Assembly: GCA_003599485.1 (NCBI GenBank)
Contig: QZKM01000035.1
Coordinates: 1-33,833, forward strand
Source: Gammaproteobacteria bacterium
GTDB lineage: Bacteria > Pseudomonadota > Gammaproteobacteria > SURF-13
Reading direction: 5' to 3'
Length of the DNA stretch: 33,833 nucleotides
The notes under the pieces are model-generated. The model worked only from the letters and a program-made list of their open reading frames with translations, ran no database searches and had not been told where the DNA came from. The translations under genes were made by a program, and so were the position numbers. Of this stretch, positions 1 through 33,833 are shown in pieces. Position 1 is the stretch's first letter. Each line of letters opens with the position of its first letter.

Positions 1-237
1 TCCTTTGACATCTTCTTAGGGTTGGTTCAGACGTGTGCTCCTGGAGGCGTACGCGTTAAAGCGCGCCCCCGGGAGGCTGGAAGCACAATGATTGTACCCC
101 TAATTGAAAGCGGGCGGTAGCCGCCACCGGAGAGTCGGCGACAGATCGAGCAAAGGTATTGTTAAAAACTCCCAGGATACTTCTTCTGGAGGCGTTTGCC
201 GGATCAGCAGCTATAGGGGCTCGAAGATTGCGGTACC
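1..237. other. left edge, no recognisable gene
   Basis: I see no convincing coding region here. A plus-strand open frame starting at 159 has no recognisable protein content and overlaps the better supported minus-strand gene beginning downstream. Short GC-rich inverted stretches occur (for example GGCGG..CCGCC near 113-127), but nothing forms a clear terminator. The stretch may be the 3' flank of the secreted-protein pair or a degraded gene. Confidence 0.4.
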
Positions 238-561
238 CTAAAAATCCCCATACGGAAGATTGCCGCGCAGGGCGCAGAGTGTGTCGCGTATTACATACTC
301 ATAGTCTTTCATGGCCAATGGCGGCCCCCACTGGTCGAAATCATCGTACCAGATCGTGGAGGTGCGGCACTGAACGGCGATCCAGACTTCGCCAATATCC
401 ATGTCATCCATCAGGGTGACGACCACGTCATCGGCGGGATCGTAGGTGGTTTTGTCGCGGTGGAAGCCGGAAAAGTCATCGAAAAAAACAAAGTCCTCCG
501 CGCTCGCCGGAGTCATCACGGCAAGGCCCAGAAGAAGGAACATAATCACGGCGCGATACAT
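238..561 (-). CDS. small secreted protein of unknown function (copy B)
   Basis: This encodes 107 residues. The first ~21 form a standard signal peptide (hydrophobic VIMFLLLGLAV, then ASA-E cleavage), so the product should be exported. The mature part is acidic and aromatic (FVFFDDF, IWYDDFDQWGPP) and has two cysteines (VQC and TLC), which could pair in the periplasm. It ends in LPYGDF. An AGGAGA sequence sits 5-6 bases before the ATG. It is a clear paralogue of the gene at 601-933, which lies just upstream in the same orientation, so the two are probably co-transcribed. I recognise no domain or function. Confidence 0.75.
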   Translation of the reverse strand: MYRAVIMFLLLGLAVMTPASAEDFVFFDDFSGFHRDKTTYDPADDVVVTLMDDMDIGEVWIAVQCRTSTIWYDDFDQWGPPLAMKDYEYVIRDTLCALRGNLPYGDF

Positions 562-600
562 GGGCGCTCTCCTGCTCAGTCAATCGAGGACGGGCGGGCT

Positions 601-933
601 CTAAAAATCCCGATACGGAAGACTATTGCGCATGGGGCAGAGCGCATCACGCAACGCGAACTCCCACCCATTCTCCATGACCAATGGCGGACCCCACTGG
701 TTTGTTTTGAAGTCTTCATACCAGACCGTGGACGTACTGCATTGAACGGCAACCCAGCCCACATCAAGAAGGTCATCAACCTTGGCGACGACGACATCGT
801 CGCTGGGATCATAGGTGGCGCCATCCCGGTCAAAAGCGGACCATCCGTCGTCAAATTCAATCCAGTTCTCCGCCCTCACCGTAGTTATCGCGGCAAGGCC
901 AAGGAGAAGAAACGCAATCACGGCGCGATACAT
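601..933 (-). CDS. small secreted protein of unknown function (copy A)
   Basis: This encodes 110 residues from the ATG at 933. A longer frame opens at 972, but I prefer 933 because it begins the signal peptide (MYRAVIAFLLLGLAA), matches the paralogue and follows an AGGGGGTG ribosome-binding site. Shared features with the neighbouring copy are the FDRDxxTYDPxDDVVV segment, VQCxTST(I/V)WY, QWGPPL, a second cysteine and a C-terminal LPYxDF. The arrangement is a tandem duplication that has diverged, with most changes in the middle. The product is probably periplasmic or secreted; its role is unknown. Confidence 0.75.
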   Translation of the reverse strand: MYRAVIAFLLLGLAAITTVRAENWIEFDDGWSAFDRDGATYDPSDDVVVAKVDDLLDVGWVAVQCSTSTVWYEDFKTNQWGPPLVMENGWEFALRDALCPMRNSLPYRDF

Positions 934-1026
934 GGACACCCCCTGTTCCATCATCAATGTGCCGCCCGTCAATCTATCATTTCATGTGCGCCAGCGCAAA
1001 CGGCGCCGCCCAAGCGGAGTGAGGGC

Positions 1027-1058
1027 GGTAGGATGGGTGGAACGCAGTGATACCCCTC
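1027..1058. repeat. dispersed-repeat-like hairpin (GGATGGGT...ATACCCC)
   Basis: An imperfect inverted repeat (GATGGGT / ATACCCC) encloses an AACGCAGTG-type core. From memory, near-identical sequences are scattered between genes in many proteobacteria and give spurious peptides like VGWVERSDTP, which is exactly the peptide encoded here. I therefore call a repeat rather than a gene. The rest of 934-1227 contains no gene that I can support. Confidence 0.5.
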
Positions 1059-1103
1059 ATTCAAACACGCTCACAGAATCCATCGCCGCATCCACGCCTC
1101 CAC

Positions 1104-1139
1104 CACATTCTGTAATGTGTTATTGCAAGACCTGACCCT
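1104..1139. repeat. hairpin plus TTGCAAGACCTGACCC motif
   Basis: A perfect 6-bp stem (CACATT-CTGT-AATGTG, 1104-1119) is followed directly by a TTGCAAGACCTGACCC motif. Read on the minus strand this is GGGTCAGGTCTTGCAA, which I recall as a common intergenic sequence near REP-associated transposase genes. No transposase is present here, so this would be a remnant or a non-autonomous copy. The functional assignment rests on memory. Confidence 0.4.
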
Positions 1140-1227
1140 AGTGCTGTGCTTGGCGCTGCGCGCCGCTCAACGTTTGCTTCACCGGCGCGCGCGATGCTTC
1201 TCGCGCGCGTCCACATGCAAGAAGAAG

Positions 1228-1632
1228 TTATGTGTCACCACGCTTCTTCCAATGGTTGGTTATCCACGGAATGCCAAACCAGACTACGTTCAAAAGAATA
1301 CCAACTGCGACTGGATAAATGAGGTCTCCGAACGATTGAATTTTCATCGCGAAAAAAGGAACTGGAGCGAAAATCAGCAAGGTAGCCATCGCTCTGGGTT
1401 GATTTACGAATTCCGCGAAAAGATCCGAAGACGTTCGGCCGGGCGCCCTCGGATTTGCCCTTGCGGTCTCCGGTGATTGGGTTTCTTCGGACTCTTTTTC
1501 GGTAGGGAGCCCGGTCATCTCCCGGGCCTTGAAATCTTTGGTTTCTGCAACGCGCGCACCCTCCGGAACCTTTGTCTGTCCCGCTCGATCAGGCGAGTCG
1601 TCCAACTCGATTGTGAGGCGCTTTATCGCCAC
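1228..1632 (-). CDS. hypothetical protein with two C-terminal membrane segments
   Basis: This encodes 134 residues from a GTG start. The first ~75 residues are hydrophilic, charged and low in complexity (rich in E, K, P, T and R), probably a disordered cytoplasmic tail. Two hydrophobic segments follow at about 80-98 and 104-124, and the protein ends in a basic tail (HWKKRGDT). The start lies only 4 bases after the stop of the upstream gene (1637-2344), so the two are almost certainly one transcription unit with coupled translation. No family recognised. The composition looks more AT-rich than the core genes to the right. Confidence 0.65.
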   Translation of the reverse strand: MAIKRLTIELDDSPDRAGQTKVPEGARVAETKDFKAREMTGLPTEKESEETQSPETARANPRAPGRTSSDLFAEFVNQPRAMATLLIFAPVPFFAMKIQSFGDLIYPVAVGILLNVVWFGIPWITNHWKKRGDT

Positions 1633-1636
1633 GAAA

Positions 1637-2344
1637 CTAGACCCCTATCGCCGCGGCTAACCTTTCAACCTTCGACCAAGTCAGGTCAACAGCTGCGCGC
1701 AAGAGCTTGGGGATGTCTTCGTGTGTTAATTCGGTTGTACGGTAGAAATCAAGGTCGACGAAAAACCCAGCCTTCTCAAACTGCTTAGACTCGAAACTGA
1801 GGTATCGCCCGACCTCGCCCTTATGGATTGGGCCTCCGCCTACACGGACATCAAAGTCTTGCTCTTGCAGTTCGATGGTGAAGTGAACGTCCTTTTCCTT
1901 TCCGCCGATGACCTCTCTGGCCCTGTCGGTGTAGAAGATTCGGTAAACGTCGCTATTGATTTCATCGAAGGTTTTCTCGCTAGGAAGGAATACCTTTGTC
2001 CGCGCGCCAAACCGTTCCAAGGCGGGTAGTTTGTAGTGTTGATTCTTCTGGATGGTTCGCCAAAATAAGCCAGCACGATCAACAAAAAGATTTCGTGTTT
2101 CGGGGTCGTATACGAAGTATCCAGCGCTTCTGTAACCGGCAAACGCCCCTTCCTTCTGGACCTTGTCTGGCTTGTCGCGAAAAGCGACAACATTCGTATC
2201 GATCTTCCAGTGAGGGAGAAATCCACTTTCCCTGACGTAGTCAGCGACGTACCCACGCACGTCTAGGAAGCTTCCAGAGGGAACATGTCGAACTTCCAGA
2301 ATTTGCTCAGCGAGCATGAGCTTCTCGTCTTGCTTTTTTGCCAT
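1637..2344 (-). CDS. hypothetical soluble protein, first gene of a two-gene unit
   Basis: This encodes 235 residues with no signal peptide or membrane segment, so it is probably cytoplasmic. A GGGAGG ribosome-binding site precedes the ATG. The sequence alternates strands and helices with many aromatic and charged residues (for example AGYFVYDPETRNLFVDRAGLFW). An N-terminal ILEVRHVPSG segment is faintly reminiscent of sporadically distributed families such as TIGR04255, but the resemblance is too weak to assign. It sits 4 bases upstream of a small membrane protein, so a soluble sensor or effector with a membrane partner is one possible reading. That is inference only. Confidence 0.7.
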   Translation of the reverse strand: MAKKQDEKLMLAEQILEVRHVPSGSFLDVRGYVADYVRESGFLPHWKIDTNVVAFRDKPDKVQKEGAFAGYRSAGYFVYDPETRNLFVDRAGLFWRTIQKNQHYKLPALERFGARTKVFLPSEKTFDEINSDVYRIFYTDRAREVIGGKEKDVHFTIELQEQDFDVRVGGGPIHKGEVGRYLSFESKQFEKAGFFVDLDFYRTTELTHEDIPKLLRAAVDLTWSKVERLAAAIGV

Positions 2345-2468
2345 TTCTAGCCTCCCGAGACTACACAGGCAGGGGGTCGCACACTACCGCGCATTTAAGG
2401 GGTCGGAGTGGGGTACCCCAGAGCCCTTCCATGCGCTCAGTTGGGTTAACAGATACAAGTTTCACGAT

Positions 2469-2855
2469 TCACTCAGTTGCCAACCGTGCGGCTATGGGGA
2501 TAACAACATTTCCCTGGTAGGTTCTGTGCTTATCAGTAATCGCATCCGTTATCCCTAAGTCCCAGAAGATGACGCTTGCTGCCAGTTTTTCGCCCTCAAT
2601 TTCGCTTTGAATTGAGCCTGTCGCCTTTCTTCCGTCTGCTGTAGTGCAGTCGTATATCAAGGCATCGTCTGAACGACGAATCATAATATTTGATGCGGGA
2701 ATGTTGGAAGACCACACTCCCCGTTTATTTTTGAAGCTACATTGACCAGCACTGCCATCAGAAAAACTAACCGCTAAAGGTATATTTGGATCGTTGACGA
2801 TAGTGGCACATCCAGTTAGAGCAAGAGTTGCTGTCATTGCGAGCACAAATTTCAT
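2469..2855 (-). CDS. small lipoprotein of unknown function
   Basis: This encodes 128 residues. A type II signal peptide ends in the lipobox LTGC (Cys16), followed by ATIVNDPN, a pattern common at the N-terminus of small Gram-negative lipoproteins. The mature part is a probable beta-rich domain with two further cysteines (QCSF and YDCT). An AGGAGATATATC ribosome-binding site precedes the ATG; the AGGAG can pair with CTCCT just before it, a possible weak translational hairpin. The gene is visibly AT-rich compared with the core genes, which suggests acquisition. Membrane anchoring is well supported; function is unknown. Confidence 0.75.
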   Translation of the reverse strand: MKFVLAMTATLALTGCATIVNDPNIPLAVSFSDGSAGQCSFKNKRGVWSSNIPASNIMIRRSDDALIYDCTTADGRKATGSIQSEIEGEKLAASVIFWDLGITDAITDKHRTYQGNVVIPIAARLATE

Positions 2856-2936
2856 GATATATCTCCTGAAGGAGTCAGTATTTAAGGAATCAGAGCCCTT
2901 TTAGGTAAACGTTGCCCAGTACGCGGTATTTTGTTC

Positions 2937-3464
2937 TTATAATTTGGTCTTCATACCAATCATAGCTGCGATCCCGGCAAGCAGCAAACCCGCCAGCAGC
3001 ATGACTGGGCCGATGGAGGTTTTTAGGACGGTCCAGGCCCATCCCTGATTGAGAGCGACGGCGAGGTAGAGCATGCCGGAGTGCAGCACCGTGCCGAGAA
3101 TAAACAGCCAACTGATGATCTCTTTAAAAAGCGCGGGTATCACCAGCATGCCCAGCAACAAGCCGACGGCGATGTTGAGCAGCGCTTCGAGGTTGCCGTG
3201 CGCATGCGGGCCGCCCTTGATGTCGTTGATGGGTTGCTGGGCTTTGAGCTGTTTGTCGAACGCGAGGATGGCGTCGGTTTGCGCCTGCGCCAACAGGGCA
3301 TCCGGCGTACCGCCCTGCACTTCTTCCAGTTGCGCGACGGCGGTGTTTTTTTCCGTAATGGCCTGCTGCAGCGGGCCAATGTAGTTCAGCACCATGTAAG
3401 GGCCGAGCGTGGCGGTGAGCACCAGGAACAAGAATCCAAACACGATGTTCTTTTTGCCAGGCAT
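2937..3464 (-). CDS. inner-membrane protein of unknown function
   Basis: This encodes 175 residues. One N-terminal hydrophobic segment (about 8-28) leads into a polar stretch of ~60 residues with coiled-coil character (LQQAITEKNTAVAQLEEV), then a GGPHAHGNLEAL motif. Three or four further membrane spans follow (about 92-112, 116-136, 146-168). The GPHAHGNLE segment just before a span is the most distinctive feature. A GAGGAG ribosome-binding site supports the ATG. It lies downstream of dsbC in the same direction, separated by a repeat element. I do not recognise the family. Confidence 0.75.
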   Translation of the reverse strand: MPGKKNIVFGFLFLVLTATLGPYMVLNYIGPLQQAITEKNTAVAQLEEVQGGTPDALLAQAQTDAILAFDKQLKAQQPINDIKGGPHAHGNLEALLNIAVGLLLGMLVIPALFKEIISWLFILGTVLHSGMLYLAVALNQGWAWTVLKTSIGPVMLLAGLLLAGIAAMIGMKTKL

Positions 3465-3497
3465 GTTTGCTCTCCTCTGCTTTTGGATGATTAATGC

Positions 3498-3523
3498 TGG
3501 ATTCCCGCGTCCGCGGGAACGAC
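3498..3523 (+). repeat. dRS3-like 26-bp palindromic repeat, copy 1
   Basis: TGGATTCCCGC-n-GCGGGAACGAC. This has the ATTCCC-n8-GGGAA(T/C) form known from dRS3-type repeats of Neisseria and seen between genes in many beta- and gammaproteobacteria. Two more copies occur at 6646-6671 and 6690-6715. Confidence 0.75.
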
Positions 3524-3540
3524 GGCGCTATTATATATAG

Positions 3541-4284
3541 TCAGCCGTTACGTTTGCGCTCCTCAAGTGTTTCAACCAGGCGCTCCACGGAGTCGTAGCC
3601 CGGTATCAGGCTGCCGTCTTCCAGTATGAACGCGGGGGTGCCGCGTATTCCCAACTCTCTTACCGCTTGCAGGTGTTGCTTGACGGGGTTGTCGCACGGT
3701 TTGGCGCGCACCTCCTCGCCGGCCTTGGCGCGGGTAATCGCTTTTTTGCGGTCCTTGGAGCACCACACTGAAACGGCCTTGACATAGGATTCAGAATCCA
3801 GCCCCGCGCGCGGATAGGCGGCGTAGCGCACCTTGACGCCTTGCCGGTTGATCTTCGCCATATCGGCGTGCATGCGTTGGCACACCGTGCAGTCAATATC
3901 GGTAAACACCGTCACGGTGTATTTCGCCTGTCTGGGTGAAAACACGATCATGTCTTCTTCCGCAAGGGAGGCGATGACTTTGAGGCGCGCCTCGGAGCGT
4001 GTCCGTTCGCTCAGGTTGGTTTCGGTCTTGAGATCAATCAGGTCGCCCTGAAACAGGTAGCGCCCGTCCTTGTTGAGATAAACCACCACCGTACCGTAGC
4101 TCGCCTCGTAGATGCCGGGCACGGCCGTGGCCTTAAGTCCGTCCGGCTCCTGACCGGGAACCAGTTGCCGGAGCATGTCCCGCACCGCCGCGAGTTCGTC
4201 CTGGGCGGCGGGAAGCGGCGCGCTCAGACTGAGTGCGCCGAGCAGCATGAAAACGGTTTTTAAATTGACAGTCCTCGTTACCAC
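3541..4284 (-). CDS. dsbC: periplasmic disulfide isomerase DsbC family, CTVC active site
   Basis: DsbC is a periplasmic homodimeric thiol:disulfide isomerase kept reduced by DsbD. An N-terminal dimerisation domain (about 25-90) precedes a thioredoxin fold with FTDIDCTVCQRMH (Cys132 and Cys135), the cis-Pro loop GTP and the second cysteine pair (VWCSKD and KPCDNP) typical of DsbC. The active site is CTVC rather than the usual CGYC. The frame stays open to 4377, into yajQ, but I choose the GTG at 4284. It follows GAGG by ~8 bases and gives a normal signal peptide (basic RTVNLK, then VFMLLGALSLSAPLPAA). It starts 13 bases after the yajQ stop and keeps the common xerD-dsbC association. Confidence 0.9.
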   Translation of the reverse strand: MVTRTVNLKTVFMLLGALSLSAPLPAAQDELAAVRDMLRQLVPGQEPDGLKATAVPGIYEASYGTVVVYLNKDGRYLFQGDLIDLKTETNLSERTRSEARLKVIASLAEEDMIVFSPRQAKYTVTVFTDIDCTVCQRMHADMAKINRQGVKVRYAAYPRAGLDSESYVKAVSVWCSKDRKKAITRAKAGEEVRAKPCDNPVKQHLQAVRELGIRGTPAFILEDGSLIPGYDSVERLVETLEERKRNG

Positions 4285-4297
4285 AAGCTGCACCTCA

Positions 4298-4780
4298 CTA
4301 ATCCCTGAAATTGATATATTGCAACGGTAGCCCCAACGGGGTCTTGCGCAGCAGCGCAATCGCCTCCTGAAGGTCATCGCGCTTTTTGCCGCTCACGCGC
4401 ACCTGGTTGCCCTGGATCGCCGCCTGCACCTTTAGACCGGAATCCTTGATAAGTTTCACAATCTTTTTCGCGGTTTCGGTTTCTATCCCCTCTTTCAGGA
4501 TGATTTTCTGCTGCGCCTTGCCGCCGCTCAGCACGGGCGCATCCGCCTTCAGGCTTTGCACGTCCACGCCGCGCTTGGCGAGCTTGCCGTGCAGGATGTC
4601 GAGCACCTGTTTGAGTTGAAATTCGGTGTCGCCGTGCAGGGTCAGGGCGTTTTCCTGCTGCTCGATGCGCGCGGCCGTGCCTTTGAAGTCAAAGCGCGTG
4701 GCGATCTCGCGGCTGGCCTGATCCACCGCGTTGGCGAACTCGTGTTTGTTGACTTCCGAAACCACGTCGAATGAGGGCAT
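4298..4780 (-). CDS. yajQ: YajQ family nucleotide-binding protein
   Basis: This encodes 160 residues, the usual YajQ length. It begins [10 protein letters not shown] and contains [12 protein letters not shown] and [12 protein letters not shown], hallmarks of the UPF0234/YajQ fold of two ferredoxin-like domains. Members bind nucleic acid or nucleotides; some bind cyclic di-GMP in plant pathogens. The start is set by GGAGGAGG about 6 bases before the ATG at 4780; the open frame runs on upstream only because it shadows xerD. It lies between xerD and dsbC, which are adjacent in E. coli and Pseudomonas. Confidence 0.95.
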
Positions 4781-4812
4781 GTTTTCCTCCTCCAAACAGC
4801 TATCATAGCATT

Positions 4813-5748
4813 TCACCCGCGCGGGTGATGTTGGGCGTGCAATTCCTTGAGGCGCGCGCGCGCGACGTGGGTGTAAATTTGCGTGGTGGAGAGATCGCTG
4901 TGCCCCAGCAGCAGTTGCACCACGCGCAGGTCGGCGCCGTGATTGAGCAGATGGGTGGCGAAGGCGTGGCGCACGGTGTGCGGCGACAGGGGCTTTTCGA
5001 TACTCGCCTTGCACGCGTAGTGCTTGATGCGGTGCCAGAACGCCTGCCGCGTGAGCGGCTGTCCGGCGCGGCCGGGGAATATCAGCGCGCTGACCGCGCG
5101 TTCCACCAGTTGCGGGCGCGCCTGGCCGAGATACTTTTCCAGCCAATGGATCGCCTCCGCGCCCAGCGGCACCAGGCGTTCCTTGTCGCCCTTGCCGGTG
5201 ACGCGCAGCACGCCCTGACGCAGATTGACTTGGGAAAGTTGCAGCTTGACCAACTCCGACACCCGCAGGCCGCAGGCATACAGCACTTCCAGCATGGCGC
5301 GGTCGCGCAGGCCGAGCGGCTCGTTTACATCGGGCGCGGCAAGCAGGCTTTCGACTTCGCGCTCGGTCAGAAACTTGGGCAGCGGCCTCCCCAGCCTGGG
5401 TGCGGATACTTGGGTGGTGGGATCGGCGTTCAGGAGTCCCTGGCGCACGCGGTGCCGGTAAAAACGTTTCAGGCTGGATAGCAGGCGCGCCGTGGTGCGC
5501 GGGCTGTTCTCCGCCGCGCGCGCGCCGAGATAGGCCAGAATATCCGCCCGCTGCGCGCGCAACAGGGCGGACTCCGCCGTGGCGCGCTGCGCGGCCAGCC
5601 AGCGCGCAAAATGGCTCAGGTCGGAACGGTAGGCGGACAGGGTGTTGCGGCTCAGGCCGCGCTCCATCCACAGCGCGTCGAGAAACGCCTCGATCTCGGC
5701 CTGGTCGGCCTCAGAAACGATGGCTGCCGTTGGATTCACGCCGCTCAT
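4813..5748 (-). CDS. xerD: site-specific tyrosine recombinase XerD
   Basis: XerD acts with XerC at dif to resolve chromosome dimers at division. It has 311 residues. The N-terminal SAM-like DNA-binding domain (about 15-105) contains [15 protein letters not shown]. The catalytic domain has all six expected residues: Arg162 (ACGLRVSE), Lys186 (GKGDKER), His257 and Arg260 ([12 protein letters not shown]), His283 ([11 protein letters not shown]) and nucleophile Tyr292. The C-terminus ([12 protein letters not shown]) is the XerD type, so this is a housekeeping recombinase and not a phage integrase. Its start overlaps the end of ogt by 38 bases, implying coupled expression. Confidence 0.96.
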
Positions 5749-6220
5749 GTTCCAGCAAGCGGCGCTTTAAGGCAAGCGCGGCGCCGCCGGTTTTGCCGGA
5801 ATAGCCGCCGAGGCCGGAGGCCGACACCACGCGGTGGCACGGGATAATGATGGGAATGGGATTGGCGCGGCAGGCGTTGCCCACGGCGCGGGCGCTGGTG
5901 TGTAAACGCCTGGCCAGGGCGCCGTAGGTGAGAGTCTGCCCCGCTGTGGAGTGAAGCAGCGCGCGCCACACGCGCTGTTGAAACGGCGTACCCTGTGGGG
6001 CGAGCGGCAGTGTAAAGGGTCTGCCGGGCCGGGAGAAATAGGCTTGCAGTTGACGCGCCACGCGCCGGGCCAGCGCGTCGCGCGGCGCAAGACTGGCGCT
6101 GCGGCTGGGGAGAAAATCCAGCGCGCTGAGCGCGCCATTCTCGACGCGCACACCCAGTTTGCGCGAGCGTCCCGCGAGGGACATCGCCATCACGGCCTGG
6201 TAATTACTCCGCTCCGGCAT
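5711..6220 (-). CDS. ogt: O6-methylguanine-DNA methyltransferase (Ogt/MGMT type)
   Basis: This suicide repair enzyme moves a methyl group from O6-methylguanine to its own cysteine. It has 169 residues. The active-site motif is IIIPCHRVV (Cys128); the helix-turn-helix (about 92-120) includes TYGALARRLHTSARAVGNACRANP, with the Arg finger and the Asn hinge in place. The N-terminal domain is short and degenerate, as in Ogt, and there is no Ada zinc domain. It lies 16 bases after rplS and overlaps xerD, so it is probably part of the ribosomal-protein transcript. Confidence 0.92.
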   Translation of the reverse strand: MPERSNYQAVMAMSLAGRSRKLGVRVENGALSALDFLPSRSASLAPRDALARRVARQLQAYFSRPGRPFTLPLAPQGTPFQQRVWRALLHSTAGQTLTYGALARRLHTSARAVGNACRANPIPIIIPCHRVVSASGLGGYSGKTGGAALALKRRLLEHERRESNGSHRF

Positions 6221-6236
6221 TTAAGGAGGCGCTGGC

Positions 6237-6605
6237 TTACTCCGCCGCTTCCTCACGGGCGGTCAACTTCTCCTTGATGCGCGCTTCCTTGCCTTGCAGT
6301 TCGCGCAGGTAATAAAGCTTGCCGCGCCGCACGTCGCCGCGCCGCTTGAGCTTGATCTCATGCAGGCTGGGGCTGTGGGTCTGGAACACGCGCTCCACGC
6401 CCTCGCCATGCGACATCTTGCGCACGGTAAAGGAGGAATTCAGGCCGCGGTTGCTCTTGGCGATCACGACGCCCTCATAGGCCTGCAAGCGCTCGCGGTT
6501 GCCCTCTTTCACCTTGATCTGCACCACGACGGTGTCGCCGGGCGAGAACGCCGGTATTTTGCGCGTCATCTGCTCGGCTTCGAGTTGCTGGATAATGTTG
6601 TTCAT
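6237..6605 (-). CDS. rplS: 50S ribosomal protein L19
   Basis: L19 sits at the 30S-50S interface. The product has 122 residues, starting [13 protein letters not shown] and carrying the conserved [36 protein letters not shown] and [15 protein letters not shown] segments. The C-terminus has a short acidic extension (AREEAAE). AGGAGC lies 6 bases before the ATG. It belongs to the rpsP-rimM-trmD-rplS cluster, but 144 bases with two inverted repeats separate it from trmD. Confidence 0.98.
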
Positions 6606-6645
6606 ACGTTGCTCCTGACTGGTCCTGAATAAAATTTAAATCCAT

Positions 6646-6671
6646 GTCGTTCCCGCGCAAGCGGGAACCCA
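6646..6671 (-). repeat. dRS3-like 26-bp palindromic repeat, copy 2
   Basis: The minus strand reads TGGGTTCCCGC-n-GCGGGAACGAC, an inverted copy of the repeats at 3498 and 6690. It pairs with copy 3 to make an inverted arrangement in the trmD-rplS gap, so the mRNA could fold into one large or two small hairpins. Confidence 0.75.
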
Positions 6672-6689
6672 AGAGAATCAGCATAGCAC

Positions 6690-6715
6690 TGGATTCCCGC
6701 CTGCGCGGGAATGAC
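6690..6715 (+). repeat. dRS3-like 26-bp palindromic repeat, copy 3
   Basis: TGGATTCCCGC-CTGC-GCGGGAATGAC: the best match here to the ATTCCC-n8-GGGAAT consensus. It lies 18 bases from the inverted copy 2 and within the trmD-rplS intergenic region, where it could modulate read-through or mRNA stability. Confidence 0.8.
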
Positions 6716-6749
6716 GAAAAAGAGCATTTAGTCAGCGCTTTATCAAAAG

Positions 6750-7490
6750 CTACTGCTTATATTCTTCAATAAATTCGTCCAGTAATGCCTGCTGTTCCTG
6801 CGTCAGCACCATGCCTGCCAGCAGGTCGGGGCGGCGCAGCCAGGTGCGGCCCAGCGCCTGCTTCCTGCGCCAGCGCGCGATGGCCTGATGATCGCCCGAC
6901 AGCAGCACCTCCGGCACGCTCAGCCCGTCAGTCTGTTCCGGGCGCGTGTAATGCGGGTAATCGAGCAGGCCGTCCATGAACGAATCCTGCGCCGCCGAGT
7001 CCTCGTGCCCCAGCACCCCGGGCAGTAAACGGATCACGGCGTCCATCACCACCAGCGCCGCCAGCTCGCCGCCCGACAGCACGTAATCGCCGATCGAGCA
7101 CTCCTCATCCACCTCGGTGGCGATCAAACGCTCATCCACGCCTTCATAGCGCCCGGCGACCAGCAGCAGGCTCTCATAACCGGCCAGCCGCCGCATGCCC
7201 GCCTGCGTGAGCCGCTCGCCCTGCGGCGAGAGATACACCACGCGCGGCTTGCCGCTCATCGCCTCGCGCGCCGCTTGAATCGCATCGCGCAGCGGCTGCA
7301 CCTGCATCACCATGCCGGGGCCGCCGCCGTAGGGCCGGTCATCCACGTTGCCGTGCGGGCTGTGCGTGTAATCGCGCGGATTCCACAGGCTCACCCTGAC
7401 CCGCCCGTCGCGCACCGCGCGGCCCGTTACACCGTACCCGCCGAACGCGGCAATCATGTCCGGAAACAGCGTTATAACGCCGATTTCCAC
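6750..7490 (-). CDS. trmD: tRNA (guanine37-N1)-methyltransferase TrmD
   Basis: TrmD methylates G37 of tRNAs reading CUN, CCN and CGG codons, preventing +1 frameshifts; it is a homodimeric SPOUT enzyme. It has 246 residues. Visible motifs are VITLFPDM at the N-terminus, [26 protein letters not shown] (catalytic Asp region), [11 protein letters not shown] and the trefoil-knot SAM loop [16 protein letters not shown]. The C-terminal RRPDLL segment is standard. It starts 2 bases after the rimM stop. Confidence 0.98.
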
Positions 7491-7492
7491 CG

Positions 7493-8020
7493 CTAAAACT
7501 CCGCGTCCCAGTCCACCCGCAGTACGCCCTGCGTAAGGTCTACTTCGCGTATCACCTGCGGCACCAGCGGAATCAGCCGCTCGCGCTCGCCCTGTACCAC
7601 CAGCACGTCATTCGCGCCGGTTTCCAGAAAACTCTCGGCCGTGCCGAGCGTGACCCCCGCCAGATTCACCACCGTCAAGCCCGGCAAGTCGGCGTAATAA
7701 TATTCACCGGCGGACAGCGGCGGAAACTGGCTGCGCTGTACGGCGATCTCCGCACCTACCCAGCGCAGCGCCTCATCCCGGTTCGAGCAGGAGGCAAGCC
7801 GCGCCACGATGACCTTTCCGTGTTTGCGCCCTTCCGCCAGGCGCTCCTCGCTCCACGTCTCCGGCGTCTGCCTTGAATGCAGGCGCCAAGTGTCGTAACG
7901 CAGGATATTTTCCGCGGGCGCGGTATAGGAGTGCACCTTGACCCAGCCGCGCAGACCGTACAGGCCGATGATCCGGCCGACGCTGATAAACCGCGCGGCC
8001 TGTTCCGGAGCCGTGCTCAG
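7493..8020 (-). CDS. rimM: 16S rRNA processing protein RimM, probable CTG start
   Basis: RimM assists maturation of the 30S head and binds S19. The frame has no ATG, GTG or TTG upstream of the GTG at 7936. Starting there would remove the conserved family N-terminus ([22 protein letters not shown]), which is encoded in frame upstream. The best start is the CTG at 8020, which overlaps the rpsP stop as CTGA (equivalent to the usual ATGA overlap) and gives 175 residues, close to the family norm. The PRC-barrel part carries [13 protein letters not shown]. Translation would be coupled to rpsP. RimM identity is certain; the start codon is inferred. Confidence 0.9.
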
Positions 8021-8259
8021 GCGGCCCGTTGCGCGATCAGGCTGGCCACGCGCGGCGACGTCTTCGCGCCTTGTCCCAGCCAGTATTTGAGCCGCTCCTG
8101 ATCCACGGAAAGGCGCGGTTCCGGGGCCTTGGCGATGGGGTTGAAAAAGCCCACGCGCTCGATATAACGCCCGCCCAACGCGCGCCGGCTGTCGGCGACA
8201 ACAATGCTGTAAAACGGCCGCTTCTTCGCGCCGCCACGTGCCAGTCGTATGGTTACCAT
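8017..8259 (-). CDS. rpsP: 30S ribosomal protein S16
   Basis: This encodes 80 residues beginning [21 protein letters not shown], the classic S16 N-terminus, followed by [12 protein letters not shown] and the [13 protein letters not shown] segment. It is the first gene of the rpsP-rimM-trmD cluster. GAGGAAG lies about 6-8 bases before the ATG. Its TGA overlaps the proposed CTG start of rimM. Confidence 0.98.
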
Positions 8260-8278
8260 GTCTTCGTCTTCCTCAAAC

Positions 8279-8295
8279 CCGCGCCGATGGCGCGG
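8279..8295 (-). promoter_or_regulatory. GC-rich hairpin in the rpsP 5' leader
   Basis: A perfect 7-bp stem (CCGCGCC / GGCGCGG) with a 3-base loop lies about 20 bases upstream of the rpsP start. Upstream of it on the minus strand is a TAAAAT that could be the -10 of the operon promoter. The hairpin might stabilise the transcript or tune initiation. I see nothing else in the remaining slipin-rpsP gap. Confidence 0.4.
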
Positions 8296-8417
8296 CCTGC
8301 CGCAATCAAACCCTGAATTTTACTGGATTTCCGGAGAATAAGGAAGACCTGCCGACCCATTACTCCGGCAGACACGGCTCTTACGCACCCCGCCAGTACT
8401 CGCGCGCGGCGATTGAC

Positions 8418-9185
8418 TCATTCAGAAGCCCTCTTGCCCAGCGCCGTGGCCAGCGTGGAGAAAATATCCATCGGCACCGGAAAGACGATGGTCGAGGATT
8501 TGTCGCCGGCGATGGCAGACAGCGTTTGCAGGTAACGTAACTGCATGGCCTCTGGCTGGCGGGCGAGCATTTGTGCGGCATGCAGGAGTTTTTCCGAAGC
8601 CTGGAGCTCGCCCTCGGCGTGGATCACCTTGGCGCGGCGTTCGCGTTCGGCCTCGGCCTGTTTGGCGATGGCGCGCACCATGGATTCGTCAATATCCACG
8701 TGCTTGATTTCCACATTGGAGACCTTGACGCCCCAGGCGTCGGTCTGGCTGTCTAGCGCTTGCTGGATGTCCACGTTGAGCCGTTCGCGCTCGGCCAGCA
8801 TTTCGTCCAGCTCATGTTTGCCCAGCACCGCGCGCAGCGTGGTCTGGGCAAGCTGGCTGGTGGCGCTGAGGAAATCTTCCACCTGGATGATGGCGCGCTG
8901 CGGATCCACCACGCGGAAATACACCACGGCGTTGACCTTGACCGAAACGTTGTCGCGTGAAATCACGTCCTGGCTGGGCACGTCAAACACCACGGTGCGC
9001 AGGTCCACGCGCACCATTTGTTGAATTCCGGGTATGACGATGATGAGGCCGGGTCCCTTGACCTTCCAGAAACGGCCCAGCAGGAATATGACGCCGCGCT
9101 CATATTCGCGCAGGACGCGGAGAGAGGAAACAACGAGCGCGATGAACAGAAAAAGAAAAGCGGTGAAACTTAAATTGAATTCCAT
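8418..9185 (-). CDS. slipin, stomatin/SPFH-domain membrane protein
   Basis: SPFH proteins form membrane-associated oligomers; slipins encoded next to NfeD are cleaved by NfeD-type proteases in archaea. There are 255 residues from the second ATG. An N-terminal membrane segment (about 7-25) precedes the SPFH domain ([48 protein letters not shown]). A helical region rich in A, E and R ([22 protein letters not shown]) follows. I choose the ATG at 9185 because AGGAGA lies 6 bases before it but directly touches the ATG at 9191. The nfeD stop overlaps this start region, so the pair is translationally coupled. Confidence 0.92.
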
Positions 9186-9187
9186 GA

Positions 9188-10540
9188 TCATTCTCCTTTC
9201 GTTGCAACAGGTGTGACGGTAAGAATCAGGCCATCCCTCCCGGTTACCCTGACGCGCAACCCCGGCGCCAGGGGTTCCGTGCTCCGCACCCGCCAGAGTT
9301 CGCTATGCACGCGCGCCCAGCATTGACCGTCCGTGCAGGTGAGCACTTCGCCCTCACTGCCGGTGATCTCCTCACTGCCGCTCACCACCGGCCGTTGTCG
9401 GGCCTTGAGCGCAAGCCCTCCGATGGCGGCGATGAGCAGCGCGCTGGTAATGCCGAGGACGACGATCAGGGAGATGGGGATGCCGAAGCCGGGCACGTCG
9501 GTATCAATCAGGATCACGGCGCCGATGACAAAAGAGGTCACGCCTCCCAGCCCCAGCACGCCGAAGCTGGGGGCGAAAACTTCGGCCACCATGAAGGCGA
9601 TGCCGAGCAGGATAAGCCCGAGACCGGCGTAATTCACCGGCAACAGGTGCAGGGCGTACAGCCCCACCAGCAGGCAGATGGCGCCGACCACGCCCGGCAC
9701 GCCCAAGCCGGGATTGTAGAATTCGAACAGCAGGCCGTAAATACCGATCATCATCAGGATCAGCGCGACGCTGGGATCGGTGATCACGGACAGGAACCGG
9801 GTGCGCCAGTCGGGCTCGTAACTGACGCTGGGCGCGGCGGTGGTGGCGAGCGTGACTTCGCCGCCGCCCGCCAATTCAATTTTCTTGCCGTCCAATTGCG
9901 CCAGGAGATGCGCGAGATCGTTCGCGATGTAGTCAATCACCTTGAGCTTCAAGGCCTCGGTGGCGGACAGGCTGACCGCCTCGCGCACCGCCTGCTCCGC
10001 CCATTCGGCGTTGCGCCCGCGCAACTGCGCGAGCCCGCGAATGTAGGCGGCGGCGTCATGCACCGCCTTTTCTTCCTGGGCGTTTTTAGGCGCAGGGACC
10101 GGGGCTTGCTCGTCCCCCGGTTTTTTCGGCGGCGGCCCGATGCCGGGCGCGCCGATGGCCACGGGCGTGGCGGCGCCAAGGTTGGTGCCAGGCGCCATGG
10201 CGGCGATGTGACTGGCGTAAAGGATATAGGTGCCCGCGCTGGCGGCACGCGCCCCGCCGGGCGCAACGTAGCTGGCCACCGGCACCGGGGAGGCGAGGAT
10301 GGCCTTGATGATCTCGCGCATGGAGGAATCCAGCCCGCCTGGTGTATCCATGCGCAGGACGGCGAGCTGGGCCCCCTCCTGGGCCGCACGTTCGAGTCCG
10401 CGTGTCACATAATCGGCGCTGGCGGGACCGATTCCGCCCTCCAGCTTCAACAACATGACCGGCGCGGACAGGGCCGGCGCCGGGGCCAGCCAGAGCGTCA
10501 GCAATGCCATCAGGCAGCGCGCGGTTTTATCCAGCCTCAC
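9188..10540 (-). CDS. NfeD family membrane-bound serine protease (ClpP class)
   Basis: This is a long-form NfeD of ~450 residues. A signal peptide (about 1-26) is followed by a ClpP-like protease domain with the nucleophile in [12 protein letters not shown] (Ser near 101) and a candidate catalytic Lys in [15 protein letters not shown] (near 158). Between them is a proline-rich insert (about 131-153). Four or so membrane spans (about 255-375) and a C-terminal OB-fold (EGEVLT...GLILTV) complete the layout. The start is a GTG at 10540, 8 bases after AGGAGG; the TTG just before is possible. It pairs with the slipin gene, its expected partner in membrane quality control. Confidence 0.92.
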
Positions 10541-10665
10541 CAAGATACCCTCCTGTCATGATCTGGAACTCGACTGAGGAAGTGCATAATCCCAAGCGCT
10601 CACGCACGTGGAGCTTGTTGAAATCAAGCCGGCCGGGCGGGATAAACTATACCCGCCATCAAGGC

Positions 10666-10694
10666 AGGCTAATCATTGCCTCTGGAGGTGTCAA
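10666..10694 (-). promoter_or_regulatory. predicted sigma70 promoter for nfeD-slipin
   Basis: TTGACA (10689-10694) is separated by exactly 17 bases from TAGCCT (10666-10671) on the minus strand. Just downstream, GGCGGG...CCCGCC (10636-10657) could form a hairpin close to the transcription start. The promoter begins 12 bases after the ffh stop, so nfeD can be expressed independently of the ffh transcript. Confidence 0.6.
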
Positions 10695-10706
10695 GCAAGA
10701 TGTTTT

Positions 10707-12053
10707 TTAGACCGGCAATCGCCCCTTGAAGGCGCGCAGCATCTTGGCCATGCCGCCCTGGGACATCTGCTTCATCATGCGCTGCATCTGCTCGAACTGC
10801 TTGAGCAGACGGTTCACGTCCTGCACCTCTGCGCCGGAACCCGCGGCGATGCGGCGTTTGCGCGAGCCGTTCAGGATTCCCGGCTTGCGCCGCTCTTCCG
10901 GCGTCATGGAGTTGATGATCGCTTCCTGGCGGCGCGTATCCTGATTATTCATTTGATTCTTCACCGCTTCCGGCACTTGCCCCATGCCGGGCAGTTTGTT
11001 CATCAGGCTCCCCACGCCGCCCATGCTGCGTATCTGGCGCAACTGGTCACGAAAATCCGTGAGATCAAAGCCCTTGCCCTTCTTGAGCTTGGCGGCGATG
11101 TTTTCCATCTTCTGCTTGTCAAGATTCTGCTCCGCCTCCTCGATCAGGCCCATCACGTCGCCCATGCCCAGGATGCGTGAGGCGATGCGATCGGGATGGA
11201 AGGCTTCCAGCGCCGTGGTTTTCTCGCCCACGCCGAGAAACTTGACCGGTTTGCCGGTAAGGTGGCGCACGGACAGCGCCGCGCCGCCGCGCGCATCACC
11301 ATCAGCCTTGGTGAGTATCACGCCGGTCAGGGGCAACGCGGCGTTAAACGCGGCGGCGCTGTGGACGGCGTCCTGCCCGGTCATGCTGTCCACCACGAAC
11401 AGGGTTTCCACCGGCTGCACGGCCTGATGCAGGCGTTTGATTTCATCCATCATGGCGTCATCCACGTGCAGGCGCCCGGCGCTGTCCACAATAACCACAT
11501 CCGCGAATTGCGTGCGCGCATGCTGTATGGCGGCCTGCGCGATCTGCACCGGGTCCTGGTCGGTGCTGCCGGGGAAAAACCTTGCGCCTGTCTCGGCGGC
11601 GAGCACACGCAACTGTTCGATGGCGGCGGGACGGTAGATGTCGGCGCTGACCAGCAACACGGATTTTTTCTTGCGCTCCTGCAACCAGCGCGCGAGCTTG
11701 GCCGCGGTGGTGGTTTTACCCGCGCCCTGCAAACCGGCCATCAGAATCACCGCGGGCGGCGCGACGTTGAGCGCGAGATCCTCGCAGCGCTCGCCCATGA
11801 GCGCGGTAAGTTCCTCCTGCACCGTCTTGATGAGCATCTGACCGGGGCTGAGGCTCTGCATTACCTCCTGCCCGACGGCGCGCGCGCGCACGTGTTCGAT
11901 GAAATCGCGCACCACGGGCAGGGCAACGTCGGCTTCGAGCAGCGCCACGCGCACCTCGCGCAGGGCGTCCTTGATATTGTCTTCACTTAAACGCCCCTGT
12001 CCGCGCAGGTTTTTTAACGTGCGCGCCAGACGTCCGGTGAGGGTGTCAAACAT
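10707..12053 (-). CDS. ffh: signal recognition particle GTPase Ffh (SRP54)
   Basis: Ffh binds 4.5S RNA and signal sequences and docks with FtsY at the membrane. It has 448 residues. The N domain (about 1-85) has the ALLEADVALPVVRDF helix. The G domain has G1 GLQGAGKTTTAAKL, the DSAGRLHVD motif, and TKADGDARGGAALS with ~GVGEKTTALE. The Met-rich M domain near the C-terminus contains the RNA-binding RRKPGILNGSRKRRIAAGSG and QFEQMQRMMKQMS. It follows hemL by 11 bases. Its RNA partner ffs is encoded at 33530-33635 in this window. Confidence 0.98.
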   Translation of the reverse strand: MFDTLTGRLARTLKNLRGQGRLSEDNIKDALREVRVALLEADVALPVVRDFIEHVRARAVGQEVMQSLSPGQMLIKTVQEELTALMGERCEDLALNVAPPAVILMAGLQGAGKTTTAAKLARWLQERKKKSVLLVSADIYRPAAIEQLRVLAAETGARFFPGSTDQDPVQIAQAAIQHARTQFADVVIVDSAGRLHVDDAMMDEIKRLHQAVQPVETLFVVDSMTGQDAVHSAAAFNAALPLTGVILTKADGDARGGAALSVRHLTGKPVKFLGVGEKTTALEAFHPDRIASRILGMGDVMGLIEEAEQNLDKQKMENIAAKLKKGKGFDLTDFRDQLRQIRSMGGVGSLMNKLPGMGQVPEAVKNQMNNQDTRRQEAIINSMTPEERRKPGILNGSRKRRIAAGSGAEVQDVNRLLKQFEQMQRMMKQMSQGGMAKMLRAFKGRLPV

Positions 12054-12064
12054 GATGAGCGGGT

Positions 12065-13345
12065 CTAGAGCGAGGCAAACACGTTTTCCGCTGCGCTGAG
12101 CGTAGCAGCGATTTCCTTGTCACCGTGCGCGCTCGATACAAAGCCCGCCTCGAACGCGGACGGCGCGAGATACACGCCCTGCTCCAGCATGCCGTGGAAA
12201 AATTTTTTGAAGCGCTCCACATTGCACGCCATGACCTGGGCGAAATTATGCACCTTGGGCGCTTCGGTGAAAAACAGGCCGAACATGCCGCCCGCCTGAT
12301 TGGTGGTAAGCGGAATCCCGGCCTGTTTCGCGCGTTGCGTCATGCCTTCGGTAAAGCGTTGCGTGGTTGCGGTCAGGCGCGCAAAAAATTCCGGCTGTTC
12401 AATCAGCTTGAGCGTGGCGAGTCCCGCGGCGAGCGCCACCGGATTGCCGGACAGGGTTCCCGCCTGATACACCGGGCCGAGCGGCGCGATTTTTTGCATG
12501 ATATCCTTGCGCCCGCCGAACGCGGCCACCGGCAGGCCGCCGCCGATCACCTTGCCGAGCGTGGTGAGATCGGGCCTGACGCCGTAAACCTGCTGCGCCC
12601 CGCCGAGCGCGACGCGAAAACCGGTCATCACCTCGTCAAAAATCAGCACGCTGCCGTATTCGTCGCATACGGCGCGCAGACCCTGCAAAAACTCCGGCGC
12701 AGGCGGCACACAGTTCATATTGCCTGCCACCGGCTCGACGATGACGCAGGCGATGTCTTTGCCGTGCTGCTTGAAGGCCGCGCGCACCTGATCCAGGTCG
12801 TTGTAGTCCAGGGTCAACGTGTGCTGCGCCAGCGCCGCGGGCACGCCGGGCGAGGTCGGCACGCCGAGGGTGAGCGCGCCGGAGCCGGCCTTGATGAGCA
12901 GCGAGTCGGAGTGGCCGTGATAGCAGCCTTCGAATTTCACGATCTTGTCACGCCCGGTATAGCCGCGCGCCAGACGCAACGCGGTCATGGTGGCCTCGGT
13001 GCCGGAGCTGACCAGGCGCACCATTTCAATCGAGGGCATCAGCGCGCATATCTTTTCCGCCATCTCCACTTCTATCGCGGTCGGCGCCCCGAAGCCGAGG
13101 CTCTGCGCTGCGGCCTCCTGCACTGCCTTGACCACGGAGGGATGCGCATGCCCGGCGATCATCGGCCCCCAGGAGGCGACATAGTCAATGTAACGTTTGC
13201 CGTCCTCGTCTATCAGGTACGCGCCTTCTCCGCGTTTAAAGAACAGCGGCTCGCCGCCCACGCCGCGGAACGCGCGCACCGGCGAATTCACGCCGCCGGG
13301 AATGCGCTGCCCCGCCCGGATAAAAAGTTCATGTGACCGGTTCAT
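12065..13345 (-). CDS. hemL: glutamate-1-semialdehyde 2,1-aminomutase
   Basis: This PLP enzyme forms 5-aminolevulinate in the C5 tetrapyrrole pathway, downstream of GluRS (gltX, here) and HemA. There are 426 residues from the ATG at 13345, the same length as E. coli HemL, and the PLP lysine falls at 265 ([14 protein letters not shown]). [25 protein letters not shown] and FDEVMTGFR are clear. The frame is open 21 codons further upstream, but those residues are not HemL-like, and GAAGGAAG precedes the chosen ATG. It overlaps the 3' end of thiE by 17 bases. Confidence 0.97.
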
Positions 13346-14003
13346 TTTTCTTCCTTCTGAAAAGCATTGTGTAACTCTGCGCGGCGGAACGGACATCCTG
13401 TTGGCCAAATACGCCGTGTATCACCGCCAGCATGTCCGCGCCCGCCTCCAGCAGCGGCGCGCCGTTTTGCGCCGTGATGCCGCCTATCGCCGCGATGGGG
13501 AGATGCAGCTTTTTTCTTGCTGCGCGCAGCAAGGCGACATCCGCTTGCACGGCGCCGGGTTTGCTGCGCGAGGGGAAGAAACGTCCAAACGCGACGTAAT
13601 CCGCGCCCTCCCGCTCCGCCCGCAGCGCGCGCTCAATCGAGTTGTAACAGGAGACGCCGATGATGGCGCGCGGGCCCAGCGCCTGACGCGCATAAGCGAG
13701 CGTTGCATCATCCGCCCCCAGGTGCACGCCGTCCGCGCCTAAAATTTTGGCGAGCGCCACGTCGTCATTGATAATCAATGGCGCGTGATAGGCGCGACAC
13801 AGCGTGAGCAACGCGCGCGCATCGGCTTCGCGTTGCGCCGCGTCGGCGTGCTTGGCGCGGTATTGCAGCAGCGCCGCGCCGCCTTGCAGCGCTGATTCAG
13901 CCCGTTCAATCAGTTGTCCCGTGGGAATCAATGCCTGGTCCGCAATCGCGTACAAACCGCGCAATAGCGGCATACTGTTCGCAGCCGCCGCAGCCTTAAT
14001 CAT
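13329..14003 (-). CDS. thiE: thiamine-phosphate synthase ThiE
   Basis: ThiE condenses HMP-pyrophosphate (from ThiD) with the thiazole phosphate to give thiamine phosphate. It has 224 residues and a TIM-barrel fold. Motifs in order are [59 protein letters not shown] and IAAIGGIT. It starts 3 bases after the thiD stop and overlaps hemL, so the three are one transcription unit. Confidence 0.96.
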
Positions 14004-14006
14004 GGT

Positions 14007-14813
14007 TCATTCCCTGCCCGATCGCGCCCAATAAAACCGGTTGGGCAGCGCCTGGCCTTTTCCGATGTGGTGCGCGTGTTTCAGCGTTTCCCAGGTATAG
14101 CGCTGCGCTTCGTCCACCGCGCTGAGCGGCTCGTTGCCCTGCGCCAGCAGTCCCGCGATGGCCGAGGCCAGCGTGCAGCCGGAACCGTGATAACTCTGCG
14201 GCAAACGCTTCCAGCTGAATGACTCCAGACGGCGGCGGTTGCCGTACAGGGTGTTCACCACATCGGGCGTACGCTCGTGCGTGCCGGTAATGAGCACGTA
14301 GTCGCTGCCGTACTCCATAAGCTGCTGCGCGCAGGCATCCAGGCTGTCGGCGGATGGCGCGAACCGGCGCGCCTCCAGACTGTTGGGGGTGAACACCGTG
14401 GTGAGCGGCAACAATAAGGAGACAATCACTTCCTGCAGCGCGTCATCGGACAAACTCTGGCCCGATCCCGACGCGAGCACCGGATCGAGCACCACCGGCA
14501 CATGCGGGTGCTGCGCGAGCAGGGTATGCACCGCCTCGGCGATCACGTGGCTGCCGAGCATGCCGATCTTGAACGCCGCCACCGGCATGTCTTCCAGCAC
14601 CGCACGCGCCTGTTCGATAACCAGCGCAGTGTCTACTATTTGATAGTCCTTCACGCCCCGCGTATTCTGCACCGTGACGGCGGTCACCACGGGCGCGGCG
14701 CGGCAACCCTGGCTGGCCACGGCCTCGATATCCGCCTGTATGCCTGCGCCGCCGCTGGGATCATGTCCGGCGAAAACCATGACCAACGGCGCGGCTGGAT
14801 GCGTGTTTTTCAC
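14007..14813 (-). CDS. thiD: hydroxymethylpyrimidine/phosphomethylpyrimidine kinase
   Basis: ThiD phosphorylates HMP and then HMP-P for thiamine synthesis. It has 268 residues in the ribokinase fold: GHDPSGGAGIQADIEA at the N-terminus, KIGMLG, VVLDPVLASGSG and the C-terminal anion-hole and catalytic-Asp motif YHGSGCTLASAIA. This differs from the textbook GTGCTLS only in the second residue. The start is a GTG with AGGG upstream. It diverges from a rubredoxin gene across 113 bases. I see no TPP riboswitch in that gap. Confidence 0.95.
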   Translation of the reverse strand: MKNTHPAAPLVMVFAGHDPSGGAGIQADIEAVASQGCRAAPVVTAVTVQNTRGVKDYQIVDTALVIEQARAVLEDMPVAAFKIGMLGSHVIAEAVHTLLAQHPHVPVVLDPVLASGSGQSLSDDALQEVIVSLLLPLTTVFTPNSLEARRFAPSADSLDACAQQLMEYGSDYVLITGTHERTPDVVNTLYGNRRRLESFSWKRLPQSYHGSGCTLASAIAGLLAQGNEPLSAVDEAQRYTWETLKHAHHIGKGQALPNRFYWARSGRE

Positions 14814-14926
14814 GGCCCTATTCCATTTTTTACCATTTTATCATGGGCGATAGGCATTGGCGCCGGAACGTGAGAAAATAGCGCCCGCCACGCAGCACTG
14901 CCCATCATTAACGTTCTGAGCCTGTC

Positions 14927-15091
14927 ATGAAAAAGTACATGTGTGTTATCTGCGGCTTTATCTATGATGAAGCCCAGGGACTGCCGGAAGCCGGCATCCC
15001 GCCCGGCACAAAATGGGATGATTTACCGCCAAACTGGACCTGTCCGGACTGCGGAGCGAGCAAGGACGACTTCGAGATGGTCGAGGTGTAA
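14927..15091 (+). CDS. rubredoxin (stand-alone)
   Basis: This encodes 54 residues, [18 protein letters not shown]... with iron ligands Cys6, Cys9, Cys39 and Cys42 (CVIC and CPDCG), a textbook rubredoxin that carries one electron. The start is the ATG at 14927 and the stop TAA ends at 15091. It is ~70% identical by eye to the second rubredoxin at 19234-19410, which sits beside rubrerythrin. This copy has no redox partner beside it and lies divergent from thiD, so it may serve a different acceptor. Confidence 0.95.
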
Positions 15092-15125
15092 CCGGGCGCC
15101 GTTACAACGCGAACAGCATGGTGAA

Positions 15126-15200
15126 TGGTGGGCGATGCTGGGATTGAACCAGCGACCCCTACCGTGTGAAGGTAGTGCTCTCCCGCTGAGCTAATCGCCC
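15126..15200 (-). tRNA. tRNA-Val (CAC)
   Basis: A complete cloverleaf can be read on the minus strand. The acceptor stem is GGGCGAT/ATCGCCC, the D-arm GCTC...GAGC, the anticodon stem CTACC/GGTAG with loop TTCACAC (anticodon CAC), and the T-arm GCTGG/CCAGC with TTCAATC. The 3' CCA is encoded (15126-15128). Confidence 0.96.
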
Positions 15201-15218
15201 AAAATACAACCAGTCTCT

Positions 15219-15281
15219 ATGCCGTCCCTGGCGTGACTTCAGTTGCCTAAACAACACCGGCCAGTACATCCATGTACTGGC
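15219..15281. repeat. 63-bp covarying hairpin repeat, copy 1
   Basis: The layout is ATGCCGTCC(C/A)TGGC, a spacer, CAACACCGGCCA, TCCATG and TGGC. The right part forms a 9-bp stem GCCAGTACA/TGTACTGGC around a TCCA loop. A second copy at 33771-33833 keeps the frame and loop but has different paired arms. It lies between tRNA-Val (minus) and gltX (plus), so it could be in the 5' region of either. Confidence 0.7.
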
Positions 15282-15351
15282 GTTCGCCGCTTCGCGGCAC
15301 AACTCGGGAATTCTACGGTGTGACGCGAACAGCGTCAAATCGGCGTATTTT

Positions 15352-15360
15352 TGCTAGAAT
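15352..15360 (+). promoter_or_regulatory. extended -10 promoter element of gltX
   Basis: TGCTAGAAT is an extended -10 (TGn plus TAGAAT), 21 bases upstream of the gltX ATG. There is no good -35 at 16-18 bases, as expected for extended -10 promoters. The 5' UTR would be about 15 bases. Confidence 0.5.
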
Positions 15361-15381
15361 GTCTGCTTTGAGTATTCCTGC

Positions 15382-16785
15382 ATGACCGTCCGCACCCGTT
15401 TCGCCCCCAGCCCGACCGGTTATCTGCACGTCGGCGGCGCGCGCACCGCGCTTTATTCCTGGCTGCATGCGCGCAAACACGGCGGCGCGTTTATCCTGCG
15501 CATCGAGGACACCGACCTCGCCCGCTCCACCGCGGAGTCCGTGAATGCGATTCTGGAGGGTATGACCTGGCTTGGCATGGAATACGACGAAGGCCCGTTT
15601 TACCAGACCCAGCGCACCGAACATTACCGCGCGGCCTTGGACAAGCTGCTTAAGGAGGGCAAGGCCTATCATTGCTATTGCTCCAGGGAACGCCTGGAGG
15701 CGCTGCGCGCCGGCCAGATGGCGCACAAGGAAAAGCCGCGTTACGACCATCATTGCCGCGACTTGAAAACACCGCCGTCCGGCGTTGCGCCGGTAGTGCG
15801 CTTCAAAAACCCGCTCGACGGCGAAGTAGTGGTGCACGATGAAATCAAGGGTGCGGTGATATTTCAGAACAGCGAACTGGACGATCTCATCATCGCGCGC
15901 TCCGACGGCTCACCCACCTATAATTTCACCGTCGCGGTGGACGACTGGGACATGCGCGTCACGCACGTGATACGCGGCGACGACCACCTCAACAACACAC
16001 CGCGCCAGATCAACATTCTCAAGGCGCTCGGCGCCACGCCGCCCTCCTATTCGCATGTGCCGATGATACTGGGCAATGACGGCCAGCGCCTGTCCAAACG
16101 CCACGGCGCGGTGAGTGTGATGCAGTACCGCGAGGACGGATTCCTGCCGGAGGCGCTGCTCAATTACCTGGTGCGCCTCGGCTGGGCGCACGGCGATCAG
16201 GAAATCTTCTCGCTCGACGAGATGATAGCGTTGTTCGACATTAAAAACGTAAACCGGTCCGCAAGCGCTTTCAACACCGAAAAACTGCTGTGGCTGAACC
16301 AGCACTATATTAAAACCTCGGCCCCGGCTCACGTTGCGCATCATTTAAGCTGGCACATGGGCCGGCTCGGCATAGACCCCGCAGAGGGTCCTGAACTGGT
16401 GGAAGTGGTCAAGGCCCTGCGCGAGCGCGCCAAAACCCTGGTGGAGATGGCCGAGGCGAGCGCGATTTTCTACAAGGACTTCAACCAGTATGAGGAAAGC
16501 GCCGTGAAACACCTGACCGCGCAGGCAGCACCCCCGTTCTCAGCGCTGCGCGAGGGTCTGGCCGGGCTCGCCGCGTGGGAACCGGCCGCCATTCATCAAT
16601 TGATCGCCGACACCGCCGTGGCGCACGGACTCACCCTGGGTAAACTCGCGCAACCCCTGCGCGTCGCGGTCACGGGGAAAGCCGCCTCTCCGCCCATAGA
16701 CGTGACCGTGCACCTGCTGGGACGTGAAAAGACGCGCCAGCGCATTACCCGCGCCCTGGCGCATATTGAAAAAACCGCGTCCTGA
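15382..16785 (+). CDS. gltX: glutamyl-tRNA synthetase
   Basis: GltX charges tRNA-Glu, feeding both translation and the C5 haem route (hemL here). It has 467 residues. Class I signatures are [17 protein letters not shown] (HIGH-type) and [11 protein letters not shown] (KMSKS-type). A cysteine/histidine cluster ([13 protein letters not shown] ... YDHHCRD) matches the zinc-binding insert of bacterial GluRS. The C-terminal helical anticodon domain is complete. tRNA-Glu, its substrate, is encoded 240 bases downstream. Confidence 0.98.
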
Positions 16786-16846
16786 TGCGCTCAAGAGTTC
16801 GCCGCGATTGACGCTATCTTGGCGGAACCCGTACAATACGCAGATT

Positions 16847-16906
16847 CAGTAACGAGTGGCTAGTAGCGAGTAAATGCTTTCCTCGCTACTCGAAACTCGC
16901 CACTGT
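16847..16906. terminator. nested inverted repeat between gltX and tRNA-Ala
   Basis: An inner 9-bp perfect stem AGTAGCGAG/CTCGCTACT (16862-16870 and 16882-16890, 11-base loop) is enclosed by AGTGGC/GCCACT (16855-16860 and 16899-16904) and by CAGT/ACTG outermost. It is probably a transcript-ending or stabilising structure after gltX, but there is no T-tract, so it is not a clear intrinsic terminator. The arms also contain degenerate repeats of CGAGT-AGCGAGT type, which suggests a dispersed element. Confidence 0.4.
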
Positions 16907-16911
16907 ATTCA

Positions 16912-16987
<76 letters not shown>

Positions 16988-17022
16988 AATACCAGAGAAG
17001 AACGAGTCACACGCCACTTTCC

Positions 17023-17098
17023 GTCCCCATCGTCTAGAGGCCTAGGACACTGCCCTTTCACGGCGGCAACAGGGGTTCGAATCCCCTTGGGGACGCCA
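17023..17098 (+). tRNA. tRNA-Glu (TTC)
   Basis: This is 76 bases, nearly the same as E. coli tRNA-Glu. The acceptor stem is GTCCCCA/TGGGGAC, the anticodon stem CTGCC/GGCGG with loop CTTTCAC (anticodon TTC), and the T-arm AGGGG/CCCCT. CCA is encoded. It is probably co-transcribed with tRNA-Ala. Confidence 0.97.
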
Positions 17099-17143
17099 TT
17101 TTATAAAAATACACACCTCTATCACCAGAAGATGCGCAAGCGT

Positions 17144-17971
17144 CTAATGACTCGCATTAGCGATCTCGGCACGGCGCTTTATGACCGCCCACAAACCGAA
17201 CAGGGCAACCAGGGCCGCTGCCTCGATGGCGAGCAAGACATTCAAACCGTCAGCCTGTCCTCCCAACCCCGTATAAAAGAGCACGCTCAACAACAGCACG
17301 GGGGAAGCGACAAACAGGCAGAACCCAAGGAATCGCGCCAGCCACACCAGGGTGCCCCGAAGGTTCTGGTAGCGCTGCATCGTCCAGCGCACGCCCATAA
17401 TGAAACCGGCGAGGAGCGCCAGGAACAGAATGAGGCCAAGCGTGCTCTCGATGCCCTGCGAGATTCCGCCGCTGAACAGTTCGGCAAAAACTGAAAGGGC
17501 CACGGCCCCCACGAGATACAGCGGGAGTAACAGCAGAAGCAGTGCTTCTGCGAGGCCGGCGAGCCGTTCGTTAAGCACCTCAAGCCGGTCTCTTGCGCGT
17601 GCGGCAAGCACACCCGCAAGTATCCCCGCAGCGATTCCAGCCACCGGCGAGACAAGAATCACCGTCTTCGATGCCGCATAATGCCCTGTAACCGCCACAA
17701 GCTCCGCGGCGGCGACTCCAGCCACAACGAAAATCCCGAAAGGAAAACGCTCCACGGCGCGCCGGACCAATGATGTGTTGATGCCTTGCACTACGACCCC
17801 AAGCATGAGCAGGAGAACCAGTTCCATCCCCGCGATACCGGCGGCCAGCGGAAGCAACGTGTTGTGCGTCAAGCCATTCCAGGCGAATATGACGCCGACC
17901 GCCAGTAGGGCAATCGAGATCCATAACTCGATGAAGACGTGTCCGCGCGCCAGCCTCATTTGACTCAACAT
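17144..17971 (-). CDS. polytopic membrane protein of unknown function
   Basis: This encodes 275 residues with about seven hydrophobic spans (starting near residues 14, 42, 75, 104, 143, 179 and 217), short loops and a basic C-terminus (VIKRRAEIANASH). It has no recognisable catalytic motif. I use the ATG at 17971 because AAGGAGT lies 7 bases before it; a TTG one codon upstream is the only alternative. It follows the rubredoxin reductase gene by 65 bases, with an imperfect hairpin in the gap (17990-18012), so it may or may not belong to the peroxide-defence transcript. Confidence 0.75.
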   Translation of the reverse strand: MLSQMRLARGHVFIELWISIALLAVGVIFAWNGLTHNTLLPLAAGIAGMELVLLLMLGVVVQGINTSLVRRAVERFPFGIFVVAGVAAAELVAVTGHYAASKTVILVSPVAGIAAGILAGVLAARARDRLEVLNERLAGLAEALLLLLLPLYLVGAVALSVFAELFSGGISQGIESTLGLILFLALLAGFIMGVRWTMQRYQNLRGTLVWLARFLGFCLFVASPVLLLSVLFYTGLGGQADGLNVLLAIEAAALVALFGLWAVIKRRAEIANASH

Positions 17972-18036
17972 CAAATTACTCCTTAAGCAATAAACTCCGG
18001 GAAGGGGTTTATGTGCGCTCCAGGTTTAAGTTTTTG

Positions 18037-19182
18037 TCAGCCAAGCAGCGGCGGTATTTGCTGCGTGAGCGCAGCTTTCTCGCTTGTTGACTTGCCGGTG
18101 AGCGCAAACCCGTGTAAATGTTGTTGTGCATCATAAAATAACGCGCGCACGCCCTCTTCGCCCTCAGTCACCTGCCACGCGCCGGAAATGCCGGCGGGCG
18201 GCGGTGATACCACGATGGGATAAGCGGGTGTTTTCACCACGACCGGCATGGCCGGATACACGACGGGCGCGGGCGTGCCCGCCAGCGTCCTGGCAAGGGC
18301 GCGGGCGGCGTGCATGATGGGCATGACGAAGGGCAGCACCAATCCTTCAACCTCGGCGCAGTCGCCCAGGGCATACACATCCGGTGCACTGGTTTGCAAA
18401 TAACGGTCCGTCACGATGCCGCGGTTGATTTTGATTCCCGCCTGTTGCGCAAGCAGCACGCGCGGCTTGAGGCCGATCGCGGACAGTACCACGTCCGCCT
18501 CAAGCGCGGCGCCGTCAGCCAGGGTAACAAGATAGCCGTTATGCGCTCGATTGACCGACACGGCCTTCGTATTGGCGTGCCACTCTGCGCCGGTCCTCCC
18601 CAACGCGGCGCGCAATTGCGCGCCCGCCGCTTCCGGCAGCAGCCGGTTGAGCGGCGCCGGGTTGGGATCAACCACGTGCACGCTGAAACCGGCCGTGCAC
18701 AAGTCATTGGCGAACTCGCAGCCGATCAAACCCGCGCCGATGATGACGATACGCTTGGCGCCTTCCAGCGCCTTGCGCAGACGCGCGTAATCCGCCAAGT
18801 CATTCACCGTCAGCACCTGATCCGCAGCGTCACCCGCGAGCGGCGCGCGTATCGGATCCGCGCCCAGGGCCAATACCAGTTTGGAATAGGGTAGCGTCTT
18901 GCCGTCGCAGGTCACGGTATGCCGCGCAGTATCAATGCTGTTTACACGCGTGTGCGCCAGTATCGTGGCGTTGAGTTGCGCCTGCATCTGCGCCACATCC
19001 TGTGTGGCCAGCTGCTCGGCGGTTTTTCCCTGCGCAAAGGCGTTGGACAGCATGGGCTTGGAATAAAAGCGGCCGTCGTCCGCGCTGACGAGCGTGAGCG
19101 GCGTGTCTTTATCAAGCTTGCGCAGCTCGCGCGCTGTAGTGTAACCGGCAAGCCCCGTGCCGATAATCACAATCGAGTGCAT
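18037..19182 (-). CDS. rubredoxin-NAD(+) reductase
   Basis: This is an FAD- and NAD-binding flavoprotein of 381 residues that reduces rubredoxin with NADH. The N-terminal FAD motif is IVIIGTGLAGYTTARELRK (GxGxxG). A second nucleotide-binding motif is RIVIIGAGLIGCEFANDL (about 145-162). The C-terminal FAD motif is VYALGDCAEVEG (about 272-283). There is a short RubB/AlkT-type C-terminal domain and no disulfide motif, so it is not a thioredoxin-reductase type. It lies just downstream of rubredoxin and rubrerythrin, but behind a terminator-like hairpin (19195-19222). ACAGGGA serves as its ribosome-binding site. Confidence 0.93.
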   Translation of the reverse strand: MHSIVIIGTGLAGYTTARELRKLDKDTPLTLVSADDGRFYSKPMLSNAFAQGKTAEQLATQDVAQMQAQLNATILAHTRVNSIDTARHTVTCDGKTLPYSKLVLALGADPIRAPLAGDAADQVLTVNDLADYARLRKALEGAKRIVIIGAGLIGCEFANDLCTAGFSVHVVDPNPAPLNRLLPEAAGAQLRAALGRTGAEWHANTKAVSVNRAHNGYLVTLADGAALEADVVLSAIGLKPRVLLAQQAGIKINRGIVTDRYLQTSAPDVYALGDCAEVEGLVLPFVMPIMHAARALARTLAGTPAPVVYPAMPVVVKTPAYPIVVSPPPAGISGAWQVTEGEEGVRALFYDAQQHLHGFALTGKSTSEKAALTQQIPPLLG

Positions 19183-19188
19183 ATCGTT

Positions 19189-19222
19189 CCCTGTAAAAAA
19201 ACAGGGAGGGCATGGCCCTCCC
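19189..19222 (-). terminator. intrinsic terminator between rubredoxin and its reductase, with competing hairpin
   Basis: On the minus strand an 8-bp stem GGGAGGGC/GCCCTCCC (19204-19222, 3-base loop) is followed by TG and seven T (19195-19201), a canonical intrinsic terminator. An alternative stem CCCTGT/ACAGGG (19189-19206) spans the T-tract, shares three bases with the terminator's 3' arm and covers the ribosome-binding site of the reductase gene. Read-through would therefore be partial and translation possibly restrained. Confidence 0.75.
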
Positions 19223-19233
19223 CTGGTTTCAGA

Positions 19234-19410
19234 TTACGCCGCGTCGCTGATTTCGATCATTTCAAAATCGCTCTTGGCGACGCCGCAGTCGGGACAAGCC
19301 CAGTTTTCCGGGATGTCCCCCCAGCGCGTGCCGGGGGCGATGCCCTCTTCCGGCAGTCCCTTGGCTTCATCATAAATAAAGCCGCATACCACACATTGCC
19401 ATTTCTTCAT
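19234..19410 (-). CDS. rubredoxin (rubrerythrin-linked)
   Basis: This encodes 58 residues from the second [21 protein letters not shown]..., with iron ligands Cys6, Cys9, Cys39 and Cys42. The start at 19410 is preferred because GAGGAG lies 6 bases before it but abuts the ATG at 19416. It lies between rubrerythrin and rubredoxin reductase, so it should carry electrons from the reductase to rubrerythrin, replacing the rubredoxin domain that the rubrerythrin lacks. Confidence 0.96.
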
Positions 19411-19440
19411 CGTCATCTCCTCAATTTGATTGATATAGTG

Positions 19441-19914
19441 TCAAGCCGTCACTTTTTCGAGCGTGGCGCGGTACTGATTAGCGTGCCGCTCCTCGACCTT
19501 GGCGAGCGCCGCGAAGCGTTTGGCGGCCTTCTCCAGGGTGGCGCGGAAGCGCTGCGCATGCTCTTTTGATTCGGCGATCTGCTCGTCATACTCAGCGACC
19601 GCGGCCTGGTTGCCTTCTTGCACCGCCATGTGCCGGAAATTCGGGTACATCTCGGTGTACTCATACGTCTCTCCGGCGATGGCCATCTCAAGACAACGCG
19701 CCACGTTCATTTCCGGCTTCGGGTACAAAAGGTCCAAATGGCCGAAGGCGTGTTGCACTTCCTGCGCCGCGGTTTCTTCAAACACCCTGGCGGTTTCCAC
19801 GTCGCCGTGCGCGCGCGCGATACCGGCGAAGTACAGGTACTTGATGTGCACCATGGACTCGCCCGCAAAGGCGGCTTCGATGTTTTTTACGGTAATGGAT
19901 GCACTCGTTTTCAT
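19441..19914 (-). CDS. rubrerythrin-family diiron protein without rubredoxin domain
   Basis: Rubrerythrins reduce hydrogen peroxide to water. This one has 157 residues, only the ferritin-like four-helix bundle; the usual C-terminal rubredoxin domain is missing and is encoded as the next gene. Candidate diiron ligands are Glu19 (FAGES), Glu52 and His55 (EVQH), Glu82 and Glu85 (GETYEYTEMYP), and Glu115 with His119 (ESKEH). A second EERH (about 141-144) recalls the end helix of rubrerythrin. AGGAGATGAAAC precedes the ATG. An OxyR-type operator and promoter lie directly upstream. Confidence 0.9.
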   Translation of the reverse strand: MKTSASITVKNIEAAFAGESMVHIKYLYFAGIARAHGDVETARVFEETAAQEVQHAFGHLDLLYPKPEMNVARCLEMAIAGETYEYTEMYPNFRHMAVQEGNQAAVAEYDEQIAESKEHAQRFRATLEKAAKRFAALAKVEERHANQYRATLEKVTA

Positions 19915-19959
19915 GTTTCATCTCCTATGTTGGTTCGCCGCTCATTGCGGCATGAGGAG

Positions 19960-19988
19960 ATGATAGGGGCGGAGGCATGATTAATCTA
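19960..19988 (-). promoter_or_regulatory. predicted promoter of the rubrerythrin operon
   Basis: TAGATT (-35, 19983-19988) is separated by 17 bases from TATCAT (-10, 19960-19965) on the minus strand. The poor -35 next to an activator site is typical of OxyR-activated promoters. The start would fall near 19953, giving a 5' UTR of about 40 bases. Confidence 0.55.
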
Positions 19989-20025
19989 ATTGATTGTATT
20001 AAATATATTGATAGATTTTAGCTAT
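19989..20025 (-). promoter_or_regulatory. OxyR-type operator
   Basis: The known OxyR site is two ATAGnTnnnAnCTAT elements separated by 7 bases. At 20011-20025 one element matches all 10 fixed positions (ATAGCTAAAATCTAT on the minus strand). Seven bases further, 19989-20003 (TTTAATACAATCAAT) matches 6 of 10. The site directly touches the predicted -35 of the rubrerythrin promoter, the position expected for activation, and it overlaps the stop codon of oxyR itself. Confidence 0.65.
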
Positions 20026-20972
20026 TATGTCCGGCCATGCGGACGGGCGTTATCAACATAGCTCACGCAGCGCAGTCCGCAGGCGTGCACCGCCTCGCGC
20101 AACGCCTTGATCGCATCCGGGCGCGGGAAGCTGTCGCGCCAGGCGAGCGCGATGCGCCGCTTCGGCGCAGCGCCGGCAAACGGACGCACGTTAAGCAGCC
20201 TGTTTTCCGGCGGGTGCGCGTACACCGAGGTGCATGGCAGCACCGTGACGCCCGCGCCGGACGCCACCATGTGGCGGATGGTCTCCAGCGAGCCGCCTTC
20301 CAGCGTGCGTTGCAGGCTGCCTACCGCGCTGGAGCGGTTGAGGTCGGGGCATACCCTCAGCACCTGATCGCGGAAGCAATGACCCGGCCCCAGCAATAGC
20401 AGGTTTTCCCCGGCAAGTTCGCCCGCCTTGACGGCCTTCTGTTTTTTCCAGGGATGCGCGGCGGGCGTCACCACCACGAACGGCTCGTCGTACAGCGCCT
20501 GAGTCACGACGCCGGGCGCTTCAAACGGCAGCGAAATCATAATCACGTCCAGCGCGCCTTCCCTCAAAAGCTCGCTCAGGGTGGCGGTGTAACTCTCCTC
20601 AATCAACAGCGGCATGCGCGGCGCGCGCTTGTGCAGCAGCGGTATCAGGTACGGCAAAAGATACGGCCCGATGGTGTAGATCACGCCGAAGCGCAGCGGC
20701 CCCGCCAGCGGGTCCTTGCCCTGTTGCGCGATCTGCTTGATGACGGCGGTCTGCTCCAGTGCGCGCTGCGCCTGGGCGACGATGCGCTCGCCGACGGGTG
20801 TGAGCGTGACTTCCGCGCCCGCGCGCTCAAACAGCACCACCCCCAGCTCATCCTCCAGCTTGCGGATCGCCACGCTCAACGTGGGCTGGCTGACGAAGCA
20901 CGCCTGCGCGGCGCGCCTGAAGTGGCGTTCGCGCGCCACCGCCACGATGTAACGCAGTTCGGTGAGCGTCAT
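20025..20972 (-). CDS. oxyR: peroxide-sensing LysR-type regulator OxyR
   Basis: OxyR activates peroxide-defence genes when an intramolecular disulfide forms. It has 315 residues. The N-terminal winged HTH is typical (HFRRAAQACFVSQPTLSVAIRKLEDELGV). The sensing pair sits in GPGHCFRDQVLRVC at Cys199 and Cys208, the same numbering and spacing as E. coli OxyR. It starts 3 bases after the nlpC/p60 gene stop and lies immediately upstream of its likely target, the rubrerythrin operon, in the same orientation. Confidence 0.96.
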   Translation of the reverse strand: MTLTELRYIVAVARERHFRRAAQACFVSQPTLSVAIRKLEDELGVVLFERAGAEVTLTPVGERIVAQAQRALEQTAVIKQIAQQGKDPLAGPLRFGVIYTIGPYLLPYLIPLLHKRAPRMPLLIEESYTATLSELLREGALDVIMISLPFEAPGVVTQALYDEPFVVVTPAAHPWKKQKAVKAGELAGENLLLLGPGHCFRDQVLRVCPDLNRSSAVGSLQRTLEGGSLETIRHMVASGAGVTVLPCTSVYAHPPENRLLNVRPFAGAAPKRRIALAWRDSFPRPDAIKALREAVHACGLRCVSYVDNARPHGRT

Positions 20973-20975
20973 CGT

Positions 20976-21464
20976 CTAATCAAACCGGCCGCCGCGCACG
21001 AAGCGCTCGCGCCAGTAGCGGTTGGCCAGGCTTGCCATCGTCACCTCTTTGCCTGTCGCCGGGGCATGAATGAATTGACCGTTGCTTATATAGAGCCCGA
21101 CGTGAGAAACGGCGCGCCCGTCCAGCCTGAAAAACACCAGGTCGCCCGGCTCAAGCCCGCGCGCGGAAACCGGGCGGGTGGCCTGATACTGCGCGAGGGT
21201 GGTGCGCGGCACGGCGAACCCCGCCTCCCGGTAGCTGTAGTACACCAGGCCGCTGCAATCAAACCCGTTGGGCGAGCTGCCGCCGTAGCTGTATGGCACG
21301 CCCAGCATTTCCCGCGCAACATATAGCGCCCGCATGGCCGTGTCCGCATCAGGGGGATAAGCCTCCTCCGGAGCGGCGCGCCCCTGCATGGGCGCGCCGG
21401 CGCAGCCGCCGAGCAACAGCGCGGCGCACAGGAACAGACAGGCTGGGCGCGGTGTGACGGTCAT
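20976..21464 (-). CDS. NlpC/P60 lipoprotein, putative peptidoglycan endopeptidase
   Basis: This encodes 162 residues. The lipobox LGGC (Cys21) implies outer- or inner-membrane anchoring. The catalytic triad of the papain-like NlpC/P60 fold is Cys70 (GFDCSGLV), His121 (VSHVGLY) and His133 (FIHAP). The family cleaves D-glutamyl-diaminopimelate bonds in peptidoglycan stem peptides. It lies upstream of oxyR by 3 bases and divergent from the penicillin-binding protein gene; both neighbours on that side act on the cell wall. Confidence 0.93.
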   Translation of the reverse strand: MTVTPRPACLFLCAALLLGGCAGAPMQGRAAPEEAYPPDADTAMRALYVAREMLGVPYSYGGSSPNGFDCSGLVYYSYREAGFAVPRTTLAQYQATRPVSARGLEPGDLVFFRLDGRAVSHVGLYISNGQFIHAPATGKEVTMASLANRYWRERFVRGGRFD

Positions 21465-21584
21465 CGGTGTCGCGTCATGCTAAAACGCCCCCCCGTCGAA
21501 AGCAAGCACAAGAAGTGTCAACCTGACGCTTAAAACGTATATACTTGAATATCCGTACACGAAGCTCCCTGTTTCACATTCGCC

Positions 21585-23891
21585 TTGACTCGCCGCAAAA
21601 AAACCCTGCTGCGCCTGGCCGCAAAGATGGCACTGGCAATGGCCATCATCACCGTGCCTTACGTGCTGTACCTGGATTTCACCGTGCGCACGCACTTTGA
21701 AGGCAAACGGTGGGAATTGCCGGCGCGCGTCTATGCGCGTCCGCTGGAACTGTTTCAGGGCATGCGCCTCACCCCCGCGGCGCTTGACGCGGAATTGTCC
21801 GATCTCGGTTACCGCCGCAACGCGCGCCTGGACGCAGCGGGCCAGTACAGTCCGGGCGACAACGAACTGCGTTTCGTCACGCGCGCGTTCCGCTTCTGGG
21901 ACAGCGCCGAGCCCTCGCGCAAGGTGCGCGTGGCGTTTGAAGGCGGCGCCGTCCATGAGTTGCAGGATTTCGAGAGCGGCAAAACGCTCGACCTGGTGCG
22001 GCTCGATCCGGTGCTGATCGGCAGCATCTATCCCGCGCACCACGAAGACCGGGTGCTGGTGCAGATCGGCGAAGTTCCTCCCCTGCTCATCAAAACCCTG
22101 ATCGCCGTGGAGGACCGGCATTACTACCGGCATTACGGCGTCAACCCGGTTTCCATCGCTCGCGCGATGCTGGCCAATCTGCGCAGCGGCCGCGCGGTGC
22201 AGGGCGGCAGCACGCTCACCCAGCAACTGGTCAAGAATTTTTACCTCACTTCGGAACGCACCTGGTGGCGCAAGCTCAACGAGGCCATCATGGCGCTGCT
22301 GCTGGAGGCGCATTACAGCAAGGACGAAATCCTGGAGGCCTACCTCAATGAAGTATTCCTCGGCCAGGAAGGCAGCCGCGCTATCCACGGTTTCAGCCTT
22401 GCCAGCCGGTTTTATTTCGGCCAGCCGCTCAACGAACTGAAACTTCCGCAATTCGCCTTGCTGGTGGGCATGGTGCGCGGCCCTTCCTACTACGATCCGC
22501 GCCGCCACGCGGAGCGCGCCCTGGCCCTGCGCAGCCTGGTACTGGATGTGCTGCTGGATCAGCAGCTCATCACCGCGGAGGAGGCCAGAACCGCCAAGGC
22601 CGCGCCGCTCGGGGTCATTCCCCGTGCGCCAAGCGGCACCTCGCCTTATCCGGCGTTCATGGATTTGCTGCGCCGCCAGTTGAAGCGGGATTACAAAGAA
22701 GAGGATTTGACTTCCGAGGGCCTGCAAATCTTCACCACGTTCGATCCGCGCATTCAGAAAAATACCGAACAGGCGCTCGACGCGCGCATCGCGCAACTGG
22801 AAAAACAATACAAAATCCCCGCCGGGCGATTGGAAGGCGCGGTGGTCGTGGCGCGCAACGATAACGGCGAGGTGCTGGCCGTGGCGGGCGGGCGCGAGGC
22901 GCGCTACTCCGGATTCAACCGCGCCCTGGACGCGCAGCGCCCCATCGGCTCGCTGGTCAAACCCGCGGTCTATCTCACCGCGCTCAGCCTTCCGAAGCGC
23001 TACACGCTCGCCACCCTGCTCGATGACAGTCCCGTCACCTTCAACAACCCGGGCGGCAAACCGTGGGCGCCGCAAAATTACGATCTCCAGAATCACGGCA
23101 TGGTGCCGCTGCTCGGCGCGCTCGCGCATTCCTATAACGTATCCACCGCGCGCCTGGGAATGGAGATCGGCGTGCCAGGCGTGGTGCGCACCATGAAGCG
23201 GCTTGGCGTCATGCGCGATATCGCGCCCTTCCCCTCCGTACTGCTCGGCGCCGTGGAACTCACTCCCATCGAAGTGACGCAGATGTACCAAACCATCGCC
23301 AGCGGCGGGTTCCGCGCGCCGCTGCGCTCGATCCGCGAGGTGCTCACGGTCAAGGGAGAGCCGCTGCAGCGTTATCCGCTCTCGGTGGAACAGGTGTACG
23401 AGCCGGCCCCGGTGTTCCTGCTCACCACCGCGTTGCAGCAGGTGGTCAGCGCGGGCACGGCGCGTTCCGTGATTCAACAGCTGCCGGACGGCCTGACCGT
23501 GGCCGGCAAGACCGGAACCACCGACGATCTGCGCGACAGCTGGTTCGCCGGATTCAGCGGCCAGCACCTGGCTGTGGTGTGGGTTGGGCGCGACGATAAT
23601 CGGCCTACCGGTTTGAGCGGCGCCAGCGGCGCGCTCAGGGTATGGGGTGATATCATGGGAACGATCGGCGCCGATCCGTTGCGCCTGACGCCGCCCGCCA
23701 GCGTGGAGCTGGCGCGCGTAGACCTGCAAACCGGTTTACGCGCGGGACCGGGATGCGCCGACGCCGTGGAGCTGCCCTTCATCGAGGGTTCCGCCCCTGG
23801 CGAAATATCTCCGTGCGCTGACGGGGGAGAGAATTCCATCGAGCGCTTTTTCAAACGGTTCTTTCAGGCTCAACCTGCACGATCCCGCTAA
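21585..23891 (+). CDS. mrcB: bifunctional class A penicillin-binding protein 1B
   Basis: This enzyme polymerises and cross-links peptidoglycan. It has 768 residues. A short basic tail and one membrane span (about 15-33) are followed by a UB2H-like domain (about 50-125). The glycosyltransferase domain has Glu176 (VEDRHYYRHYG), QGGSTLTQQLVKN and ILEAYLNEVFLGQ. The transpeptidase domain has Ser456-x-x-Lys459 (GSLVKP), Ser516-Tyr-Asn and Lys642-Thr-Gly (GKTGTTDDLRDSW). The start is a TTG without an obvious ribosome-binding site. It is preferred because it keeps the TRRKK basic segment before the span; an ATG at 21627 is the alternative. Confidence 0.95.
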   Translation: MTRRKKTLLRLAAKMALAMAIITVPYVLYLDFTVRTHFEGKRWELPARVYARPLELFQGMRLTPAALDAELSDLGYRRNARLDAAGQYSPGDNELRFVTRAFRFWDSAEPSRKVRVAFEGGAVHELQDFESGKTLDLVRLDPVLIGSIYPAHHEDRVLVQIGEVPPLLIKTLIAVEDRHYYRHYGVNPVSIARAMLANLRSGRAVQGGSTLTQQLVKNFYLTSERTWWRKLNEAIMALLLEAHYSKDEILEAYLNEVFLGQEGSRAIHGFSLASRFYFGQPLNELKLPQFALLVGMVRGPSYYDPRRHAERALALRSLVLDVLLDQQLITAEEARTAKAAPLGVIPRAPSGTSPYPAFMDLLRRQLKRDYKEEDLTSEGLQIFTTFDPRIQKNTEQALDARIAQLEKQYKIPAGRLEGAVVVARNDNGEVLAVAGGREARYSGFNRALDAQRPIGSLVKPAVYLTALSLPKRYTLATLLDDSPVTFNNPGGKPWAPQNYDLQNHGMVPLLGALAHSYNVSTARLGMEIGVPGVVRTMKRLGVMRDIAPFPSVLLGAVELTPIEVTQMYQTIASGGFRAPLRSIREVLTVKGEPLQRYPLSVEQVYEPAPVFLLTTALQQVVSAGTARSVIQQLPDGLTVAGKTGTTDDLRDSWFAGFSGQHLAVVWVGRDDNRPTGLSGASGALRVWGDIMGTIGADPLRLTPPASVELARVDLQTGLRAGPGCADAVELPFIEGSAPGEISPCADGGENSIERFFKRFFQAQPARSR

Positions 23892-23909
23892 AAGCGGTAT
23901 TATTTAAGC

Positions 23910-24497
23910 GTGACACTCTTCCTGCGCCATCATCCTCCTGGCCCATTGCTTATGCTTGCCGCGTGCGCGGCGTTGTCAGGCTGCGCCGCTACAGGTACTG
24001 CCCCGATACAGGATCGCAGCGCGGAAACAGCGCCGGCAGCGCCGTCCGTGGAAGAACCTGCCGTGAGTGTCATGGCGCTGCCGGAGACAACGGGCGAACT
24101 CCGCGCCGAACCGCTGCCGGAAAACACGGCGCCGCAAATGATTGCCGAGGATGTCCCGCCGGCGCCGAATTCCGCCGTGGTGGCATTGCTTGACAATGCG
24201 GACCAGCAAAGCAGAATCGGCCGGCTGGACGCGGCGGCGGCGGCGCTGGAGCGCGCCCTGCGTCTGGAGCCGCGTAACGCCGAGGTGTGGAGCCGCCTGG
24301 CCGAGATACGGCTGCAACAGGGCCAACTGGATCAGGCGGCGAATCTCGCCGCCAAGTCCAATAACCTGGCGGGCAATAACGTCAGCGTGCTGGCGCGCAA
24401 CTGGAAAACCATCGCCCAGGCGCGCAGCCGCAAGGGCGATCTCAAGGGCGCGCGCGAGGCCCAGGATAAGCTGCGTGAACTGGAAGGGAAAAGATAG
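23910..24497 (+). CDS. TPR-containing lipoprotein
   Basis: This encodes 195 residues from a GTG. The lipobox is LSGC, about residue 25. A linker rich in Ala, Pro and Glu (about 30-85) leads to roughly two tetratricopeptide repeats (DNADQQSRIGRLDAAAAALERALRLEPRNAEVWSRLAEIRLQQGQLDQA...). It starts 18 bases after mrcB in the same direction, so it is probably co-transcribed. By position and shape it may be an outer-membrane lipoprotein assisting the PBP, analogous in arrangement but not in sequence to LpoB. That link is inference. It ends 16 bases from the convergent leuA gene. Confidence 0.82.
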   Translation: MTLFLRHHPPGPLLMLAACAALSGCAATGTAPIQDRSAETAPAAPSVEEPAVSVMALPETTGELRAEPLPENTAPQMIAEDVPPAPNSAVVALLDNADQQSRIGRLDAAAAALERALRLEPRNAEVWSRLAEIRLQQGQLDQAANLAAKSNNLAGNNVSVLARNWKTIAQARSRKGDLKGAREAQDKLRELEGKR

Positions 24498-24513
24498 CCC
24501 TGCGCCCGCCAGG

Positions 24514-26061
24514 CTATATCGGCTGCCCCGCCTGCGGATGGGCGCGCTCCGTGGGCAGCAGGATTTTATTCAGCGCGTTGATATAGGCCTTGGCCGAGGC
24601 GATCACGATGTCGGTATCCGCGCCCTGTCCGTTCACCACGCGCCCGCCTTTCTCCAGACGCACCGTCACCTCGCCCTGCGAATCGGTGCCGGAGGTGATG
24701 TTGTTCACCGAGTACAACAGCAACTGGGCGCCGCTGTTAATCATGCGCTCGATGGCCTTGAACGACGCATCCACCGGGCCGCCGCCGCTGGCATTGGCGC
24801 GTTGCTCCGCGCCGTCCACCCATAACGTCACTTCGGCCTGCGGCGTCTCGCCGGTCTCGGAACACACCCTGAGATACACCAGCTTGATGCGCTCGTTCTC
24901 CGCCGCCAGATTGGTTTCCGTCACCAATGCCTGCAAGTCCTCGTCGTAGATTTCGTGCTTCTTGTCGGCGAGTTCCTTGAAACGCTGGAAGGTGTCATTC
25001 AACTCTTCCTCCGAGTCAAACGCCACGCCCAGTTCCTGCAAGCGGGTGCGGAAGGCGTTGCGTCCGGAGTGCTTGCCGAGCACCATGCGGTTGGCGCTCC
25101 AGCCCACGTCCTCGGCGCGCATGATTTCGTAAGTCGTGCGATGCTTGAGCACGCCGTCCTGGTGGATGCCGGACTCGTGCGCGAAGGCGTTGGCCCCCAC
25201 GATGGCCTTGTTGGGCTGCACCGCGAAGCCGGTGATGCCGGATACCAGGCGTGAACTCGGCACGATTTGCGTGGTGTCCAAGCCGGTGTCGCAGATGAAC
25301 AGATCGCGCCGCGTGCGCACCGCCATCACGATCTCCTCCAGCGCCGCGTTGCCCGCGCGCTCGCCCAGGCCGTTGATGGTGCACTCCACCTGACGCGCGC
25401 CGTTCAACACCGCGGACAGCGAGTTGGCCACCGCAAGCCCCAGATCATTGTGGCAATGCACGGAAAACACCGCCTGGTCCGAATTGGGCACGCGTTCGCG
25501 CAAGGTCTTGATGAGCGCGCCGAACTGATGCGGCAGGTTGTAGCCCACCGTGTCCGGGATATTCACCGTGCGCGCCCCGGCGGCAATCACCGCCTCCAGC
25601 ACCCTGCACAAAAAGTCTATCTCGGAACGCCCGGCGTCCTCCGGGGAAAACTCCACGTCATCGGTGTGCTGACGCGCACGCTTGACCGCGCTCACCGCGT
25701 GCTCGATGACCTGCTCCGGCGTCATCTTGAGCTTCATCTGCATGTGCACCGGCGAGGTGGCGATGAAGGTATGGATGCGCGCGCGCCGCGCGCCCTTGAC
25801 CGCCTCGGCGGCGGCGTCTATATCCCTGGGCAAGGCGCGCGCCAGGGCGCACACCGTGCTGTCCTTCACCGCGTTGGCTACCGCCTGCACCGCCTCGAAA
25901 TCGCCCGGGCTCGCCACCGGAAAACCGGCCTCGATCACGTCCACGCGCATACGCTCCAGCGCCCTGGCGATGCGCAGCTTTTCCTCGCGCGTCATGGACG
26001 CGCCGGGGCTCTGCTCGCCGTCGCGCAATGTCGTGTCAAAAATGATTAACTTGTCGTTCAT
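24514..26061 (-). CDS. leuA: 2-isopropylmalate synthase
   Basis: LeuA condenses acetyl-CoA with 2-ketoisovalerate, the first committed step of leucine synthesis, and is inhibited by leucine. It has 515 residues. The TIM barrel begins [18 protein letters not shown] and contains [14 protein letters not shown] and [17 protein letters not shown], with metal-binding HSGRNA-type residues. The C-terminal LeuA regulatory domain (about 390-505) is present. Its TTTAGGAC/GGAG region upstream is a modest ribosome-binding site. Unlike the ilv genes it has its own promoter and a leucine-rich leader ORF (26181-26282). Confidence 0.97.
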
Positions 26062-26147
26062 GTCCTAAACTCCACGCCGTCACACACGGCAACGCCTCGT
26101 GGCTGCGCCGCGTTCACTCTGATTTCGGGTTCATGCGTGTTTATGTT

Positions 26148-26238
26148 CCCCTCGCCAGGGGTGGAAGTGTGATCTGCCCGTCAGGGCAGCAGCCGCAGGG
26201 AGCGAAGCAGAAGCGAGGCGCGCAAGCCAGCCTGCCCG
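26148..26238 (-). promoter_or_regulatory. putative leuA attenuator hairpins
   Basis: On the minus strand three short segments can pair alternately. Segment 1 is GGGCAG at about 26232-26237, inside the leader ORF. Segment 2 is CTGCCC at 26184-26189, the last codons. Segment 3 is GGGCAG at 26174-26179, just after the stop. Pairing 1-2 and pairing 2-3 exclude each other, and the 2-3 hairpin carries the TGA in its loop. A further perfect 5-bp hairpin CCCCT-GGCG-AGGGG follows at 26148-26161, but no T-tract follows it. The remaining leader down to the leuA ATG also has GCCGT/ACGGC. Attenuation without a canonical terminator is the weak point. Confidence 0.5.
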
Positions 26239-26282
26239 GAAAGGGCGGATGCGGTGCGAGAAGTGTGGCTTGCGTTTTTCAT
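26181..26282 (-). CDS. leucine-rich leader peptide upstream of leuA
   Basis: The ORF has 33 codons plus TGA (ATG at 26280-26282, TGA at 26181-26183). The last 14 residues are LRASLLLRSLRLLP with seven leucines: codons TTG CGC GCC TCG CTT CTG CTT, then CGC TCC CTG CGG CTG CTG CCC. A run of regulatory-amino-acid codons ahead of a biosynthetic gene is the hallmark of ribosome-mediated attenuation. No ribosome-binding site is visible, and the predicted transcription start lies only 0-3 bases before the ATG, so initiation may be leaderless. It is too short for a normal ORF screen. Confidence 0.65.
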   Translation of the reverse strand: MKNASHTSRTASALSGQAGLRASLLLRSLRLLP

Positions 26283-26291
26283 ATGGATAAC

Positions 26292-26320
26292 ACTATAAGG
26301 TTTACGCAGGCAGTTTTCAA
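26292..26320 (-). promoter_or_regulatory. predicted sigma70 promoter of leuA
   Basis: TTGAAA (26315-26320), a 17-base spacer and TATAGT (26292-26297) lie on the minus strand. This is the best promoter-like sequence in the window by eye. The -35 lies 8 bases after the pssA stop codon, so leuA is uncoupled from the ilv-pssA transcript. The expected start falls at about 26284-26285, right at the leader ATG. Confidence 0.7.
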
Positions 26321-26327
26321 GTACTGC

Positions 26328-27128
26328 CTATTTGAGCGTATCGCGCAGCCTTTCCTGCTCCTTTTTTTTCGCCTGTTGCTTCTTGCAGAACCACAACACC
26401 GCCATGCCCGGCCCGGACACGGCGTAGAGAAAAAATACCGCGAACAACACCTGCGGCGGGGCGATGGCGATGAGCACGAAAATCAGCATCACAGCCAGCA
26501 CGGTGACGAAGCGCACTTCGCCCTTCAGGTTCAGATCCTTGAAGCTGTAATAACGGATGTTGCTGACCATGAGGGCGCTCACCGCCAGCGTGATGATGAA
26601 GGCGGGGAACTTGGTAAGCGAGGCCGTCAAGCTGAGATCGTGCCCCAGCCACACCATGCCGGCAATCACCGCGGCGGCGGCGGGGCTGGCAAGGCCTTTG
26701 AAGTAGCGCTTGTCGGCGCTCCCCTGCTGGGTGTTGAAGCGCGCCAGGCGCAAGGCCGCACACGCCGCGTACACAAAGGCGACGAGCCAGCCGACCTTGC
26801 CCAGTTGCGACAAGCTCCAACTGTAGATCACCAGCGCCGGGGCCAGCCCGAACGACACCATGTCGGACAGGCTGTCGTATTCCTTGCCGAAGTCGCTTTC
26901 GGTGCGGGTCAGGCGCGCGATGCGCCCATCTATGCCGTCCATCAGCATGGCGACGAAAACGGCGACGGCCGCCGCCTCGAAGCGCCCCTGCATCCCGGCC
27001 ACAATGGCGTAAAACCCGGCAAACAGCCCCGCCGTGGTGAACAGGTTGGGCAGCAGGTAAATACCGCGCCGCCGTTTGGCGGTGCGCGCGCCCTGCTCCG
27101 CTGCAGACTGATCGTCGGCTAAGGACAT
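26328..27128 (-). CDS. pssA: CDP-diacylglycerol-serine O-phosphatidyltransferase
   Basis: PssA makes phosphatidylserine, the precursor of phosphatidylethanolamine, at the inner membrane. It has 266 residues. The CDP-alcohol phosphotransferase signature is complete: DGIDGRIARLTRTESDFGKEYDSLSD (pattern DGxxAR-x8-G-x3-D-x3-D, about 64-89). Seven or so membrane spans are visible, and the C-terminus is basic (CKKQQAKKKEQERLRDTLK). It follows ilvC by 20 bases. This is the integral-membrane, subclass II enzyme and not the E. coli peripheral type. Confidence 0.95.
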   Translation of the reverse strand: MSLADDQSAAEQGARTAKRRRGIYLLPNLFTTAGLFAGFYAIVAGMQGRFEAAAVAVFVAMLMDGIDGRIARLTRTESDFGKEYDSLSDMVSFGLAPALVIYSWSLSQLGKVGWLVAFVYAACAALRLARFNTQQGSADKRYFKGLASPAAAAVIAGMVWLGHDLSLTASLTKFPAFIITLAVSALMVSNIRYYSFKDLNLKGEVRFVTVLAVMLIFVLIAIAPPQVLFAVFFLYAVSGPGMAVLWFCKKQQAKKKEQERLRDTLK

Positions 27129-27148
27129 GAAGGGCGCGTTGAACTCGC

Positions 27149-28201
<1,053 letters not shown>

Positions 28202-28204
28202 TTA

Positions 28205-28699
28205 CTATCCTACTTTGAGACTCTTTTCGCCGCGCGCAATGCCCGATACGCCGGAGCGCACCACTTCCAGAATGGTTTTCTTGTCCAGCGCCTGGATAAA
28301 GCCGTCGAGCTTTTCGCCGGTGCCGGTCAGCTCTATCGTATAACTGGTGTCGGTGACATCAATGATGTGGCCGCGGAAGATGTCGGCCAGGCGTTTCAGC
28401 TCATCGCGCCCGGCGTCCACGGCGCGCACCTTGATGAGCATCATTTCGCGCTCGATGTGCGGGCCCTCGGTGAGGTCCATCAATTTCACCACGTCCACCA
28501 GCTTGTTCAACTGCTTGGTGATCTGCTCGATGACCTCCTCGGTGCCGCTGGTCACCAGCGTCATGCGCGACAGGGACGGGTCTTCGGTCGGCGCCACGGT
28601 GAGCGACTCGATATTATAACCGCGCGCCGAGAACAGCCCCGCCACGCGCGACAGCGCGCCCGACTCGTTTTCCATCAAAATGGAGATGATGTGGCGCAT
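28205..28699 (-). CDS. ilvH: acetolactate synthase small (regulatory) subunit
   Basis: IlvH activates the large subunit and gives valine feedback inhibition. It has 164 residues. The N-terminal ACT domain is HIISILMENESGALSRVAGLFSARGYNIESLTV, containing the conserved valine-site Asn and Gly (NESG). The second domain contains the MLIKVRA strand. Its ATG overlaps the ilvB stop as TGATG, so the two subunits are translationally coupled. Confidence 0.97.
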   Translation of the reverse strand: MRHIISILMENESGALSRVAGLFSARGYNIESLTVAPTEDPSLSRMTLVTSGTEEVIEQITKQLNKLVDVVKLMDLTEGPHIEREMMLIKVRAVDAGRDELKRLADIFRGHIIDVTDTSYTIELTGTGEKLDGFIQALDKKTILEVVRSGVSGIARGEKSLKVG

Positions 28700-30429
28700 C
28701 AGGCCAACTCCCGTTCCGGCGACAGGTGCATCTCGTGATGTCCCTTGCCCGCCTCGATCATGGGATACACGTTCTCGGTCTGGTCGGTGATGAAGTCCAT
28801 GAACACCAGCCGGTCTTTCATCTTCAGCGCCTCTTTCATCGCGGGCTGCACGTCGCCGGGTTTTTCGATGCGCATGCCGACATGGCCGAAGCTCTCGGCG
28901 AGCTTCACGAAATCCGGCAACGCCTCCATGTACGAGTGCGAATAGCGGCCTTTATAGAAGAATTCCTGCCACTGGCGCACCATGCCCATGTAACGGTTGT
29001 TGAGGTTGACGATCTTGACCGGCAGGCCGTACTGCTTGCAGGTGGACAGTTCCTGGATGCACATCATGATGCTCGCCTCGCCCGTGACGCAGGCGACCGT
29101 GGCCTTGGGATGCGCAAGCTGCACACCCATCGCGGCGGGCAGTCCGAAGCCCATGGTGCCGAGCCCGCCGGAGTTGATCCAGCGCCGCGGCTTGTCGAAC
29201 TTGTAAAACTGCGCGGCCCACATCTGGTGCTGGCCGACGTCCGAAGTCACAAAGGCGTCGCCCCTGGTTTGTTCGTATAACTGCTCGATCACGTATTGCG
29301 GCTTGATGAGCTTGCTGTTGCGGTCATAGCGCAGGCAATTTTTGGCGCGCCACTGGGCGATCTGCTTCCACCACTCGGCGAGCGCCGCCTTGCCGGGCTT
29401 TTGCCCGCTTTCCTTGATGAGACGGATGATCTCCTTCAGCACCGGCTCCACCGCGCCCACGATAGGCACGTCCACGCGCACGCTCTTGGAGATCGAGGAC
29501 GGGTCCACGTCTACATGTATCTTCTTCGAGCCGGGCGAGAACAACTCCACCTTGCCCACCACGCGGTCGTCAAAACGCGCGCCGATGGCGAGCAGCACGT
29601 CGCACTCATGCATCGCCATATTGGCTTCATACGTGCCGTGCATGCCCAGCATCCCGACGAATTGAGGATCGGTGGCCGGATACGCGCCCAGCCCCATCAA
29701 GGTGTTGGTGATCGGCGCGCCGAGCAGCCGCGTGAACTCGGTCAGCGATTTGGACGCCTCGCCCAGGATCACGCCGCCACCGGAATAAATCATGGGCCGC
29801 CTGGCGGAGAGCAGCAGATCCACCGCCTTCTTGATCTGGCCGGGGTGCCCCTCCGTCACCGGCTTATAGGAGCGGATGCTGACCCTTTTCGGATAGCTGT
29901 ATTCCGTCTTCTGGGCCGTGACATCCTTGGGCACGTCCACCACCACCGGGCCGGGGCGTCCCGTGGTGGCGATGAAAAACGCCTTTTTAATGGTGGTGGC
30001 GAGGTCTTTGACATCCTTCACCAGAAAATTGTGCTTCACGCACGGGCGCGTGATACCGACCGAATCCACCTCCTGGAAGGCATCGCTGCCGATGGCGTGC
30101 GTCGGCACCTGGCCGGTGATGACCACCAGCGGGATGGAATCCATGTAGGCGGTGGCGATGCCGGTCACCGCATTGGTCGCGCCCGGGCCGGAAGTCACCA
30201 GCACCACGCCAGGCCGGCCGGTGGAACGCGCGTACCCGTCCGCCGCGTGCGCCGCGCCCTGCTCGTGGCGCACCAGGATGTGCTGCACGTCTTCCTGCTT
30301 GTACAACGCATCATAGATATGCAGCACCGCGCCGCCGGGGTAACCGAAGACGTACTCGACGCCCTCGTCCTTCAACGCACGCACCAGAATATCGGCACCC
30401 GTCAACTCCACACTCGCCACTCCATTCAT
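28699..30429 (-). CDS. ilvB: acetolactate synthase large subunit
   Basis: This TPP- and FAD-dependent enzyme makes acetolactate or acetohydroxybutyrate. It has 576 residues. The catalytic Glu lies in RHEQGAAHAADGYAR (about 55). SGPGATNAVTGIATAYMDS and DVGQHQMWAAQFY are standard. The TPP/Mg motif reads TGEASIMMCIQELSTCKQYGLPVKIVNLNNRY: the usual GDGS is GEAS here. Whether it should be called IlvB or IlvI is arbitrary outside E. coli. The ATG is close to GGA with little spacing; a GTG three codons in is possible. Its promoter leaves only ~14 bases of 5' UTR. Confidence 0.96.
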   Translation of the reverse strand: MNGVASVELTGADILVRALKDEGVEYVFGYPGGAVLHIYDALYKQEDVQHILVRHEQGAAHAADGYARSTGRPGVVLVTSGPGATNAVTGIATAYMDSIPLVVITGQVPTHAIGSDAFQEVDSVGITRPCVKHNFLVKDVKDLATTIKKAFFIATTGRPGPVVVDVPKDVTAQKTEYSYPKRVSIRSYKPVTEGHPGQIKKAVDLLLSARRPMIYSGGGVILGEASKSLTEFTRLLGAPITNTLMGLGAYPATDPQFVGMLGMHGTYEANMAMHECDVLLAIGARFDDRVVGKVELFSPGSKKIHVDVDPSSISKSVRVDVPIVGAVEPVLKEIIRLIKESGQKPGKAALAEWWKQIAQWRAKNCLRYDRNSKLIKPQYVIEQLYEQTRGDAFVTSDVGQHQMWAAQFYKFDKPRRWINSGGLGTMGFGLPAAMGVQLAHPKATVACVTGEASIMMCIQELSTCKQYGLPVKIVNLNNRYMGMVRQWQEFFYKGRYSHSYMEALPDFVKLAESFGHVGMRIEKPGDVQPAMKEALKMKDRLVFMDFITDQTENVYPMIEAGKGHHEMHLSPERELA

Positions 30430-30449
30430 TCCAAGATGGAAAACTAATA

Positions 30450-30478
30450 AGCATAAACGATACGCGCAGGAACTGCAA
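30450..30478 (-). promoter_or_regulatory. predicted promoter of ilvBHC-pssA
   Basis: TTGCAG (30473-30478), 17 bases and TATGCT (30450-30455) lie on the minus strand; transcription would start near 30443. The short 5' UTR leaves no room for a leader peptide, in contrast with leuA. Just upstream is a perfect 12-bp palindrome CTGTTTAAACAG (30483-30494), between this promoter and the divergent tautomerase gene, a candidate operator. Confidence 0.55.
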
Positions 30479-30528
30479 AAGACTGTTTAAACAGGTAAAA
30501 TTTGCGGGAATAGCCCCAAGGAGACCCC

Positions 30529-30873
30529 ATGCCCTACCTCAAGCTGCAAACCAACACCGACGTGAACCCCGCACAGACCGGCGCCCTGCTCAAAAAGCTC
30601 TCAAAAACCGTGGCTCAGCACCTGGGCAAACCGGAAAGCTACGTCATGGTGGCGCTGGAGCCGCCGGCTCCGATGCTGTTCGCCGGCACGGACGCCCCCC
30701 TTGCCTATCTGGAACTGAAAAGCATCGGCCTACCGCAAAACAAAACCACCGCGCTCTCCAAAACGCTATGCGATTTGATGCATCAGGAACTGGGAATCAG
30801 CCAGGAGCGCGTATATATTGAATTCAGCAACGCCACCGGCCCGATGTGGGGCTGGAACGGAGAGACGTTTTAG
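30529..30873 (+). CDS. MIF-like phenylpyruvate tautomerase family protein
   Basis: This encodes 114 residues with the length and pattern of macrophage migration inhibitory factor homologues: MPYLKLQTN (Pro2 becomes the catalytic base), ESYVMVALEPPAPMLFAGTDAPLAYLELKSIG and the C-terminal RVYIEFSNATGPMWGWNGETF. The family has keto-enol tautomerase activity; the bacterial role is uncertain. AAGGAG lies 6-7 bases before the ATG. It diverges from ilvB and converges with recR. Confidence 0.9.
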   Translation: MPYLKLQTNTDVNPAQTGALLKKLSKTVAQHLGKPESYVMVALEPPAPMLFAGTDAPLAYLELKSIGLPQNKTTALSKTLCDLMHQELGISQERVYIEFSNATGPMWGWNGETF

Positions 30874-30881
30874 CCGGATGG

Positions 30882-31475
30882 CTACATCTCGCGCCGGCCG
30901 CTGAAGGCGTAGGACAGTGTGCCGCCGTCCACGTATTCGAGTTCGCCGCCCACCGGTACGCCGTGGGCGATGCGGGTGGGTTTGATGCCGCGCACGCGCA
31001 CCAGTTCGCTGATGTAGTGCGCGGTGGCTTCACCTTCCACGGTGGGGTTGGTGGCGAGTATCACCTCTTTCACGCCGCCCGCGTCGAGCCGCGCCGCGAG
31101 TTTATCCAGGCCGATTTCATTCGGGCCGATGCCGTCCAGCGGCGAAAGGTGGCCCATGAGCACGAAGTACAAACCCTTGTAGCCGGTGGCGCGTTCCACC
31201 GCGAGCACGTCGGGCGGGCTCTCCACCACGCACAGCACGCTACGGTCGCGCGCCGGGTCGCTGCACTGTTTGCACAACTCGGCCTCGCACAGGGTGCGGC
31301 AGCCGGCGCAGTGGTGAATGCTGTCCACGGCGGCGGCAAGCGCGTGCGCCAGCGTGCGCGCGCCGGCGCGGTTACGTTGCAGCAGGTGAAACGCCATGCG
31401 CTGGGCGGACTTGGGGCCGACGCCGGGCAGGCAGCGTAACGCTTCGATGAGCTGCTCGATGAGTGAAGGCGTCAT
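30882..31475 (-). CDS. recR: recombination mediator RecR
   Basis: RecR works with RecO (and RecF) to load RecA on gapped DNA. It has 197 residues. The N-terminal HhH is [18 protein letters not shown]. The zinc finger is Cys56, Cys59, Cys68 and Cys71 ([17 protein letters not shown]). The Toprim domain begins [14 protein letters not shown], and the Walker-B-like C-terminal segment is [20 protein letters not shown]. It is last in dnaX-ybaB-recR, separated from ybaB by 81 bases with two strong hairpins. Confidence 0.97.
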
Positions 31476-31488
31476 TGCTTTAAGGAAC

Positions 31489-31552
31489 CTCTGAAAAATT
31501 CGTCCCTGAATTTTTCAGAGACGAAAAGTAAAAAATGTGATTTTTACTTTTC
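31489..31552. repeat. two adjacent perfect AT-rich hairpins between ybaB and recR
   Basis: Hairpin 1 has a 13-bp perfect stem, CTCTGAAAAATTC (31489-31501) with GAATTTTTCAGAG (31508-31520), and a 6-base loop. Hairpin 2 has a 12-bp perfect stem, GAAAAGTAAAAA (31523-31534) with TTTTTACTTTTC (31541-31552), and a 6-base loop. They lie inside an otherwise tight operon. Neither is followed by a T-tract on the minus strand. The AGGAACCTCTGA at the left resembles the ends of some insertion sequences, so a small mobile remnant is possible. Confidence 0.75.
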
Positions 31553-31556
31553 TTCA

Positions 31557-31883
31557 TTAAAACGGCATTTTGAAGCCTTCCGGCAGGCCGATGCCGCCTG
31601 TCATGCCGGCGTATTTTTCCCTGGACGACGCTTCAATCTTGCGCACGGCGTCATTCACCGCCGCGGCGATTAAGTCCTCGATGATTTCCTTGTCGTCCTT
31701 AAGCAGTTCGGGGTCGAGGGTGACGCGCTTGATGTCATAACGCCCGGTCATGACCACGCGCACCATGCCGCCGCCGGACTCACCGGGCACTTCCAGGGCC
31801 GCGAGTTCTTCCTGCGCCTTGAGCAGATTGGCCTGCATCTGCTGCGCCTGCCGCATGATATTGCCTAAACCGCCTTTCATCAT
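31557..31883 (-). CDS. ybaB: nucleoid-associated protein YbaB/EbfC
   Basis: This encodes 108 residues of a small dimeric DNA-binding protein. It has the typical [29 protein letters not shown] helix, the [27 protein letters not shown] sheet and the C-terminal [15 protein letters not shown]. It lies 12 bases after dnaX, the standard arrangement. Confidence 0.97.
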
Positions 31884-31895
31884 TTCGCCTCTACG

Positions 31896-33473
31896 CTATT
31901 CAGTTAATCGAATCGAGTTGGGGTCCACGCTGGCTTGAAATGTCTCGCACAAGGCCTGCACGTTGGGGTCCGCGGTCACCGCCTGCACCGCCGCCTGCTG
32001 GCGCTCGGTCAGCACGCGCGACTGTTGCTGTGCGGGAGTTTCCTGGCCTGAGCTGCCCACCTTGATGACCAGTTTTACCGGCGCGCCATAGTGCTGTTGC
32101 AGCGTCTGTTGCAGGCGTTCCTCCAGATTCTTGGTATGCAGCTTGGCGTGCGCGCTGTCCAGGGCGAGATGCAGCGTCTCCCCTTCGCGCTTGTTCAAGG
32201 TGCAGTGCAGGGCGAGTTCACGCGCCATGCCGCTGAGTCTCAATGCGGCGACGGTGTTTGCCCAATCATTGTCCTGCGCCCCGGCTGCCGGTTGCGTGGC
32301 AACGCTTTGGGCCGCGGGGGCCGCGCTGGCGGCGCTTTTCACGGCGGGTGGCGCGGCATCCGTCATTGCACCGCTCTCGGCGGGGCGGAATGCCAGCATA
32401 CGCAGCAGGGTCATTTCAAACCCGGTGCGGACATCAGGCGCAAACGGCAGATCACGCCGCCCGTTGATGCCGATTTGATAGTAAAGCTGCACGTCTTCCG
32501 GCGTCATGGCATGGGCGAGCTTCAGTACCGCCTCACGATCTCCCTGGCTGTCATCCAGCGTCTGGGGCGCAACTTGCGCCAGCGCAATGCGTTGCAGGGT
32601 GCTGAGCATTTCCGCCAATACGCCGGTGAAATCCGCCGCGTGTTCGGCCAGCCTTTGTGTACACGCAAGCAGCGCCTGCGCGTCGGACGCGGAGCCCGCT
32701 CCTGCCAGCGCGTCGAGCAGTTCGATCACATGCGTCTGCTCGATGCTGCCCAGCATGGCGCGTACTTCGTCGGCGCGCACGGCTCCCGCGCCATAGGCGA
32801 TGGCCTGATCGAGCAGGCTTAAGGCATCGCGCAGGCTGCCATCCGCCGCGCGCGCGATGGCGGACAGTGCGGCGGGCTCGCCTGCTATTTTTTCCGCGGC
32901 GAGGATACCGGCAAGACGCTGCTGAATAAGCTCGACCGGCAAGCGCTTGAGATTAAACTGCAGGCAGCGTGAGAGTATGGTGACCGGCAGCTTCTGCGGA
33001 TCGGTGGTGGCGAGCAGAAACTTCACGTGCGGCGGCGGTTCCTCCAGGGTCTTGAGCAGCGCATTGAAGCTGTGCCCGGAGAGCATGTGCACTTCGTCTA
33101 TGAGATACACCTTGTAGCGCCCGCGCGTAGGCGCGTATTGCACATTTTCCAGCAGCTCGCGCGTGTCCTCGACCTTGGTGCGCGAGGCGGCATCCACCTC
33201 GATCAGGTCCACGAAACGGCCTTCGTCTATCTCGCGGCAGGCGCTGCACGCGCCGCACGGCGTGGAGCTAACGCCCTTTTCGCAATTGAGCGATTTGGCC
33301 AGCACCCGCGCCAGCGTGGTCTTCCCCACGCCGCGCGTGCCGGTGAACAAAAACGCATGGTGCAGGCGGTCATTATCCAGCGCGTTGACAAGCGCGCGCA
33401 GCACGTGCTCCTGGCCCACCACCTCGCCGAAGTTGCGCGGCCGCCATTTGCGCGCCAGTACCTGGTAACTCAT
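31896..33473 (-). CDS. dnaX: DNA polymerase III subunits gamma and tau
   Basis: DnaX is the motor of the clamp loader. It has 525 residues. Walker A is GTRGVGKTT (45-52). The zinc knuckle is Cys64, Cys73, Cys76 and Cys79. Walker B is LIDEVHM (124-130), sensor 1 lies near FLLATTDP and the SRC motif is at 168-170. An Ala/Pro-rich linker (about 372-405) precedes a C-terminal domain V-like region. I see no AAAAAAG slippery site at the expected place, so production of a short gamma form by frameshift is not evident. It lies just after ffs in the conserved order. Confidence 0.96.
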   Translation of the reverse strand: MSYQVLARKWRPRNFGEVVGQEHVLRALVNALDNDRLHHAFLFTGTRGVGKTTLARVLAKSLNCEKGVSSTPCGACSACREIDEGRFVDLIEVDAASRTKVEDTRELLENVQYAPTRGRYKVYLIDEVHMLSGHSFNALLKTLEEPPPHVKFLLATTDPQKLPVTILSRCLQFNLKRLPVELIQQRLAGILAAEKIAGEPAALSAIARAADGSLRDALSLLDQAIAYGAGAVRADEVRAMLGSIEQTHVIELLDALAGAGSASDAQALLACTQRLAEHAADFTGVLAEMLSTLQRIALAQVAPQTLDDSQGDREAVLKLAHAMTPEDVQLYYQIGINGRRDLPFAPDVRTGFEMTLLRMLAFRPAESGAMTDAAPPAVKSAASAAPAAQSVATQPAAGAQDNDWANTVAALRLSGMARELALHCTLNKREGETLHLALDSAHAKLHTKNLEERLQQTLQQHYGAPVKLVIKVGSSGQETPAQQQSRVLTERQQAAVQAVTADPNVQALCETFQASVDPNSIRLTE

Positions 33474-33529
33474 GAGAGTGATTTTACTCCAGCGCGGCGT
33501 GAATGTCGCATGACGTATTCAATGGAGGC

Positions 33530-33635
33530 GGCCTGCACCGGCCCGGTCCCGGCACACGGACGCGATTGCTGCCGCTGCTCCCTTCCGGGCCTGACGGGGT
33601 TCACAACCTGCCGTTGCGGGAGACCGGCACAGACC
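33530..33635 (-). ncRNA. ffs: 4.5S RNA of the signal recognition particle
   Basis: The minus strand contains the SRP domain IV core GTCAGGCCCGGAAGGGAGCA, with the conserved GGAAG tetraloop region and AGCAGC bulge. The ends pair over 12 bases (GGTCTGTGCCGG with CCGGTGCAGGCC). The length is about 106 bases. A TATAGT at 33643-33648 sits at the right distance to start transcription near 33635, though I see no good -35. The product binds Ffh (10707-12053). The location 5' of dnaX is typical of gammaproteobacteria. Confidence 0.93.
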
Positions 33636-33661
33636 ACCATAAACTATATTTTAATAAATAG

Positions 33662-33752
33662 TGGCGGAGAGGGCGGGATTCGAACCCGCGATACGGGGTT
33701 ACCGTATACACGCTTTCCAGGCGTGCTCCTTCAACCGCTCGGACACCTCTCC
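33662..33752 (-). tRNA. tRNA-Ser (GGA)
   Basis: This is 91 bases with the long variable arm expected of tRNA-Ser (TATACGG...CCGTAT). The acceptor is GGAGAGG/CCTCTCC, the anticodon stem CACGC/GCGTG with loop CTGGAAA (anticodon GGA), and the T-arm GCGGG/CCCGC. CCA is encoded. It lies immediately upstream of ffs in the same direction and may be co-transcribed with it. Confidence 0.96.
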
Positions 33753-33770
33753 CATCTATTGATATCAGCG

Positions 33771-33833
33771 ATGCCGTCCATGGCTCAACCTCAACTAGCC
33801 TTTCAACACCGGCCAAGCCCTCCATGGCTTGGC
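33771..33833. repeat. 63-bp covarying hairpin repeat, copy 2
   Basis: This is the second copy of the element at 15219-15281, reaching the window edge. It has the same ATGCCGTCC-TGGC head, the same CAACACCGGCCA and the same TCCATG core, but the hairpin arms are GCCAAGCC/GGCTTGGC. Like copy 1 it lies just 5' of a minus-strand tRNA gene (tRNA-Ser, 18 bases away). Confidence 0.7.

Follow-up and report, generated by a model that had tools for sequence, protein, structure and literature searches.

The actinobacterial LEU element is, judging from published descriptions, the closest known system to the one described here. It lies before leuA and comprises a leader peptide with a run of Leu codons, the run pairing with the leuA Shine-Dalgarno (SD) sequence in a base stem that encloses a pseudoknot (Seliverstov et al. 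2005, PMC1262725). The leuA leader of Streptomyces lividans is leaderless and has no typical terminator (PMC8079986). In Shewanella, a terminator/antiterminator attenuator has been described for leuA (PMC2659441), and in Campylobacter jejuni termination has been proposed to occur just past the stop codon of the leader LeuL (PMC3847290).

The gammaproteobacterial locus analysed here shares with the LEU element a Leu-run leader before leuA and complementarity of the run to the leuA SD; its predicted near-leaderless mRNA and the lack of a typical terminator recall the S. lividans leader. It differs in belonging to another phylum and in its scaffold: whereas the base stem of the LEU element encloses a pseudoknot, here we found a hairpin inside the ORF (H0), a second one right after the Leu run, often with the stop codon (H1), and a third, CCTGGCGAGG (H2). 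The LEU leaders quoted are 15–16 residues long, with LLLL and a short tail, whereas those found here mostly have about 27–50 residues. The attenuator of enterics and Shewanella (Rfam Leu_leader; PMC2659441) also has a Leu-rich leader peptide before leuA, but operates through an antiterminator and a terminator, in contrast to the absent terminator signal, absent Rfam match and SD-less start of the present leader. LeuL, from C. jejuni and other Epsilonproteobacteria, is likewise a short ORF with C-terminal Leu codons, located before leuABCD, and leaderless mRNAs are known in C. jejuni; by contrast, transcription termination is proposed for it, and the leaders of other species were predicted from a ribosome-binding site (PMC3847290). 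A literature search retrieved no description of a leaderless gammaproteobacterial leuA leader; the 2004 proteobacterial attenuator survey by Vitreschak was not covered, and an earlier mention is possible.

A leucine leader ORF between pssA and leuA

The window, that is, the whole stretch of 33,833 nucleotides that was analysed, carries the genes ilvB-ilvH-ilvC-pssA-leuA in this order on the minus strand (Table 1). A first-pass annotation of the same DNA had claimed a 33-codon ORF before leuA with seven Leu codons in its last 14, and this was confirmed at 26181-26282 (minus strand). The ORF encodes MKNASHTSRTASALSGQAGLRASLLLRSLRLLP, and its stop codon is followed after 119 nt by the start of leuA, with GGAG preceding it. 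The promoter reported just before the leader ATG was also found (P1, TTGAAA-N17-TATAGT, 26320-26292). P1 is the single sigma-70-like site in the scanned interval 25800-26700, where shuffled sequences gave 0.1. The -10 box of P1 lies 9 bases from the leader ATG; with a start 6–8 nt past the box, this gap predicts a 5' UTR of about 0–3 nt. An SD is absent before the leader ATG because there is no room for it.

On the opposite strand, a 329-codon open frame (26133-27122, plus) spans pssA as well as the leader and resembles an antisense artefact arising from GC-rich coding DNA. Ahead of ilvB, with which the neighbouring ilvBHC cluster begins, inspection by eye (30430-30850, minus strand) revealed no comparable leader peptide.

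Table 1. Features of the leuA leader region (positions in the window)
Feature	Position	Strand	Remarks
Leader promoter P1, -35 box TTGAAA	26315..26320	-	just past pssA stop codon
-10 box TATAGT of P1	26292..26297	-	predicted transcription start about 26286-26283
Leucine leader peptide ORF	26181..26282	-	33 codons; without SD; predicted 0-3 nt 5' UTR
H0, hairpin within early leader ORF	26221..26274	-	CGCAAGCCA/TGGCTTGCG
Leu-codon run (L20, L24-26, L29, L31-32)	26187..26225	-	proposed sensor and anti-SD segment
5' part of Leu run and flank	26212..26228	-	predicted pairing with leuA SD region 26083-26068; duplex -18.5 kcal/mol
H1, CTGCCC-TGAC-GGGCAG	26174..26189	-	6 bp; from last Leu codon; leader stop in loop
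H2, CCCCTGGCGAGGGG hairpin	26148..26161	-	R3 x R3t cis/trans z -6.7 (positive control)
leuA SD, GGAG	26070..26073	-	
leuA, 2-isopropylmalate synthase (regulated gene)	24514..26061	-	LeuA: NF002087 919 bits, TIGR00973 744 bits

The leader is widely conserved in Gammaproteobacteria

The leuA upstream regions of 152 gammaproteobacterial genomes, for the most part sampled evenly over the class, were searched for leaders on four criteria: a promoter, an ATG 3–45 nt past its -10 box, the length of the ORF and its share of Leu; the hairpins were not used. Leaders were recovered in 95 of the 152 regions, as against 1, 2, 2, 2 and 1 in five dinucleotide-shuffled sets. Conservation on this scale rules out a chance ORF, and the comparison with relatives that the first-pass annotation had proposed as a check revealed a conserved run of Leu codons. 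The leader is absent or undetected in roughly one genome out of three.

The distance from the -10 box to the ATG is 6–12 nt in 59 of the 95 leaders, mostly 6–8 nt, which places the AUG at about +1. The distribution is bimodal, with a sharp peak at 6–8 nt and a broad group at 20–42 nt. Of 86 leaders, 46 have their in-frame ATG 6–10 nt past the -10 box, whereas the first out-of-frame ATG falls there in 1 of 172 frames. A -35 box of the TTGGCA/TTGAAA type with a 17-nt spacer is recurrent among the relatives. Leaders with a longer 5' UTR are likewise without an SD: their anti-SD energy averages -0.7 kcal/mol, whereas leuA has -5.8 and control windows have -1.3. The absence of an SD is therefore a family trait, not peculiar to the window sequence. 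The almost leaderless, SD-less mRNA that had been suggested for this locus is thereby supported, at the level of sequence, by spacing (9 nt in the window, 6–8 nt at the class-wide peak), by the missing SD and by conservation throughout the class, the transcription start itself being predicted.

An exact 23-base pattern from the end of the leader, CTGCGACTGCTGCCNTANGGCAG, gave 11 matches in a genome collection of 85k species, and all 11 precede a leuA motif, by 130–252 nt. An Rfam scan, amino-acid leaders included, returned no family match, either at this part of the window or among 20 relatives. As a short ORF before leuA that is conserved in relatives and whose cognate codons cluster towards its end, the window leader has the hallmarks of a leucine leader peptide, and comparison of sequences confirms it as a member of a large conserved family unlisted in Rfam.

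A bias was also seen in the Arg codons of these leaders. CGA, which is a slowly decoded codon, accounts for 44 of 97 Arg codons within the Leu runs versus 7 of 110 in the preceding part of the ORFs (p 4e-11), and usually stands 1–3 codons before H1 (for example, in L004, L005 and L009). The window has CGG at the corresponding codon (26195-26193).

Hairpins around the leader stop codon

Co-evolution between segments was assessed by a cis/trans test, in which duplex energies of same-species segments were compared with those of cross-species segments after removal of row and column means. In this test, H1 (R15 x R23, z -5.5) and H2 (R3 x R3t) were taken as positive controls. H1 covaries, a feature that the first-pass annotation had proposed to look for in relatives. 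H0 recurs in several relatives with differing sequence (R0a x R0b, z -3.6). When 62 leaders aligned with MAFFT were folded by RNAalifold, zero consensus pairs were obtained; H1 was misaligned by MAFFT because its stem lengths and loops differ. A covariance model built from the same alignment was sequence-only and was discarded.

H1 adjoins the Leu run without a gap. Its sequence varies while pairing is kept, as in the stems CTGCC/GGCAG, CCGC/GCGG, CGCC/GGCG and CCCC/GGGG, the listed stems of relatives having been selected as perfect matches. Fold energy lends H1 independent support: around the stop codon of leaders that had been chosen without regard to hairpins, it reached a mean z of -1.56, compared with -0.52 in control windows. 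The earlier claim that the leader stop lies in a hairpin loop is correct for the window, where CTGCCCTGACGGGCAG (26189-26174) holds TGA. In relatives the stop codon lies either inside the H1 loop or just past H1, so that the position of H1 is tied to the Leu codons and not to the stop.

In many leaders H2 has the sequence CCTGGCGAGG and then a tail close to AAACGCA; this form is seen at 26161-26148 of the window and in 49 of the 152 upstream regions. Among 83 leaders, 41 have CTGGCGAG as H2, and others use other stems. This near-fixed sequence in and beside H2 suggests a bound factor or a tertiary contact; no partner for it was found.

The Leu run is complementary to the leuA SD

Applied to the Leu run and the leuA SD region, the cis/trans test gave greater complementarity in cis than in trans (z -5.3). 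In finer windows the signal peaked at -20 to -4 relative to the leuA ATG (z -5.5), the leader side spanning about -40 to +5 of H1. Some degree of pairing with any SD is expected of a CT-rich run, and the trans mean is already strong. After correction for composition interaction, the SD window retained a z of -4.4, the start-codon window -3.0 and overlapping windows -2.0 to -2.4, whereas windows further upstream, H1, H2 and upstream leader segments were unremarkable. Pairing of the Leu run with the 3' arm of H1, with H2 or with the H2 tail was not found in the cis/trans test.

Ensemble folds of 75 leaders agreed in placing the Leu run on the SD: SD:Leu-run pairing was 0.33 per nt, 2.2 times the share expected from length, versus 0.36–0.46 times for all other regions. 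Examples are L053 (GAGCAGCCA with UGGCUGCUC), L072 (AUUUAGGAGAA with UUCUCCUAAAU) and L139 (GGGAGCAGUGA with UCACUGCUCUC, one G-U). When a stalled ribosome was simulated by barring the Leu run from pairing, the cost of opening the SD fell by 1.9 kcal/mol on average, compared with 0.26, 0.07 and -0.15 kcal/mol for equal-sized control blocks (p 8e-6 to 3e-4). Shuffling the order of synonymous codons over the final 12 positions had on average no effect on SD pairing (z 0.0 +/- 0.12). This is a negative result for selection on codon order, from a test of low power since most of the Leu codons are CTG.

The complementarity that characterizes the LEU element was thus found class-wide and is weak in the RNA ensemble of the window. 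There, the Leu run is predicted to pair mostly with a segment located about 33–47 nt ahead of the leuA ATG; its pairing with the SD is 0.08, whereas four other members of the window's family reach 0.77–0.84. The simulated ribosome effect in the window RNA was 3.1 kcal/mol, with an early-leader control block already at 2.3. Given this competing helix and the high control block, the proposed mechanism rests on the class and not on the window sequence alone.

Discussion

Across the class, sequence analysis shows conservation of the promoter, the leaderless spacing, the SD-less start, the Leu run, H1, H2 and the complementarity between Leu run and SD. Our preferred reading, to which we assign a probability of roughly 0.6, is that on a nearly leaderless leader mRNA the Leu run sequesters the leuA SD and a stalled ribosome relieves this lock. 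The mRNA from P1 would start at the leader AUG or within about 3 nt of it, and ribosomes would initiate on the 5' end itself, without an SD. The Leu-codon run would serve both as sensor and as anti-SD for leuA. With Leu-tRNA charged, the ribosome would pass the run and leave the mRNA at the leader stop; H1 and H2 would form, and the run would close on the SD/start region and hold leuA translation at a low level. Under leucine shortage it would stall on the Leu codons and cover the anti-SD segment, so that leuA would be translated. From these data we infer the direction of control, the translation of the leader and an action on leuA translation rather than on mRNA stability or through Rho alone. 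In ermC-type translational attenuation, too, ribosome stalling within a leader peptide uncovers an SD further downstream; there, in contrast, the signal is an antibiotic and the SD is freed by alternative hairpins, not by covering of the anti-SD itself.

In a different course of events, for which tna of E. coli is the comparison case, Rho would terminate transcription in the naked RNA that separates the leader stop from leuA, and the stalled leader ribosome would alter its access. We consider this unlikely. The spacer from H1 to leuA is indeed long and variable in most species, and terminator hairpins with a T-tract are not enriched, but a Rho mechanism does not predict the co-evolution of Leu run and leuA SD, and H1 and H2 occupy the expected position of a rut site. 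Rho-dependent attenuation has likewise been proposed for actinobacterial cys leaders (PMC1262725). Classical attenuation of the enteric leu type, in which an upstream GGGCAG:CTGCCC pairing would compete with CTGCCC:GGGCAG and an intrinsic terminator, appears more doubtful still. GGGCAG is repeated in the window and its family, and the upstream pairing of the two mutually exclusive hairpins proposed in the first-pass annotation is possible in that family; class-wide, however, the upstream leader and the 5' arm of H1 have no cis excess (R0b x R15, z -0.8). As a general switch, hairpins built on the upstream GGGCAG are not supported; the conserved long-range partner of the Leu run is the leuA SD, and H1 is a separate hairpin adjoining the Leu codons. 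Terminator-like hairpins occur in single relatives, but between H1 and leuA they are not enriched (10 found versus 7.4 expected, 66 sequences), no intrinsic terminator was detected on the leuA strand in the window, and no Rfam leader family matches. The T-tract was rightly described as missing past the last hairpin.

Arrest of the nascent peptide, or its slow release, at an LLP-stop ending in the manner of tnaC would act independently of Leu-tRNA shortage. LLP-stop is a common leader ending, and the Leu run has a strong excess of the Arg codon CGA; many relatives, however, end in LPR*, LPSGR*, LPLRG*, LLR* or LRLP* with the same hairpin, so that no peptide C-terminus is fixed, and it is the Leu codons that are the constant feature. 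This explanation is accordingly very improbable. Least credible of all is that the ORF has no regulatory role and is a chance frame behind a conserved promoter and 5' UTR: this is opposed by the 95 leaders recovered where 1–2 are expected and by the locking of ATG spacing to frame. Taken together, the SD pairing, the ribosome simulation and the background level of terminators favour control of leuA translation by sensing codons that act as anti-SD. That control may act on leuA translation had been guessed in the initial description, and the complementarity of Leu run and SD supports this.

More tentatively, and with less than even confidence, the locus may represent a minimal ribosome switch widespread in Gammaproteobacteria, in which the sensing codons are themselves the anti-SD and the stalled ribosome displaces the lock without an antiterminator. 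Because such a leader lacks an SD and begins with the mRNA itself, the sensor would act only on transcripts initiated at P1 and would be bypassed by read-through from the upstream ilvBHC-pssA genes.

If sequestration of the SD by the Leu run is true, a large share of Gammaproteobacteria would have a leaderless, translational control of leucine synthesis, in contrast to the enteric transcription attenuator that is the textbook leu leader of this class. Such leaders would also offer a natural system in which leaderless initiation is coupled to tRNA sensing. The likeness to Actinobacteria suggests that the logic of the LEU element either arose twice or is ancient.

Finally, -10 boxes resembling TAnnnT are about 2.6-fold enriched at -40 to -21 of the leuA ATG in relatives (24 and 22 versus 8.8 expected). 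These boxes, about 20–40 nt before the leuA ATG, suggest a second, leader-free leuA promoter in relatives.
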